A DNA stretch of 64,000 bases from Rathayibacter sp. Leaf185. Its GTDB lineage: Bacteria > Actinomycetota > Actinomycetes > Actinomycetales > Microbacteriaceae. Positions 1 to 64,000 of the stretch are shown one piece after another. The stretch spans positions 124,001 through 188,000 of the forward strand of contig NZ_LMPP01000001.1 in assembly GCF_001423885.1 (NCBI RefSeq), read 5' to 3'. A model generated the notes under the pieces. The model was not told the origin of the DNA. It saw only the letters and a program-made list of their open reading frames with translations, and did no database searches. Position 1 is the first letter of the stretch. Each line of letters starts with the position of its first letter. A program made the position numbers and the translations under genes.

Positions 1-34
1 CTCCGCCGGAGATGAGTACGACCAACTTCAGCAC
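1..34 (-). CDS. purN: Phosphoribosylglycinamide formyltransferase, N-terminal fragment (runs off the window)
   Basis: Only the first 11 codons are inside the window. Read on the minus strand from a GTG at 34-32 they give VLKLVVLISGG, the beta-strand and glycine turn that opens PurN proteins. PurN transfers a formyl group from 10-formyl-THF to GAR in purine synthesis. The order sucC, sucD, DUF6350, purN is usual in actinobacteria and supports the call, although in this window sucCD and DUF6350 are separated by other genes. The gap to the upstream DUF6350 stop is 34 nt, so co-transcription is likely. Confidence 0.75.
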   Translation of the reverse strand, partial: MLKLVVLISGG

Positions 35-68
35 TGCGCAAGTCTAGGGGAGGCCCGCAGGCCGGGGG

Positions 69-1283
69 TCAGTCGCGCGACGAGCGTCCGGAGGCGAGCC
101 CCAGACCTGCCGCGACGGCCAGTTCGAGCGCCGCGATCGCACCCACCAGGAGTGGATCCGGCCCCACCTGCACGAGCCGCCCTGGCCCTGCCGACCCTGC
201 CGAGAACCAGGCGAGCAGGCCGAGCAGCAGACCGCCGACCACTCCGATGCCGGCCGCCGCAGCCGCGCCCCAGCGAAGAAGCGACCGGCCGTCGAGCCCC
301 TCGATCACGACGCGGCGGAGGCGCCAGCCCGCGACGAAGCCCGCCAGCAGGGGCACGAGCACACCGAGGAAGCCGAACGCGAGCTCGCCCTGCGGCAGCG
401 CGGCGAGCATCGGGATCGACGGCACCGGCCCGAGGAGCGTGCCCGCCGGGCCGACCGACGAGCCGGCTCCGATCGCGAAGCCGGGCCCGATCAGCCAGCT
501 CGCCGCCCAGATCACCAGGTTCGGGAGGAACGCCAGCTGGCCCAGAGTCAGCGCCAGCCCGCCGAGCGCCTCGCCCCCCAGTCCCTCGTAGAGCGCGACG
601 ATCGACGAGTAGTTCACGACGAGGAGGACCGCCACGACCACTCCGGCCACCCCGATCACGGCGGCTGCGGCGAGCGCCCCACCGCGCAGCGAGGCCAGCA
701 CCAGCGACGGCCCCGGGGCGGGCACCCGATCGAGGGTGTCGCGGGCCAGCTCGCCCAGTCGGTCGGGCTCGCCGCTCCGGGCCGAGTGCGTCACGGCGCC
801 GAGTGCGACGCCGAGGGTGAACACCAGCGCGGGCAGCACCGTCCCCTGCACGGCATCGACGGAGGCGACCTCCGTCGCGGAACCGACGGTCACGAGGAAC
901 GAGAGCAGGAGGAAGGTGCCGATCGCGACGACGAAGCCGATGAAGCGGAACGGCGACTCCTGGGCGCGACGACCGGTGCGCGCGCCGAGGAGGACGGTGA
1001 GGAGAGCGAAGGCGAGCGGCGCGATCGTGACGGTGAACGCCTCCGAGCCCCCCGGCAGCCCGAGCGCGAGCGGTGAATCGGCCGCGAAGCCCGCCCGCAG
1101 GTCGGCCCCGTGACCCAGCAGCCAGGAGTCGGCCGCGATGCGCCAGAAGACGCCCCAGTCGATCGCGGTGTCGTACTGCACCGCCCAGAGGACGGTCAGC
1201 GGGACGAGCGGGATCACGATCCCGATCAGCGCCGAGAGCGCGGCGTCGAAGGCGGCGAGGAGGGCGACGGTGATCCGGTTCAT
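69..1283 (-). CDS. DUF6350 family integral membrane protein
   Basis: A 404-residue, very hydrophobic protein with about nine or ten predicted membrane segments and short loops rich in Gly and Ala. It matches the DUF6350 family by its start (an FDAALSALIGIVIPLV segment) and by its position just upstream of purN. Its function is unknown. It starts at an ATG, and 73 nt separate it from the divergent TMEM175 gene, so both promoters probably lie in 1284-1356. I see no catalytic or ligand motif. Confidence 0.75.
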   Translation of the reverse strand: MNRITVALLAAFDAALSALIGIVIPLVPLTVLWAVQYDTAIDWGVFWRIAADSWLLGHGADLRAGFAADSPLALGLPGGSEAFTVTIAPLAFALLTVLLGARTGRRAQESPFRFIGFVVAIGTFLLLSFLVTVGSATEVASVDAVQGTVLPALVFTLGVALGAVTHSARSGEPDRLGELARDTLDRVPAPGPSLVLASLRGGALAAAAVIGVAGVVVAVLLVVNYSSIVALYEGLGGEALGGLALTLGQLAFLPNLVIWAASWLIGPGFAIGAGSSVGPAGTLLGPVPSIPMLAALPQGELAFGFLGVLVPLLAGFVAGWRLRRVVIEGLDGRSLLRWGAAAAAGIGVVGGLLLGLLAWFSAGSAGPGRLVQVGPDPLLVGAIAALELAVAAGLGLASGRSSRD

Positions 1284-1356
1284 GGGCCTGACGAGCCTAG
1301 CGGCGGGGTCACCTGCGGACGCTCCGGGGCGCGCCCGTGTCCTATACGGTCACTGC

Positions 1357-2595
1357 ATGACGAGCGCATCGGACGGCCTGAGGACGGAGCGCGGGCTCGA
1401 CCGGCTCGTGAACTTCACCGACGCGACGGTCGCCATCGCGATCACCTTCCTCATTCTCCCGCTCGTCGATGTGGTCGAGGAAGGCGGCTCGGCCGACCTG
1501 GGGGCCCTGCTGTCGGGTCACTACGGCACGCTGACGGCGTTCTTCATCACCTTCGCGGTGATCGGCCGCCTGTGGCTGGTGCACCACGCGGTGTTCGAGG
1601 GAGTCGCCCGCTACTCCCCCGCGCTCGTGACGGCGAACTTCGTCTGGATGGCGGCGATCGTGCTGCTCCCCTTCGCCGCGAACCTGCTCTCGAACGTATT
1701 CGAGACGGATCCGTCGGTCTTCGCGCTCTACATCGGGACGATGATCGTCGCGAGCACGGCGACCCTCGCGATGCAGCTGATCCTCCGTCGCGACCCCGAG
1801 CTGCTCGCTCCGGGTGTGGACCCGCTGCGCTCCGCCTCCCGCTCCGTGATCGTGATCGCACTCCTCACCGCCGCCCTGGTCCTCGCGGTGACGGTGCCGG
1901 CGGTGAACATGTTCGCGCTGCTCCTGCTGCTGCTCTCCGGCCCGATCGAGCGGATCGTGCACCGGCGCCGGTCACGGGCGTCGCTCCGGCAGGTCCGCAC
2001 GGAGCGCGGACTCGACCGCCTCGTGAACTTCTCGGACGCCACGGTCGCCATCGCGATCACGATCCTCGTGCTGCCGCTCGTCCAGCTCGCCCCCGAGATC
2101 GCGAGCGACGGCGGAGGCATCGGTGCGCTCCTCGACGAGCACGTGGACTCGCTGCTCGCCTTCGCCCTGTCGTTCACGCTGATCGCCGTGTTCTGGGTTC
2201 CGCACCACCGCGTCTTCGAGCTCGCGGGCGACTACGACGCCGGTCTCGTCTGGCTCGATCTGCTCTGGCTCGCCTCGATCGCGTTCTTCCCCTTCACGAC
2301 CAGCGCGCTCGCGCAGCTGCCCGACTCGCGCGCGACCATCGCGCTCTACATCGGCACCATGGTGGTGATGAGCGGAGCGCTGGTGCTGATCGAGCGGCAC
2401 CTGCTGCGACGGCCGGGGCTGCTGCGCGACGGAGTCGGTCCGGTCCGGCTGACGAGGGCGCTCGTCCCCTTCGGACTGCTCTCGCTCGCTCTGGCGCTGG
2501 CACTGCTCCTGCCTGCGATCGGGCTGTGGTGGCTGCTCCTGCTCACGCTGCAGAGGCCGCTGTGGTTCCTGGCCGCCCGCCGAGGCGAGCGCTAG
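1357..2595 (+). CDS. Two-repeat TMEM175-type (DUF1211) potassium channel-like protein
   Basis: A 412-residue membrane protein made of two tandem homologous halves, about residues 6-205 and 206-412. Each half opens with the RTERGLDRLVNF segment followed by the TMEM175 signature: FTDATVAIAIT in half one, FSDATVAIAIT in half two. Each half then has about six membrane segments and a conserved ALYIGTM segment. Bacterial TMEM175 channels are usually single six-helix repeats that assemble as tetramers, while the animal lysosomal channel is a fused pair. This gene has the fused form. The FSD motif is part of the pore helix in the family. An in-frame upstream extension exists but has no family similarity, so I chose the ATG at 1357. 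The stop overlaps the convergent oxidoreductase stop at a shared CTAG. Confidence 0.8.
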   Translation: MTSASDGLRTERGLDRLVNFTDATVAIAITFLILPLVDVVEEGGSADLGALLSGHYGTLTAFFITFAVIGRLWLVHHAVFEGVARYSPALVTANFVWMAAIVLLPFAANLLSNVFETDPSVFALYIGTMIVASTATLAMQLILRRDPELLAPGVDPLRSASRSVIVIALLTAALVLAVTVPAVNMFALLLLLLSGPIERIVHRRRSRASLRQVRTERGLDRLVNFSDATVAIAITILVLPLVQLAPEIASDGGGIGALLDEHVDSLLAFALSFTLIAVFWVPHHRVFELAGDYDAGLVWLDLLWLASIAFFPFTTSALAQLPDSRATIALYIGTMVVMSGALVLIERHLLRRPGLLRDGVGPVRLTRALVPFGLLSLALALALLLPAIGLWWLLLLTLQRPLWFLAARRGER

Positions 2596-3629
2596 CCGAG
2601 GCGGGGAGCGATGCGCTCCGCGACCGTGCGGAGGATCCTCCGGTGCGATTCGACTCCGCCGACCGCGGGCAGGGTGATCGTGAGTGCGTCCGCTTCTGCG
2701 AGCGCCGGATCGGCGTTCAACGAGGCGACGATCTCGTCGACGCCGCCGAGGTGGAGCGGGCTGAAGCGCATCGGCGCCGCGATGATCGAACGGTCGGCGG
2801 TCCGGGGGCGGCCGTCGTCGTCCATGCGGGCGAGGTAGCCGTCGATGAAGGGGCGGTGCGCCTCCTCGTCGGCCGCGTCGAGCAGCGGGAGCACGATGCG
2901 CCCGGCGGTCACCCGGGAGGTCCGACCAGGGTGCGCGGCGGCGAAGGCCTCGCGGTAGGCGCGGATCTGCGCGGCCTGCTGCTCCGCGAACGGCAGACCC
3001 GTCTCCTCCGTGTTGAGCGTCGAGACCTGGAGGTGCATGCCCTGCTCGCCCGCGCGTACCGCCGACGCGGTGGTGCCGGCGCCGTACCAGAGGCGGTCGG
3101 CGAGCCCGGGGGCGTGCGGCTGCTGGATGAGGGGGTCTCCGACGGGCACCGACATCAGCGCCGACTCCGCGATGCCGAGCGTCGCACCCGAGAGGGCGTC
3201 GCGGAGGCGCTCGATCCGCTCCTGCGCCTCGGCCCGGAACTCGCGGTCGGCCTGGCCGAACACGCCGTCGAAGACCGAGGAGAGGTGCGCGAAGCCGCCG
3301 CTCACACCGAGGTCGAGCCGGCCGCCCGAGAGCAGGTCGACGGTCGCCGCGTCCTCGGCCAGCCGAACGGGCGACTCGTAGCGCGCGCCGATCACGGCAG
3401 TGCCCAGGCGGAGGCGGCGCGTGCGCTGCGAGGCGGCCGCGAAGAAGGTCATCGGCGAGGCCAGGAAGCGCTCGAAGTGCCGCACCCGCACCCAGCCGGT
3501 GTCGTAGCCGAGCTCCTCCGCGAGCTCGAACAGCGCGAGGCCGTCCTCGAGGCTGCGAGCGGCGTCCCCCGGCTTCTCGGGGCCGTCCGGGTACGGCACG
3601 AAGGTGAGGAAGTCGAGTCCGAGGGTCAC
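2592..3629 (-). CDS. LLM-class flavin-dependent oxidoreductase
   Basis: A 345-residue bacterial luciferase-like monooxygenase fold. The N-terminal GLDFLTF strand, the LELAEELGYDTGWV-type helix and strand, and RLRLGTAV...PVRLAEDAATVDLLSGGRLDLGVS are typical of this superfamily, which uses FMN or F420 to oxidise small organic substrates. The substrate cannot be told from sequence. It is monocistronic and convergent with the TMEM175 gene, and their stop codons overlap in CTAG at 2592-2595. Confidence 0.8.
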   Translation of the reverse strand: MTLGLDFLTFVPYPDGPEKPGDAARSLEDGLALFELAEELGYDTGWVRVRHFERFLASPMTFFAAASQRTRRLRLGTAVIGARYESPVRLAEDAATVDLLSGGRLDLGVSGGFAHLSSVFDGVFGQADREFRAEAQERIERLRDALSGATLGIAESALMSVPVGDPLIQQPHAPGLADRLWYGAGTTASAVRAGEQGMHLQVSTLNTEETGLPFAEQQAAQIRAYREAFAAAHPGRTSRVTAGRIVLPLLDAADEEAHRPFIDGYLARMDDDGRPRTADRSIIAAPMRFSPLHLGGVDEIVASLNADPALAEADALTITLPAVGGVESHRRILRTVAERIAPRLG

Positions 3630-3660
3630 CCGATGACGCTACCGCGCCTCCCGCGAACGA

Positions 3661-3708
3661 CGAATCGGCCGGGGCCCGCTGCCGCAGCAGAGGACCTCGA
3701 CCGATTCG
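3661..3708 (-). terminator. Stem-loop downstream of sucD
   Basis: An 8-bp inverted repeat, CGAATCGG at 3661-3668 with CCGATTCG at 3701-3708, encloses a GC-rich loop in the gap after the sucD stop. There is no strong T-run, so termination is inferred from position. Confidence 0.35.
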
Positions 3709-3721
3709 AGCGGAGGAGTGC

Positions 3722-4609
3722 TTACAGCGTGGCGAAGACCTCGCGCAGCAGGTCGGCCGTCTCGGACGGCGTCTTGCCGACCTTGACGCCCGCGGCCTCG
3801 AGGGCCTCCTTCTTGGCCTGAGCGGTGCCCGCCGAGCCGGAGACGATCGCGCCGGCGTGGCCCATCGTCTTGCCCTCGGGGGCGGTGAAGCCCGCGACGT
3901 AGCCGACGACCGGCTTCGTGACGTTGGCCTTGATGAAGTCGGCGGCGCGCTCCTCGGCGTCTCCGCCGATCTCGCCGATCATCACGATCGCCTTGGTCTC
4001 GGGGTCGGCCTCGAACGCGGCGAGCGCGTCGATGTGCGTCGTCCCGATGATCGGGTCGCCGCCGATGCCGATCGCGGTCGAGAAGCCCAGATCGCGCAGC
4101 TCGTACATCATCTGGTAGGTCAGGGTGCCCGACTTCGACACGAGGCCGATCGGTCCCTTGCCGGTGATCGTCGCGGGGGTGATGCCGACGAGCGACTCCC
4201 CCGGGGTGATGATGCCCGGGCAGTTCGGCCCGATGATGCGGGTCTTGTTGCCCTTCTCCTGCGCGTACGCCCAGAACTCGGCCGAGTCCTGCACCGGGAT
4301 GCCCTCGGTGATCACGACGAGGAGGCCGATCTCGGCGTCGATCGCCTCGATGACGGCGTCCTTCGAGAAGGCGGGCGGGACGAACGCGATGGAGACGTCG
4401 GCGCCGGTGGCCTCGATGGCCTCCTTCACGGTGCCGAAGACGGGGAGCTCGACGTCGCCGTGGGTGACGGTGGTGCCGGCCTTGCGGGCGTTCACGCCCC
4501 CGACCACGTTCGTGCCGGCCTTGAGCATCAGCGCGGTGTGCTTGGTGCCCTCGCCGCCGGTGATGCCCTGGACGATGACCTTGGAGTCCTTGTTGAGGAA
4601 GATCGACAT
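3722..4609 (-). CDS. sucD: Succinyl-CoA ligase (ADP-forming), alpha subunit
   Basis: 295 residues, the usual length of SucD. It forms an alpha2beta2 or alpha-beta complex with SucC and converts succinyl-CoA, ADP and phosphate to succinate, CoA and ATP in the citric acid cycle. The N-terminal Rossmann CoA-binding domain begins with [20 protein letters not shown]. The phosphohistidine lies in GHAGAIVSG near residue 250. The ATG at 4609 fits family N-termini. The longer open frame upstream overlaps sucC out of frame and is not coding. It lies 34 nt downstream of sucC in the same operon. Confidence 0.97.
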
Positions 4610-4643
4610 GCTTGTTCTCTGATTCCTTGAGTCGTCGGGATCG

Positions 4644-5807
4644 TTACGCGGCGGCGAGTGCGGCGGCCTTGTCGGCGCCCTCGTCCATCGTCGCGGCCAG
4701 GGTGATGAGCGGGTTCGCGGCGGCCTCGAGGATCGCGCGGCCCTCCTCGACCTTGTTGCCGTCGAGGCGCACGACGAGCGGCTTGGTCGCCGAGTCGCCG
4801 AGGATCTCGAGGGCCTGCAGGATGCCGTTGGCGACGGCGTCGCAGGCGGTGATGCCTCCGAAGACATTGACGAAGACGCTCTTGACCTGCTCGTCGCCGA
4901 GGATCACGTCGAGGCCGTTCGCCATCACCTGGGCGGAGGCTCCGCCGCCGATGTCGAGGAAGTTGGCCGGCTTCACGCCGCCGTGGCGCTCGCCCGCGTA
5001 GGCGACGACGTCGAGCGTCGACATGACGAGCCCCGCGCCGTTGCCGATGATGCCGACCTCGCCGTCGAGCTTCACGTAGTTGAGGTCGTTCTCCTTGGCC
5101 TTCGCCTCGAGCGGGTCGGCGGCGTCCTTGTCCTCGAGAGCAGCGTGCTCGGGGTGGCGGAAGCCGGCGTTCTCGTCGAGCGAGACCTTGCCGTCGAGCG
5201 CGACGATGTCGCCCTCCTCGGTGAGGACGAGCGGGTTCACCTCGACGAGGGTCGCGTCCTCGCCGGTGTAGACGTCGTAGAGCGTGACGAGCACGGGAGC
5301 GACCTTGGCGATCAGCTCCTCCGGGAACTTCGCCGCACGGGCGATCTCCTCGGCCTTGGCGAGGTCGATGCCCTGGCCGGGGACGACCTCGACGCGCGCG
5401 AGGGCGTCGGGGCGCTCGACGGCGAGCTGCTCGATCTCCATGCCGCCCTCGTAGGAGGTGAGCGAGAGGTAGGAGCGGTTGGCCCGGTCGAGCAGGACCG
5501 AGAAGTAGAACTCGCGGTCGATGCGAGCGCCGCCCGCGACCATCACGCGCTTGACGATGTGGCCCTTGATGTCGAGTCCGAGGATCGACTGCGCCGCCGC
5601 GAACGCGTCGTCGGCGGTCTTCGCGACCTTGACGCCGCCGGCCTTGCCGCGGCCGCCGATCTTCACCTGCGCCTTGACGACGGTGACGCCGCCGAGCTTC
5701 TCCGCGGCCGCGCGCACCTCCTCGGGCGTATCGGCGACGATGCCCGGGAGCACGGGGACGCCGTACTTCTCGAACAGATCACGGGCCTGGTATTCGAAGA
5801 GATCCAC
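4644..5807 (-). CDS. sucC: Succinyl-CoA ligase (ADP-forming), beta subunit
   Basis: 387 residues, standard SucC length. The ATP-grasp domain starts at [20 protein letters not shown], and the C-terminal ligase domain carries NIFGGI-like [12 protein letters not shown] and the [12 protein letters not shown] segment. It partners SucD in the citric acid cycle. The start is a GTG at 5807-5805. No ATG lies nearby in frame, and the first coded residues align with family starts at this codon. A 144-nt gap separates it from the divergent MpaB-like gene and should hold both promoters. Confidence 0.97.
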
Positions 5808-5951
5808 GCTGCATTCCCATTCCGCGCCGAGCGCGCTTGCGTTTCGAGTCCGGAGGTGGCCCGGATCGCCGCACGTGACGGCACGGTCCTGGGCCGCGCC
5901 GAGTCTACTCCGCCCTCTCCGAGCGGTTCCCGCGCGGCGTAGCGTGGGAGC

Positions 5952-6740
5952 GTGCCCTCCCCCGCCCGTCCCTCCGCACAGCGCGACGTCTTCCGCGAGG
6001 GCGTGTTCCTCGTCGCGGGGGCGCGGGCGATCCTGCTCCAGGTCGCGCACCCGTCGGTCGGCGCCGGCGTCGCCGAGCACTCCGACTTCGTGCACCGCGC
6101 CCTCGGCCGCCTGCACGGCACCCTCAGCTACCTCTACGCGCTGCAGTACGGCTCGGAGGAGGACGTGCGGACGGTGCGAAGGCGCGTGAACCGCGCGCAC
6201 GTCCCGGTCCGAGGCGCTCGCTACACCGCCTTCGACCCCGAGCTGCAGCGCTGGGTCGCCGCGACGATCACGCAGTCGATGCTGCAGCTCTACGAGGGCG
6301 CGTTCGGGCGGTTGACCACGGAAGAGGCCGACGAGATCGTGCACCGCTCGCGGGTCGTGGGCACGGCGCTGCAGATGCCCGAGGAGCTGTGGCCCGCCTC
6401 CCGCGCCGACTTCGACGACTACTGGGAGGCGGAGGTCGGTCGGCTCGAGGTCACCCCCGCAGCGAGGAGGGTCGCGCGCGACCTGCTCGGCGGCGGCATC
6501 GCGGCCTGGTGGCTGCGCCCGGTCGGCCCCTATCTCCGCCTGATGACGGCGGGGCTCCTGCCCCCGACCGTCCGCGCGGGCTTCGGCTTCCGCTGGTCGC
6601 CGCTCCAGGAGGCGCGGTTCGACCGGGCGCTCGCCCGCACCTTCGCGGTCTACCGGCTCCTGCCCGCCGCCGTCCGCACGGCGCCGAGCCGCTACTACCT
6701 GGCTCGCGTGCGCGCCGAGTCGCTCAGAAGCCGGGCGTGA
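5952..6740 (+). CDS. Oxygenase MpaB family protein (DUF2236)
   Basis: 262 residues starting at GTG. The pattern [32 protein letters not shown], the RARY..FDP-type stretch and the WYAT-like [13 protein letters not shown] helix place it in the MpaB/latex-clearing-protein-related DUF2236 family. Characterised members are heme-dependent oxygenases, and the histidine in the AHPSVG segment is a possible ligand, which is inference. The substrate is unknown. The 3' end overlaps the convergent hypothetical gene by 17 nt. Confidence 0.75.
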
Positions 6741-7038
6741 CCCTCCAGCCCGCGTACGCGGAGAGCTCGAGCCCGAGCGCCTGAGCCGCCGCGCGAGCCT
6801 CCTTCTGACCGCGCTCATCGCGGACGTCCACCGTGATCGGCACGCTGTCACCGAAGCCCGCGACCGAGACGCGAGCGGTGGTCGGGCCGCTGTAGAGGGG
6901 GACGTGCGCACCGGCCGTCCGACCGCCCACGACGCGTGATCCGGTCGCCTCGGCGATGATCGCGAGCGCGAACGGAGCCGTCACCACCGCGTCCGTGTAC
7001 AGCGCCGCCTCACCCCAGTGCCGCCCGTCGTCACCCAT
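6724..7038 (-). CDS. Conserved hypothetical protein
   Basis: 104 residues, no signal peptide, mixed alpha/beta composition, starting at ATG. The N-terminal half contains [27 protein letters not shown] and the C-terminal half ends [13 protein letters not shown] do not recognise a family. It runs convergent to the MpaB-like gene, with a 17-nt overlap of the 3' ends, and divergent from the universal stress protein gene. Codon use matches the surroundings, so I regard it as a real gene. Confidence 0.6.
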
Positions 7039-7054
7039 GCTCCGACTGTACGTC

Positions 7055-7126
7055 GCACTCCCGCAGAGCCGCCGAGAAGCACTCCCGCTGAGCCGCTGAG
7101 AAGCACTCCCGCTGAGCCGCTGAGAA
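7055..7126. repeat. Three tandem copies of a 24-nt repeat
   Basis: Units at 7055-7078, 7079-7102 and 7103-7126. Units 2 and 3 are identical and unit 1 differs at two positions. Each contains the core ACTCCCGC followed by GAGCCG. The array fills the gap between two divergent genes, upstream of the universal stress protein start. Confidence 0.9.
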
Positions 7127-7169
7127 GAGGAGGATGACAGCGACGTGGCACTCGATGAGGAGGCGCAGC

Positions 7170-8024
7170 ATGGACGCGGTCGTGATCGGAGTCAGCGGTT
7201 CGGATCGGAGCGTCGACGCCCTGCGCTGGGCACTCGACTTCGCCCGCGCGCATCGGTCGCCCGCCGATCTGGTCGCGGTGGTCGAGCCGGTGCGGGCTCG
7301 GCTCTCCGGTGCGGATGCGGAGCACCGGCGTCGGGCCGGCGACGTCCTCGAGGAGGCCCGCGTCCTCGCCGCCGCCGAGTTCCCCGAGGTGCGCGCGCGG
7401 GTGCGGCTGCTCGAGGGCGACCCGGTTCACGTGCTGGCCGACGCCGCTCCCGCGGGCGCACTGCTGGTGCTCGGCGCTCACCCGCTCGCTCGACGTGGAG
7501 GGGCGGTCAGCGCTCCGATCGCCGTCCGCGTGGCCGCGGCCTCGCGCTCGGCCGTCGCGCTCGTCCCCGGCCCGACGGCGGAGCCCCGGGTCGGCGTCGC
7601 GGTCGGAGTCGACGGCTCCGAGGTCTCGCTGGAGGCGATCCGGCTCGCCGCGATCGAGGCCGACCGCCTCGGCGAGCCGCTCCTCGCTCTGCACGCGTGG
7701 CAGCTGCCCGGCGCGTGGGCCGACTCGGTGCCGGTCGAGAGGATCGTCATCGACGCGATAGAGGAGGACGAGAACCTGGTGCTCGCCGAGTCGCTGGTCG
7801 GCCTCCGCGACACGTGTCCCGACCTCGAGGTGCGGCCGATGCTCGTCCGCGGCGACCCGGTCGAGCGGATGACGGCTCTCGCCGCGTCGAGCCGCCTGCT
7901 CGTGGTGGGGAGTCACGGGCGCGGCGCGTTCCTCCGCCTGCTGCTCGGCTCGGTCAGCCACAGCCTGGCGCTGACGGTCCCGGGGCCTCTCGTGATCCTC
8001 CGGCACCGCTCGCTCACTCGCTGA
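7170..8024 (+). CDS. Tandem-domain universal stress protein
   Basis: 284 residues with two UspA folds, about 1-140 and 145-284. The second domain has the ATP-binding signature G-x2-G-x9-G-S as GSHGRGAFLRLLLGS near the C-terminus. The first domain has a degenerate version (GAHPLARRGG), so probably only one half binds ATP well. Three in-frame ATGs exist at 7134, 7154-region and 7170. I chose 7170 because GAGGAGG lies 6 nt upstream, whereas the AGGAGG before 7134 abuts the start codon. Such proteins help actinobacteria survive hypoxia and stasis. Confidence 0.85.
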   Translation: MDAVVIGVSGSDRSVDALRWALDFARAHRSPADLVAVVEPVRARLSGADAEHRRRAGDVLEEARVLAAAEFPEVRARVRLLEGDPVHVLADAAPAGALLVLGAHPLARRGGAVSAPIAVRVAAASRSAVALVPGPTAEPRVGVAVGVDGSEVSLEAIRLAAIEADRLGEPLLALHAWQLPGAWADSVPVERIVIDAIEEDENLVLAESLVGLRDTCPDLEVRPMLVRGDPVERMTALAASSRLLVVGSHGRGAFLRLLLGSVSHSLALTVPGPLVILRHRSLTR

Positions 8025-8107
8025 GCATCCGATGCGCAGCGCTTGAACGGCGCGGGGGCCGGATCTACCGTGAAGGACCGCGCACGTCGACGACGACTGG
8101 AGCCACC

Positions 8108-9700
8108 ATGAGCATCACCGAACCCCGATCCGCCGAGGCTCCCGTCGTTCCCCCGCCCTCGACCGGGTTCGGCTCGGTCTCGGTCGCGGCGATCCTCTCG
8201 GAGGCTGCGCGCCGCACCCCGACCACGATCGCGGTCCGCGTCGGCCCCCTCGCCCTCGACTACGCCACCCTCTGGGATCAGACCTGCGCCTACGCCGGAG
8301 CGCTCCGCGCCCAGGGCATCGGCCCGGGCGATCGCGTCGCCCTCCTGATCCCGAACGTCCCCGACTTCCCGCGCGGCTACTTCGCCGTGCTCGCGCTCGG
8401 CGCGGTCGTCGTTCCGGTCCACGCACTGCTCAAGCACGACGAGATCGCGTACGTGCTGCGCGACTCCGGAGCGAAGGCGCTGATCTGCGCCGCACCGCTG
8501 CTGAGCGAAGGCGCCGCCGGTGCGGCTCTGGCCGACATCCCGGTGCTGAGCGTCATGGTTCCGGACGACGCGGGCACCCCGTTCACGCGCCTCGAGGATC
8601 TCGCCGCCGAGGCCGAGCCGATCGCGGGCTACGTGCCGCGCTCGCCGTTCGACACCGCCACGATCCTCTACACCAGCGGCACGACCGGGCGCCCCAAGGG
8701 AGCCGAGGGGACGCACTTCGCGATCGTCTCGCAGTCGGACGTGCTGCTGATGAACACCTTCGACCTGCACCAGGGCGACGTGGTGCTGGGCGCCCTGCCG
8801 CTCTTCCACACCTTCGGCCAGGTCTGCGCGATGAACACGGCGTTCCGCACCGCGGCGACCGTGGTGCTCGTGCCCAGGTTCGACGGCGATGCGGCGCTCG
8901 AGGCGATGATCGCGCACGGCTGCACCGTGTTCGAGGGCGTCCCCACGATGTACGTCGCGCTCCTCGACGCGGCGACCCGGCGCGCCGACCGCCCGCCGCT
9001 GCGCTACGCGGTGTCCGGAGGCGCGGCGCTGCCCGTCGCAGTCATCGAGCGGTTCCGCGAGGTGTTCGGCGTCGAGATCTACGAGGGTTACGGGCTCACC
9101 GAGACCTCCCCGGTCGCGACCTTCAACCACGTCGGAGTCCCGCCGCGGGCCGGCACCGTCGGCACGCCGATCTGGGGCGTCGACGTCGAGGTCGCACGGC
9201 CTGAGGTGACCGACCGGGTGGAACTGCTCCCCCGCGGCGAGCTCGGCGAGATCGTCATCCGCGGGCACAACCTGATGAAGGGGTACCTCGGCAATGCGGC
9301 GGCGACGGCGGAGGCGGTCGTCGACGGCTGGTTCCGCACCGGCGATCTCGGCACGAAGGACGAGGAGGACTACATCCGGATCCTCGACCGCACGAAGGAC
9401 ATGATCATCCGCAACGGCTACAACGTGTACCCGCGCGAGGTCGAGGAGGTTCTGATCGGGCATCCCGCCGTCGCGAACGCCGCCGTCTTCGGCATCCCGC
9501 ACGACACCCACGGCCAGGAGATCCTGGCGGCCGTGGTGCTCGGCTCCTCCGCCTCCGCGAGCGCCGAGGAGCTGATCGCCTACGCGAACGAGCACCTCGC
9601 CGCCTTCAAGTACCCGCGCCGCATCGAGTTCGTCGAGGCGCTGCCGCTCGGCCCGAGCGGCAAGGTCCTGAAGCGCGAACTGGTGGCGCGCTATTCCTGA
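8108..9700 (+). CDS. Acyl-CoA ligase (AMP-forming), long-chain fatty-acid type
   Basis: 530 residues of the ANL superfamily. Motifs seen: the phosphate loop YTSGTTGRPKG near residue 190, the adenine-binding YEGYGLTET near 325, GWFRTGD near 415, and the C-terminal catalytic lysine in GPSGKVLKRE near 520. It activates a carboxylic acid as acyl-AMP and then acyl-CoA. The substrate is probably a medium or long fatty acid, judged from overall similarity only. The ATG at 8108 fits. Upstream in-frame sequence overlaps the stress gene and is not coding. Monocistronic. Confidence 0.88.
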   Translation: MSITEPRSAEAPVVPPPSTGFGSVSVAAILSEAARRTPTTIAVRVGPLALDYATLWDQTCAYAGALRAQGIGPGDRVALLIPNVPDFPRGYFAVLALGAVVVPVHALLKHDEIAYVLRDSGAKALICAAPLLSEGAAGAALADIPVLSVMVPDDAGTPFTRLEDLAAEAEPIAGYVPRSPFDTATILYTSGTTGRPKGAEGTHFAIVSQSDVLLMNTFDLHQGDVVLGALPLFHTFGQVCAMNTAFRTAATVVLVPRFDGDAALEAMIAHGCTVFEGVPTMYVALLDAATRRADRPPLRYAVSGGAALPVAVIERFREVFGVEIYEGYGLTETSPVATFNHVGVPPRAGTVGTPIWGVDVEVARPEVTDRVELLPRGELGEIVIRGHNLMKGYLGNAAATAEAVVDGWFRTGDLGTKDEEDYIRILDRTKDMIIRNGYNVYPREVEEVLIGHPAVANAAVFGIPHDTHGQEILAAVVLGSSASASAEELIAYANEHLAAFKYPRRIEFVEALPLGPSGKVLKRELVARYS

Positions 9701-9838
9701 GCCCTGCGGTTGATCCACGGCCCCGAAAGGGGGGAGGGCGAAACGGCGGGGCACGCCCATGCTGAGGCGACTCTCCGACGAAAGCAGACCGCCATCCCTC
9801 TCCCCGTGCACCGTCGCACTTCGCTCGCCGTCGCCTCC

Positions 9839-10468
9839 GTGCACTCCGTCCGTCCTGGTCGTCGCTCGTTCGCGACGAGGGGAGTCCTCGCCGTCGGTCT
9901 GCTGCTGAGCGTTTCAGCCTGCTCCTCAGGCGAGCCGGCTCCGGACGCGCCGGCGGCCGCCCTCGCAGCCGAGAGTCAGCGACCTGTATCGACGCCCATC
10001 GCCACTCCGACGCCCACCCCGACGGTGGTCGTCACCACCGAGACCGTCGTCGAGACGGCCGTCATCCCTCGCGCGGCCCGCACGGAGGACGACCCGAACG
10101 CCGATCAGGGTACGAGCACCGTCGCGGTCGGTGCCGACGGTGTGCTCACTCGCACGTTCGAGGTCGTCAAGCACGACGGCACCGAGGTCTCCCGCTCCCC
10201 GATCTCGGAGGCGGTGACCACTGCCGCGGTCGATGACGTCACGCGAGTGGGCACCCGTGTTCCCCCGCCTCCGCCCGCGCCGGAGCCCGACACCGCTTCC
10301 GGCTGCCACTCGAGCTACACCGGCGCTTGCGTCCCGATCGACACCGATGTCGACTGCGCTGGAGGCTCGGGCAACGGCCCTTCGTACGTGCAGGGCCCGG
10401 TCACCGTCATCGGCCCCGACGTCTACGACCTCAATCGCGACGACGACACCATCGCCTGCGACTCCTGA
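9839..10468 (+). CDS. Putative lipoprotein with G5 domain and Excalibur-like C-terminus
   Basis: A lipoprotein signal ends in LLLSVSAC. A Ser/Thr/Pro linker follows, then a G5-type domain (about residues 75-135) and a Cys-containing C-terminus ending DVYDLNRDDDTIACDS, which resembles the calcium-binding Excalibur motif DxDxDGxxCE. Such proteins sit at the cell surface and often bind cell wall. The start is uncertain. GTG at 9839 gives a normal 28-residue signal, while GTG 9806 and TTG 9710 are in-frame alternatives. None has a clear ribosome site. The 9701-9838 leader is GC-rich with a CCCC-GAAA-GGGG hairpin at 9721-9732. Confidence 0.7.
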   Translation: MHSVRPGRRSFATRGVLAVGLLLSVSACSSGEPAPDAPAAALAAESQRPVSTPIATPTPTPTVVVTTETVVETAVIPRAARTEDDPNADQGTSTVAVGADGVLTRTFEVVKHDGTEVSRSPISEAVTTAAVDDVTRVGTRVPPPPPAPEPDTASGCHSSYTGACVPIDTDVDCAGGSGNGPSYVQGPVTVIGPDVYDLNRDDDTIACDS

Positions 10469-10491
10469 CCCGCGCCTCCGCGAGTATCTGA

Positions 10492-10510
10492 GCGGGTACC
10501 CACTACCCGC
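10492..10510 (+). terminator. Small hairpin after the G5 lipoprotein gene
   Basis: GCGGGTA at 10492-10498 pairs with TACCCGC at 10504-10510 around a 5-nt loop, between two convergent genes. No T-tract follows, so this is a weak call. Confidence 0.3.
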
Positions 10511-10546
10511 AGCGCCGCGCGCCCGAGTGGAGACTCGCGCCGAGGA

Positions 10547-11161
10547 TCAGCCCAGCAGCGACCAGACGACGGAGGCGAGCACCACCCCGACGAGACCGCC
10601 CGCCACGACCTGAGCGGGCGTGTGCGCACCGAGGCGCACGCGCGACCAGCCCGTCCACAGCGCGATCGGCACGGTGACGAGCAGCGACCAGGGTCCGTAG
10701 GCGATCAGCACCACTACCCCGCAGGTCGCGACGACGGCGGCGTGGCCCGAGAGCTTCCAGGCCAGGTTGACGACTCCCACGGCCACGACCACCGCGACGG
10801 TCACGAGACCGAACGTCGTCACCGCCGGAGGCGCGCCGAGCGCGGCGAGCAGCACCAGCCCGGCGGCGATCGAGACCAGCGCGAGGCCGATCGGCAGCGC
10901 GCGCTCGCGCCGGTCGGGCACGTGGTGGTCGCCGCGGATCCGGCCCGTGCGCATCAGCAGCCGGATCACGAGGTAGGGCAGCACCCCCACGAACAGGGCG
11001 GCGAGCGCGCCCCACGCAACGCCGAGCAGCGGAGGATCCGCCACCCTGGCACCGACGACGACCGGCACGAGCACGGCCAGCACCGGCGGCGCGAACACCT
11101 CCGTCGCGATCCGCGCCGCGAGCGGCCCGCGGGTGTCACCGCTCATCGGCGGCACGACCAC
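10547..11161 (-). CDS. PAP2-related integral membrane protein
   Basis: 204 residues with about five or six membrane segments. Two PAP2 phosphatase signatures remain: KLSGHAAVVAT (the SGH motif) and SRVRLGAHTPAQ, where the usual final Asp of SRxxxxxHxxxD is Gln. The first motif, KxxxxxxRP, is replaced by DHHVPDRRERALP. It may act on a lipid phosphate or have lost catalysis. The start is a GTG at 11161, with ATG 11146 as alternative. It lies downstream of pcrA in the same direction. Confidence 0.65.
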   Translation of the reverse strand: MVVPPMSGDTRGPLAARIATEVFAPPVLAVLVPVVVGARVADPPLLGVAWGALAALFVGVLPYLVIRLLMRTGRIRGDHHVPDRRERALPIGLALVSIAAGLVLLAALGAPPAVTTFGLVTVAVVVAVGVVNLAWKLSGHAAVVATCGVVVLIAYGPWSLLVTVPIALWTGWSRVRLGAHTPAQVVAGGLVGVVLASVVWSLLG

Positions 11162-11171
11162 GGGCTCCGAC

Positions 11172-11231
11172 CTTCTCGGGAGCTCAGAGCTTCTCGGGAG
11201 CTCAGAGCCTCTCGCGAACTCAGAGCTTCTC
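11172..11231. repeat. 18-nt tandem repeat running into the pcrA stop codon
   Basis: Units of 18 nt at 11172-11189 and 11190-11207 (identical) and 11208-11225 (three changes), then a partial unit from 11226 that is the last codons of pcrA. On the minus strand each unit reads like GAGAAGCTCTGAGCTCCC, so the GAGAAGCTCTGA end of the gene has been copied downstream, in phase. Confidence 0.85.
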
Positions 11232-13679
11232 GATCGGCGCGACCTTGATCAGCAGCTTCTTCGCACCGACCTGGTCGAACAGCACGTGAGCGACCCGCTT
11301 GCTGCCCTCACCGGTCACCGCGTTCACGCGGCCCTCGCCGAAGTCGGTGTGGCGGATGCGGTCGCCCGCGATCAGCTCGAGATCTCCGTTGTCGCGGACC
11401 ATCCCGGTGATGCGGTTGGGGAACTCGCCCTTGGCCTTGGGGGCCGCGGCGAGCGCCTCGCGGAACTCGGCGTTCGAGCGCGACTTGCCGAACCCGGGCC
11501 GCTGCGCGTTGAGCGCCCGCGGCTGGGTCCCGCCGCGCGACGTCGCCGCCCCCGGGGACTGCCGCCACTGGATCAGCTCGGCCGGGATCTCCTGCAGGAA
11601 CCGGCTCGGCATCGCGACGGACGTCTCGCCGTACTGCGCACGCGTCATCGCGAGCGAGAGGTAGAGGCGCTTGCGCGCCCGCGTGATGCCCACGTAGAAG
11701 AGCCGCCGCTCCTCTGCCGGGCCACCCGGCTCGTTCGCCGAGATGCGGTGCGGCAGCAGGTCCTCCTCGATCCCGGTGAGGAACACGGCGTCGTACTCGA
11801 GGCCCTTGGCCGTGTGCAGGGTCATCAGCGACACGGTGCCGGAGTCGTCGTCGAGATCGTCGGCCGCCGCGACGAGCGACACCTCGGTCAGGAAGTCGAC
11901 CAGACCGCCATCGGGGTTGTTGCGCGCGAACTCCTTGGTCACGGCGATGAGCTCGTCCACGTTCTCGGCCCGCGCCTCGTCCTGCGGGTCGCGGCTGGCG
12001 CGCAGCATGTCGATGTAGCCGCTGCGGCTGAGCAGCGACGAGAGCACCTCGTGCACCTTCGCCTCACCCTCGGGCCGCGAGGGGTCGAGCATCAGCGCGC
12101 ACTCGTCGAGGAGGGTCGCCAGGTCGACGATCGCCTTCGTCACCTTCGGACCCATGCCCAGCGAGCCGGCGTTGCGCATCGCCTCGCGCAGCGTGACCGC
12201 GTTGGTGTCGGCGAACGACTGCAGCTGCGCCTCCGTCGCCGGCCCGATGCCCCGCTTGGGCGTGTTCATGATGCGCCGCAGCGCCAGCACGTCGGCCGGG
12301 TTCGCGACGGTGATCAGGTAGGCGAGCGCGTCCTTGATCTCGGCGCGCTCGTAGAACTTGGTGCCGCCGAGGATCCGGTAGGGCAGCGCCGAGCGGATGA
12401 AGATCTCCTCCAGCGCACGGGTCTGAGCGTTGGTGCGGTAGAACACCGCGATCTCGTCGTAGCCGGTGCCGGCCGCGTGGATCCGCGCGATCTCGTCGAC
12501 GACGAACTGGGCCTCGTCGTGCCCGGAGTAGCCCGTGTAGCCGATGATCTTCTCGCCGTCGCCGCTGGCCGACCAGAGGTTCTTGGCACGGCGGTCGAAG
12601 TTGTTCGAGATCACGGCGTTGGCCGCCGAGAGGATGTTCTGGGTCGAGCGGTAGTTCTGCTCGAGCAGGATCACCCGGCACCCGGGGAAGTCGCGCTCGA
12701 ATTCGACGATGTTGCGGATGTCGGCGCCGCGGAACGCGTAGATCGACTGGTCGGAGTCGCCCACGACCGTGAGCGAGGCTCCCGGGATCGAGCCGTCGGC
12801 CGTCACCGGGCCGCGGTACGGGCGGTCGAACTGCGCGGCGTCCATCGTCGCCCGCGGCACCGGCCGGGTGAGCTCGTGGATGAGCGAGTACTGCGCGTGA
12901 TTGGTGTCCTGGTACTCGTCGACCAGCACGTGGCGGAAGCGCCGCTGGTACTTGGCCGCGACGTGCGGGAAGGCGCGGAACAGGTAGACGGTCTGCGCGA
13001 TCAGGTCGTCGAAGTCGAACGCGTTCGCGCTCTCGAGGGCACGCGAGTAGGCGCGGAAGACCTGGAGGAACATCTCCTCGTTGGGGTCGCTCATGTTGGC
13101 GGTGCGCGCGTACGAGTCGACATCGGCGAGCTCGTTCTTGAGCTTCGAGATCTTGGCGGAGGCGCTCGCGACGGTGATCCCGAGAGAGTCGGCCTCGAGG
13201 TCCTTCACGATGCGCTTGAGCAGCGCACGCTGATCGCCGGAGTCGTAGATGGTGAACGACGAGGTCATTCCGAAGTTCTCTGCCTCGCGGCGCAGGATCC
13301 GCACGCACGCGGAGTGGAAGGTCGAGATCCACATCCCCTCGGCGCTCGCGCCGACCAGCTTCTCGACGCGCTCGCGCATCTCGGCGGCGGCCTTGTTGGT
13401 GAAGGTGATCGCGAGGATCTGGCTCGGCCACGCCTCCGCATTGCCGAGGAGGCTCGCGATGCGCCGGGTGAGCACGCTGGTCTTGCCCGACCCCGCGCCG
13501 GCCACGATCAGGAGCGCGTCGCCGCGGTACTCGACCGCCTCGCGCTGCTGCGGGTTGAGCCCCGCGACGAGCTTCTCGTGAGCGGGGTCGGTGCGCGGAG
13601 CGTCGCCCTCGCGGCGCGCGGGGACGCCGACGACGACGGGGGTGGCGCGGGAATCGCTCGGATCGAAGAGGAAGCTCAT
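11220..13679 (-). CDS. pcrA: ATP-dependent DNA helicase PcrA/UvrD
   Basis: 819 residues, SF1A helicase. Walker A GAGSGKT at 61-67, ITFTNKAAAEM (motif Ia), DEYQDT at 254-259 (motif II), VVGDSDQSIYAFRGAD (motif III), NYRSTQNIL (motif IV), MTLHTAKGLEYD (motif V) and ITRARKRLYL (motif VI). The C-terminal 60 residues form the Tudor-like module (GDRIRHTDFGEGRV) that contacts RNA polymerase in PcrA. It unwinds 3'-5' in repair and clears R-loops. Its stop codon lies inside an 18-nt tandem repeat. Confidence 0.95.
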   Translation of the reverse strand: MSFLFDPSDSRATPVVVGVPARREGDAPRTDPAHEKLVAGLNPQQREAVEYRGDALLIVAGAGSGKTSVLTRRIASLLGNAEAWPSQILAITFTNKAAAEMRERVEKLVGASAEGMWISTFHSACVRILRREAENFGMTSSFTIYDSGDQRALLKRIVKDLEADSLGITVASASAKISKLKNELADVDSYARTANMSDPNEEMFLQVFRAYSRALESANAFDFDDLIAQTVYLFRAFPHVAAKYQRRFRHVLVDEYQDTNHAQYSLIHELTRPVPRATMDAAQFDRPYRGPVTADGSIPGASLTVVGDSDQSIYAFRGADIRNIVEFERDFPGCRVILLEQNYRSTQNILSAANAVISNNFDRRAKNLWSASGDGEKIIGYTGYSGHDEAQFVVDEIARIHAAGTGYDEIAVFYRTNAQTRALEEIFIRSALPYRILGGTKFYERAEIKDALAYLITVANPADVLALRRIMNTPKRGIGPATEAQLQSFADTNAVTLREAMRNAGSLGMGPKVTKAIVDLATLLDECALMLDPSRPEGEAKVHEVLSSLLSRSGYIDMLRASRDPQDEARAENVDELIAVTKEFARNNPDGGLVDFLTEVSLVAAADDLDDDSGTVSLMTLHTAKGLEYDAVFLTGIEEDLLPHRISANEPGGPAEERRLFYVGITRARKRLYLSLAMTRAQYGETSVAMPSRFLQEIPAELIQWRQSPGAATSRGGTQPRALNAQRPGFGKSRSNAEFREALAAAPKAKGEFPNRITGMVRDNGDLELIAGDRIRHTDFGEGRVNAVTGEGSKRVAHVLFDQVGAKKLLIKVAPIEKL

Positions 13680-13722
13680 GGCCCTTCGAGTGTAGATCGG
13701 ACCTCCGACACCGGAGGCGGCG

Positions 13723-14607
13723 TCAGGCCGACCGCGGGCGCGTGATCGGGGCCGTCAGCGACCCGCCCACGTCGATCCCGCGCCAGGCGACCGAGAAGCC
13801 GACGACGGCGACCGTCGAGGTCGACACCGCGAGCAGCTGGAGAAGCGCGAACGCGGTCAGATCCTTGGTGTCATCCGGGTAGTACTGGATCCCCTGGACG
13901 GCGAGCGCACCGAGCACGAGCACGACGACGACCGAGCAGACGACGAGCAGCCGGTTCACCCCGCGCCGGGTCGAGCGCCGAGGGGCCCGGCCCACCTGCG
14001 CCCGCCCCGAGAGCCAGGCGCACGCGACGGAGGCGGACGCCAGCGCCACCAGATCGGCCCCGAGGACATCGCTCGCGCGGTGCCACGACGCAGCCATCGT
14101 CAGGTTCCCGACGAGCACCACGACGGCCCCGCCGAGGAGGAGGACCACCGTGCGTGCACGGGCCGGCACCACCATCGCCAGCGCGAACACCACCGAGATC
14201 GCGGCGGCGGTGTGCCCGCTCGGGAAGCTGCCGCCGGTGTACCAGGCGTCCGTCTCGACCAGGATCGGCCGGTCGAGAACCACGTTCTTGAGGAGCTGCG
14301 TGAGGCCCGCCGTGAGCACGATGGAGGCGACGGAGGCCAGTGCGAGCGCGGGGCGCCTCCGGATCAGAGCGATCGCGGCCACCAGGACCGCGCCGCCGAG
14401 CATGGAAGCGGGAGTGACGTCGGCGAGCGCACCCGCCGCGGTGCCCGTCGCGCGACCGAAGACGAGATCGGCGCCGCGCAGCCCGGAGTTCTCGGCCGCC
14501 TGGCCCTGCGGTGTGAGGACGGCGAGCCAGTAGACGGCCGCGACTCCCAGGGCCGCGAGGACGGCGAAGGTGATCCACCGACGGGTGATGCGCGCACGGG
14601 TCGTCAC
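13723..14607 (-). CDS. PAP2 superfamily phosphatase, membrane-bound
   Basis: 294 residues, about seven membrane segments. All three phosphatase motifs are present: KNVVLDRP, FPSGHT and SWHRASDVLGAD. The family removes phosphate from lipid substrates such as undecaprenyl pyrophosphate or phosphatidate, with the active site facing outward. The start is ATG, and 43 nt separate it from pcrA, so the two may share a transcript. The substrate is not predictable. Confidence 0.85.
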   Translation of the reverse strand: MTTRARITRRWITFAVLAALGVAAVYWLAVLTPQGQAAENSGLRGADLVFGRATGTAAGALADVTPASMLGGAVLVAAIALIRRRPALALASVASIVLTAGLTQLLKNVVLDRPILVETDAWYTGGSFPSGHTAAAISVVFALAMVVPARARTVVLLLGGAVVVLVGNLTMAASWHRASDVLGADLVALASASVACAWLSGRAQVGRAPRRSTRRGVNRLLVVCSVVVVLVLGALAVQGIQYYPDDTKDLTAFALLQLLAVSTSTVAVVGFSVAWRGIDVGGSLTAPITRPRSA

Positions 14608-14731
14608 GGGCGGGCTCCTCTCCCTCGTGTGGCTGCGCCGGCGACGCAGTCGGCCCGATGATGCCAGCGGAGCCTCCCCGTTGCCTCCGCACGCGCCGCG
14701 AGGCGGCCGATCAGCGCCGGGACCGGGCCGA

Positions 14732-15766
14732 TCAGCCCCAGGCGCCGTCCTCGGAGGCGCGGATCTCGAGCGCGAGATCCGGCTGATCGGCGAAGACGCC
14801 GTCGACGCCGGTGCGGAGGATCGCGCGGAACTCGTCCTGCCAGTCTCCGAACGCGGCCCCGTCCTTGCCGCGGCGGTGCACCTTCTCGAGGAAGCGGTTC
14901 TCGGCGCGCAGGGTCCAGCAGTAGACCTCGAGGCCGACCGCGTGGGCGTCGGCGACCAGCGAGTTCGTCCCCGTCGCGCGCCCGGCGCCGTCGCGCGCGA
15001 AGAGCATGCTCTTGTCGACGCTCACGCCATCCACCGTCCGGCCGAGTCCGCGCAGGCCCGCCGGAGTGACGAAGTCGGCGTACGGAGTCGCCCGCGAGCC
15101 GTGCGCCGCGACCAGATCGGGCGGGGACCCGCGCGACTCGATCAGGAACACCCTCCGCGTGCCGACACCCCGCACCGCGAGGCGCTCGAGCACGGTCTTC
15201 TCGAAGCTCTCGATCGTGAGGCGCGGGTCGCGCGGACCCCAGCCGGCCGCGGCGAGCTCCTGCTGCACCAGCACGTCGAGCGGCAAGCCGATCGAGTCGA
15301 AGTAGTCGGCGTGCTTGATCTCGGCGACGAGCCCCGGGGGCGCCTCCTCCGCGTCCTCGGCGGCCCGGTCGAGCAGAGCCAGCAGGTCGCTGAAGCGCAG
15401 CAGCGGGAACTGCCCGTCGAAGGTGGCGCTCGCGGGGCGTACCGTCGCGAGCCGCTCACGGGCGCGCAGCTCCGACAGCTCGGCCCAGGTGAAGTCCTCG
15501 GTGAACCAGCCGGTGACGTCCGCGCCCTCGATCCGCTTGGTCGTCCGGCGGTCGGCGAACTCCGGCCGCCGCTCGATGTCCGTGGTCCCCGAGATCTCGT
15601 TCTCGTGCCGCAGCACCAGCACGCCGTCGCGGGTGGCAACGAGATCGGGCTCGACCGCGTCGGCTCCGAGGGCGAGCGCGAGGTCGTAGGCGGAGCGGGT
15701 GTGCTCGGGCCGATAGCCGCTCGCTCCGCGGTGGCCGATGACGAGCGGAGTGCGACGCGCGGGCAT
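14732..15766 (-). CDS. Glycerophosphodiester phosphodiesterase
   Basis: 344 residues, no signal peptide, cytoplasmic GDPD TIM barrel. The catalytic histidine is in VIGHRGASGYRPEHT (His12), followed by acidic metal ligands in DAVEPDLVATRDG and the second histidine in LRHENEISGTT. It hydrolyses glycerophosphodiesters to glycerol-3-phosphate and an alcohol. The lower half (AEIKHADYFDSIGLPL and FESFEKTVLERL-like segments) is also typical. It is upstream of the PAP2 gene with a 124-nt gap. Confidence 0.9.
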   Translation of the reverse strand: MPARRTPLVIGHRGASGYRPEHTRSAYDLALALGADAVEPDLVATRDGVLVLRHENEISGTTDIERRPEFADRRTTKRIEGADVTGWFTEDFTWAELSELRARERLATVRPASATFDGQFPLLRFSDLLALLDRAAEDAEEAPPGLVAEIKHADYFDSIGLPLDVLVQQELAAAGWGPRDPRLTIESFEKTVLERLAVRGVGTRRVFLIESRGSPPDLVAAHGSRATPYADFVTPAGLRGLGRTVDGVSVDKSMLFARDGAGRATGTNSLVADAHAVGLEVYCWTLRAENRFLEKVHRRGKDGAAFGDWQDEFRAILRTGVDGVFADQPDLALEIRASEDGAWG

Positions 15767-15811
15767 GCGGCGATCCTACGGGCGGTGCCGCGCGACTCCG
15801 GGCGAAGGCGA

Positions 15812-15894
15812 GGTTCCCTCTTGGGGAATAGCCAGACTCTGAGAGAGGTTCTCAGATACTGTTGACCCACCGTCGGAGGTCCCGAGAGGGAACC
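15812..15894. promoter_or_regulatory. Nested inverted repeats upstream of the Bax-inhibitor-1 gene
   Basis: A 9-bp perfect inverted repeat, GGTTCCCTC at 15812-15820 with GAGGGAACC at 15886-15894, encloses a 6-bp hairpin CTGAGA (15839-15844) with TCTCAG (15850-15855). It lies between two divergent genes, 100-185 nt upstream of the Bax-inhibitor start. It could be an operator or an RNA fold. No factor is recognised. Confidence 0.4.
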
Positions 15895-15996
15895 GGCGGA
15901 TCCCGTACACACAGCGACTCAGAACCGCGAGTTCCGTCGGGCCGATCGATCACACCCAGTCCGCCTCACACAAGCGCACCTGAGAGAAGAGGAACC

Positions 15997-16779
15997 ATGG
16001 CAAGCAGCAACCCGGCGTTCGGACGCCCGGAGTTCAGCAACCGCGGCTACGCCGGCCGCGTGCAGGACGTCCCGGACGTCTCGCCCGACGCTCTCGACCA
16101 GATGTACAACCGTCCGGCCGCCAGCTCGGTCGAGACCGACCGGATGACCGTCGAGGACACCCTGGCGAAGACGGCCCTCGCCTTCGTCGTGCTCCTCGCG
16201 GGTGCGGCTGTCGGCTGGTTCATCCCGGGCCTCATGCTCCCGGCCGTGCTCGTCGCGCTCGTCCTCGGCATCGTCAACGCCTTCAAGAAGGTGCCCTCGC
16301 CCGCCCTGATCCTCGGCTACGCCGCGACGCAGGGCATCGCGGTCGGCGCCATCTCGGGCATCTTCGAGAACGTCTACGAGGGCGCTGTCGTCCAGGCCCT
16401 CCTCGCGACGGTCATCGTGATCGGCGTGACCCTGGCGCTGTTCATGAACGGCAAGATCCGCACCTCGCCGAAGCTGAACAAGATCTTCTTCATCGGGATG
16501 ATCAGCTACGCGGTCTTCTCGCTGGTCAACCTGGGGCTCGGCCTCTTCGGAGTCGGCGGCGGCTTCGGTCTCCGCACCGGCTTCATCGGCATCGTGATCG
16601 GCCTCATCGCCATCGCGCTGGCGACCTACTCGCTCGTGATGGACTTCGAGTTCATCCAGCAGGGCGTGCGCAACCGCGCCCCGCGCATCTACGGCTGGAC
16701 GGGCGCCTACGGCATCCTCGTCACCGTCGTGTGGATGTACCTCGAGATCCTGCGACTCGTCGCGATCTTCCGCGAGTAG
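15997..16779 (+). CDS. Bax inhibitor-1 / YccA family membrane protein
   Basis: 260 residues with seven membrane segments after a polar N-terminus. The end GAYGILVTVVWMYLEILRLVAIF and YSLVMDFEFIQQGV match the actinobacterial YccA-like BI-1 branch (TMBIM superfamily). Bacterial members are pH-sensitive calcium-leak channels or FtsH interactors, and the role here is unknown. ATG 15997 has GAGAGAAGAGG just upstream. A strong terminator follows, so it is monocistronic. Confidence 0.88.
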   Translation: MASSNPAFGRPEFSNRGYAGRVQDVPDVSPDALDQMYNRPAASSVETDRMTVEDTLAKTALAFVVLLAGAAVGWFIPGLMLPAVLVALVLGIVNAFKKVPSPALILGYAATQGIAVGAISGIFENVYEGAVVQALLATVIVIGVTLALFMNGKIRTSPKLNKIFFIGMISYAVFSLVNLGLGLFGVGGGFGLRTGFIGIVIGLIAIALATYSLVMDFEFIQQGVRNRAPRIYGWTGAYGILVTVVWMYLEILRLVAIFRE

Positions 16780-16795
16780 TCCTCCGCTCCACGTC

Positions 16796-16831
16796 CGACG
16801 GGCGCTCGACCTCCGGGTCGGGCGCCCGTCG
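16796..16831 (+). terminator. Intrinsic terminator after the Bax-inhibitor-1 gene
   Basis: A 10-bp stem, CGACGGGCGC with GCGCCCGTCG, has an inner CGAC/GTCG extension and is followed by TCGTTCCCC, 17 nt after the stop codon. Confidence 0.65.
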
Positions 16832-16865
16832 TCGTTCCCCCCCGATGCCAGGAGCACCTGAGACC

Positions 16866-17924
16866 ATGGAACCCGTGACCGCCACCGCGTCCCCCTCCCG
16901 CATCGTCGGTCTCGACGTCGCGCGCGGACTCGCGGTGCTGGGGATGTTCGCCGCTCATCTCGCGCCCTCGAGCCGCGAGATGCCGTGGGACGGCCGGAGC
17001 TCCGTGCTGTTCGCGGTTCTTGCCGGAGTCTCCATCGGCCTGATGACCGGGGGCGCCGGCCGCTCCTCGCATCGCCTCCGCGACACCGCGTCCATCCTGC
17101 TGCGGGGTCTCTACCTGCTGGTCATCGGCGTCCTGCTGACCCTGCTCGGCACGCCGATCGCCGTGATCCTGCCGCACTACGGAGTGATGTTCGCGGTCGC
17201 CGCGCTGCTCCTCTTCCTCCCCCGCGCCGCCCTCGCGGCCCTCGTCGTGCTCTTCGCCGTCATCGGCCCCGTCGTCGTCGACGAGCTCACCGTCTCGGGA
17301 GGCGCCTGGGTCAGCGGTCTGACTCCGGATCAGGCGCTCCTCGCCGCGACGCCGCTCACCTGGCTGACGCAGTACTACCCGGTGCCCTCCTGGCTCGCGT
17401 ACGTCGTGCTGGGCCTGCTGGTCGCCCGCTGCGACATCCGCTCGCCTCTGACGCAGCGCTGGCTGGTCCTCGGCGGCTTCGCGGCCGCCGTCCTCGGCTA
17501 CGGCGTCGGCGTCGCCCTCGGCGGCCCCGAGAGCGTCGAGGCCCACTCGAGCACCACCGCCGAGATCCTCGGGGCCGGCGGAGTCGCGGCGGTGGCCATC
17601 GGCTCGCTCACGGCCCTCACGGCTCGGGTCGCCGCGCTCCGCACCATCACTGCTCCCCTCGCGGCTGTCGGCGCCATGCCGCTGACGATCTACTCGGTGC
17701 AGCTCGTCGCGCTCGCGGTCTACCTGCTGCCCTACGAGCCGTTCGACTTCGACGCGTGGCGCAGCTGGAGCCTCCTCGCGTCCTTCGTGGTCTGCTCGGT
17801 CGTCTTCGCGCTGCTCTGGCGCCGCTTCGTCGGGCAGGGACCTCTCGAGTGGCTGCTGGCGCGAGCGTCCCTCCGCCCCCGCGCCCCGTCGTCGCAGGAG
17901 CGCTGGGCTAGGGTGGCTCGATGA
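16866..17924 (+). CDS. Acyltransferase-like membrane protein (HGSNAT/DUF1624 and DUF418 type)
   Basis: 352 residues, about ten membrane segments. The start RIVGLDVARGLAVLGMFAAHL is the hallmark of the heparan-glucosaminide N-acetyltransferase-like family, and the C-terminal AAVGAMPLTIYSVQLVAL resembles DUF418. In bacteria these probably acetylate exported glycans or small molecules, but no substrate can be inferred. ATG 16866 was chosen because it aligns with family starts and the upstream sequence is the previous gene's terminator. It overlaps the next gene by ATGA. Confidence 0.75.
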   Translation: MEPVTATASPSRIVGLDVARGLAVLGMFAAHLAPSSREMPWDGRSSVLFAVLAGVSIGLMTGGAGRSSHRLRDTASILLRGLYLLVIGVLLTLLGTPIAVILPHYGVMFAVAALLLFLPRAALAALVVLFAVIGPVVVDELTVSGGAWVSGLTPDQALLAATPLTWLTQYYPVPSWLAYVVLGLLVARCDIRSPLTQRWLVLGGFAAAVLGYGVGVALGGPESVEAHSSTTAEILGAGGVAAVAIGSLTALTARVAALRTITAPLAAVGAMPLTIYSVQLVALAVYLLPYEPFDFDAWRSWSLLASFVVCSVVFALLWRRFVGQGPLEWLLARASLRPRAPSSQERWARVAR

Positions 17925-18283
17925 TCACGCGACGCGAGGCCGCTCAGCGCCTCGACATCCCCGTCGAGATGGCGACGCGTCACGGGCTGCCGAACCGCCT
18001 CTCCGAGGAGGAATTCGCCGCCCTCGAGCAGGAGCCGCCACCCTGGCTCGTGCAGTCGCGTGAGAACCGCACGGGCAGGCGGCCCGTGTGGGTGACACTG
18101 GACTGCGCCGTCTGCGGCCGCTCGGAAGCCGCGCGGCCCAAGAAGTGGTGGCCCGACTTCACCTTCCTCGTCTGCGAGGACCACTCCCCCGACGAGTGGC
18201 CGCACCACCCCGAGGCGCACCGCCGCGACGAGTACGACGGCATCGGCACGCGCTTCGTCGGCGTCCTCGACACCCCCGTCTGA
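17921..18283 (+). CDS. Conserved hypothetical protein with a possible zinc knuckle
   Basis: 120 residues, ATG overlapping the upstream stop (ATGA), so translationally coupled. The N-terminus (ITRREAAQRLDIPVEMATRHGLP) looks like a short helix-turn-helix. The middle has CAVC, then CEDH 30 residues later, a CxxC...CxxH pattern that could bind zinc. I do not recognise the family. The C-terminus is acidic with GTRFVGVLDTP. Confidence 0.6.
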   Translation: MITRREAAQRLDIPVEMATRHGLPNRLSEEEFAALEQEPPPWLVQSRENRTGRRPVWVTLDCAVCGRSEAARPKKWWPDFTFLVCEDHSPDEWPHHPEAHRRDEYDGIGTRFVGVLDTPV

Positions 18284-18310
18284 GGGCCGGAGCCCGACTC
18301 TCCGGTTCAG

Positions 18311-18587
18311 GTGCGATCTGCAGGAGCCGGTGCGGTTCGCAGGAGCTGAGGGTGGCCCTGGACCAGAACATGCGGCAGAACGCCCCTCCCGGCAGAGATC
18401 TCCTGCAGATCGCACCGCGACGCCAAGCAACCTTCAAGACCCGGTGCGGTTCGCAGGACCACGTGCGGTTCGCGGGACCACGTGCGGTTCGCAGGACCAC
18501 GTGCGGTTCGCAGGAGTTGCGGGTCATCCGGACCAGAACGTGCGGCAGAACGCCCCTCTCGACAGCGATCTCCTGCAGATCGCACCG
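18311..18587. repeat. Intergenic repeat mosaic (19-nt, 58-nt and inverted 16-nt units)
   Basis: This covers most of the 370-nt gap between two convergent genes. Seen directly: GTGCGGTTCGCAGGA at 18330, 18444, 18463, 18482 and 18501, the last four at exact 19-nt spacing. A 58-nt unit starting GGACCAGAAC lies at 18360-18417 and again at 18530-18587, with six mismatches. GTGCGATCTGCAGGAG at 18311-18326 is the perfect inverse of CTCCTGCAGATCGCAC at 18400-18415 and 18570-18585. No open frame of note. It resembles REP/BIME-type clusters. Confidence 0.9.
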
Positions 18588-18607
18588 GCACCACTCCGCA
18601 ACGCAGA

Positions 18608-18630
18608 ACGGGCCCCGCGAAGAGGCCCGT
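18608..18630. terminator. Hairpin at the guaA 3' end
   Basis: ACGGGCC at 18608-18614 pairs with GGCCCGT at 18624-18630 around a 9-nt loop, 23 nt past the guaA stop. It could serve both convergent genes. No T-run. Confidence 0.45.
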
Positions 18631-18653
18631 CCGTCAGCGCAGCGTCGCCGCCG

Positions 18654-20261
18654 CTACTCCCACTCGATGGTGCCCGGGGGCTTCGACGTGACGTCGAGGA
18701 CCACGCGGTTCACCCCGCTCACCTCGTTGGTGATGCGGTTGGAGATCCGCGCCAGCAGGTCGTAGGGGAGCCGCGTCCAGTCGGCCGTCATCGCGTCCTC
18801 GGAGGAGACGGGTCGCAGCACGATCGGGTGCCCGTAGGTGCGTCCGTCGCCCTGCACTCCGACTGAGCGGACGTCGGCCAGCAACACGACCGGGCACTGC
18901 CAGATCTCGGAGTCGAGGCCCGCGGCGGTCAGCTCTGCGCGGACGATCGCGTCGGCCTCCTGGAGCAGGTCGAGTCGCTCCTGCGTCACCTCGCCGACGA
19001 TGCGGATGCCGAGGCCGGGGCCGGGGAAGGGCTGGCGCCCGACGATCGTCTCGGGCAGCCCGAGCTCGCGGCCGATGGCGCGCACCTCGTCCTTGAAGAG
19101 GGTGCGCAGCGGCTCGACGAGCGCGAACTGCAGGTCCTCCGGCAGGCCGCCGACGTTGTGGTGCGACTTGATGTTCGCGGTGCCGGTGCCTCCGCCCGAC
19201 TCGACGACGTCGGGGTAGAGCGTGCCCTGCACGAGGAAGTCGATCGACGCGCCGTCGCCCTGCGCCTCGAGGACGAGCGCCTCGGCGGCACCCTCGAAGC
19301 TGCGGATGAACTCGCGGCCGATGATCTTGCGCTTCTGCTCGGGGTCGCTGACTCCCGCGAGGGCGTCGAGGAACTGCTCGCGAGCGTCGACGGTGACGAG
19401 GCGGACGCCCGTCGCGGCGACGTAGTCCTCCTCGACCTGGCGGCGCTCGTCCTTGCGCAGGAGGCCGTGGTCGACGAAGACGCACGTCAGCTGGTCGCCG
19501 ACCGCACGGTGCACGATCGCGGCCGCGACGGCCGAGTCGACGCCTCCGGAGAGACCGCAGATGACGCGGCCCGAGCCGACCTGCTCCTGGATCAGCGCGA
19601 CCTGATCGTCGATGACGTTCGACGAGTTCCAGTCGGCGGGGATGCCCGCCGCGCGGTGGAGGAAGTTCTCGATGACGGCCTGGCCGTAGGCCGAGTGCTT
19701 CACCTCGGGGTGCCACTGCACGCCGTAGAGGCGCCGCTCGTCGCTGCCGAACGCCGCCACCGGGGTCGACGTCGTCGACGCGAGGACCTCGAAGCCCTCC
19801 GGTGCCTTCGCGACGGAGTCGCCGTGGCTCATCCACACGGTCTGGTCGGCCGGCTGATCGCCGAGCAGCACGCCACCCTCGGTCGACAGCGCGGCGTCGG
19901 TCGCGCCGTACTCGCGGAGGCCCGTGTTCGCGACCTCGCCGCCGAGGGTCTTCGCCATCACCTGGAAGCCGTAGCAGATGCCGAGAACGGGGATGCCGAG
20001 GTCGAAGATCGCGGGGTCGAGCTGCGGCGCCCCGTCCTCGTAGACGCTGGAGGGGCCTCCGGAGAGGATGATGCCCACGGGCGACTTCGCCGCGATCTCG
20101 GCGGCCGTGGTGTTCGACGGGACGATCTCGGAGTAGACGTTCGCCTCGCGGACGCGCCGCGCGATCAGCTGCGCGTACTGGGCGCCGAAGTCGACGACGA
20201 GGACGGGCTGGGCGGCGAGATGCGGCGACGCCGCCTCGGGGCCGGACTGCTGCTCACTGAT
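18654..20261 (-). CDS. guaA: GMP synthase (glutamine-hydrolysing), probable ATC start codon
   Basis: 535 residues when read from ATC at 20261. It has a class I glutamine amidotransferase domain ([18 protein letters not shown] near 20-37, nucleophile elbow GICYGFQ), then an ATP pyrophosphatase domain ([12 protein letters not shown]) and the C-terminal dimer domain ending PPGTIEWE. It converts XMP to GMP. The first ATG/GTG/TTG in frame is GTG 20078, which would delete the first strand and FGAQY. ATC 20261 has GGAGG 6 nt upstream and would give [11 protein letters not shown], like other family starts. The 5' end overlaps DUF3817 by 8 nt. Confidence 0.9.
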
Positions 20262-20742
20262 GGGGGGCCTCCACGGAGTCGGTCGGGGTACGGGGTGTCT
20301 TCGGGTCGGCGCTGCGGCGGGCCAGGTACTGCTCGACCTCGCGCGCGATGCGCCCCTCGACGAAGAAGGACAGCGTCGGGATCACTCCGCCGAGCGCGAT
20401 CAGGATGAAGCGGCTGAACGGCCAGCGCATCAGACTCCACAGGCGGAAGTCCGAGAAGAGGTACACGACGTAGAACCAGCCGTGCGCGATGAGGATGCCG
20501 GTCGACACGTTCGCGCCCGTGCCGCTCGACTTGAACTCGCCTCCGGGCACCTCGTACATCGGCGCGAAGTGCAGCACACCCTGCTGGCCGAAGGCGAACA
20601 GCTCGAGGTGGAACACGTACTTCAGCAGCATCTCGGCGCAGAGCAGGAGGAGCATGACGCCGGTGATGATCGAGGTCACCCGGTAGAAGCGCAGCGCGCT
20701 CCGGATCGCAGGGAACTGCGCGGGCTTGGGCTCGAGGGGCAT
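20254..20742 (-). CDS. DUF3817 family membrane protein
   Basis: 162 residues with three or four membrane segments ([56 protein letters not shown]). The HGWFYVVYL and [10 protein letters not shown] segments are typical of DUF3817, which in actinobacteria sits beside SURF1 and guaA. Function is unknown. ATG 20742 fits the family, and the longer frame upstream overlaps SURF1 and is rejected. The C-terminus ([23 protein letters not shown]) is cytoplasmic and overlaps the guaA start. Confidence 0.85.
20259..20272 (-). promoter_or_regulatory. Shine-Dalgarno and ATC initiation site of guaA
   Basis: On the minus strand GGAGG (20272-20268) is followed by six C and then ATC (20261-20259). The site lies inside the last codons of the DUF3817 gene (stop at 20256-20254), so coupling to upstream translation is likely. 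No other plausible start codon exists in frame between here and the conserved FGAQY residues. Confidence 0.65.
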
Positions 20743-20752
20743 GGGGTCCAGT

Positions 20753-21556
20753 TTACGACGCGGAGGAGGGGGCGGCGGCGCGGGCGAGCTCCTCGGCGTC
20801 GAGGGCCTCCTCGATCTCGCGCTCCCAGGCGTCCCGCACCAGGCGGTACCAGAGGTAGAGCGCGAAGCCCGCGAAGACCACCCACTCGATCGCGTAGAAG
20901 ACGTTGAGCCAGTTGAGCGAGACATCGGTCTGCCGGGCCGGCGAGTCGATGGCCTCGAGTCCCTCGACCGGCTGGTCGACGACGACGTAGCCCTGGTACA
21001 CGTCCTGCGGAGGATCGGGCCAGCGGTTGATCAGCGCGGGGATCGACACGGCGGTGAGGGTCATCGGATCCACGCCCGCGGCGGGCGCCTCGGCCGCCTC
21101 GTTCGCGACCAGGCGGCCCTCGAACGACGTGGGCGCCGCCTCGCTCCCGCTGTTCAGTCGGTCGGCGACGTCGCGAGCCGTTCCCTCGTCCTGCGTCCAC
21201 CCGTAGGCGACGACCAGGTCGGCGGAGTCGGTGCGCGTGCGCGCGATCACCCACCAGCCCTCGTCGCCGCGGTTCAGGCGTCCGCCGACCACCTCGGCCC
21301 CGCCGGGGACGAGCGTCGAGGACGCCTCGACCCGCTGACCGTCGGCGGTCGCCGAGATCGGCCTCGAGGCGCTCGCGACCTGGTCGAGGGGCAGGACCGA
21401 CTCGGAGACTCCGGAGTCGGGAGCCGCGGCGTCGACCGCCCGCCCGATCTGCCACTGGCCGAGCGCGGCGAAGAGCGCGGCGATCAGGAGCGCCAGGAGC
21501 AGGGCGCCGATCCAGCGCGGACGCCGAGCGATCTGCCAGACCGTGCTCTGCGCCAT
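20753..21556 (-). CDS. SURF1 family cytochrome oxidase assembly protein
   Basis: 267 residues. The N-terminal membrane helix (WIGALLLALLIAALFAALGQWQ) contains the LGxWQ motif, a large extracytoplasmic domain has the WWVIARTR and LTAVSIPALINRWPDP segments, and a second membrane helix lies near 236-254 (YAIEWVVFAGFALYLWYRL). The family assists heme a insertion into cytochrome aa3 oxidase. Only 10 nt precede DUF3817, so SURF1-DUF3817-guaA are one operon. Starts with ATG. Confidence 0.88.
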   Translation of the reverse strand: MAQSTVWQIARRPRWIGALLLALLIAALFAALGQWQIGRAVDAAAPDSGVSESVLPLDQVASASRPISATADGQRVEASSTLVPGGAEVVGGRLNRGDEGWWVIARTRTDSADLVVAYGWTQDEGTARDVADRLNSGSEAAPTSFEGRLVANEAAEAPAAGVDPMTLTAVSIPALINRWPDPPQDVYQGYVVVDQPVEGLEAIDSPARQTDVSLNWLNVFYAIEWVVFAGFALYLWYRLVRDAWEREIEEALDAEELARAAAPSSAS

Positions 21557-21636
21557 GCGTCCCTCGTTCGTACCGGAATCCGCACCGGAGCGCGGACCCG
21601 ACGAGCCTAGCCCGTGAGGGTGAGAGCTCCCGGGGA

Positions 21637-23067
21637 TCAGTAGTCGGGCTCGACGGGGCGGCGCGGGCGGTCCGACCCGACACCGTCGGACTGCTGCATC
21701 GCCTGATCGATCAGGGCCTGGCGCATCGGATCAGGGAACTCGTCGTCGAGCTCGTCCCGCTCGACGGGCCGTTTCGGTACCGGGGTGATCGACGTGCCGG
21801 AGGTGTCGGTGTCCTCCTGCAGAGCGGGCGCCGCCATCGCCGCCTCGACGAGAGCGAAGTCCTCCTCCGCCATCGCGGCGCGCGCGGCGGGGGCGGGCCG
21901 GTGGCGACGGCGCGAGAGGAAGAGACCGATGCTCTCGGAGCGCGACGCGAGGATCGGCCCGATGATCGCCATGACGAGCACGTAGAGACCGGCGAACGGC
22001 TGGATCCGCTCGTCGAGCCCGGCCGAGAGCGACAGCGTCGCCAGGATCAGTGCGAACTCGCCGCGGTTGTGCAGGATGAACGCCGCGTTGAGCCCCGCCC
22101 TCGGCCCGAGCTTGTTGAGCCATGCGACGAACTGACCGGCGCCGAGGTTCAGCACGATGGTCATCGCGGAGGCGGCGATCACGGGCACCACGACAGCCGG
22201 GAACGCACTCGGATCGAGCCCGAGGCCGAAGTTCACGAAGAAGAACGCGCCGAAGACGTCGCGGAGCGGGATGGCGATGTGCTCGACCCGCGAGCGGAAC
22301 CGCGTCGCCCCGATCACGAGCCCGATCAGGAACGCGCCGATCGCGTCGGTCACTCCGAGCACTTCGCCGATGCCGCCGAAGAGGAGCGCCAGCCCGAAGA
22401 AGAGGATGGTGAAGAGCTCGTCGTCGCGGGTGCGGAACAGCCGCGAGACGACTCGCCCGCCCCAGCGCGCCACCGAGAACATCACGACCAGGAACGCGAA
22501 CGCGATCAGCAGCTTGAGGATCACCGGCCACGGCTCGGTCTCGCCCGAGAGTACGACCGACACGATGGCCAGGTAGACGGCGATGAAGATGTCCTCGACG
22601 ACCGTGACGCCCAGGATCATCGGCGTCTCGGGGTTCGCCAGCCGCTTGAGCTCGATCAGCAGCTTCGTGACGATGGCGCTCGAGCTGGTGGCCGTGATGC
22701 CCGCCACGACGAGCGCCTCCTGGCTCCCCCAGCCCAGCAGGAAGCCGAAGCCGAGCCCCGCCGCCATGTTGACGCCGATGTACGTGCCGCCCGACAGGAT
22801 GAGCCGGCCTGCGTTGCCGAAGAACTCGTCCTGGTCGAACTCGAGACCGAGGTTGAACAGCAGCAGGATCAGGCCGAAGACGGCCGTCAGCTCGATGTAG
22901 GTGGAGTCGAAGTCGAGCGGGAACCAGTGGAAGTTCGGGCTCGCGAGCAGCCCGACGACCATGTATATGGGGATCGCCGGGAGTCCGATCGTCCGCCCCA
23001 GGCGGCCGAGGACGTAGGCGACGACGAACAGGATGCCCAGGACGATGAGGTCTTCGCCGTGGTGCAT
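21637..23067 (-). CDS. K+/H+ antiporter subunit, CPA2 family (KhtU-like)
   Basis: 476 residues: about twelve membrane segments in the first 385, then a 90-residue charged cytoplasmic tail. CPA2 features are GLPAIPIYMVVGLL, FNLGLEFDQDEF, GITATSSSAIVTKLL, VTVVEDIFIAVYLA and HNRGEFALIL. It sits 2 nt downstream of a TrkA-C protein, the arrangement of Bacillus KhtT-KhtU, where KhtT gates the antiporter. It exports K+ (or NH4+) in exchange for protons. Function is inferred from family and pairing. Confidence 0.85.
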   Translation of the reverse strand: MHHGEDLIVLGILFVVAYVLGRLGRTIGLPAIPIYMVVGLLASPNFHWFPLDFDSTYIELTAVFGLILLLFNLGLEFDQDEFFGNAGRLILSGGTYIGVNMAAGLGFGFLLGWGSQEALVVAGITATSSSAIVTKLLIELKRLANPETPMILGVTVVEDIFIAVYLAIVSVVLSGETEPWPVILKLLIAFAFLVVMFSVARWGGRVVSRLFRTRDDELFTILFFGLALLFGGIGEVLGVTDAIGAFLIGLVIGATRFRSRVEHIAIPLRDVFGAFFFVNFGLGLDPSAFPAVVVPVIAASAMTIVLNLGAGQFVAWLNKLGPRAGLNAAFILHNRGEFALILATLSLSAGLDERIQPFAGLYVLVMAIIGPILASRSESIGLFLSRRRHRPAPAARAAMAEEDFALVEAAMAAPALQEDTDTSGTSITPVPKRPVERDELDDEFPDPMRQALIDQAMQQSDGVGSDRPRRPVEPDY

Positions 23068-23069
23068 CC

Positions 23070-23588
23070 TCAGACTCCGGGCGGCGTCTCGGGGGCCTTG
23101 GCGAACACGCCGGAGCGGAAGAAGGAGAACGCCTTCGCGACCTTCTCCGGGCTGCCCGCGACGACGAGGGTGTCGCCGGGGAACACACGGAAGTCGGGGG
23201 CGGGTGCCGGGTTGGCCGCGTCCCCCCGCACGACGGCGACGACCGTCAGGCCGACGATGCCGCGGTCGGCGGGCTTGCCGAGCTGCTGCCCGGCGATGTG
23301 GTCGTCGTAGTCGACCGTGAACCAGTCGATCGAGAGGCCGGGGATCTGGTCGAGCGCGGTGAGCGACTCGGTGATCTGGGTGCCGCCGAGCAGCTCGGCC
23401 AGCGTGTGCGCCTCGTCGTCGCTGAGACGGAGGGAGACCTTCGCGCCGTCCTGGTCGCCCTCGGCGAACGTGATCAGGTCGCTGTGACCGGAGCGGTGGG
23501 CGATGACGCCGACCTTGCCGCCGTCGGCCGTCAGGAACGTGTGCAGTACCCCGACTCCGGGCAGCTTCACCCTGCGGACCTCGACCAT
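23070..23588 (-). CDS. TrkA-C domain regulatory subunit of the K+/H+ antiporter (KhtT-like)
   Basis: 172 residues, soluble. An N-terminal domain of about 70 residues (VRRVKLPGVGVLHTFLTADGG) precedes a TrkA-C/RCK-C domain (GLTVVAVVRGD, then DFRVFPGDTLVVAGSPEKV). In Bacillus, the RCK-C domain of KhtT binds cyclic di-AMP and gates KhtU. The same ligand here is inference. The start is ATG. The pair khtT-khtU is transcribed from the 126-nt gap after guaB3. Confidence 0.82.
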   Translation of the reverse strand: MVEVRRVKLPGVGVLHTFLTADGGKVGVIAHRSGHSDLITFAEGDQDGAKVSLRLSDDEAHTLAELLGGTQITESLTALDQIPGLSIDWFTVDYDDHIAGQQLGKPADRGIVGLTVVAVVRGDAANPAPAPDFRVFPGDTLVVAGSPEKVAKAFSFFRSGVFAKAPETPPGV

Positions 23589-23714
23589 GCGTGCTCCATC
23601 CGCGCCGGACGGCGCTCCTACCTCGGGGGACCCTCCCAGCTTAGGTGCGCCGCACCTCGCCCCTGCGGCCGTTCGCCGGAGGGGAACGCCGAGGGAACCC
23701 CGGTTCGGTGAGGC

Positions 23715-24833
23715 TCAGCTGGGCTGGTACGGGGCGACGACGACCTCGACGCGCTGGAACTCCTTGAGGTCGGAGTAGCCGGTGGTGGCCATCGAGCGGC
23801 GGAGAGCACCGATCAGGTTGGCGGTGCCGTTCGCGTCGGTCGCGGGGCCGTTGAGGACCTGCTCGAGGGTGCCGACGGTGCCGACCTGCACGCGGCGTCC
23901 GCGGGGCAGCTGCGGGTGGTGCGCCTCCTGACCCCAGTGCCAGCCGCCGCCCGGCGCGTCGGTCGCGCGGGCGAGCGCGGAGCCGAGCATCACGGCGTCG
24001 GCGCCGACGGCGATCGCCTTGACGATGTCGCCCGAGGTGCCGAGGCCGCCGTCGGCGATGACGTGCACGTAGCGTCCGCCCGACTCGTCGAGGTAGTCGC
24101 GGCGAGCGCCGGCGACATCGGCGACCGCGGTGGCCATCGGAGCCTGGATGCCGAGGGTGGCGCGCGTGGTCGAGGCGGCGCCGCCTCCGAAGCCGACCAG
24201 GACGCCCGCAGCGCCCGTGCGCATCAGGTGCAGGGCGGCCGTGTAGGTCGAGGCCCCGCCGACGATGACCGGGACGTCGAGCTCGTAGATGAACTTCTTG
24301 AGGTTGAGCGGCTCCGTGTCGCGCGACACGTGCTCGGCCGAGACGGTGGTGCCGCGGATGACGAACACATCGACTCCTGCATCGACGACCGTCTGGTAGA
24401 GCTCGGCCGTGCGCTGCGGCGAGAGCGCCCCGGCGACCGTCACGCCTGCGGCACGGATCTCGTTGAGCCGCGCCGTCACCAGCTCCGGCTTGATCGGCTC
24501 CGAGTAGATCTCCTGCATGCGCTGCGTCGCCCGCTCGGCGGGCAGTTCGCGGATCTCGGCCAGCAGCGGTTCTGGGTCCTCGTATCGCGTCCACAGCCCC
24601 TCGAGGTCGAGCACGCCGAGCGCTCCCAGCCTGCCCAGCGTGATCGCCGTCGTCGGCGACACCACCGAGTCCATCGGCGCCGCCAGGATCGGCGTCGCGA
24701 ACTGGTAGGCGTCGATCGCCCACTTCACCGACACCACTTCGGGGTCGCGCGTGCGCCGGCTCGGGACGACAGCGATGTCGTCGAAGGCATAGGCACGGCG
24801 CGCGCGCTTGGCACGCCCGATCTCGATCTCCAT
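23715..24833 (-). CDS. GuaB3-family IMP dehydrogenase-related protein
   Basis: 372 residues, TIM barrel without CBS domains. It resembles IMP dehydrogenase (YAFDDIAVVPSRRTRDPEVV, ILAAPMDSVVSP, ADGGLGTSGDIVKA, GYSDLKEFQRVEV). The active-site loop reads GFGGGAASTTRATLG, so serine stands where IMPDH has the catalytic cysteine in GSICTTR. GuaB3 of cyanobacteria has been reported as a GMP reductase. The actinobacterial role is unclear, and the missing Cys argues against normal IMPDH chemistry. Starts with ATG. It lies on the same strand as guaB, 501 nt downstream. Confidence 0.85.
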   Translation of the reverse strand: MEIEIGRAKRARRAYAFDDIAVVPSRRTRDPEVVSVKWAIDAYQFATPILAAPMDSVVSPTTAITLGRLGALGVLDLEGLWTRYEDPEPLLAEIRELPAERATQRMQEIYSEPIKPELVTARLNEIRAAGVTVAGALSPQRTAELYQTVVDAGVDVFVIRGTTVSAEHVSRDTEPLNLKKFIYELDVPVIVGGASTYTAALHLMRTGAAGVLVGFGGGAASTTRATLGIQAPMATAVADVAGARRDYLDESGGRYVHVIADGGLGTSGDIVKAIAVGADAVMLGSALARATDAPGGGWHWGQEAHHPQLPRGRRVQVGTVGTLEQVLNGPATDANGTANLIGALRRSMATTGYSDLKEFQRVEVVVAPYQPS

Positions 24834-24850
24834 GGGCAGCAGTTTACTTG

Positions 24851-25062
24851 AGCCTCGCTCCTCGCTTCGCTCGTCGCTCGGCCGCAGTCGGCCCCGGCAG
24901 CTGGTCGCTTCTCAGAGAGCGTCCCGCGTCCGCGCCACAACGATCCGCACGGTGCTCTCGAGCCGCGCTCCTCGCTGCGCTCGTCGCACGGCCGCAGTCG
25001 GCCAGGCAGGGCGGTTGCGTCTCAGAAAGCGTCCCGCCGCCCGCGGCACGACGATCCGCTCG
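24851..25062. repeat. Imperfect 102-nt direct repeat, period 110
   Basis: Copy one starts AGCCTCGCTCCTCGCTTCGC at 24851 and copy two AGCCGCGCTCCTCGCTGCGC at 24961. Both continue through CGGCCGCAGTCGGCC, CTCAGAGAGCGTCCCGC or CTCAGAAAGCGTCCCGC, and ACGATCCGC. The match is gapless except for one nucleotide near the end. Confidence 0.9.
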
Positions 25063-25222
25063 AACGCGGATCGCCGATCACCGCTCCCCCCTCACGAGGT
25101 CGCAGCGTCGAAGCCGCCCGCGCATGAGTCTGCACGTAGGCGAAGGCGCAGTCGCGGTGGGCGAAGCCCGCTCGCGCTGCGTCGCTCGGCCACCAGAGAC
25201 TGCTGTGCTGCCTCGAGAGGCG

Positions 25223-25306
25223 CCGGATCGTGATGGTGCCCCCTCCGGCGTGGTGGGCGTATGGGCCGCAGGCCCATCGGGCAGAGGGGGCACCATCACG
25301 ATCCGG
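25223..25306. repeat. Nested-hairpin element H0
   Basis: A perfect 23-bp outer stem at 25223-25245 and 25284-25306 (GATCGTGATGGTGCC in the left arm). Inside: a 15-nt linker CGGCGTGGTGGGCGT, a 7-bp hairpin ATGGGCC-GCA-GGCCCAT at 25261-25277, and a 6-nt linker CGGGCA. It begins 28 nt after the guaB stop. The same layout occurs twice near 63 kb with different stems. Confidence 0.9.
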
Positions 25307-25334
25307 TGCCGGCCCTCACCGGACGACCGACGAC

Positions 25335-27246
<1,912 letters not shown>

Positions 27247-28677
27247 GTGGATAGGAGGCCTCCGAGATCCGCTCGTCTCCGCGACCGCCTGCTCGCGCTC
27301 GGCCTCCTCGCCGCGACCCTCACGGGGATCGCCGCCGCCGCGCCGGCAGCCCTCGCCGCGACCAGCGCCGACCAGTCGATCATCGCCTGGGTCCGCGTCC
27401 AGGGCACGAACGAGAACCTCGCGGGAGTGAGTGTCGAGATCGCGGGTGACGCCACCGCGACGGTGACCACCGGCGACGACGGCCGGGCCACCTTCCCGCT
27501 CGACGCCGCCGGCACGTACACCGTGACCGTCGACGAGCAGACGCTCCCCGCCGACAAGGGCTACCCGGCCGCCGGGCAGAACCCGAAGGAGGTGAAGATC
27601 GTCGCCTCGCAGAACCAGATCGTGAACTTCATCGTCTCGACGGCGAATCCGATCGGCTCCGGAGCAACGGCTCCGGTCCCCTCCGACTCCGCTGCTCCGA
27701 CGACTCCCGCCACCGAGGGCACGACCGGCAACGGCGCGACCAACCCCGACGGCACGTCGAACGCGATCACCCCGCCGGTGTCGGCCGACACCTTCTGGAT
27801 CATCTTCTGGCCCAAGGTCGTCACCGGCCTGATCTTCGGACTCCTGATCGCCCTCGCGGCGATCGGCGCCTCGCTGATCTACGGCGTGACGGGGCTGAAC
27901 AACTTCGCGCACGGCGAGCTCGTCACCTTCGGCGCCCTGATGGCCTACCTCTTCTCCGGGGTCTTCGGGCTGCCGGCGCTGCTCGCGATCCCGATAGCGG
28001 TGATCCTCGGAGGCGCCTTCGGCTTCGCGCAGGACGGCCTGCTCTGGAAGCCGCTGCGCAAGAAGGGCATCCAGCTCATCCCGCTGATGATCGTCACGAT
28101 CGGCCTGTCCCTCGCGCTGCGCTACACGTTCGTGTTCTTCTTCGGCGCCGACCGACTCTCGCTCCCCAACAGCACCGCTCCGTTCTTCACGGTCCCCGAG
28201 CTCGGGATCAGCCTGAAGTTCACCGACCTCGTCGGTGCGGTCATCGGTGTCATCTGCATCGTGGGTGTCGCCTTCGTGCTGACGAAGACGAAGATCGGCA
28301 AGGCGATGCGCGCCGTCTCCGACAACCGCGCACTCGCCTCCGCCTCGGGCATCAACGTCGAGCGCGTCATCCGCGTCGTCTGGGTCATGTCGGGTGCGCT
28401 CGCCGCACTCGCAGGCGTCTACATCGGCTACTACCAGTCGCTGCGCTGGGACACCGGAGCATCGATCCTGCTGCTGATCTTCGCGGCGATCACGCTCGGC
28501 GGGCTCGGCTCGGCCTACGGCGCACTGGTCGGCTCGCTCATCATCGGCCTGATGATGAACATCTCGACGATCTGGATCCCGGAGAACCTCAAGTACGTGG
28601 CTCCGCTGGTCCTCATGATCATCATCCTGCTGGTCAGGCCGCAGGGCATCCTCGGTCGCAAGGAACGGATCGGCTGA
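27247..28677 (+). CDS. livH: Branched-chain amino-acid ABC transporter permease LivH with secreted N-terminal domain
   Basis: 476 residues, much longer than the roughly 300 usual for LivH. Residues 1-38 are a signal peptide (LLALGLLAATLTGIAAAAPAALA). Residues 42-130 look like a carboxypeptidase-regulatory/Ig-like beta-sandwich (GVSVEIAGDATATVTTGDDGRATF). Residues 131-180 are a Ser/Thr/Pro linker. From about 183 the LivH core has eight or so membrane segments (YGVTGLNNFAHGELVTFGA, DNRALASASGINVERVI). GTG 27247 has GGGAGG 6 nt upstream. It leads livHMGF for import of Leu/Ile/Val-type substrates. Confidence 0.88.
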   Translation: MDRRPPRSARLRDRLLALGLLAATLTGIAAAAPAALAATSADQSIIAWVRVQGTNENLAGVSVEIAGDATATVTTGDDGRATFPLDAAGTYTVTVDEQTLPADKGYPAAGQNPKEVKIVASQNQIVNFIVSTANPIGSGATAPVPSDSAAPTTPATEGTTGNGATNPDGTSNAITPPVSADTFWIIFWPKVVTGLIFGLLIALAAIGASLIYGVTGLNNFAHGELVTFGALMAYLFSGVFGLPALLAIPIAVILGGAFGFAQDGLLWKPLRKKGIQLIPLMIVTIGLSLALRYTFVFFFGADRLSLPNSTAPFFTVPELGISLKFTDLVGAVIGVICIVGVAFVLTKTKIGKAMRAVSDNRALASASGINVERVIRVVWVMSGALAALAGVYIGYYQSLRWDTGASILLLIFAAITLGGLGSAYGALVGSLIIGLMMNISTIWIPENLKYVAPLVLMIIILLVRPQGILGRKERIG

Positions 28678-28681
28678 CACC

Positions 28682-29668
28682 ATGAACCTCAACTTCATCT
28701 GGCTGGCGATCGGGCAGATCGTCGACCCCACCGTCGCCGCCTACGCCCTCGCGACGATCGGCCTGGTCATCCACTTCGGATTCACCGGTCTCCTCAACTT
28801 CGGACAGGCCGGCTTCATGGCGGTGGGCGGCTACGCCTTCGCCATCACGTCGGTCAAGTTCGAGTGGCCCGTCTGGGGCTCCCTCCTCGCGACCATCGTC
28901 GCGGCGACGGTGTTCGCACTGATCCTGGGCATCCCGACACTGCGGTTGCGCGCCGACTACCTGTCGATCGTGACCATCGCGGCGGCCGAGATCATCCGGC
29001 TCTCGGTCAAGACACCCGAGTTCTCGGCCGTCACCGGAGGCTCGGAGGGCATCAACGGCGCCGCCCGCGCCTTCAACGACCTCAACCCGCTCCCGGAGGG
29101 GCGCTGGGGCATCGGCGTCCTGACCTACAGCCAGGACCAGTGGTGGGTGCGCATCGTCGGCTGGACCCTCGTCCTGCTCGCCTGCCTCCTGGTGTTCCTC
29201 CTGATGCGCAGCCCCTGGGGACGCGTCATCAAGGGCATCCGCGAGGACGAGGACGCCGTTCGCTCGCTCGGCAAGAACGTCTTCTCGTACAAGATCCAGG
29301 CGCTGATCCTCGGTGGCGTGCTGGGCGGCCTGGCCGGAGCGCTGTTCATCCTGCCCCGCTCGCTGCAGCCCGACAACTACGGCACCCAGCTCACGTTCTT
29401 CCTCTACACGATCATGCTGCTGGGCGGTGCTGCGACGGTCTTCGGACCGGTCGTCGGCTCGATCATCTTCTGGGTCGTGCTGGGCCTGACCGACGGTCTC
29501 CTCACGCTCGGGATCGACACCGGGGTCCTCAACAACGACCTCATCCGCCTCACCACCGTGCAGACCGGCCCGATCCGGTTCATCGTGGTGGGGGTCGCGC
29601 TCATGCTCCTGGTGATCTTCAGACCCCAGGGGATCTTCGGCAAGAAGAAGGATCTCCACTTTGCCTAA
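28682..29668 (+). CDS. livM: Branched-chain amino-acid ABC transporter permease LivM
   Basis: 328 residues, eight to ten membrane segments. Typical LivM elements are FGFTGLLNFGQAGFMAVGGY, the cytoplasmic coupling helix region MRSPWGRVIKGIREDEDAVRSLGKN, and the end LMLLVIFRPQGIFGKK. It pairs with LivH to form the membrane channel. It starts at ATG 4 nt after livH and its end overlaps the livG start by 8 nt. Confidence 0.92.
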   Translation: MNLNFIWLAIGQIVDPTVAAYALATIGLVIHFGFTGLLNFGQAGFMAVGGYAFAITSVKFEWPVWGSLLATIVAATVFALILGIPTLRLRADYLSIVTIAAAEIIRLSVKTPEFSAVTGGSEGINGAARAFNDLNPLPEGRWGIGVLTYSQDQWWVRIVGWTLVLLACLLVFLLMRSPWGRVIKGIREDEDAVRSLGKNVFSYKIQALILGGVLGGLAGALFILPRSLQPDNYGTQLTFFLYTIMLLGGAATVFGPVVGSIIFWVVLGLTDGLLTLGIDTGVLNNDLIRLTTVQTGPIRFIVVGVALMLLVIFRPQGIFGKKKDLHFA

Positions 29669-30644
29669 AACGCCTGTCTCGGACATCACCGAGGACGAGA
29701 TCGTCCCCGGGGTCAAGAAGAAGGACCCCATCGTCGTCGCCGACAGCGTCAGCCGGCGCTTCGGCGGCCTGACCGCGGTCGACGTCGCCCACGTCGAGAT
29801 CCCCCGCGGCTCCATCACGGCCCTGATCGGCCCGAACGGCGCCGGCAAGACGACGTTCTTCAACCTGCTGACGGGCTTCGACAAGCCCAACACGGGCCGC
29901 TGGAACTTCAAGGGGAAGAACCTCGCCAACGTCCCGGCCTACAAGGTGTCGCGGATGGGCATGGTCCGCACGTTCCAGCTCACCAAGGCCCTCGGCGGCA
30001 TGACGGTGCTCGAGAACATGCTCCTCGGGGCCAAGGGGCAGAAGGGCGAGAACATCTTCACCTCGCTCATCCGCCCGCTGTGGTCGAAGGAGGAGGAGTC
30101 GATCGAGGAGCGCGCGATCCGCCTGCTCGAGAAGTTCAAGCTCGACACGAAGAAGGACGACTACGCCTCGAGCCTCTCGGGCGGGCAGAAGAAGCTGCTC
30201 GAGATGGCGCGGGCACTGATGTCGGAGCCCGAGCTGGTCATGCTCGACGAGCCGATGGCGGGCGTGAACCCGGCCCTGACGCAGTCGCTCCTGGGTCACA
30301 TCGTGAATCTGAAGGACGAGGGCATGACCGTCCTCTTCGTCGAGCACGACATGCACATGGTCAACACCATCGCCGACTGGGTGATCGTGATGGCCGAGGG
30401 CAAGGTCGTCGCGGAGGGTCCGCCCTCCACCGTCATGAACGACCAGGCCGTCATCGACGCCTACCTGGGCGCCCACCACGACACCGATCTCGGCACCGTC
30501 GAAGGGCAGCTCGAGATCGCCGAGGAGATGGAGTCGGACCTCGTGCGCGAGGACGTCGAGAGGCAGGCGGCGGAGGCCGGCATCGCGCCGCCCACCGCGG
30601 CGCCGGCCTCGCCGACGGTCGACTTCGGGAAGGACAAGGAATGA
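29661..30644 (+). CDS. livG: Branched-chain amino-acid ABC transporter ATPase LivG
   Basis: 327 residues, TTG start overlapping livM. Walker A GPNGAGKTT, signature LSGGQKKLLEMARAL, Walker B LVMLDEPMAG and switch FVEHDMH are intact. Compared with the usual 255-280 residues it has a C-terminal extension of about 55 residues, acidic then Ala/Pro-rich (EEMESDLVREDVERQAAEAG), of unknown role. It overlaps livF by ATGA. Confidence 0.92.
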   Translation: MPKTPVSDITEDEIVPGVKKKDPIVVADSVSRRFGGLTAVDVAHVEIPRGSITALIGPNGAGKTTFFNLLTGFDKPNTGRWNFKGKNLANVPAYKVSRMGMVRTFQLTKALGGMTVLENMLLGAKGQKGENIFTSLIRPLWSKEEESIEERAIRLLEKFKLDTKKDDYASSLSGGQKKLLEMARALMSEPELVMLDEPMAGVNPALTQSLLGHIVNLKDEGMTVLFVEHDMHMVNTIADWVIVMAEGKVVAEGPPSTVMNDQAVIDAYLGAHHDTDLGTVEGQLEIAEEMESDLVREDVERQAAEAGIAPPTAAPASPTVDFGKDKE

Positions 30645-31411
30645 GCGTCGACACGCCCAACACCCTCGAGACCCACGACCTCCACGCGGGGTACGTGCCG
30701 GGGGTGAACATCCTCAACGGCTCGAACGTCTACGTGAAGAAGGGCGAGCTCGTCGGCATCATCGGTCCCAACGGCGCCGGCAAGTCGACGCTCCTGAAGG
30801 CGATGTTCGGGCTGGTGAACATCCGCCAGGGCACGGTCATCCTGAACGGCGAGGACATCACCGGGCAGAAGGCCGACAAGCTGGTCTCGAAGGGCGTCGG
30901 CTTCGTGCCGCAGAACAACAACGTCTTCCCGTCGCTCACCATCGAGGAGAACCTCGAGATGGGCGTCTACCAGAAGCCGAAGACCTACCGTCAGCGACTC
31001 GAGTTCGTGACCGAGCTCTTCCCCGAGCTGTCCAAGCGCCTCAAGCAGCGTTCCGGATCGCTCTCGGGCGGAGAGCGCCAGATGGTGGCGATGTCGCGGG
31101 CCCTGATGATGGACCCGTCGATGCTGCTGCTCGACGAGCCGAGTGCCGGTCTCTCGCCGATGCGCCAGGACGAGACGTTCGTCAACGTCCAGCGGATCAA
31201 CCGGGCCGGAGTCTCGATCATGATCGTCGAGCAGAACGCCCGCCGCGCTCTGCAGATCTGCGACCGCGGCTACGTGCTCGACCAGGGCCGTGACGCCTAC
31301 GAGGGCAAGGGGCGCGAGCTCATGAACGACCCCAAGGTGATCGAGCTCTACCTGGGCACGCTCGCGACGACCAACGAGGTCACCACGAGCACGCCCACCG
31401 TCGGCGGCTGA
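30641..31411 (+). CDS. livF: Branched-chain amino-acid ABC transporter ATPase LivF
   Basis: 256 residues. Walker A GPNGAGKST, VPQNNNVFPSLTIEENLEMG (LivF-type Q-loop), signature LSGGERQMVAMSRAL, Walker B MLLLDEPSAGLSP and VEQNARRAL (LivF replaces the switch His by Gln). It is the second nucleotide-binding subunit. ATG 30641 overlaps the livG stop. The longer in-frame extension lies within livG and is not used. Confidence 0.92.
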   Translation: MSVDTPNTLETHDLHAGYVPGVNILNGSNVYVKKGELVGIIGPNGAGKSTLLKAMFGLVNIRQGTVILNGEDITGQKADKLVSKGVGFVPQNNNVFPSLTIEENLEMGVYQKPKTYRQRLEFVTELFPELSKRLKQRSGSLSGGERQMVAMSRALMMDPSMLLLDEPSAGLSPMRQDETFVNVQRINRAGVSIMIVEQNARRALQICDRGYVLDQGRDAYEGKGRELMNDPKVIELYLGTLATTNEVTTSTPTVGG

Positions 31412-31486
31412 GTCCACCGCACCGTCCGGGGCCCGTCGTCCGCCGTGAGGCGGCGGCGGACCCTCTGCGTCCCTCAGGAGGGCCGG

Positions 31487-32326
31487 ATGCGCCGCATCGC
31501 GTCAGTGCTCGTGCCCGCCGTCCTGGCGACGCTCCTGGCCGGCTGCGGCCCCGGACCGGTGACGGAGATGCCCGAGGGCGTGAGCGTCGGCATCCGGCAG
31601 AACCGGGACGACTACGGCCCCCGGCGCCTGGAGGTGCTGGTCCGGAACGACACTGCCGCGCCGCTCGATGTCTGGGAGGCGCGGTTCGACTCCTCCGCCT
31701 TCACGGAGGCCGTCGTGACGGCCGAGCCGACGACCATCCGCGCGGGGGCGACGACCGCGCTGCGCCTCCAGCTGCCCCCGCCCGACTGCTCGGGCGAGCC
31801 CGATGCCGCCGTGCGCCTCGCCTTCACGCAGGGGGCCGTCTCCGGCACCGTCTCCCTCACCCCCGACGATCCGTTCGGCAGTGTCGCGCGGATCCACGAC
31901 GAGGACTGCCTCGCAGCGCGAGTGGCCGACGTGGTCGACATCGTGCCGGGCGACGCGGTCGTCGTCGGGCAGGAGAACGGCGAGGCCGTCGCTCACCTGA
32001 CCCTCACGCTCACTCCGACCGGAGGGCCCGGAGCGGTGAGCATCGACGGCATCGCGCGGACGATCCTGCTGCGCCCCGCCTCGGGCGCCGACTCCTGGCC
32101 CGCCGGCGTCCGCCTCGACGCGGCGTCCGCGCCGGTCGTCCTTGATCTGGCGATCGTGCCGAACAACTGCAACACGCACACGGTCTCGGAGGACAAGCGC
32201 GGCACCTTCCTGCCGGTCTCGGTCGGGGTCGCCGACGGCGCCTCCGGAATCGTCCCGATCGGCGTGAGCGATGCCGTGCGCGGAGCGCTGTACGACTACA
32301 TCGCCGCCGGCTACTGCCGGTGGTGA
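31487..32326 (+). CDS. Predicted lipoprotein of unknown function
   Basis: 279 residues with a lipobox signal (VLVPAVLATLLAGC). The mature part is mostly beta, with acidic loops and four cysteines (PPDCSGEP, HDEDCLAA, VPNNCNTH, AAGYCRW) that may form disulfides outside the cell. No family recognised. ATG 31487 is preceded by AGGAGGG at good distance, and an earlier in-frame GTG at 31445 lacks such a site. It follows livF by 75 nt and may be read through from it. Confidence 0.7.
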   Translation: MRRIASVLVPAVLATLLAGCGPGPVTEMPEGVSVGIRQNRDDYGPRRLEVLVRNDTAAPLDVWEARFDSSAFTEAVVTAEPTTIRAGATTALRLQLPPPDCSGEPDAAVRLAFTQGAVSGTVSLTPDDPFGSVARIHDEDCLAARVADVVDIVPGDAVVVGQENGEAVAHLTLTLTPTGGPGAVSIDGIARTILLRPASGADSWPAGVRLDAASAPVVLDLAIVPNNCNTHTVSEDKRGTFLPVSVGVADGASGIVPIGVSDAVRGALYDYIAAGYCRW

Positions 32327-32548
32327 CCGGATCGAGCCGAGGAACTCTCCGGCTCTGCGTCCCGCTTGCGAGGGACAGGGTCGGTGCCGGTTTGCCGTAA
32401 TTTTGGTGACACGAGACGTCGCTCCCGGCAGGCTGCGCGGGCCTTTTCCTCCTGATCGGAGGCGGAATCGCCACTGCACGGGGAGGCGGATCGGTCAGAC
32501 AGCGGGCGCGCAGAGCGCCCGGCGCCGCACGCCCTCGAAGGAGCCGCC

Positions 32549-32752
32549 ATGAAGAGCTACACCCCCGCCCCCGTCGACCTCGGTGCGACCTTCGGAACGG
32601 GTGCGATCGGCGACTACGACCGCTGGACGGTCGTCGGGGTCTACGCGCAGGTCGTCATCGCCGAGACCACCGGGGGCAAGCGCCGCAACTACAGCCGCTC
32701 GTTCGTCACCTACCGCCTCGCGCAGGAGGCGGAACTGCTCCGCGCCTCCTAG
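32549..32752 (+). CDS. Small hypothetical protein
   Basis: 67 residues. AAGGAG precedes the ATG by 6 nt, codon use is like neighbours, and a strong terminator follows 58 nt downstream, all supporting a real gene. The sequence has aromatic and basic residues (YDRWTVVGVYAQVVIAETTGGKRRNYSRSF is its central part, split here for reference). No membrane segment and no known motif. The 222 nt upstream of it (32327-32548) contain TTGCCG and TAATTT near 32392-32403, a possible but poorly spaced promoter. Confidence 0.6.
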   Translation: MKSYTPAPVDLGATFGTGAIGDYDRWTVVGVYAQVVIAETTGGKRRNYSRSFVTYRLAQEAELLRAS

Positions 32753-32809
32753 ACCGGTCCGGGCGGCCGACGCCCCCTCGCGCCGCCTGCGCTGTCGCAT
32801 ACGACCCTT

Positions 32810-32844
32810 GAAGCCCCGCCGACCCCCTGGTCCGGCGGGGCTTC
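32810..32844 (+). terminator. Intrinsic terminator after the 67-residue ORF
   Basis: A perfect 12-bp stem, GAAGCCCCGCCG with CGGCGGGGCTTC, around an 11-nt loop. Confidence 0.65.
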
Positions 32845-32895
32845 GTCGTGCCCGGTCGCAGCGACCGTCGCACCGTACAGCCGTAGGACGACGAA

Positions 32896-32921
32896 GGGGC
32901 CCGGTCCGAAGACCGAGCCCC
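32896..32921 (-). terminator. Intrinsic terminator after livK
   Basis: GGGGCCCGGTC at 32896-32906 pairs with GACCGAGCCCC at 32911-32921 with one mismatch and a CGAA tetraloop, 33 nt past the livK stop. Confidence 0.55.
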
Positions 32922-32954
32922 TGGTGTCACGACCGAGGTCGTGTCACGTGATCG

Positions 32955-34250
32955 CTACTCGAGCGAGCCGTCGACGGTCTCCTCGAACGAGGTGACGTTG
33001 CCGGCCGAGTACTTGTAGATCGACACCGAGGCCTCGCTCGGGTCGCCGTTCTCGTCGAACGAGATCGGGCCGGAGAGACCGTTGTAGTCGATGTCGGTGC
33101 CGTCAGCGAGCAGCGCCGCGCAGTCGGCGAAGGTCGTGCACTCGGTGCCGTCCTTCGAGACCGTCTCGAGGTTGTCGCGGATGGTCGCGCCGTCCGTCGC
33201 TCCACCCTGCAGCGCCGCGAGGGCGAGCAGGACGGTGGCGTCGTAGGACTCGGGGGCGTAGCTGAACACCGTCAGCTCGTCGTTGCCCTGCTCGGTGACG
33301 AGAGCCTGGAGCTTCGACTGGAAGTCGTCCGACGCCTGCACACCCGGGTTGGTGAACTGAGCACCCGCGATGTCGACGTTGGTGTCGGCCTCGCCGATGA
33401 CTCCGTAGTTGCCGTCCGTGCCGTAGAGCTTCGAGAAGTCGAAGCCCTTCGCCGCGAGCTGCTCGGCGATGGTCTTGATCTCGTCGAACGAGATCACCAC
33501 GAGCGCGTCGGGGTTCGGTGCGAGCACCGTGGTGAGCGCCGAGTTGAAGTCGGTCGAGGCCGGCTCGAAGATCTCCTCGGCGGCGACGGTCGCGCCGCCC
33601 GCCTCGAGGGTCTCCTTGATGTTCGACTCGAGGCCGGTGCCGTAGGCGTCGTTCATGTACAGGATCGAGACGTTGGTCTTGCCGTCGCCCAGGATCTTGT
33701 TGCCGAGGATGCGGCCCTGCAGCACGTCCGAGGGAGCGGTGCGCCAGTAGAAGCCGTCGTCCTCGTAGGTGGTGAAGTCGGGCGAGGTGTTCGCCGGCGA
33801 GATCTGGATGACGCCCGCCTGGGTCACCTGGTCGATGAAGGTCTTCGAGACACCCGAGGAGGCCGCGCCGACGATCGCCGACACGCCGTCGGCGATGAGG
33901 GAGGTCGCGGACTGCGTCGCGATGTCGGTCGAGGTGTCGCCGGAGTCCTTCTGCTCGACATCGATCGAGATGCCGGCAGCGGCCTCGTTGATGTCGGCGA
34001 CAGCGAGGTCGACGCCCGCGATCTCGGGCGGGCCGAGGACGGCGAGGGTGCCCGTCTGCGGCAGGATCGTGCCGATCTTCAGGGACAGGTCGCCGGAGGC
34101 TCCGCCGTCGCTGCCCGAATCGCCGCTGTCGCCGCCGCCGGCACAGCCGGCCAGGACGAGTGCGCTGGCGCCGAGGATGGCGACTCCGCCGAGGGTTGCC
34201 CGGAGGGTCCGCGCGCGTGAGGCCGAACCGGCCTTCGCGTATACGCCCAT
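32955..34250 (-). CDS. livK: Branched-chain amino-acid ABC transporter substrate-binding lipoprotein
   Basis: 431 residues. Signal with lipobox ASALVLAGC, a Gly/Ser/Asp-rich spacer, then a periplasmic-binding fold type I (LKIGTILPQTGTLAVLGPP, VSAIVGAASSGVSKTF, VIQISPANTSPDFT, ILYMNDAYGTG). It should deliver ligand to LivHM. ATG 34250 has AAGGAG 6 nt upstream. The longer open frame beyond it is RarD-region shadow. It is convergent with livHMGF, 1.5 kb from livF, so the receptor is regulated separately from the permease. Confidence 0.92.
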   Translation of the reverse strand: MGVYAKAGSASRARTLRATLGGVAILGASALVLAGCAGGGDSGDSGSDGGASGDLSLKIGTILPQTGTLAVLGPPEIAGVDLAVADINEAAAGISIDVEQKDSGDTSTDIATQSATSLIADGVSAIVGAASSGVSKTFIDQVTQAGVIQISPANTSPDFTTYEDDGFYWRTAPSDVLQGRILGNKILGDGKTNVSILYMNDAYGTGLESNIKETLEAGGATVAAEEIFEPASTDFNSALTTVLAPNPDALVVISFDEIKTIAEQLAAKGFDFSKLYGTDGNYGVIGEADTNVDIAGAQFTNPGVQASDDFQSKLQALVTEQGNDELTVFSYAPESYDATVLLALAALQGGATDGATIRDNLETVSKDGTECTTFADCAALLADGTDIDYNGLSGPISFDENGDPSEASVSIYKYSAGNVTSFEETVDGSLE

Positions 34251-34417
34251 GTTGCTCCTTGAGATGTGGTTGTCGTCAGAGCGGCGCCGGAGGCAACCGC
34301 TGGGCAAACGTAACCTTCGGAGCAGCCGTGAACAATACGGCGGTGTTACGAACGGGTTTCGCGACCCGATCGTTACTTTCGACAGCGGGAACCGCTCTCT
34401 GCAACGTGATCCGCAGT

Positions 34418-35416
34418 TCACGCCGCCGTTCGGCGCCTCCGACGCTCCGCCGCGACCAGGTCGACTGAGAAGATCACCAGGGCGGCCCAGACGAGAGCGA
34501 AGCCGACCCAGCGCTCCGGCGGCATCGCCTCCTGCAGCACGAAGGCTCCGACGAGGAACTGCAGGATCGGCGTCAGGTACTGGATGAACCCGACGATGGA
34601 GAGCGGCAGCCGGCGCGCGGCACCGGCGAACAGCAGCAGCGGCACGGCTGTCACGATGCCCGCCGAGGCGAGGATGAGGGCGTGGCCCGTCCCCTCCGTG
34701 CCGAAGGTCAGCCCGACCAGCGAGCCGACGACGGCGAGCTGCACGACAGCGAGCGGAGTCAGCCACAGCGTCTCGAGAGTGAGGCCGCCGACCGCGTCGA
34801 CCCGCCCGCCGACCCGGCTCTTGACGAGGCCGTAGAGACCGAACGAGAACGCGAGGGCGAGGGACACCCACGGGAAGGATCCGTAGCCGATGGCGATGAC
34901 GAGCACGGCCACGGCACTGATCGCCATCGCGACCCACTGGGCCGTCCGGAGGCGCTCGCGCAGCACGATCACGCCCAGCAGCACGGTGACCAGCGGGTTC
35001 ATGAAGTAGCCGAGGGCCGCCTCGATCACGTGTCCGGTCGTCGTCGCGATGACGTAGACCTGCCAGTTGACGTAGATGAGCGCCCCGGCGAGGGCCATCA
35101 CCGCCAGCAGACGCGGCTCGCGGAACAGGCCGAGGAAGCCGGGCCAGCTGCGCGCGACGGTCAGCAGCACGACGCAGAAGACGAGGGAGAACAGCACCCG
35201 GAAGGCGACGATCTCGAACGGGGACGCGGGCGCCATCGCGATGAAGTAGAGCGGCATCGCGCCCCACAGCAGGTACGCGCCGAAACCGAACCACAGACCG
35301 GTCGACGACATGGCGCCGGAGGCACGATCGTCGGCGAGCGCCTCCACGCCCTCGCCGACCGGGACACCGGCGGTGGAGGGCTCGAGGGAGTCGGGCGGGG
35401 TGCGGGAGGCGGACAC
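34418..35416 (-). CDS. rarD: EamA family transporter RarD
   Basis: 332 residues, ten membrane segments, EamA drug/metabolite transporter superfamily. RarD features: GLWFGFGAYLLWGAMPLYF, ALGYFMNPLVTVLLGVIVLRERL, and IVGFIQYLTPILQFLVGAFVLQE. The start is ambiguous. GTG 35416 is favoured because the stretch down to ATG 35311 has strongly coding codon use, with GGAGGA immediately before GTG. ATG 35311 and GTG 35465 are alternatives. Substrate unknown. It is downstream of groES, separated by a terminator. Confidence 0.82.
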   Translation of the reverse strand: MSASRTPPDSLEPSTAGVPVGEGVEALADDRASGAMSSTGLWFGFGAYLLWGAMPLYFIAMAPASPFEIVAFRVLFSLVFCVVLLTVARSWPGFLGLFREPRLLAVMALAGALIYVNWQVYVIATTTGHVIEAALGYFMNPLVTVLLGVIVLRERLRTAQWVAMAISAVAVLVIAIGYGSFPWVSLALAFSFGLYGLVKSRVGGRVDAVGGLTLETLWLTPLAVVQLAVVGSLVGLTFGTEGTGHALILASAGIVTAVPLLLFAGAARRLPLSIVGFIQYLTPILQFLVGAFVLQEAMPPERWVGFALVWAALVIFSVDLVAAERRRRRTAA

Positions 35417-35518
35417 TCCTCCGATGCTACGCAGGCGCTCCGACGCCGAACGGCTCGGAACGGCCACTCGTCACCCGGATCAGGCCACCGGTCTCGAGGA
35501 GGACCGCCCCGGGGACGA

Positions 35519-35554
35519 CGAAGGGCCCGGCGACCGCAGTCACCGGGCCCTTCG
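35519..35554 (-). terminator. Intrinsic terminator after groES
   Basis: A perfect 12-bp stem, CGAAGGGCCCGG with CCGGGCCCTTCG, plus an inner GAC/GTC pairing, 12 nt past the groES stop. Confidence 0.65.
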
Positions 35555-35565
35555 CGAGTTCCGTC

Positions 35566-35862
35566 CTAGCGGACGACGACCGCGAGGACGTCGCGCGCGG
35601 AGAGGACCAGGAGGTCCTCGCCCGAGAACTTGACCTCGGTTCCGCCGTACTTGGAGTAGATGACCTTGTCACCCACGGCGATGTCGAGGGGGACGCGGTT
35701 GCCCTTGTCGTCGATGCGACCGGGGCCGACGGCGACGACTTCGCCCTCCTGCGGCTTCTCCTTGGCGGTGTCGGGGATGACGAGACCGGAAGCGGTCACC
35801 TGCTCCGCCTCGACCTGCTTGATGACGATGCGATCTTCGAGCGGCTTGATGGACACCGACAC
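35566..35862 (-). CDS. groES: Co-chaperonin GroES
   Basis: 98 residues, standard length. [15 protein letters not shown], the mobile loop [17 protein letters not shown], and the end [16 protein letters not shown] are characteristic. It forms the heptameric lid of GroEL. The start is GTG with GAGG upstream. groEL is not next to it, as in other actinobacteria with a split groES. Two CIRCE operators upstream imply HrcA control. Confidence 0.96.
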
Positions 35863-35904
35863 GGTTGACCTCTTTCTTGACGACGTTGGGACGGAGCGCG
35901 GTCA

Positions 35905-35931
35905 TTGGCAGACACGCTCCGAGAGTGCTAG
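35905..35931. promoter_or_regulatory. CIRCE operator 1 of groES (one arm degenerate)
   Basis: TTGGCAGAC, nine bases, GAGTGCTAG. The right arm matches the CIRCE half-site GAGTGCTAA closely and the left arm keeps only part of it. The N9 spacing is exact. Confidence 0.6.
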
Positions 35932-35950
35932 ATCCACTGTAGAGGCAAGG

Positions 35951-35977
35951 CTGGCACTCGTGCAATCAGAGTGCCAA
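35951..35977. promoter_or_regulatory. CIRCE operator 2 of groES
   Basis: CTGGCACTC, nine bases, GAGTGCCAA. This is a near-perfect CIRCE element (consensus TTAGCACTC-N9-GAGTGCTAA), the HrcA binding site. It is 20 nt from operator 1, a doubled arrangement. Confidence 0.85.
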
Positions 35978-36021
35978 GACGGGCGGCGGAGCTCGGTGAA
36001 CCAGTGGCCTAGCATGGCCGG

Positions 36022-37209
36022 ATGCAACGCGACGAGCTGGTCGAGCTCCTCTCCCCCGAGGGCCTCCGGCTCCTCGACGGTCTCGACGGCTACCGCTCCG
36101 ACGACCTCGTGCGCGCCGTCGCGTCGCTCCGTGCCGCAGGGCACTCCCCGGGACTCGTCGCGGCCGTCCTCACGCAGGCGCGCCTTCGTGCCCGCGCCGC
36201 CTCGAAGTTCGGTGAGTTCGCTCGCTCGATGCTCTTCACCGATGCGGGGCTCGAGCAGGCCACGCGACTCCGCGTCGCCGCGCTGCACGCCGGGCGGTTC
36301 GCGTCGGCCGGACTCACGCGCATCGCGGACCTCGGGAGCGGCATCGGCGGTGACGCGCTCGCTCTGGCCGCCATCGACCTCGAGGTGACGGCGGTCGACG
36401 CCGACGAGATCACCGCCACCCTCGCGAGCTTCAACCTCGCCCCGTTCCCCTCGGCCCGCGCCGTGCACGCCGACGCCGAGACCTTCAGCCTCGACGGCTT
36501 CGACGCCGTCTACCTCGACCCGGCGCGGCGGACAGCGGGGCATCGCGAGACCCGGAGGCTGGAGGATCCCGACGACTACTCCCCGTCGCTCGAGTTCGCC
36601 TTCGGGCTGGCCGAGCACCGGCCGACCGGCATCAAGCTCGGTCCGGGCTTCGATCGCGAGCGCATCCCGGCCGACGCGGAGGCGCAGTGGGTCTCGGTCG
36701 ACGGCGAACTGGTCGAGACGGGCCTGTGGTTCGGCGCCCTGGCCCGCCCCGGCGTCCGCCGGTCGGCGCTGCTGCTCGGCTCCGGCGGCGCCTCGGAGCT
36801 CGTCGCCGCAGCGGACAGCGAGGACGAGGAGGTCGGCGAGCTGGGCGCCTTCGTGCACGAGCCCGACGGCTCGGCCATCCGGGCCCGCCTGCTCGGAGAG
36901 CTCGCCCGCTCGAGCGGGTCGCGGATGCTCTCCCCCGGCATCGCCTACCTCACCGGCGACGAGCCGTCGACGACGCCGTTCCTGCGCAGCTTCCGTGTGC
37001 TCGCCGAGCTGCCCCTCGACGAGCGCACCCTCGCCCGCGAGCTGAAGGGCCGCGGGATCGGCGTGCTCGAGATCAAGAAGCGCGGAGTCGATGTCGATCC
37101 GGCGCTCTTCCGCAGGAAGCTGGCCCTCAAGGGCACCGGCAGCGCCGTCCTGATCCTCACGCGCGTACAGGGCCGGCACCGCGCTCTGCTGGCCGAGCGC
37201 GCCGCCTGA
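36022..37209 (+). CDS. Class I SAM-dependent methyltransferase with THUMP-like C-terminal domain
   Basis: 395 residues. An N-terminal helical part precedes a Rossmann methyltransferase (motif I IADLGSGIGGDALALA near 95, acidic residue in VTAVDADE, and the DPPY-like YLDPARRT near 170). The C-terminal 80 residues (LKGRGIGVLEIKKRGVDVDP) match the THUMP-like domain seen in this family. RNA is the likely substrate but this is inference. ATG start, transcribed alone, divergent from groES. Confidence 0.8.
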   Translation: MQRDELVELLSPEGLRLLDGLDGYRSDDLVRAVASLRAAGHSPGLVAAVLTQARLRARAASKFGEFARSMLFTDAGLEQATRLRVAALHAGRFASAGLTRIADLGSGIGGDALALAAIDLEVTAVDADEITATLASFNLAPFPSARAVHADAETFSLDGFDAVYLDPARRTAGHRETRRLEDPDDYSPSLEFAFGLAEHRPTGIKLGPGFDRERIPADAEAQWVSVDGELVETGLWFGALARPGVRRSALLLGSGGASELVAAADSEDEEVGELGAFVHEPDGSAIRARLLGELARSSGSRMLSPGIAYLTGDEPSTTPFLRSFRVLAELPLDERTLARELKGRGIGVLEIKKRGVDVDPALFRRKLALKGTGSAVLILTRVQGRHRALLAERAA

Positions 37210-37215
37210 GCCGGG

Positions 37216-37749
37216 TCAGTATCCGGAGGAGGAACCCGCGGCGCCCAGCGCGACCGCGAAGATCACGATGGTGATCGCGAGGTAGATCAGCGAGACGGCG
37301 ATCCCGGCGAACCCGGTGATGATCGCCGTGAGCGCGAAGCCGCGCGCGGCGGGCTCGCGGCGGCGCCCGAGGAATCCGAGCACGACGGCGGGCGCCGAGA
37401 GGATGAAGCCGAAGCCCCAGGCGAAGATCGTGATCGCGAGGCCCGCGATGCCGAGGATCATCCCGATGAGGCTGAGGGTGCGCGGCGGGGCGGCGGGCGC
37501 GGGAGCGTAGGCGTAGCCCGGCGGGACCGCGCCGGCCGGCGAGCCGTAGGCCGGGGCGCCGTAGGCGGGCGGCGCCGGCGGGACGTCGGCGGCGTACGAC
37601 GACGGTGCCTGCGGCGCGGTGGGAGCCTGCGTCGCGGGAGGCTGCGTCGCCGCCGGGGGCGCGGGCGGGACAGGAGGCGCCGGGGGCGCGGGCGGGACGG
37701 GGACGGAGCCGGGTCGGTCGTCGGAGCCGGGCTGGGTGCTGTCGCTCAT
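37216..37749 (-). CDS. DUF4190-type membrane protein with proline-rich N-terminus
   Basis: 177 residues. The first 90 are low-complexity Pro/Ala/Tyr (repeats of PPAPP and AYG), then two membrane hairpins in the DUF4190 pattern (LSLIGMILGIAGLAITIFAWG and GFALTAIITGFAGIAVSL). Function unknown. It is the first of three adjacent paralogs that differ mostly in N-terminal length. Starts with ATG. Confidence 0.7.
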   Translation of the reverse strand: MSDSTQPGSDDRPGSVPVPPAPPAPPVPPAPPAATQPPATQAPTAPQAPSSYAADVPPAPPAYGAPAYGSPAGAVPPGYAYAPAPAAPPRTLSLIGMILGIAGLAITIFAWGFGFILSAPAVVLGFLGRRREPAARGFALTAIITGFAGIAVSLIYLAITIVIFAVALGAAGSSSGY

Positions 37750-37777
37750 GCCGCCGAGCTTAGGGCGTGCGCGACGC

Positions 37778-38131
37778 TCAGGCGGGGAGGTACCCGCCGG
37801 TCCGGAGGGCGCCGACGAACGCCGTGTAGGCGAACCACCCCGCGACGGCGAGGACCACGACCAGGTACCCGAGCACGAGACCGGCGACGGCGATCCCTCG
37901 GCCGCGCTGACCGGAGCGCCCGGCCTGCGCGAAGCCGACGTGGCCGAGGACGATCGCCGCGGGGGCGAGCCCGAGCAGTCCGCAGATCAGCGCCGCGACG
38001 GCGAGTCCGTTGAGCGGCGGGCGGACGGGGACCGGCGCGGAGCCGGAGGGCTCGGAGGGCGGCGGGTACAGCGCCGCCGGCGCTCCGGAGGGCGCGGCGT
38101 ACGCCGGAGCCGGCTCGCTCGTGTCGCTCAC
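37778..38131 (-). CDS. DUF4190-type membrane protein
   Basis: 117 residues starting at GTG. A 40-residue Pro/Ala-rich N-terminus precedes NGLAVAALICGLLGLAPAAIVLGHVGFAQAGRSGQRGRGIAVAGLVLGY, the family's two-helix pattern (helix, short basic loop with GQRGRG, helix). Middle member of the three paralogs, 28 nt upstream of the first. Confidence 0.7.
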   Translation of the reverse strand: MSDTSEPAPAYAAPSGAPAALYPPPSEPSGSAPVPVRPPLNGLAVAALICGLLGLAPAAIVLGHVGFAQAGRSGQRGRGIAVAGLVLGYLVVVLAVAGWFAYTAFVGALRTGGYLPA

Positions 38132-38153
38132 GATGTCTCCCTCGAGGATCGGA

Positions 38154-38177
38154 GCCCCCTCCGGGATCGGAGGGGGC
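38154..38177 (-). terminator. Terminator between DUF4190 paralogs
   Basis: A 10-bp stem, GCCCCCTCCG with CGGAGGGGGC, and a GGAT loop, 9 nt after the stop of the 38187-38444 gene. Confidence 0.5.
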
Positions 38178-38186
38178 GCAGCAGGA

Positions 38187-38444
38187 TCAGTACCCGGTCG
38201 TGGGGACCGTCGCGGCCACGGCGAACAGTCCGATGAACAGGAAGATCGTGATGATGATGGCCGCGAAGCCGATGATGATCGCGGCGATCGCGAGGCCGCG
38301 CCCCTTCTCTCCGGTGCGCTTGATCTGCGACAGGGCGATGAAGCCCAGCACGATGCCGACGATCGAGACGAAGAACGAGGCGATGAAGCCGATGATCGCC
38401 AGGACGTTGTAGCGATCGGTGGTCGGAGTGTACGGAGTGGTCAT
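38187..38444 (-). CDS. DUF4190-type membrane protein, short form
   Basis: 85 residues with almost no N-terminal extension: YNVLAIIGFIASFFVSIVGIV, LGFIALSQIKRTGEKGRGL and a second helix AIAAIIIGFAAIIITIFLFIG. I chose ATG 38444 because AAGGGGGA lies 6 nt upstream. A longer in-frame start at 38525 lies in untranslated-looking sequence. It resembles the other two paralogs in the basic GEKGRG loop. Confidence 0.7.
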   Translation of the reverse strand: MTTPYTPTTDRYNVLAIIGFIASFFVSIVGIVLGFIALSQIKRTGEKGRGLAIAAIIIGFAAIIITIFLFIGLFAVAATVPTTGY

Positions 38445-38556
38445 GGGATCCCCCTTGATCAGGAACGAGCGGATGCGATCAGGGTGCCAGGAGGCTCGAC
38501 CGACTGTCAAAAGCCTGGGTGCCACTTGTGGCTCGATACGGAATCCGGGTAGGGAC

Positions 38557-39621
38557 TCAGCGCACCTGGATCTCCGTGACCGGGAGCGTCGAGTCGGCGC
38601 CGAAAGAGAGGCTCGACGGTGCGTGTCCGGCCTCGATGAGCTGAGCCCCGAGCGCGGCGATCATCGCGCCGTTGTCGGTGCAGAGCGAGAGCGGAGGGAT
38701 GCGCAGCGCGATGCCCGCCGCGGCGCAGCGCTCCTCGGCGAGCGCCCGCACCCTGGCATTCGCGACGACTCCGCCGCCGAGCAGCAGCCGCGGCACCCCG
38801 CGGTCGACGCACGCCGCGACCGCCTTGGTCAGGAGCACGTCGGCCACAGCCTCCCGGAAGCTCGCCGCGACGTCGGCGATCGGCACCTCCTCGCCCGCGT
38901 CCTGGCGCTTCTCGACCCAGCGGGCCACGGCGGTCTTCAACCCCGAGAACGAGAAGTCGTAGCGGTGCTTCTCCCTGTCCTTGGGCAGGGTCAGCCCGCG
39001 CGGGAAGCGGATCGCCCTCGGATCGCCCTCGGCGGCGACGCGGTCGATCTGCGGGCCTCCGGGGTAGGGCAGTCCGAGCACGCGCGCGACCTTGTCGAAC
39101 GCCTCCCCCGCCGCGTCGTCGATCGTCTCACCGAGCAGCTCGACGTCCGAGACCAGATCGCGCACGTGCAGGAGGGAGGTGTGACCCCCCGAGACCAGCA
39201 GCGCGATCGTCGGCACTTCCACGGGACTGCCGGCAGTGCCGTCGGCACGGAGGACGTCCGCTCCGACGTGCCCGACGAGGTGGTTCACCGCGTACAGCGG
39301 CTTCTGGAGCGAGACGGCGAGCGCCTTGGCCGCCCCCACGCCGACCATCAGCGCGCCCGAGAGTCCGGGGCCGCAGGTGACCGCGATCGCATCGAGCTCA
39401 TCGAGTGTCACCCCCGCCTCCGCGAGCGCGGTGCGCAGGGTCGGCTCGAGGGCCTCGAGGTGGGCACGGGCGGCGACCTCGGGCACGACTCCGCCGTAGC
39501 GCGCGTGCTCGTCCATCGACGAGGCGATCGTGTTCGCGAGCAGGGTCGTGCCGCGGACGATGCCGATCCCCGTCTCGTCGCAGCTGGTCTCGATGCCGAG
39601 CACGAGCGGGCCGGTGGTCAT
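38557..39621 (-). CDS. tsaD: tRNA N6-adenosine threonylcarbamoyltransferase
   Basis: 354 residues, Kae1/TsaD family. [13 protein letters not shown] opens the ASKHA fold, [10 protein letters not shown] gives the metal-binding HxxxH, and [10 protein letters not shown] follows. It transfers the threonylcarbamoyl group from TC-AMP to A37 of ANN-decoding tRNAs, with TsaB and TsaE, both encoded just upstream. ATG overlaps the rimI stop by 4 nt. Last core gene of the glmS-to-tsaD operon. Confidence 0.97.
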
Positions 39622-40088
39622 GGCGTCTCCTGGGGAGCGAGGGGCAGGCGCATCACGAGAGCGTCCACTCCGTCGGGCTGGTAGTAGGCGGGGCGGACGG
39701 CGATCTCGACGAAGCCCTCCGAGAGGTAGAGCGCCTGTGCAACCGGATTGTCGGCGCGCACCTCGAGGAACACCTCGCGGGCGCCGCGCTCGGACGCCGT
39801 CTCGAGGAGGTGCCGCAGGAGGCGGCGACCGAGCCCTGCGCCGCGAGCGGAGGCGACGACGGCGATCGTCTGGACGTCGCCCTCGTGCGCTCCGACCGGG
39901 CAGAGCAGACCCGCGTAGCCGACGACCGCACCGCCGAGCTCGGCGACGAGGTAGCGGGTGTGCCGGCTCCGGATCTCCGCGGCCATCATCGAGCGCGACC
40001 AGGCGTCGCTGGTGAACTCCGACTCCTCGATCGCCATGATCGCGTCGAGGTCCGAGGCCGCGGCCTCGCGGATCGCGGCCTCGGTCAT
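39618..40088 (-). CDS. rimI: Ribosomal protein N-acetyltransferase RimI
   Basis: 156 residues, GNAT fold. The acetyl-CoA loop reads [19 protein letters not shown] (R-x-x-G-x-G). [23 protein letters not shown] is the conserved C-terminal half. It acetylates the N-terminal alanine of S18 in E. coli. In actinobacteria it sits between tsaB and tsaD as here. Start ATG, overlapping both neighbours by 4 nt, so tightly coupled. Confidence 0.92.
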
Positions 40089-40705
40089 CCGGTCACGCGC
40101 TTCGGTCCGGCCGAGAGCGTGACATCGGGCGAGCGGAGGTAGAGCGGCTCGTCGGCGGCGAGCGGGCGGCCGGCGGCTCGGGTGCGCACCGCGACGACTC
40201 CGAGCTCGGCGGCCGACACGGTCGCGGCCTCGAGCCTCGGGAGGTCGGGGAACGGCAGCGCGGGCGGCTTGTCGAGCCCGGGGCCGGCGAGGCGCTCGGG
40301 GATCCCGGCGGCGTCGAGCCCGGCGTACGCGCTCCAGTAGAGCTCGCGGCGACGCGCGTCGGTGACGACGAGGAAGCCGCCGCTACGGCCGTGACGGAGC
40401 GCCTCGAGGGCGACCGCGTCGTGCGAGACGACGGGGACGGTGGGGATCCCGCGGCCGAAGGCGAAGGCGCGGGCGGCGGCGATCCCGACCCGGAGGCCGG
40501 TGAAGGGGCCGGGACCCATGCCGACCGCGACGGCCTCGATCGCGGCGGGAGATACTCCGGCGGCCTCGAGCGCATCGCGGAGGAGGGAGCCGACGACCTC
40601 GGCGTGCCTCATCGTGTCGGTCTCGGTGCGCTCCGACCGGACCTCGCCGTTCTCGTCGACGACGGCGACAGAGGTACCGGAGGAGGTGTCGATCGCGAGC
40701 AGCAC
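40085..40705 (-). CDS. tsaB: tRNA threonylcarbamoyladenosine biosynthesis protein TsaB
   Basis: 206 residues, starting at [22 protein letters not shown] and the [24 protein letters not shown] segment are typical. It is the catalytically inactive ASKHA partner that bridges TsaD and TsaE in the t6A complex. It lies 22 nt downstream of tsaE and overlaps rimI. Confidence 0.95.
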
Positions 40706-40727
40706 CCTGACAGGGTACCCGCCGGTC

Positions 40728-41210
40728 TCAGACCCAGCGGGTGCCGTGGAAGCGGACGGAGCGGGGCTCGATCGGCTCCTCGCCCTCCTCGGCGTCGGAT
40801 CCCGCGGTCGGGCGCTCGATGACGATGTCGAGCCACGACTCCGCGACCCCGTCGAGCATCCCCGCCCCCCACTCCACGACCACGACCGAGTGCTCGAGGT
40901 CGAGGTCGAGGTCGTCGAGCTCGACCGGCGACCCCACGCGGTAGGCGTCGACGTGCACGAGCGGCGGCCCGTCGTGGAGGGGCGGATGCGTCCGCGCGAT
41001 CACGAAGGTGGGGCTCGTCACGGGCCCCCGGACGTCCAGACCCTCGCCGAGGCCCCGCGTGAAGGTCGTCTTGCCGGCGCCGAGCGGGCCGGTGAGCACC
41101 AGGAGGTCGCCCGCCCGGAGCACCCGGCCGAGCGAGCGGCCGAGCTCCTCCATCGCCTCCGGGTCCGCGACCTCGACGGCACGGTCGGCGAACCACTCGC
41201 GCTCAGGCAC
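40728..41210 (-). CDS. tsaE: tRNA threonylcarbamoyladenosine biosynthesis ATPase TsaE
   Basis: 160 residues. Walker [46 protein letters not shown] and [10 protein letters not shown] are TsaE signatures. It hydrolyses ATP to reset the TsaBD complex. I chose GTG 41210 ([14 protein letters not shown]), which overlaps the alr end by 8 nt. The longer open frame upstream is antisense-free shadow of alr. An ATG at 41154 is possible but would cut conserved residues. Confidence 0.92.
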
Positions 41211-42348
41211 GGGTCCCGCCCGATCCGCCCACGGCCCGGCGCTGCACCCTCGGTCCGATCCGGGTGACGAGCTCGTAGTTGATCGTGCCGCACCAGCGCG
41301 CCCACTCGTCGACCGAGGGCACGCCACCCGCCGTCGGGTCGCCCCAGAGGACCACCTGGTCGCCGACCGCGACGGAGGCGTCGCCCACGTCGACCACGAA
41401 CTGGTCCATCGCGACGCGCCCGGCGATGCGGTGCCGGCGCCCGCCGATGGAGACCTCCGCGACGCCGGAGGCGCTGCGCGGGATCCCGTCGGCGTAGCCG
41501 AACGGGACGAGCGCGAGGGTCGTCTCACCCGAGGCGCGGTAGGCGTAGTCGTAGCTGACCCCGGTGCCGGCGGCCACCCGGCGCACTCCTGCGACGCGGC
41601 CCTGCAGGGTCATCGCGGGGGTGAGCCCGAGCTCGAGAGAGGTCTCGTCCTCGAACGGGGAGAGGCCGTAGACGCCGATCCCGGTGCGGACGAGGTCGAG
41701 CCGGGTCTCGGGCAGCCGCAGCGCACCGGCGGTGGCCGCGAGATGCACGGTCGGGCCGGCGAGGCCGTGGCGACCGAGCAGTGCTCCGGCGCGCTGCAGG
41801 ACGACGAGCTGGGCCAGGTCGTCGTCGCGCGAGGTGTTCGAGAGGTGCGAGAGCAGCCCGGTGAGCTGCAGGACGCCGCGCGCGGTGTGCCGGGCGAGCG
41901 CCAGCGCGATCGACTCCCACTCCTGCTCCGGAGCGCCGTTGCGGCTGAGACCGGTGTCGACCTTGAGCTGCACGGCGGCACGGACCCCGCGGTCCTCCGC
42001 CGCCTGCGCGAGCGCGTCGAGCTGCACCTGCGACGAGACGGCGACATCGATGCCGTGCTCGACGGCGCGGTCGAAGTCCTCACCCGGGTCGTGCAGCCAG
42101 CAGAGGATCGGCGCGAGAACGCCCGCCTCCCGCAGGGCGACCGCCTCCGCCAGATCCGCGGTGCCGAGCGCATCGGCCCCGCCGGCGAGCGCGGACTCCG
42201 CGGCGACCAGTGCTCCGTGTCCGTAGGCGTTCGCCTTCACGACGGCCATCAGGCGCCGGGCACCCGTCAGCTCGCGCAGGCGCGCGACGTTCGCGGCGAT
42301 CGCATCGGTGTCGATCAGGGCCTCGCGGAACGAGAGCGGGGCGATCAC
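41203..42348 (-). CDS. alr: Alanine racemase
   Basis: 381 residues, PLP fold type III. The PLP lysine is in [10 protein letters not shown] (Lys38), with a YDYAYRA segment near the C-terminal beta domain holding the second catalytic tyrosine region. It makes D-alanine for peptidoglycan. GTG start, overlapping acpS by 4 nt. The order acpS-alr-tsaE-tsaB-rimI-tsaD is a common actinobacterial wall/tRNA operon. Confidence 0.95.
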
Positions 42349-42695
42349 GACTCGGCCACCACGAACGCGCAGGCGATGCCGGCATCGTGCGTCATCGAGA
42401 GGTGGAAGCGCGCGATCCCCCGGGCCTCGGCGGCGGCGCGGGCCGGCCCGTGCAGCGCGAACGACGGATTGCCGTGCTCGTCGCGCACCACGACCATGTC
42501 GTGCCAGCGAGCGCCGACCGAGTCGCCGAGGGCCTTGATGAGCGCCTCCTTGGCCGCGAAGCGTCCTGCGAGAGAAGCCACCGGCAGATCACGTTCGCTC
42601 TCGGCGAACAGGCGATCGCGGAGACGCGGGGTGCGGGCGATCGCCCGCTCGAAGCGCGCGAGGTCGACCACGTCTACGCCGATCCCCACGATCAC
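42345..42695 (-). CDS. acpS: Holo-[acyl-carrier-protein] synthase
   Basis: 116 residues, usual for AcpS. The magnesium site is in [15 protein letters not shown], and [12 protein letters not shown] and the end [16 protein letters not shown] are conserved. It attaches 4'-phosphopantetheine from CoA to the acyl carrier protein. It starts at GTG 42695, with a second GTG two codons later possible. Only 7 nt follow glmS. The longer frame upstream is a glmS shadow. Confidence 0.93.
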
Positions 42696-42702
42696 GACGC
42701 GG

Positions 42703-44550
42703 TCACTCGACCGTGACGGACTTCGCCAGGTTGCGCGGCTGGTCGACGTCGAGACCCTTCGCCGCGGCGAGCTCCATCGCGAACATCTGCAGCGGCGTGA
42801 CCGCGAGCAGCGGCTCGAAGAGCGGATCGGCCAGCGGGATCGGCACGACCTCGTCGGCGATCTGGATCGCGGCGGTGTCGCCCTGCTCCGCGATCGCGAT
42901 GACACGCGCTCCGCGCGCCTTGATCTCCTGGATGTTCGAGATCACCTTGCGCTGCAGCTCGTACGACTCGCTCGGGCTGGGCACGATCACGAACACGACC
43001 TGCCCGGGCTCGATCAGCGCGATCGGTCCGTGCTTGAGCTCGCCCGCGGCGAAGCCCTCGGCGTGGATGTACGCCAGCTCCTTGAGCTTGAGCGCGCCCT
43101 CGAGCGCGACCGGGTAGCCGACGTGGCGACCGAGGAAGAGCACGGCGCGCGTGTCGGCCATCCAGCCGGCGAGCTGCGCGATGTCCTCGGAGGCGTCCAG
43201 CACCCGCGAGAGCTTCTCGGGGATCGCGGCCAGCTGAGCGGCCTGCGAGGCGACGAGCTCCGCGGAGGCGGCGCCGCGCACCGTCGCGAGGTGCAGTCCG
43301 AAGAGGTAGAGCGCCGCGATCTGGGCGACGAACGCCTTCGTCGAGGCGACAGCCACCTCCGGCCCCGCGTGCGTGTAGAGGACGGCGTCGGACTCGCGCG
43401 GGATGGTCGCGCCCTGCGTGTTGCAGACCGAGAGCGTCTTGGCGCCCTTCTCGCGGGCGTACTTGACCGCCATCAGCGTGTCCATGGTCTCGCCGGACTG
43501 GCTGATCGAGATCACGAGCGTGCGCGGCGAGAGTACCGGGTCGCGGTAGCGGAACTCGTGGCTCAGCTCGACCTCGACGGGCACGCGTGCCCACTTCTCG
43601 ATCGCGTACTTCGCGACCATGCCCGAGTAGGCGGCGGTGCCGCAGGCGATCACGGTGATGCGGTCGATCTCGGTGAGGATCCCGTCGAGGCTCTCGAGCT
43701 CGGGCAGGGTGATCACGCCGTCGTGGATGCGGCCGCGCAGCGTGTTGGCGACCGCCTCCGGGCCCTCGGTGATCTCCTTCGCCATGAAGCTCGACCAGCC
43801 GCCCTTCTCGGAGGCGGAGGCGTCCCACGCGATCTCGAACGGCTCCGTCTCGACAGGGTTGCCGAAGAAGTCGGTGACGGTGACGAGCTCGGGGGTGATC
43901 GTGACGATCTGGTCCTGGCCGATCGCGACCGCGCGGCGGGTGAACTCGACGAACGCGGCGACGTCGGAGCCGAGGAAGTTCTCGCCGTCGCCGAGACCGA
44001 TCACGAGCGGCGAGTTGCGGCGCGCGCCGACGACGACTCCTGGCTGATCCTGATGCAGGGCGAGGAGCGTGAAGGCGCCCTCGAGACGGGCGACGATCGC
44101 CTGGAACGCGAGGACGAGATCGCCGGTGCGGCGGTACTCGCGGGCGATCAGGTGCGCCGCTACCTCGGTGTCGGTCTCGCTCTCGAAGACGGCGCCCTCG
44201 GCCTCGAGCTCCTCCTTGAGCGGCTGGAAGTTCTCGATGATGCCGTTGTGAATCACGGCCAGCTTGCCGTCGTCGGCGAGGTGCGGGTGCGCATTGCGGT
44301 CGGTGGGCCCGCCGTGGGTGGCCCAGCGGGTGTGCCCGATGCCGGTCGTGCCCTCGGCCAGCGGACGCGCCGCGAGGTCGTCGACGAGGACGCTGAGCTT
44401 CCCCGAGCGCTTGCGGCTGTCGAGCTGCCCGTCGGCGTCGATCACGGCGACACCCGCGGAGTCGTAGCCGCGGTACTCCAGACGCTTCAGGCCCCCGAGC
44501 AGCACGGCCAGGCTGTCCCGCTCACCGACGTATCCCACGATTCCACACAT
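42703..44550 (-). CDS. glmS: Glutamine--fructose-6-phosphate aminotransferase (isomerising)
   Basis: 615 residues. The N-terminal Ntn glutaminase begins [10 protein letters not shown] with nucleophile Cys2, and two SIS domains follow ([42 protein letters not shown]). The C-terminus NLAKSVTVE is the conserved tail. It makes glucosamine-6-phosphate, which glmM, encoded 1.1 kb away on the same strand beyond coaA, then isomerises. I see no glmS ribozyme upstream; only 90 nt separate it from coaA. Confidence 0.97.
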
Positions 44551-44640
44551 GTGCTCGATCCTAAACGGCGGTCGATCCGGAATCCGGCAGGGGCTCGATC
44601 CCGTCGGGTCCGGCCGCCGCGGACAGTAGGATCGGGGGTC

Positions 44641-45597
44641 ATGCCGTCGTCAGCTCGTGATCCCGGGCGCGAGGCGCACCCCTCTCCGTTCGTCGAGATC
44701 TCCCGATCCGACTGGGCGGAGCTGGCCCGCAGCACCGAGCTCCCGTTGACCGAGACCGAGGTCGTGCAGCTGCGCGGACTCGGCGACCGGCTGAGTCTCA
44801 CCGAGGTCGCCGAGGTGTACCTGCCCCTGTCGCGCCTGCTCACGCTGTACGCGGGCGGCGCGCGGCAGCTGCACCGGGCGACGAGCACGTTCCTCGGTGA
44901 GCGCGCGCAGGCGACGCCGTTCGTGATCGGAGTCGCCGGCTCGGTCGCGGTGGGCAAGTCGACGATCGCGCGGCTGCTGCGCGAGCTGCTCGCGCGGTGG
45001 GACGACACTCCGCGGGTCGAGCTGGTCACCACCGACGGCTTCCTGCTGCCCAACCGCGAGCTCGAGCGCCGCGGGCTGATGGCCCGCAAGGGGTTCCCGG
45101 AGTCGTACGACCGCCGGGCGCTGCTGCGCTTCGTCTCGGAGGTGAAGGGCGGCGCCGCGGAGGTGCGCGCGCCGTTCTACTCGCACCTGTCGTACGACAT
45201 CGTGCCGGACGCCGAGATCGTGGTGCGGCGGCCGGACGTGCTCATCGTGGAGGGGCTGAACGTCCTCCAGCCGCCGGTGCCCGGCCACGGCCTCGCGGTG
45301 AGCGACCTCTTCGACTTCACCGTGTACGTCGACGCGCGCACGAGCGACATCGCGCGCTGGTACGAGGAGCGCTTCCTCGCGCTGCAGCAGGGCGCGTTCG
45401 CGAATCCGAACTCGTACTTCCACCGCTACGCCGCGCTGACCCCGGACGAGGCGCGCGATCGCGCCCGCGGCATCTGGTCGACCATCAACGAGCCGAACCT
45501 CGTGCAGAACGTGCGCCCGACCCGCTCCCGCGCGAGCCTCGTCCTGCGCAAGCAGCCCGACCACTCCGTCTCCTCGGTCCTCCTCCGCAAGATCTGA
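44641..45597 (+). CDS. coaA: Pantothenate kinase, type I
   Basis: 318 residues. Walker [54 protein letters not shown] and IVEGLNVLQ are CoaA signatures. It phosphorylates pantothenate, the first and feedback-controlled step to CoA. CoA also feeds AcpS in the divergent operon. ATG 44641 aligns with family starts. The very long open frame upstream is antisense to glmS and alr and is not part of the gene. Confidence 0.96.
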
Positions 45598-45677
45598 CGC
45601 GGGGGCGGCAGCGACCGCCGGCGGGGAGGCCCGGCAGGCTGCAGGTCGAGTCGCCGTTTCAGGAGGAGAGAGACGTC

Positions 45678-47030
45678 CTAGGCGGACCGCAGTTGAGCGA
45701 GGACGACGGCGGCCAGTGACTCCGCGAGCCGGTCGGCCGTCTCCTGCGTCTTCGCCTCTACCATCACGCGCACCATCGGCTCGGTGCCGGAGGGGCGCAG
45801 CAGCACCCGGCCGTCGGTGCCGAGCTCGGCCGACGCCTCGGCGATCGCGGCGGCGATGACCTCGTCGTCGTGCACGCCCTCGCGGTCGACTCCGCGGACG
45901 TTGACCAGGGTCTGCGGGAACACGCTCATGACCGAGGCCAGCTCGGCGAGCGTCCTCCCCGTGCGCGCCATCTCGGCGGCCAGCTGCAGGCCGGTGAGGA
46001 CACCGTCGCCGGTCGTGGCGTAGCGGCTCATGATGACGTGGCCCGACTGCTCGCCGCCGAGCGAGTACTCGCCCTCGTTCATCGCCTCAAGGACGTAGCG
46101 GTCGCCGACGCCGGTCTGGATGACGCGGATGCCCGCCTCCGCCATCGCGAGCTTCAGCCCGAGGTTGCTCATGACCGTCGCGACGAGGACGTTGTCACGG
46201 AGGACTCCGCGCCGGGCCATCGACGTCGCGAGGATCGCCATGATCTGGTCGCCGTCGACGACGCGGCCGTCGGCGTCGACCGCGAGGCAGCGGTCGGCGT
46301 CGCCGTCGTGTGCGATGCCGATGTCGGCGCCCGCCGCGCGGACCGCCTCCGCGACGTTGTCGAGGTGGGTCGAGCCCACTCCGTCGTTGATGTTGAGACC
46401 GTCGGGATCATTGCCGATCACCGTGACGGTCGCGCCCGCGTCGGTGAAGACGTCGGGCGAGATGCCGGCCGCCGCGCCGTGGGCGCAGTCGATGACGACG
46501 TGCAGCCCGTCGAGCCGGGTGCTGCCGAGGGAGCCGAGGAGGTGGACCACGTAGCGGTCCTCGGCGTCGGCGAAGCGGCGGATACGGCCGACGTCGGCCC
46601 CGGTCGGTGTGAGCGGCGGGACGCCGAGAGCCGCCTCGATGCGGTTCTCGAGCTCGTCGGGGAGCTTGCGGCCGCCCGCTGCGAAGAACTTGATGCCGTT
46701 GTCGGCGGCGGGGTTGTGCGAGGCCGAGATCATCACGCCGAAGTCGGCGCGCTCGTCGGCGATGAGGTACGCGGTGGCGGGCGTCGGGATGACGCCCGCG
46801 TCCAGCACGTCGACTCCCGCGCTGGCGAGACCCGCGGCGACCGCCGCTCCGATGAACTGACCGGAGATGCGGGGATCGCGGGCGAGGACGGCGACGGGCC
46901 GTCGACCGTCGGCCCGGGCGGCCGCTCCGAGTACACGGGCGGCCGCCTGGGCGAGGCCGAGAGCCAGGTCGGCCGTGACATCGCGATTCGCGAGGCCACG
47001 GACGCCGTCGGTTCCGAAAAGGCGCGGCAT
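45678..47030 (-). CDS. glmM: Phosphoglucosamine mutase
   Basis: 450 residues. [17 protein letters not shown] at the start, the phosphoserine in [19 protein letters not shown], the metal loop [14 protein letters not shown], the sugar loop GGEQSGHVI and the C-terminal phosphate loop [15 protein letters not shown] are all intact. It converts GlcN-6-P to GlcN-1-P for UDP-GlcNAc. I chose ATG 47030 over an in-frame GTG 12 nt earlier because [12 protein letters not shown] is the family start. It lies 52 nt after rpsI. Confidence 0.97.
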
Positions 47031-47082
47031 AGCGCAGACCACTTCTCGAGCTACTGGTCGAGCGGCACAGAGGCCGCCGCGA

Positions 47083-47568
47083 CTAGCGCTTCGAGAACTG
47101 GGACGCCTTGCGGGCCTTCTTGAGGCCGGCCTTCTTGCGCTCGATGACGCGAGCGTCGCGGGTGAGGAAGCCGGCCTTCTTCAGGATGGCGCGGTTGTTC
47201 TCGCGGTCGATCTCGTTCAGCGCACGCGCGATCGCGAGGCGGAGCGCACCGGCCTGACCGGAGGGGCCGCCACCGGTGATCTTGGCGACCACATCGTAGG
47301 AGCCGATCAGGTCGAGGACCTTGAACGGGTCGGTGATGAGCTGCTGGTGCAGCTTGTTGGGGAAGTACTCCGCGAACTCGCGGGCATTGACGGTCAGTCC
47401 GCCGGAGCCGGGCACGAGGCGCACGCGGGCGATGGCCTGCTTGCGTCGGCCCACGGCTGCGCCGGAGACGTTGAGGACGGCGCGGGGCGTCGAGGACGCC
47501 TCGGGAGCCGTGCTTTCGGTGGAGTAGCTCTCGGGAGCCACGTCGAGCTGGTCTGCGATCTTCGCCAC
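47083..47568 (-). CDS. rpsI: 30S ribosomal protein uS9
   Basis: 161 residues, GTG start. The N-terminal 35 residues are variable (Ser/Thr/Ala), then the S9 core [40 protein letters not shown] and the basic tail [16 protein letters not shown] that reaches the P site. It follows rplM by 53 nt in the usual L13-S9 operon. Confidence 0.97.
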
Positions 47569-47621
47569 GGTGTAGGTGATCCTTTGTCTTCGAAGTCTGA
47601 GGTGTCGGGGAGGGCCGGAGC

Positions 47622-48068
47622 CTACTGGGCGACCTGGTTGAAAACGTACGCCTGGGGCTGCTGCGCCGCGTGGGGGTGCTCGGAGCCCGTGTAGACCTTC
47701 AGCTTGCGCAGCTGCGCACGACCGAGGGAGTTCTTGGGGAGCATGCCGCGGATGGCCTTCTCGACCGCGCGAGCCGGGTTCTTCTCGAGGAGCTCGGCGT
47801 ACGTGGTGGCCGTGAGGCCGCCCGGGTAGCCGGAGTGGCGGTAGGCCTTCTTCTGGAGGAGCTTCTGACCGGTGAGGGCCACCTTCTCGGCGTTGACGAT
47901 GATGACGAAGTCGCCCATGTCCATGTGCGGCGCGAAGGTCGCCTTGTGCTTGCCGCGCAGGAGCGCCGCGGCGTGGGTGGCCAGACGGCCGAGCACGACG
48001 TCGGATGCGTCGATGACGATCCAGTCGTGCTGGACATCAGCCGGCTTCGGAGAAAAAGTGCGAGTCAC
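47622..48068 (-). CDS. rplM: 50S ribosomal protein uL13
   Basis: 148 residues. [49 protein letters not shown] and [19 protein letters not shown] are L13 signatures. The start is GTG 48068 (VTRTFSP). The longer open frame is leader. The promoter-proximal element shared with infA lies 123-150 nt upstream. Confidence 0.96.
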
Positions 48069-48190
48069 GTGAGTGCTGCTTTCTGGTCGGAGTGAGGTGT
48101 TCGTGAATCCCGCTCCGTGGCCGTTCGACCCGCGAGGCGGGCGAACCGAACCGGTGGAGGGCTCAACTTCGGGCGCTCGGCACACGGCCG

Positions 48191-48216
48191 AAAACACCAA
48201 GGGTCGACATTACAGC
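48191..48216 (-). promoter_or_regulatory. Promoter of rplM-rpsI with shared ribosomal-operon element
   Basis: On the minus strand, TAATGT (a -10 candidate at 48213-48208) is followed directly by TCGACCCTTGGTGTTTT (48207-48191). The last 17 nt are identical to those upstream of infA at 53859-53843, where a TAGTAT hexamer occupies the same place. The transcription start would fall inside the shared block. Confidence 0.55.
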
Positions 48217-48268
48217 ACGGAGCTCATCAGCGGAAGCGCGGTTCCCTGCCTGTGCGCGCGAGTCGCCG

Positions 48269-48868
48269 TCAGGACGGGTCCAGCTCCAGCGCGGTCAGCG
48301 CGTCGCTCGCGAGCTCCTCGAGCGACGCCTGGTCGCCGACGTAGGAGCGCACGGTGATCATCTCGTCGCCGACCAGCACGACCAGGGTCGCGGCCGGATC
48401 CGCCGCCGCGTCTGCGCCGCGGTAGAACGCACGATCACCGAGCGTGCTCGAGGCGGCGGAGCCGGACGCCTCCTGCTGCGCGACCGTGTCCTCCGTCGCT
48501 CCGGTCAGCGCCTGCAGCGTGAGCGCCGACGGGTTGCCCGCCATCGCCCAGGCACAGCCGTCGGTCTGCTCCGAGGCGGTGACGAAACCGGCGGGGAGCC
48601 CGAGCGCGGTCTCGATCGTCTCGACGGGGAGGACCGCGGTGCACTCGAGCGCCCGCGAGGCGGTGGCGGGAGTCGTCTCGACGGGCACGGTCTCGATGGG
48701 CACGGTCGCCTCGGGAGCCGGTTCGACCGCGGCCGTGACGGCCGGAGTCGCGACCGGCGCGGGAGTGACCTGCGCGCCCTCGGGGATGTCGATCGTCGAC
48801 GACGAGCATCCTGCGAGAGCGGCGGCCAGCACCACGATCGGGACGGCGGTGCGGAGGATGCGGATCAT
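48269..48868 (-). CDS. Predicted lipoprotein, paralog of the 49787-50350 protein
   Basis: 199 residues. Lipobox signal VVLAAALAGC, a Pro/Thr/Val linker, then a domain with CAWAMAGNPSALTLQALTG and ITVRSYVGDQASLEELA. The same features (AGNPSA, SFVGDQGAL) occur in the lipoprotein on the other side of truA, so the two are paralogs. The fold resembles small DUF3558-like surface domains, a weak guess. It overlaps truA by ATGA. Confidence 0.7.
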   Translation of the reverse strand: MIRILRTAVPIVVLAAALAGCSSSTIDIPEGAQVTPAPVATPAVTAAVEPAPEATVPIETVPVETTPATASRALECTAVLPVETIETALGLPAGFVTASEQTDGCAWAMAGNPSALTLQALTGATEDTVAQQEASGSAASSTLGDRAFYRGADAAADPAATLVVLVGDEMITVRSYVGDQASLEELASDALTALELDPS

Positions 48869-49755
48869 GCGAGGTCCTTCCCATCGGTCTCGACCGTAGC
48901 CACCGAGCGCTTCGCGCGGGTGGTCACGGCGCGCTCTGCGAGGAAGTCGTCGTCGGGGTAGTCGACCTCGCGCAGGATGAGGCCGCGGGCGGGCATCACC
49001 CCGAAGGCGTTCGTCCGGGCGGCGGCGTCGCGCAGCCCCGTGACCTCGGAGGCGTCGAGCTTGCCCAGGCCCACCGCCACGCAAGCGCCCACCAGGGCGC
49101 GCACCATGCTGTGGCAGAAGGCGTCGGCACGCAGGTGCGCGTGCAGCACCCCGTCCACGTCGCGCTCCCACTCGAAGTCGAGGAGGCTGCGGATCGTCGT
49201 CGCTCCCACTCGCGCCCGGCAGAACGAGGCGTAGTCGTGAAGCCCGAGCAGCGACTGCGCCGCGCGGGCCATCTCCCCCTCGTCGAGCGACTCGGTGATC
49301 CAGGTGGTGAAGGTCCGCTCGAGCGGGTGCCGCATCGAGGAGGCATCCGCGAGGCGGTACTCGTAGCGGCGCCACCGCGCGGAGAAGCGGGCGTCGAACC
49401 CCTCCGGCGCCGACGAGATCCGGTGCACCGAGACATCGGAGTACTGCCCCAGGTACCCACGCAGACGTCGCTCCAGCGCCGCCGCGGGCAGGAGGGTCTC
49501 GTCGGTGGCTCGACGCGGCCCGCTGAGCCGCTGCCACTGCTCGTCCGTCAGGTCGAGGTGCGCCACCTGCGCGCTCGCGTGCACTCCGGCGTCGGTCCTG
49601 CCGGCGACGGTGACGACGGGCCGCTCCTCCGATCGCAGGAGCACCGCGAGGGCGTCCTCGAGGACCCCCTGCACCGTCCGCAGGCCGGGCTGCTTGGCCC
49701 ATCCCGCGAAGTGCGTGCCGTCGTAGGCCAGATCGAGGCGGACGCGGTGAAGCAT
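48865..49755 (-). CDS. truA: tRNA pseudouridine synthase A
   Basis: 296 residues. LDLAYDGTHFAGWAKQPGLRTVQG opens the family fold, and the catalytic aspartate is in AGRTDAGVHA (Asp55). FCHSMVRALVGACVAVG near the end is conserved. It modifies U38-40 in tRNA anticodon arms. ATG start. It is flanked by two related lipoprotein genes on the same strand, an insertion into the common rplQ-truA order. Confidence 0.96.
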   Translation of the reverse strand: MLHRVRLDLAYDGTHFAGWAKQPGLRTVQGVLEDALAVLLRSEERPVVTVAGRTDAGVHASAQVAHLDLTDEQWQRLSGPRRATDETLLPAAALERRLRGYLGQYSDVSVHRISSAPEGFDARFSARWRRYEYRLADASSMRHPLERTFTTWITESLDEGEMARAAQSLLGLHDYASFCRARVGATTIRSLLDFEWERDVDGVLHAHLRADAFCHSMVRALVGACVAVGLGKLDASEVTGLRDAAARTNAFGVMPARGLILREVDYPDDDFLAERAVTTRAKRSVATVETDGKDLA

Positions 49756-49786
49756 CCGTCGAGTCTAGGTCGTCGGGTCGGGACCC

Positions 49787-50350
49787 TCAGGCGACCGGGA
49801 GGTCGACGCCGACAGAGGCGAGCACCGAGACCGCCCAGTCGATCAGGGCGCCCTGGTCCCCCACGAACGAGACGATGTGCAGCTCCTGCCCGCCCGCGAC
49901 GACGGCGAACTCGGACGGAGTCGCCGCGCTGCCCTGCACCCAGTACCCGGCCGTGCCGAGCGGGACGGACACGGCTCCGCGGGAGTCGCCCTCCCCCGTG
50001 AAGGTGTCGGTGAGCCGCGCCGGCGTCAAGGACACGACCACCGCGGAGGGGTTGCCCGCGATCGAGTACGTGCAGTCGCCGTCCACGACCGCCGGGGTGG
50101 CGGTGCCGCGCGGGAGTCCGACGCGGTCCTCGACCGTGCCGGCCGGAAGTGCCGCGTCGCAGTCGAGCGCGGCCGGCGCGACAGCAGTGGGCGTCGCGGA
50201 CGCGGCGGGCGTCGCCGGCGGTGCAGCAGCCGATGTCGAGGACGCCGGGGCCGATCCCGCCGAGTCCGGCACGTCGATCACCGCAGCAGACGCGCATCCG
50301 CTCAGCAGCAGGACGACGGCGGAGACGAGAACCGGGAGACGCAGGCGCAC
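49787..50350 (-). CDS. Predicted lipoprotein, paralog of the 48269-48868 protein
   Basis: 187 residues. Signal VLVSAVVLLLSGC, Ala/Ser/Pro linker to about residue 60, then CDAALPAG, CTYSIAGNPSAVVVSL and HIVSFVGDQGALIDWA. Two cysteines in the mature domain may pair. GTG start with AAGGGG upstream. Function unknown. Confidence 0.7.
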   Translation of the reverse strand: MRLRLPVLVSAVVLLLSGCASAAVIDVPDSAGSAPASSTSAAAPPATPAASATPTAVAPAALDCDAALPAGTVEDRVGLPRGTATPAVVDGDCTYSIAGNPSAVVVSLTPARLTDTFTGEGDSRGAVSVPLGTAGYWVQGSAATPSEFAVVAGGQELHIVSFVGDQGALIDWAVSVLASVGVDLPVA

Positions 50351-50472
50351 GGAGCCCCTTCAGGGATCGACGAGGCGGCGGCCCCGGGAGCGCCGGTCGT
50401 GACGCGATCGCGATTGCCGAAGGGCAACGTTCACGCCAGCTTAGGTGACGTCTCGCGCCACTCCGGAGACGA

Positions 50473-50510
50473 CGAGAGCCCCCCGTCCCGGTGGGAACGA
50501 GGGGCTCTCG
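50473..50510 (-). terminator. Intrinsic terminator of the rpsM-rplQ operon
   Basis: A 10-bp stem, CGAGAGCCCC with GGGGCTCTCG, and inner pairs CGTCCC/GGG-ACG, 15 nt after the rplQ stop. Confidence 0.65.
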
Positions 50511-50524
50511 AGGAGGGCGCGGGA

Positions 50525-51073
50525 CTACTTGGTCTCGGTGCCGGTCTCCTCGGCGGGAGCGTCCTGAACGGGCGCGTCCTCGACGGGCGCGTCCTGGACG
50601 GCCGTCTCATCGGTCGCGGTCTCGTCGACCGTGGTGTCCTCAGCAGGAGCGTCGTCGACCGGGGCGGCGACGGGCGCCGCCGAGCCGGTGCGCGACTTCT
50701 TCGCCTTCGGGGTCACGGGCTCGAGGACGAGCTCGATGACGGCCATCGGCGCGTTGTCGCCCTTGCGCGGGCCGATCTTCGTGATGCGGGTGTAGCCGCC
50801 CTCACGCTCGGCGACCAGCGGCGCGATCTCGGTGAAGAGCTCGTGAACGACCGACTTGTCGCCGATCGTCGCGAGGACGCGACGACGAGCGTGCAGGTCG
50901 CCGCGCTTGGCGAACGTGACGAGACGCTCGGCGAGGGGACGCAGGCGCTTGGCCTTCGTCTCGGTCGTCTTGATGCTCTTGTGCGTGAACAGGGCCGCGG
51001 CCAGGTTCGCGAGCATCAGACGCTCGTGTGCGGGACCGCCTCCGAGGCGGGGGCCCTTCGTGGGCTTGGGCAT
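50525..51073 (-). CDS. rplQ: 50S ribosomal protein bL17 with acidic C-terminal tail
   Basis: 182 residues; the L17 core ends near 118 ([63 protein letters not shown]). The last 60 residues are low-complexity and acidic ([18 protein letters not shown]), a feature of several actinobacterial L17 proteins. ATG start. Last gene of infA-rpmJ-rpsM-rpsK-rpoA-rplQ. Confidence 0.95.
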
Positions 51074-51144
51074 GGGTTTACTCCAGTACTAAAGGGGTGT
51101 CAGCAGGTCGATCGCGAAGAGCCGCAGGCTCCGGTTGCGGAGAC

Positions 51145-52131
51145 CTAGATGCTCTCGTCGTCGTAGCTGTAGAAGTGGGCACCGTCGAACCCGGGAACCG
51201 AGTCCTTCAGCGACAGGCCCAGCTCGGTCAGCTTCTCCTTGACCTCATCCACCGACTTCTGTCCGAAGTTGCGGATGTTCATGAGCTGCGTCTCCGATAG
51301 GGCGACGAGCTCGTTGACGTTGTTGATGCCCTCGCGCTTGAGGCAGTTGTAGCTGCGCACCGAGAGGTCGAGATCCTCGATGGGCATCGACAGCTCGGTC
51401 GAGAGGACGGCGTCGACCGGCGCGGGGCCGATCTCGATGCCCTCGGCCGCGTTGTTCAGCTCGCGGGCGAGACCGAACAGCTCGGTCAGCGTGCGACCGG
51501 CCGATGCGATGGCGTCGCGGGGCGTGATCGCCGGCTTCGACTCGACGTCGACGACGAGACGGTCGAAGTCGGTGCGCTCACCGGCACGAGTGGCCTCGAC
51601 GCGGTAGGTGACCTTGAGCACGGGCGAGTAGATCGAGTCGACCGGGATCTGGCCGGCCTCGGAGAACTCGCTGCGGTTCTGGGTCGCCGAGACGTATCCG
51701 CGGCCGCGCTCGATGGTGAGCTCGAGCTCGAACTTCGCCTTGTCGTTCAGCGTGGCGATGACGAGCTCCGGGTTGTGGATCTCGACACCGGCCGGAGCCG
51801 AGATGTCGGCGGCGGTGACCTGACCGGCGCCCTGCTTGCGCAGGTAGGCGGTGATCGGCTCGTCGTGCTCGGACGAGACGACGAGTCCCTTGATGTTCAG
51901 GATGATCTCGGTGACGTCCTCGCGGACACCCGGGACCGTCGTGAACTCGTGCAGCACTCCGTCGATCCGGATGCTGGTGACAGCGGCGCCGGGGATGGAG
52001 GACAGCAGGGTGCGACGCAGCGAGTTGCCGAGCGTGTAGCCGAAGCCGGGCTCGAGGGGCTCGATGACGAAGCGGGAACGGAACTCCGAGATGTTCTCCT
52101 CGGTGAGCGTCGGGCGCTGTGCGATAAGCAC
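51145..52131 (-). CDS. rpoA: DNA-directed RNA polymerase subunit alpha
   Basis: 328 residues. N-terminal dimerisation domain ([28 protein letters not shown]) and C-terminal domain with [20 protein letters not shown], which binds UP elements. GTG start. An 8-bp hairpin CACGTGTC/GACACGTG (52149-52172) lies just upstream of its ribosome site, in the 148-nt gap after rpsK. Confidence 0.98.
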
Positions 52132-52279
52132 TGATGATTCCTTTCCGTCACGTGTCCGCTATATGACACGTGCGTGTGCGAGGTATGAAGTTGTGAAAGA
52201 AATGCGCGATCCGCCGGCCGGCCCCACTCCCCGCCCGAGGGCGGTTCGTGCGGCCGACCGACGGCTGCGAGTGCTGGTG

Positions 52280-52678
52280 CTAGACGCGACGACGCTTCGG
52301 CGGGCGGCACCCGTTGTGCGCCTGCGGAGTGACGTCGTTGATCGAGCCGACCTCGAGGCCTGCGGCCTGGAGCGAGCGGATCGCGGTCTCACGACCGGAA
52401 CCCGGTCCCTTGACGAAGACGTCGACCTTCTTCATGCCGTGCTCCTGCGCCTGACGCGCAGCCGACTCGGCGGCGAGCTGGGCGGCGAAGGGGGTCGACT
52501 TGCGCGAGCCCTTGAAGCCGACTCCACCGGACGAGGCCCAGCTGATGACGGCCCCTGCGGGGTCGGTGATCGAGACGATGGTGTTGTTGAACGTCGACTT
52601 GATGTGGGCCTGGCCCACTGCGATGTTCTTCTTCTCCTTGCGGCGCGGCTTGCGCGCGGCCGACTTGGGGGTAGCCAA
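52280..52678 (-). CDS. rpsK: 30S ribosomal protein uS11
   Basis: 132 residues, TTG start. [43 protein letters not shown] and the end [15 protein letters not shown] are S11 signatures. 33 nt after rpsM. Confidence 0.97.
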
Positions 52679-52711
52679 TTCTTTATCTCCTCTAGGTCCG
52701 TGTCGCCCGCG

Positions 52712-53092
52712 TTACTTGCGGCCGGCCTTCTTCTTGCCGGCGACGGTGCGCTTGGGACCCTTGCGGGTGCGAGCGTTCGTCTTGGTGCGCTGTCCACGGA
52801 CCGGGAGGCCGCGACGGTGGCGGATGCCCTCGTACGAGCCGATCTCGACCTTGCGGCGGATGTCGGCGGCGACCTCGCGGCGGAGGTCTCCCTCCACCTT
52901 GTAGTTGCCCTCGATGTAATCGCGGAGCGCGACGAGCTGGTCGTCGGTGAGATCCTTGACGCGGATGTTGCCGTCGATCCCGGTGTCGCTCAGCGTCTTC
53001 AGCGCGCTCGTGCGGCCGACACCGTAGATGTAGGTCAGTGCGACCTCCACGCGCTTCTCGCGCGGGATGTCTACTCCTGCCAGACGTGCCAT
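52712..53092 (-). CDS. rpsM: 30S ribosomal protein uS13
   Basis: 126 residues, ATG start. [55 protein letters not shown] are S13 signatures. It is separated from rpmJ by a 199-nt leader containing several hairpins. Confidence 0.97.
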
Positions 53093-53126
53093 TGTGGCTT
53101 CTCCTGTGAGTGAGTGGAGGTGTGAT

Positions 53127-53293
53127 GCAACGTCGGTGCCTCGGCCTCCGACCGAAGGTGTCCTCGCCGTCCATCCCCGTCGCGGGGATGCTGCGCGATT
53201 TCTGACGTTGCGATGTGTGGTGCTGTCGTGCTCTCGGGGCGGCGGACCGCCCCTGCGCTCCTACCGGAGCGGCAGATCGATCCCGGTGGGATC
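53127..53293 (-). ncRNA. Structured leader between rpmJ and rpsM
   Basis: Four local hairpins: CATCCCC/GGGGATG (53172-53190), GGGGCGG/CCGCCCC (53236-53253), GCTCC/GGAGC (53257-53270) and GATCCC/GGGATC (53279-53293, overlapping the rpmJ stop). A long-range GCAACGTC/GACGTTGC pair (53127-53134 with 53204-53211) encloses the first. It could be an autoregulatory ribosomal-protein leader or a processed spacer; no Rfam-type consensus recognised. Confidence 0.4.
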
Positions 53294-53408
53294 AGCCCTG
53301 GCGCTGCTTGTGGCGGGGGTTGCTGCTGCAGATGACCATCACGTTGCCGTGGCGGCGGATGATCTTGCAGTGGTCGCAGATGCGCTTGACGCTGGGCTTG
53401 ACCTTCAT
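53292..53408 (-). CDS. rpmJ: 50S ribosomal protein bL36
   Basis: 38 residues: [19 protein letters not shown] then [19 protein letters not shown]. The zinc ligands CxxC, C and H are all present, so this is the zinc-containing (C+) form. ATG start. It lies between infA and rpsM. Confidence 0.97.
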
Positions 53409-53506
53409 TGTTCTTGTCCTTGATTTCGCTGGCCTCGTGCTCCCGGCGGATGCCGGGGCCGTTCCTTACAGAACACGCACTGGGCGAACTTCAGCGGAGC
53501 GAACGT

Positions 53507-53728
53507 CTACTTGTAGCGGTAGACGATCCGGCCGCGGGTCAGGTCGTAGGGGCTCAGCTCCACGATCACCCGGTCCTCGGGGAGGATCCGGATGTAGTGC
53601 TGACGCATCTTGCCCGAGATATGGGCGAGAACTTTGTGTCCGTTGGTCAGCTCCACGCGGAACATCGCGTTGGGGAGCGCCTCGACAACCGCACCTTCGA
53701 TTTCGATGACACCGTCTTTTTTGGCCAT
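53507..53728 (-). CDS. infA: Translation initiation factor IF-1
   Basis: 73 residues, S1-like OB fold: [58 protein letters not shown] 53728; the longer frame is leader. It is the first gene of the operon, with its promoter at about 53860. Confidence 0.97.
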
Positions 53729-53842
53729 AGCCTCACTGTCGTTCGGAAGTAGTGTGTGTACTGGTCGTGCGAATGTTTCCGCGACGATCCACCCCCGGGC
53801 GAGTGCCCAGGACGCGGTGCGCGGGCGTGCCGAAGCACACGC

Positions 53843-53864
53843 AAAACACCAAGGGTCGATACTA
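53843..53864 (-). promoter_or_regulatory. Promoter of infA operon with shared ribosomal-operon element
   Basis: Minus strand: TAGTAT (53864-53859) followed by the block CGACCCTTGGTGTTTT, ending at 53843. The 17 nt 53843-53859 are identical to 48191-48207 upstream of rplM. Confidence 0.55.
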
Positions 53865-54003
53865 CGCGAAGACCCGCCTCTCCGCCAGCTCGGGCGTGTC
53901 GCCGCAGGGGTGAGCACCGGGAGCACCGCCGTGCGAACCGCGCCTCCGTCGGGGGCCGCCCCGGCGCCGCCTAGGCTTTCCCCGTCACACGGAGGGAGTG
54001 CGC

Positions 54004-54717
54004 ATGGCCCGCACGAAGAAGTCGGCACCGAGCGAGCGCCGGTGGTACTCCCATCCGCTGGTCACGGTGGTCGTCGCGATCGTCGTGATCGCCCTCGTGC
54101 AGACGTTCTTCGTGAAGGTGTACACCGTGCCCACCGGGTCGATGGAGAACACCCTGCAGGGCGGCGGCTTCTTCGGCGACCGGATCCTGGTCGACCGCAC
54201 CCTGGCCCTCCAGAGCGAGCCGGAGTCGGGCCAGATCGTCGTCTTCTCCCGCGACGAGCAGTGGGGTGCGACCGACGTGGCCGGCAACCCGCTGTCGGAG
54301 GCGGTCAAGTACTTCGGCGACGTCACGAGCATCGGTCCCTCGCACGAGGAGTTCCTCGTCAAGCGCGTGATCGCCGTGGGCGGCCAGACCGTCTCGTGCT
54401 GCGACGCCGAGGGGCACGTGCTCGTCGACGGGCAGCCGGTGGACGAGCCCTACGTCTTCGAGGACTTCCCCTTCGGGCCCGGATCGCTCGACTGCACGAC
54501 CGAGCCCGCGTCGACGCGGTGCTTCCAGGAGTACACCGTCCCCGAGGACACGCTCTTCGTGATGGGCGATCACCGCTCGAACTCGAACGACTCGATGGGC
54601 AGCTGCCGCGGCGCTCCCGGCCCCATCGACTCGTGCGTCAAGACGGTGCCGCTCGAGCGCGTCGTCGGCCGGGTCTTCGCGGTCGCCTGGCCGCTCACCC
54701 GCTGGCGCCTGTTCTGA
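54004..54717 (+). CDS. lepB: Signal peptidase I
   Basis: 237 residues. One N-terminal membrane helix ([18 protein letters not shown]), catalytic Ser46 in [10 protein letters not shown], general base Lys120 in [11 protein letters not shown], and box [13 protein letters not shown]. It removes signal peptides from exported proteins. ATG 54004 has GGAGGG 7 nt upstream; GTG 53998 is too close to that site. Divergent from infA, convergent with mtlD. Confidence 0.94.
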
Positions 54718-54732
54718 GAGCCGCCGAACGCA

Positions 54733-54779
54733 GAGAACGGACGAGCTCGTCGCCGTGGCGATCGAGCGCGTCCGTTCTC
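54733..54779. terminator. Bidirectional terminator between lepB and mtlD
   Basis: An 11-bp stem, GAGAACGGACG with CGTCCGTTCTC, extends through inner GCTCG/CGAGC and CGCC/GGCG pairs. It lies between two convergent genes. Confidence 0.65.
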
Positions 54780-54797
54780 CGGTGCGGTGCGGGCGGC

Positions 54798-55937
54798 TCA
54801 GCCGCGCACGACCGCGACGACCTGCGGGAACAGCGGGTGCTCCGCGGCGAGGCCGGTCACCTCGGCGACGAACTCCTCCGGTGAGAGGGTCGCCAGCTTC
54901 TCCTTCAGCTCCACGCTCTGCGGGTCCTCCGGCACGTCGAACCGGAGCGCTGCTCCGATGGCCGCGAGCAGGCCCGACGGAGTGCTCCCGCGCTCGGCGA
55001 GCTCGGCCGCGGGGCCGATGAAGCGCTCGTGCCGCGAGAGCTTGCGCAGCGGCTGGCGCCCGACCCGGTCGACCGTGTCGGTCAAGTACGGGTTGGCGAA
55101 GCGCTTCAGCGTCTTCTCGAGGTAGGCCTGCTGCTCGGCGTCGCTGAAGCCGTGCTTCTCGACGATCAGCGTCTTGGTGTCCTCCAGGGCGGCCTTCACC
55201 GCGTCGTGGACCTCGGGCAGCGCGAGCGCGTCGGAGAGCTTGTGCGCCCCGGCGGCGAAGCCGACGTACGCCGCGGTGGCGTGCCCCGTATTCACCGTGA
55301 AGAGCTTGCGCTCGATGAACGGCTCGAGGTCGTCGACCCAGGTCGCTCCGGGCAGGGTCGGCTCGCCGCCCTCGAAGGGCGTGCGGTCGATGACCCACTC
55401 GAAGAAGCTCTCGACGGTGACATCGAGGCCCTGACCCGCCTCCTGGTTGGGGACGATGCGGTCGACCGCGGTGTCGGCGAAGACGGCGCGCGAGCGCAGG
55501 CGCTCCCACTCGTCGGCGCCGAGGCTCGCCGCGACCTCGGTCTGCAGCAGCCGCGTCGCGTTGATCGCGTTCTCGCACGCCATCACCGCGAGGCGCGGTG
55601 CCGACTCCGCACGGGCGGCGAGGCCCTTGGCGATGACGGGCGCCACGAAGCGCAGGATGTTCGGGCCGACGGCCGTCGTGACGATGTCCGCCGAGGCGAT
55701 CTCGCGCACGAGCGCCTCCTCGTCGGCGGCCGAGTCGATCGCGCGGAAGCGGTCGACCACGTGCGTCGTCGCCTCCTCCCCCACCTCGTGCACCTCGTAG
55801 CTGTCGGCGGCCGCGAGCTGGCCGATGAGTCCGGCGTTGACGTCGGCGAAGACGAGCTCGTATCCGGCGCCGTGCAGGATCAGTCCGACGAAGCCGCGAC
55901 CGATGTTTCCCGCTCCGAAGTGGACGGCGGTCGGCAT
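54798..55937 (-). CDS. mtlD: Mannitol-1-phosphate 5-dehydrogenase
   Basis: 379 residues. NAD-binding [12 protein letters not shown] at 7-18, ANDVN-like [36 protein letters not shown] and the catalytic region [16 protein letters not shown]. It oxidises mannitol-1-phosphate, the PTS product, to fructose-6-phosphate. ATG overlaps the mtlF stop by one nucleotide (TGATG). Confidence 0.94.
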
Positions 55938-56371
55938 CAGGAGTTGACCTCGCCCAGCAGGCTGTAGAGAGCCTGCGCGTCGGGGGCGTCGAGGAGCTTC
56001 TGCACCTCGTCCTCCTCCGAGAAGATGATCGCGATCTTCGAGAGGATCTCGAGGTGCTCGTTGTTCACGCCGGCGATGCCGACGACGAAGCGCACCTCGT
56101 TGCCGTCCCAGTCGATCGGCTGCGCATAGCGGACGAAGGACAGCGCGGAGGAGCGGATCTCGTCCTTCGCGTCGTTCGTGCCGTGCGGGATGGCGAGCAG
56201 GTTGCCCATGTAGGTCGAGACGGTGGCCTCACGGGCGAGCATCGCCTCGTGGTACGCGGGGGTGACCGCTCCGACGCCGACGAGCATGTCGGCCGCCTCC
56301 TTGATGGCGGTCTCCTTGCTGGTCGCGGTGCCGGAGGCGTTGATCTGTCCGATGGTGAGCACGTCGCTCAT
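55937..56371 (-). CDS. mtlF: PTS mannitol transporter subunit IIA
   Basis: 144 residues, EIIA-Mtl fold. The phosphorylated histidine is His63 in [11 protein letters not shown]. It takes phosphate from HPr and passes it to the IIB domain of MtlA. Separate from MtlA, as in Gram-positives. ATG start. Confidence 0.93.
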
Positions 56372-56403
56372 GTCTTCTGTCCTTCCGAGGGGGTGGAAAA
56401 CGG

Positions 56404-56458
56404 CGAGGGAACCCGCAGGGCCGAGCTTTCGCCCTGTCGCACCCTACGGGTTCCCTCG
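56404..56458 (-). terminator. Nested hairpin between mtlA and mtlF (attenuator-like)
   Basis: Outer 12-bp stem CGAGGGAACCCG/CGGGTTCCCTCG, with an inner 6-bp CAGGGC/GCCCTG hairpin and 9-nt loop. It starts 15 nt past the mtlA stop and 33 nt before the mtlF start, so it could stop or stabilise part of the transcript. Confidence 0.5.
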
Positions 56459-56472
56459 GAGTGGAGTCCGTA

Positions 56473-58050
56473 CTACTTGCCGTGCTGCTCCGCGACCAGC
56501 GAGACGACCTCGTCGTACTTCGGCGAGTTCATGAAGTTGTCGACGGAGACGTGGATCGCGCCCGGGGTGCGCTGGCGGGCGCGCTCGGTGAGCTCGGCCT
56601 GGGTGATCACCAGGTCGACGTCGTCCTCGAGGGAGGCGATCGCCTTGTTGGTGACCGTGACGTCCTCGAAGCCCGCCTTCTTCATCTTGTTGCGGAGGAC
56701 CGAGGCGCCCATCGCGGAGGAGCCCATGCCGGCGTCGCAGGCGAACACGATGTTGCGCACCTGGGTCGCGGTGGTCGTCGCCGAGGCGCCGTCCTGGCCG
56801 GTCGCCCCGCTCTGGCCGAGGAGACCAGCGACGGCGCTGTCCTTGCCCTTGTTGGACGAGTTGGCGGCCACGGCGGCGGCGAGCTTGTCGTCGCCGGCCT
56901 CCATCGCCTCGAGGTCGCGCTTGCGGCTGCCCCGGATGATGAAGGAGGCGACCAGGAACGACACGGCCATCGACAGGAGCACCGAGAGGATGACTCCGAG
57001 ATAGCTGTCGCGCGACGTCTGCAGGAGCACCGCGATGATCGATCCGGGCGAGGCAGGAGCGACGAGACCCGAATCGAAGGCGACGTTGGTCGCGACTCCG
57101 GTCATGCCGCCGAGGATGACGGCCGCGACCAGCGCGGGCTTCATCAGCACGTAGGGGAAGTAGATCTCGTGGATGCCGCCGACGAAGTGGATCAGTGCGG
57201 CGCCGGGGGCGGAACCGCGGGCGATGCCGACTCCGAAGATCGCGAAGGCCAGCAGGACGCCCATGCCGGGGCCGGGGTTCGCCTCGAGGAGGAACAGGTA
57301 CGACTTGCCCGTCTCCTGCGCCATGACGGTGCCGAGCGGGGTGAGGACGCCCTGGTTGATGGCGTTGTTGAGGAACAGGATCTTGGCCGGCTCGATGAAG
57401 ATCGAGGTGAGCGGCAGAAGGCCTGCGTTGACGAGGAAGTCGACGCCGTTGCCGAGGACCGCGGTGAGGAACGAGATGATCGGCGCGATGCCGAAGAACG
57501 CTCCGAGCGAGAGCAGCATGCCCAGGATTCCGGCCGAGAAGTTGTTGACCAGCATCTCGAAGCCGGGCTTGATCTTGCCGTCCCAGATCGCGTCGACCTT
57601 CTTCATCAGCCACGCGGACAGCGGGCCGACGATCATGGCGCCGAGGAACATCGGGATGGTGGCGCCGACGATGACACCCATGGTGGCGATCGAGGCGACC
57701 ACTCCTCCGCGAGCGCCGTAGACCATGCGGCCGCCGGTGTTCGCGATGAGCAGGGGCAGCAGGTAGGTGATCATCGGGCCGACGAGGCCGATGTACTGCT
57801 GGAAGGTGGCGCCGTCCTCGCCTGCGGCGAGGGTGGTGCGGGCACCCTCCCAGCCGATCTGGGCCTGGTCGCCGAAGCCGCCGAGGATGCCGTTGGGCAG
57901 CCAGCCCGCGGCGATGAAGAGCGAGGTGATGAGACCCCACGCGATGAAGGCCGCGATGTTCGGCATGACCATCCCCGAGAGGAAGGTGCCGAAGCGCTGG
58001 ACGTGGACGCGCGCTCCACCGCGCGTCGCCGTCGCTGACGTCGTTGTCAT
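56473..58050 (-). CDS. mtlA: PTS mannitol transporter subunit IICB
   Basis: 525 residues. IIC domain, about residues 15-350, with eight or so membrane segments and GGIHEIYFPYVLMKP (the GIxE motif); then a linker and a IIB domain with the phosphocysteine in NIVFACDAGMGSSAMG. Imports and phosphorylates mannitol. ATG start. Confidence 0.95.
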   Translation of the reverse strand: MTTTSATATRGGARVHVQRFGTFLSGMVMPNIAAFIAWGLITSLFIAAGWLPNGILGGFGDQAQIGWEGARTTLAAGEDGATFQQYIGLVGPMITYLLPLLIANTGGRMVYGARGGVVASIATMGVIVGATIPMFLGAMIVGPLSAWLMKKVDAIWDGKIKPGFEMLVNNFSAGILGMLLSLGAFFGIAPIISFLTAVLGNGVDFLVNAGLLPLTSIFIEPAKILFLNNAINQGVLTPLGTVMAQETGKSYLFLLEANPGPGMGVLLAFAIFGVGIARGSAPGAALIHFVGGIHEIYFPYVLMKPALVAAVILGGMTGVATNVAFDSGLVAPASPGSIIAVLLQTSRDSYLGVILSVLLSMAVSFLVASFIIRGSRKRDLEAMEAGDDKLAAAVAANSSNKGKDSAVAGLLGQSGATGQDGASATTTATQVRNIVFACDAGMGSSAMGASVLRNKMKKAGFEDVTVTNKAIASLEDDVDLVITQAELTERARQRTPGAIHVSVDNFMNSPKYDEVVSLVAEQHGK

Positions 58051-58127
58051 GTGGTGTGTTCTCCGATTTCTTGGGGTGGGAGTCCGGTGGCTCCTGAGGC
58101 CGCCGGGTCCCGCGGGACGTGAAGGGT

Positions 58128-58169
58128 GGTGGTGCTGTGGGGGGTGGTGCTGTGGGGGGTGGTGCTGTC
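58128..58169. repeat. 15-nt tandem repeat upstream of mtlA
   Basis: Units of GGTGGTGCTGTGGGG at 58128-58142 and 58143-58157, then a partial third unit to 58168. It lies in the 148-nt gap between ptsI and mtlA, just before the hairpin at 58178. Confidence 0.85.
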
Positions 58170-58177
58170 TTCGGGGG

Positions 58178-58195
58178 ACGGTCCCGGGGGACCGT
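58178..58195 (-). terminator. Short hairpin after ptsI
   Basis: ACGGTCC at 58178-58184 pairs with GGACCGT at 58189-58195. It begins 4 nt past the ptsI stop. Confidence 0.35.
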
Positions 58196-58198
58196 GGT

Positions 58199-59890
58199 CT
58201 AGGAGGAAGCGATCGCCTCGGTCACGGCGGACCGGGCGGCGGCGGCGCTGTCGGCCGCGAGCGCGAGCTCGGCGAAGCGCTTCGCGTCGTCGAGGGTGTG
58301 CTCGGCCAGCTCAGCGCGCACGTCGGCGAGAGCGGACGGCGACATCGAGAGGCTCGTCGCGCCGAGACCGACGAGCACGACGGCGAGCAGCGGATCCGCC
58401 GCGGCCTCGCCGCAGATGCCGACGGGCTTGCCCAGCGCGGCGCCCGCGCGGCCGACCTCGCCGACGAGGCGGAGGACGGCGGGGTGCCACGGGTCCTGGT
58501 ACGCCGACACGGTGCCGAGCATCCGGTCGGCCGCGAGGGTGTACTGGGTCAGGTCGTTGGTGCCGATCGACGCGAAGTCGGCGACTCCGAGGATCCGGTC
58601 GGCGAGCAGCGCCGAGGAGGGTACCTCGACCATGACGCCGGCGGTGCGGATGCCGAGCTCCTTCGCCATCGCCGTGAAGTAGCGGGTCTCGTCGACGGTC
58701 GCCACCATCGGCGCCATGACCCAGAGGTCGGCGTCGGTCGCCGCATCGGCCTGTGCGAGGGCGGTCAGCTGGTCGCGGAGGATCTGCTCGCTGGCGCGGA
58801 GCGCACGGAGGCCGCGCAGACCGAGCGCCGGGTTCTCCTCGTGGTTGTCGTTGAGGAACGCGAGCGGCTTGTCGGCGCCGGCGTCGAGCGCGCGGACCAC
58901 GACCTTGCGGCCGGGGAACGCGGCGAGCAGTCGCGTGTACTGCTCCTGCTGCTCGGCGACCGTCGGCGCCTCCTTCGCGTCGAGGAAGAGGAACTCGGTG
59001 CGGAAGAGGCCGACACCCTCCGCTCCCAGCTCGACGGCCTGCTCCGCGCCGTCGGCCGAGCCGAGGTTCGCGAGCAAGGGGACGGCGTGGCCGTCGGCGA
59101 GCGCCCCGGGGACGACCGGGGCGGCGAGCATCTCGGCGCGCTGCGCGATGGTCGACTTGGCCTCGCCGATCTCGGAGTCGGAGGGGTTCACGGTCACGAC
59201 ACCGGAGGAGGCGTCGAGGATCACGAGCTGGCCGTCGCGCAGATCGAGCGCGCCGCTCGTGCCGACGATGGCGGTGATCGACTTCTCGCGGGCGAGGATC
59301 GCGGTGTGGGAGGTCGGGCCTCCGTCGCTCGTGATGAGCCCGAGGACCTTGTCGAGGTCGAGCAGCGCGGTGTCGGCCGGAGCGAGATCGCGGGCGACGA
59401 GCACGAACGGCTCGTCCGACTCCGGGACACCCGGAGCGGCGACGCCGCGGAGGTGCGCCACGACCCGCTGCGACACGTCGTCGAGGTCGGTGGCGCGCTC
59501 GGCCATGTAGCCGCCCATCGCCACGAGCAGGTCACGGAAGCCCGCGAACGCCTCGTGCACCGCGCGCTCGGCGGTCTTGCCGCCGGCGATCCGCGCCTTG
59601 ACATCGTCGGCCAGCGACGGGTCCTCGGCCATCAGTGCCTGGGCGTCGAGGACGTCCTTCGCCGAGCCGCCCGCGCGCTCACCGCGGTGGCGGATGGTCG
59701 CGGCGGTCGCCGACAGCGACGAGACCGCGCGCTCCTCCTCCTGGACGGCCGAGCGCGTGCTCGTGACGTCCTCGGGCTCGGGCAGCGGGTCGGGCATGCG
59801 CAGGATGGGCCCGAGGGCCAGGCCGCGCCCGACACCGGTGCCCTGCAGCTTCGCGGAGGCGTAGGCGGTCGAGGGAGTGGACAGCGTCAT
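58199..59890 (-). CDS. ptsI: Phosphoenolpyruvate--protein phosphotransferase (EI)
   Basis: 563 residues. Active His195 in GGPTSHTAILAREKSI, PEP-binding GLFRTEFLF, catalytic cysteine in PVGICGEAAADP. It passes phosphate from PEP to HPr for all PTS sugars. I chose ATG 59890; a longer in-frame start at 59962 extends into leader. Confidence 0.95.
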   Translation of the reverse strand: MTLSTPSTAYASAKLQGTGVGRGLALGPILRMPDPLPEPEDVTSTRSAVQEEERAVSSLSATAATIRHRGERAGGSAKDVLDAQALMAEDPSLADDVKARIAGGKTAERAVHEAFAGFRDLLVAMGGYMAERATDLDDVSQRVVAHLRGVAAPGVPESDEPFVLVARDLAPADTALLDLDKVLGLITSDGGPTSHTAILAREKSITAIVGTSGALDLRDGQLVILDASSGVVTVNPSDSEIGEAKSTIAQRAEMLAAPVVPGALADGHAVPLLANLGSADGAEQAVELGAEGVGLFRTEFLFLDAKEAPTVAEQQEQYTRLLAAFPGRKVVVRALDAGADKPLAFLNDNHEENPALGLRGLRALRASEQILRDQLTALAQADAATDADLWVMAPMVATVDETRYFTAMAKELGIRTAGVMVEVPSSALLADRILGVADFASIGTNDLTQYTLAADRMLGTVSAYQDPWHPAVLRLVGEVGRAGAALGKPVGICGEAAADPLLAVVLVGLGATSLSMSPSALADVRAELAEHTLDDAKRFAELALAADSAAAARSAVTEAIASS

Positions 59891-59974
59891 GAGTGCTCGG
59901 TTCCTGTCGTTCGGTCTCGTCAATGAGACGGGGAGCGGGGTGTCGAGTGGGGGTGGTCGCACGCGACCGGGAGT

Positions 59975-59995
59975 GGCGCTGACATCCTCAGCGCC
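59975..59995 (-). terminator. Hairpin after ptsH
   Basis: GGCGCTGA pairs with TCAGCGCC around CATCC, 6 nt past the ptsH stop. May attenuate into ptsI. Confidence 0.45.
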
Positions 59996-60000
59996 GGGAC

Positions 60001-60267
60001 TCAGGCGTCGTGGTCGGTGGTGAGGAACTCAGCCAGCTCGTCCAGCACGGCCTGCTCGTTGTCGCCCTCGACGGTGAGGGTGAGGTCGTCACCGTGCTCG
60101 ATGCCGAGCGAGATGATCCCGAGGATCGAGGCGGCGTTGACCGCGGTCGACTCGCCCTTCTTGACGAGGACCTTCTGGCCCGATTTCGCCGCGGCCTGGC
60201 TGAACAGCGAGGCGGGGCGGGCGTGGAGGCCCTTCGAGGATGCGACCTGAATCGTGCGCTCGACCAT
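60001..60267 (-). CDS. ptsH: Phosphocarrier protein HPr
   Basis: 88 residues. Phosphorylated His15 in GLHARPAS; the Ser-46 region reads NAASILGIISLGI. Shuttles phosphate from EI to the EIIA proteins. ATG start. Confidence 0.96.
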   Translation of the reverse strand: MVERTIQVASSKGLHARPASLFSQAAAKSGQKVLVKKGESTAVNAASILGIISLGIEHGDDLTLTVEGDNEQAVLDELAEFLTTDHDA

Positions 60268-60306
60268 GAACGTGTCTCCTTGGAATCTGCGGTCGCCGTG
60301 ACCGCG

Positions 60307-60699
60307 TCAGTGGTGCCCGGAGTCGGGCTCGGCACCCGGGAGTGCCGTCTGGACGGAGGTGTCCCCGCCCGATTCCGCCGCGACCGCGCGAGCGGACAGG
60401 AGGATCGGGAGGGTATCGAGCACGGCATCGGCACCGTGCCCTCCGAAGACGTCGTGTGGGAGGAGAGCCGCCCCGACTCCCACGCGCGCCGCCTGGTGGC
60501 GGAGCTCGTCGAACCGGGACTCGAGATGAGGACCCACGAGGAGCAGATCGGATCCCGGGAGGGAGTCCGCCAGCCCCGGGAGGCTCTCGGACCGGAACGA
60601 GGCGGTGATGCCCCGCTCCTTCGCGCCCGCTCGCAGCCGGTGGGCCAGGAACGTGCTCGACGCGCCTGCGCCGCAGACGATCAGAATCTTCTGCACCAC
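60307..60699 (-). CDS. Orphan PTS EIIB-like protein
   Basis: 130 residues, first gene of the mtl operon. The P-loop with phosphocysteine KILIVCGAGASSTFLAHRLR is lactose/cellobiose IIB-type. There is no matching IIC or IIA next to it, and MtlA already has its own IIB. It could phosphorylate or signal to the PRD regulator divergent to it. GTG start with GAGGAGG upstream; a 28-residue C-terminal tail is low complexity. Confidence 0.7.
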   Translation of the reverse strand: MVQKILIVCGAGASSTFLAHRLRAGAKERGITASFRSESLPGLADSLPGSDLLLVGPHLESRFDELRHQAARVGVGAALLPHDVFGGHGADAVLDTLPILLSARAVAAESGGDTSVQTALPGAEPDSGHH

Positions 60700-60740
60700 G
60701 TCCGCCTCCTCGCGCCCGGGCCTGCCTCACTGCACAACGT

Positions 60741-60751
60741 CTTCATTGAAG
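60741..60751. promoter_or_regulatory. Palindrome CTTCATTGAAG in the divergent mtl promoter region
   Basis: An 11-nt near-perfect palindrome (5-bp arms) 42 nt upstream of the EIIB start and 198 nt upstream of the PRD regulator start. It could be an operator; no factor assigned. Confidence 0.3.
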
Positions 60752-60948
60752 CATCACGAAGGTGGCGGCCACCCGCCCCGCAGACAATCTTCCGCGGGGC
60801 AGGAAGCACGGATTCCCCGCCGTCGGCGCGGGGGTCCCCCGCGCCGCGCCGAGATGATTGACTGCGGGGACGACGACTCGCGGATCCTGCGAGGAGCGGG
60901 GCGGTGGCGCTTCTCGCGACGAACCGATCCGCACGCCTGGAGCTCTGG

Positions 60949-62868
60949 ATGCCTGACAACCGCGAACGCCTGCTCGAGTACCTCTCGCGCGCGGACGGCT
61001 GGGTGACGGCGCACGAGCTCGCCGACCGGCTCGGAGTGACCACGAGGAGCGTCCGCAGCTACGTCACCGCGGTCAAGGCGCAGGCCGCCCCGCTCGAGCC
61101 CGTCGAGTCCTCGGCGAACGGCTACCGGCTCGCTCGCGACGCCTACGCGGCGTTCGTCGAGGCCCAGCGCCTGCGCGAGGTCGAGCCCGACACCCCCCGC
61201 GACCGGCTTTACAGCATCGTCCGGCGCCTGGTCGACTCCGACGACGGACTCGACGTGGTCGCGCTTGCCGCGGCGCTGTCGGTCAGCGAGTCGACGGTCG
61301 AGGCGGATCTGCGCCGCGTGAAGACCCTCGCCGACGAGGCAGGCCTCGCCCTCGCGCGTCGTGCCTCCTCCGTGCGTCTCGAGGGCAGCGAAGAAGCACG
61401 CCGGAGGCTCATCTCGCGGATGTTCCGCGACGAGAGCGCCCAGGGTGTCTTCACCCTCGACGACGTGCAACGCGAGTTCGCCTCGCCCGGGCTGGGCGCC
61501 TTCAAGACCGAGCTGCTCGCGGCGCTCGAGACGCGCGGCTACTACATCAACGACTACGGCGTGAACAGCGTGCTCCTGCACATCGCCATCGCCGTCGACC
61601 GCGTCTCGCGCGGCATCGGCGACCCCTCGGGCGCCCGCCCCTCCCCCGCCGTCCACGGCGAGCTCGCAGCCGTGCTGGCCGAGCTGGTCGAGCGGCACTT
61701 CGCCACCCGCCTGACCGATGCGGAGCTGGCGCAGCTCGCGATCCTGATGACGACCCGCGTCGCTACTCCGGGACAGAACGAGCCCGTCGCCACCGTCGTC
61801 GAGAACTACGTCGACCCCGCCGACCTCGCCGTCGTGCGCGAGCTCGTCGCCGAGGTGAACAGCGAGTACCTCGTCGACCTCGACGACGAGGGCTTCATCG
61901 TCCGCCTCGCCCTGCACGTGCGCAACCTGATCGCTCGCGCGTCCGAGGGCGGTTACTCCCGCAACCCGCTGACCCGCTCCATCAAGACCAGCTTCCCGAT
62001 GACCTACGAGATCGCCGTGTTCCTCGCGAGCGGGCTGCAGCGTCGCCGCGGCATCGTGGTCAACGAGGACGAGATCGCCTACATCGCTCTGCACGTCGGC
62101 TCGTTCCTCGAGCGGGTCTCGCGCCGCGAGGAGCGCCTCTCGTGCGTGATCGTCTGCCCGAACTACTACGACCTCGCGCACATGCTCCGCCTGCGGGTCG
62201 AGCGCTCGCTCGGCACCGAGGTCGAGGTGCGCTCGCTCATCACGCGGAGCGACGTCGACTGGGACCGCCTCACCGCCGACATCGTCATCACGACCATCGA
62301 CGAGCGGACCTACTCCGACGAGGTCGTCGTCGTGCAGCCGTTCCTCACCGATCACGATGTGGAGGCGGTGCGCCGTGCCATCGCCCGCGTCCGCCGTCAC
62401 CGCCGCCGCGCCCAGATCAAGGACGAGCTGCTGCAGTTCTTCGACGGGGCTCTGTTCTTCCGCAACCTGCACGCGCGCGACGAGTCGGCCATGATCCGCC
62501 TCCTCGGCGAGCGGATGATCGCCCAGGGCATCATCGACGAGGACTACGTCGACGGTGCCATCGAGCGCGAGCGTATGAGCTCCACGGCGTTCACCGACAA
62601 CCTCGCCGTCCCGCACGCGATGGCGATGAGCGCCGAGCGCACCTCGATCGCGATCGTCGTGAACGACGTGCCCATGGAGTGGGGCGAGCAGCGCGTCAAC
62701 GTGATCGCGATGATCGCGTTCGCCTCGGCCGGCCGCAGCACCTTCCAGTCGGTCTTCGACCAGTTCGTCGAGGTCTTCGCCGAGCGCGCCGAGGTGCAGC
62801 GCCTGATCCGCCGCTCCACCGACTTCACCAGCTTCATCGAAGAGCTGGTCCGCGTCTTCGACAGCTGA
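60949..62868 (+). CDS. mtlR: PRD-domain transcriptional regulator of the mannitol operon (MtlR/BglG type)
   Basis: 639 residues. Order: HTH (1-60, NRERLLEYLSRADGWVTAHELADRLG), second HTH (about 90-150), PRD1 (about 190-290), PRD2 (about 300-395), EIIB-like (VIVCPNYYDLAHM) and EIIA-like (AVPHAMAMSAERTSIA, with its His). HPr and EII components phosphorylate such proteins to set mtl transcription. ATG 60949 has GGAG 6 nt upstream; GTG 60904 is an alternative. The symbol is inferred from context. Confidence 0.88.
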   Translation: MPDNRERLLEYLSRADGWVTAHELADRLGVTTRSVRSYVTAVKAQAAPLEPVESSANGYRLARDAYAAFVEAQRLREVEPDTPRDRLYSIVRRLVDSDDGLDVVALAAALSVSESTVEADLRRVKTLADEAGLALARRASSVRLEGSEEARRRLISRMFRDESAQGVFTLDDVQREFASPGLGAFKTELLAALETRGYYINDYGVNSVLLHIAIAVDRVSRGIGDPSGARPSPAVHGELAAVLAELVERHFATRLTDAELAQLAILMTTRVATPGQNEPVATVVENYVDPADLAVVRELVAEVNSEYLVDLDDEGFIVRLALHVRNLIARASEGGYSRNPLTRSIKTSFPMTYEIAVFLASGLQRRRGIVVNEDEIAYIALHVGSFLERVSRREERLSCVIVCPNYYDLAHMLRLRVERSLGTEVEVRSLITRSDVDWDRLTADIVITTIDERTYSDEVVVVQPFLTDHDVEAVRRAIARVRRHRRRAQIKDELLQFFDGALFFRNLHARDESAMIRLLGERMIAQGIIDEDYVDGAIERERMSSTAFTDNLAVPHAMAMSAERTSIAIVVNDVPMEWGEQRVNVIAMIAFASAGRSTFQSVFDQFVEVFAERAEVQRLIRRSTDFTSFIEELVRVFDS

Positions 62869-62898
62869 CCGCTCACGCTCCTCCTCCTGCGGGGGATC

Positions 62899-62989
62899 GG
62901 GAGGGTGCTGTCGTCTCCGCCCGCCATCCCGCGCCCTTCGGGCGCCCGCCAGACCCGAGCCAGGCGTGCGGAGACGACAGCACGCTCCC
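62899..62989. repeat. Nested-hairpin element H1
   Basis: Outer stem GGGAG-g-GTGCTGTCGTCTCCGC (62899-62920) with its complement (62968-62989), 21 bp with one mismatch, extended inward by CGCC/GGCG. Inner hairpin GCGCCC-TTC-GGGCGC (62931-62945). On the minus strand the linker is TGGCTCGGGTCTGGCGG, identical to H2. Confidence 0.9.
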
Positions 62990-63048
62990 TCCGCTTCAGC
63001 CGGGATCCGCTCCGCCCCCCTCCAGTGCCGCTCCCCCACTGAACTCGA

Positions 63049-63147
63049 GGAGCGGGTGGGGTGCCTCGTCGCGGCTCCTGGCTCGGGTCTGGCGGGAGCG
63101 CCGCAGGCGCTCGGGAGGGAGCCGTGACGAGGCACCCCGCCCGTTCC
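63049..63147. repeat. Nested-hairpin element H2
   Basis: Outer stem 63049-63078 with 63118-63147, 30 bp including three G-U pairs (arm core GGGTGCCTCGTCGCGGCTCC). Then linker TGGCTCGGGTCTGGCGG, inner hairpin GAGCGCC-GCA-GGCGCTC (63096-63112), linker GGGAG. Opposite orientation to H1. Confidence 0.9.
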
Positions 63148-63191
63148 GGTCGCCGTCCCGGCGCCGCCACCGCTTGGACAGTCAGCGGGTC

Positions 63192-63228
63192 GGATGCGAT
63201 CTGGAGGAGCGGTGTGCGACCCGGAGGT
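63192..63228. repeat. Degenerate copy of the 18.3 kb repeat unit
   Basis: GGATGCGATCTGGAGGAGC followed by GTGTGCGACCCGGAGG aligns with GGTGCGATCTGCAGGAGC and GGTGCGGTTCGCAGGAG at 18310-18345. It touches the map stop codon. Confidence 0.6.
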
Positions 63229-64000
63229 CAGGCGAAGGGGGTCGGCGTGATCCCGTAGGGCGCGAGACCCGCCGCTCCGCCATCGGCGAGCGTGGTGACC
63301 CAGATGCCATCGCGGTGGACGGCGACCGAGTGCTCCCAGTGCGCCGCCATGCTGCCGTCGACGGTGGCGACCGTCCACTCGTCGTCGTGCACGAGGGTCT
63401 CGGCACTGCCCGCCGTGACCATCGGTTCGATGGCGACGACGAGACCGGGCTTCACCTCGGGGCCGCGCTGACGCACGCGGTAGTTGAAGACGGGCGGGGC
63501 CTCGTGCATCGTACGGCCGATCCCGTGGCCGATGTAGTCGGTGAGGATCCCGTACACGCGACCGGTCCTCTCGGCCTCGTCCTCCACGTACTCCTCGATC
63601 GCCGCGCCGACCTCGTTGAGGTGGCGGGCGGAGGCGAGGGCCGCGATCCCGCGCCAGAGCGACCCCTCGGTCACCCGCGAGAGCTCGGTGCGCGCGGCGA
63701 CCTCGTCGGGGCGATCGGGGTCGTCCAGGACGATCGTCATCGCCGAGTCGCCGTTCCAGCCGTCGATCTCGGCGCCGCTGTCGATCGAGACGATGTCGCC
63801 GGCTCGAAGCACGCGCTCCCCCGGGATCCCGTGCACGACCTCGTCGTCGACCGACGCGCAGATCGTGTGCCGGTAACCCGGCACGAGCTTGAAGTTCGAG
63901 TGCCCGCCCAGGGCGACGATCGCCGCCTCAGCTGCGGCATCGAGCTCGAGAGTGGTCACTCCCGGCCGGATGATCGCACGGACGGCGTCGAGCGACGCGG
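63228..64000 (-). CDS. map: Type I methionyl aminopeptidase, N-terminus outside the window
   Basis: 257 residues visible; the open frame continues past 64000 (ASLDAVRAIIRPGVTTLELD before the first in-frame GTG at 63959), so the true start is beyond the edge. Family elements: FKLVPGYRHTICASVDDEVVHGIPG, SIDSGAEIDGWNGDSAMT (metal Asp), GIGRTMHEAPPVFNY, and GLVVAIEPMVTAG (metal Glu). It removes N-terminal methionine. In many actinobacteria map is next to infA; here lepB, the mtl operon and mtlR lie between. Confidence 0.93.
   Translation of the reverse strand, partial: ASLDAVRAIIRPGVTTLELDAAAEAAIVALGGHSNFKLVPGYRHTICASVDDEVVHGIPGERVLRAGDIVSIDSGAEIDGWNGDSAMTIVLDDPDRPDEVAARTELSRVTEGSLWRGIAALASARHLNEVGAAIEEYVEDEAERTGRVYGILTDYIGHGIGRTMHEAPPVFNYRVRQRGPEVKPGLVVAIEPMVTAGSAETLVHDDEWTVATVDGSMAAHWEHSVAVHRDGIWVTTLADGGAAGLAPYGITPTPFA

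Follow-up and report, generated by a model that had tools for sequence, protein, structure and literature searches.

In several actinobacterial genomes, long hairpins with a nearly fixed core stand just past the stop codons of genes; their arms differ from place to place and remain paired, and the question is whether such a fold is kept by selection and, if it is, whether RNA or DNA does the folding. It is raised by a 64,000-nt stretch of Rathayibacter sp. Leaf185 (GCF_001423885.1, NZ_LMPP01000001.1, positions 124,001 to 188,000; hereafter the window), in which an earlier note described three intergenic nested hairpins of one layout, H0, H1 and H2.

Three nested hairpins and family E

All three hairpins were found in place. 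On the plus strand, H0 has an outer 5' arm (25219..25245) that pairs over 27 bp with its outer 3' arm (25284..25310), a 15-nt G-rich linker CGGCGTGGTGGGCGT (25246..25260), an inner hairpin with a GCA triloop (25261..25277) and a short linker CGGGCA (25278..25283). H1 is read on the minus strand, from an outer 5' arm (62963..62989) through a 17-nt linker TGGCTCGGGTCTGGCGG (62946..62962), a 6-bp inner hairpin with a GAA triloop (62931..62945) and a short linker GGGAT (62926..62930) to the outer 3' arm (62899..62925). H2, on the plus strand, has a 30-bp outer 5' arm (63049..63078), a 17-nt linker (63079..63095) identical to that of H1, as had been claimed, a 7-bp inner hairpin with a GCA triloop (63096..63112), a short linker GGGAG (63113..63117) and the outer 3' arm (63118..63147). 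Outer stems are paired at 96% (H0, 27 bp), 93% (H1, 27 bp) and 90% (H2, 30 bp). The position just past stop codons was also borne out. H0 lies 25 nt from the stop, which faces it, of guaB (IMP dehydrogenase, minus strand, 25335..26840, TIGR01302 above cut-off), H1 lies 31 nt from that of a PTS-domain/AcpB-MafR-like regulator (plus strand, 60904..62868, matches below curated cut-offs) previously called mtlR, and H2 lies 81 nt from that of map (methionyl aminopeptidase, minus strand, 63228..63998, TIGR00500 above cut-off, cut by the window's end). RNA folding energies of the three are 6.6 to 9.5 s.d. under those of dinucleotide shuffles, none of 200 shuffles being equal, and these shuffles together with the covariation described below exclude a chance origin.

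H1 and H2 are members of a real hairpin family, here named E, with a 30-bp outer stem, a G-rich linker containing GGGNCTGGC, an inner hairpin and then GGG. The genome of the window (G000) has six copies, in three pairs that each point outward. The E linker, with at most one mismatch, is present in 11 of 15 Rathayibacter genomes, in each of which the arms of one copy or more are paired, and a twelfth (G003) gives a single weaker match to an E model. Searches with covariance models, the check that had been proposed, located E in Microbacteriaceae (8 of 60 and 23 of 299 genomes; 12 of 85 genera) and across the order (6 of 297 genomes, among which three further families are represented). In a phylum scan it was seen in 2 of 396 genomes, both Microbacteriaceae, where absence is weak evidence, with 10 candidates scored per genome. 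Copies in 18 chosen genomes number 44 in G491, 19 in G377, 15 in G238 and 10 in G191, down to 0 in four; counts of copies and of genomes are lower bounds, since between 10 and 150 candidates were scored in each genome in the wide searches. One of the 67 matches on which model R3 was built (L084:1501-1597:+) is the opposite strand of a true copy.

No Rfam 15 family reaches its gathering score anywhere in the window; around H1 and H2 there are eight weak matches, mostly to microRNA models and all far under gathering scores. In the literature we found nothing whose title or abstract opening describes E, which agrees with the previous remark that no family of such form was known, and E looks like an undescribed family. 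Plasmid and phage collections gave no match to H1 or H2 as blastn queries, nor did IMG/VR to one E pattern, and a phage or plasmid origin was rejected on these searches.

The grouping of H0 with H1 and H2 in one family held in part. Layout, position and polarity are common to H0 and E, but the linker is not; since the 15-nt linker of H0 differs and none of the E models R1, R2 and R3 finds it, we judge H0 from its sequence to be a sister type of E with its own conserved core, not a third copy. It is present at guaB in 12 of the 15 Rathayibacter genomes with the same layout and polarity. Its core is nearly constant, two positions varying in several genomes, with one further change in G002 and four in G003, and its arms vary with compensation among these orthologues. 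Mismatches read in the guaB sense are A.C in 5 cases, G.T in 0 and other in 9, from 12 copies that are orthologous and hence non-independent; the A.C mismatches are therefore G.T on the opposite strand, as in E.

By eye, a second palindrome was seen at 25150-25190 of the window and in guaB 3' regions L245-L254, of the form GCAGCGCGAGC..inner stem..GCCGCGACTGCG; its ends are constant, its inner stems vary, and some species have it in tandem.

A constant core and free arms

From 50 Rathayibacter copies, 37 were chosen in which no fewer than 22 of the 30 outer and 6 of the 7 inner positions pair; these align free of gaps as 30 bp, 17 nt, 7 bp/3 nt/7 bp, 5 nt and 30 bp. Thirteen were excluded beforehand: ten because their inner hairpin of 6 bp puts them in another register, and one each for an insertion, for lack of an inner hairpin and for being a near-duplicate (L003). 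As the 37 were preselected for pairing in that register, the pairing of 96.9% of 1369 cells is partly built in. Two-sided changes, however, occur in 29 of the 37 pairs, in 226 cells against 55.1 in shuffles, and the pairing signal is lost when the alignment is slid by one to three columns; neither result is an artefact of copy selection. The earlier note had argued that the inner stems covary and that structure kept as stem sequence changes is the sign of a selected fold; the many additional copies with covarying arms strongly support a kept fold, and covariation supports the inner hairpin as well.

The E core reads CTGG..YGGG-N-CTGGC, followed by a variable inner hairpin or TTTAA and then GGG. 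GGNCTGG occurs in 65 of 67 parsed model matches (L151 and L153, each one base off, were dropped), and its flanking bases, a G on the 5' side and a C on the 3' side, are invariant (65/65); the 67 core rows are made up of 65 of the 67 model matches, after removal of an opposite-strand row and a duplicate locus, and two others. Nearly all G491 copies are without the inner hairpin and have TTAA or TTTAA instead, with L305 and L335 as exceptions by eye. Without thinning, the 44 copies of G491 compared at fixed offsets have an identity of 0.79 in the 17-nt motif, on which their discovery partly relied, of 0.36 in the arm and of 0.26 in the flank. In thinned sets, core and arm identities are 0.91 and 0.38 in G491 (31 copies), 0.99 and 0.47 in Rathayibacter (12), 1.00 and 0.48 in G238 (5) and 0.81 and 0.41 in G377 (5). 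Part of the core conservation follows from the search itself, which used the linker pattern or models derived from the linker.

The outer arms had been described as nearly unrelated, and they do differ by place, but many Rathayibacter copies have CTCGTCGCGG near the core. Fifteen of the 44 G491 copies have arms in common, by eye, and the remaining 29 have a common core and, for the most part, no common arms. Seven of the 15 carry TTATTCA upstream, and four of these also carry TTGAATAA downstream. The copies of a MITE have terminal inverted repeats in common; the two putative terminal halves occur together in 4 of the 44 G491 copies. In L320 and L303, stretches that by eye resemble broken half copies of E precede complete ones. 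Four G-tracts are kept in the cores of both E and H0; that they allow a small quadruplex in the core is an idea, and the RNA model of ViennaRNA with quadruplexes allowed predicted none in the seven cores tried.

Position behind genes and strand polarity

E is a conserved unpaired core on a 20-30 bp stem, strand-polar and behind stop codons, with arms that change and stay paired. Its G-rich strand is the strand that reads CTGGCTCGGG. Among 94 distinct elements, a count that includes orthologues and uses gene calls from a home-made ORF scorer, 44 have within 120 nt only the stop of a gene whose template is the G-rich strand, 5 only one of the opposite sense, 13 both and 32 neither, the scorer finding no fitting stop within that distance. 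Forty-four of the 94 lie between convergent genes, 35 nearer the G-rich-template gene and 8 nearer the opposite gene. The orientation rule is weaker in G491 (14 template-sense, 7 opposite, 8 both and 9 neither; n=38). All 21 of the close pairs listed (less than 700 nt apart) are in minus-plus order, pointing outward. The 37 distinct neighbouring genes (thinned from 57), judged from their sequences alone, have no functional theme.

One site, behind infB, is shared by Rathayibacter, four genomes of three other genera and G429, a member of another family in which the E copy is directly behind the gene. In L085, L088, L128 and L130 the site was recognized by the C-terminal peptide and in two of them confirmed by position. 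Of 50 infB junctions examined, 41 were parsed; two have E, both in Rathayibacter, and many others have, by eye, a shorter GC-rich hairpin. At the map/regulator junction (L259-L273), also read by eye, G000 and G005 carry the two-hairpin unit, in G007 the block is inverted and G004 has a single hairpin; over the stretch read, the unit was unseen in the remaining 11 Rathayibacter genomes. An empty-site comparison at map failed, since intergenic sequences could not, by eye, be aligned between species. Behind infB in other Microbacteriaceae (the infB-rbfA junctions L185, L214, L220 and L221) there is, by eye, a further nested or pseudoknot-like arrangement of an arm, a GAGCGGGGACCCCTACCCCGA-like core and an arm, in which unrelated arms pair as well.

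Stem mismatches on the G-rich strand are G.T in 86 cases and A.C in 11 (2203 pairs, 86 elements). In a strict, thinned set with good flanking pairs the counts are 53 and 12 (p 3e-7), with 33 other mismatches, of which 28 are G.A or G.G; the thinned set, on which the thinned core and arm identities also rest, contains parsed copies only, with near-identical arms removed, and represents G377 by six of 19 places and G238 by six of 15. Covariance-model copies are slightly biased toward G.U over A.C, and Rathayibacter copies found by the linker pattern, which are free of that bias, give 56:8 for G.T to A.C. Oppositely oriented neighbours, which have their locus and the directions of replication and transcription in common, give, each read on its own strand, 18:2 and 10:1 distinct events. 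Since both neighbours are biased, neither the direction of replication nor that of transcription explains the polarity; the bias belongs to the element, and it is the fold of the G-rich strand that is kept. The polarity is alike in copies antisense (21:3) and sense (15:1) to the infB operon, and weaker in G491 (16:7).

The earlier note had left the choice between an RNA and a DNA fold open. In folding models, the pair probability of the inner hairpin on the G-rich strand is 0.13 as RNA and 0.63 as DNA (for 72 of the 86 elements, those with an identifiable inner hairpin), and for H0, H1 and H2 it is 0.00 as RNA and 0.71-0.94 as DNA. The RNA minimum-energy fold of that strand in H0, H1 and H2 omits the inner hairpin, which covariation supports. 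The C-rich strand forms the consensus fold in both models (0.68 as RNA, 0.72 as DNA). Mismatch polarity, together with an inner hairpin predicted in DNA and hardly in RNA, favours DNA, and on these models the fold is probably recognised as folded single-stranded DNA of the G-rich strand.

Known systems, alternatives and the favoured explanation

E fails the tests for an intrinsic terminator, an attC site and a RAYT-driven REP. Intrinsic and bidirectional terminators are stable hairpins behind stops and between convergent genes, as E is, but E usually has no U-tract, has a conserved core in its loop and is of fixed strand polarity. None of the 63 elements from other genomes and 4 of the 31 from G491 have a U-tract at either foot, whereas 22 of 50 ordinary hairpins behind stops in a G491 sample have one; a U-tract terminator was therefore rejected (4/94). 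The attC sites of integrons stand behind genes, and one of their strands folds as DNA, with structure kept, stem sequence free and a variable terminal hairpin; E is alike in its place, free stem sequence and variable terminal hairpin and probably in its single folding DNA strand. The folding strand of attC is the template strand of the preceding gene, a rule that E also follows (44 against 5 of 94; less clearly in G491, 14 against 7 of 38). At its two feet, however, attC carries the R boxes RYYYAAC and GTTRRRY, which are found at both stem feet in 0 of 94 elements (31+6+6+39+12), and identity with attC was rejected on this count; E copies, unlike attC, are single or paired beside chromosomal housekeeping genes.

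REP, BIME and REPIN elements are like E in being intergenic palindromes that form oppositely oriented pairs (PMC3116915, PMC2817692, PMC3733652), and unlike E, whose long arms are mostly without common sequence and which lives in Rathayibacter without RAYT. REP/REPIN-RAYT systems reach very high copy numbers, over 100 per genome (PMC2817692), against 6 copies of E in G000 and at most 44 in the 18 genomes searched. A RAYT-like partner, which the earlier note had suggested seeking, is absent: the Y1 transposase domain (PF01797) has no match in the 15 Rathayibacter genomes and is positive in 5 of 14 control genomes, and a RAYT-driven REP or REPIN in Rathayibacter was rejected. The TM/PIT intrastrand triplex repeats of E. 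coli, 37-nt sequence repeats reportedly without strand-orientation bias, resemble E in being short, intergenic and structured with a strict consensus; E differs in its free arms and its orientation bias (PMC4666352).

Among the alternatives, it is unlikely that E acts as a 3'-UTR structure of the mRNA, in which the transcript carries the C-rich complement, the long hairpin ends or protects the message and the C-rich loop binds a factor. Place and orientation relative to the gene fit, the C-rich strand forms the inner hairpin as RNA (0.68), and at infB E stands where many relatives have the shorter hairpin seen by eye; but mismatches on the C-rich strand are A.C, not G.U, and U-tracts are scarce (0/63 and 4/31, against 22/50). 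RNA from the G-rich strand, made as an antisense transcript or by read-through from the opposite gene, could fold and stop opposing transcription, and both wobble pairing on that strand and the 44 of 94 elements between genes scored convergent would suit it. We consider this improbable, as the inner hairpin has a probability of 0.13 in the RNA model and 0.00 in H0-H2, the polarity is alike antisense and sense to the infB operon, and no -10 box is indicated upstream, where TANNNT counts are 6 (n=31) and 0 (n=39) and those of the opposite strand are 7 and 4.

It is quite unlikely that E is a purely selfish palindromic repeat of the REP or MITE kind with no host role. Its patchy spread, with 0 to 44 copies across 18 genomes, the outward-pointing pairs and the G491 copies with common arms and partial ends (15 of 44, by eye, with TTATTCA in 7 and TTGAATAA also in 4) speak for such a repeat, whereas the want of a Y1/RAYT gene in 15 Rathayibacter genomes, the lack of matches in plasmids and phages (H1/H2 query) or IMG/VR (one pattern), the persistence of copies with compensated arms at shared sites throughout the genus and an infB site common to several genera and two families speak against it. 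Quasi-palindrome correction, in which one arm is copied onto the other and pairing is a mutational by-product of an unselected fold, would suit near-perfect arms with fast turnover, but is highly improbable; it leaves unexplained the conserved unpaired core, the strand-intrinsic polarity in opposite neighbours and the regular geometry.

The explanation that we favour, tentatively and at a little under an even chance, is that E is a DNA hairpin family of the order of Microbacteriaceae whose G-rich strand folds and is read by a putative protein as a boundary downstream of genes; the least certain parts of this explanation are the cis role and the protein. The G-rich strand would fold once single-stranded, through replication, supercoil extrusion or transcription, and would then present the core to the putative DNA-binding protein. 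The most likely cis role would be that of a directional boundary behind the gene, blocking or bounding polymerase or tagging the gene's 3' end. Hairpins may be gained rarely and thereafter maintained by selection on the fold, and in G491 an E subgroup has seemingly spread within a MITE-like repeat. A bolder form of this DNA explanation, which we regard as doubtful, is a strand-addressed fold with a constant core and interchangeable arms, in which the template strand folds behind unrelated genes and a putative protein reads a polar polymerase boundary, with H0 as a second version with another core; if so, the thing selected is the design and not the sequence.

Sequence is what usually defines bacterial intergenic palindromes. 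In E the arms may vary in sequence, and conservation is limited to the fold and a short core, with a strand polarity legible from mismatches. Should a protein read E, the hairpin would have a cis role in chromosomal DNA and represent a new recognition system; the genome with 44 copies and the conserved sites at infB and guaB make E testable. The polarity test, which compares G.T with A.C and takes opposite neighbours as its control, is applicable to other palindromic repeats.

Other repeated hairpins were seen as well. An intergenic inverted repeat, GGTGCGATCTGCAGGAG, recurs between convergent genes at 18310-18416 of the window and at L229:16115-16215, and further repeated long hairpins occur in L227, L228, L240, L242 and L243. 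G491 (L358-L377), at 60% GC, has many more, for example the GTACAAG..CTTGTAC, CGCGAGGGGTCACATATC and TCGCCGCTTCAGCGACATTTCGCCGGT families.
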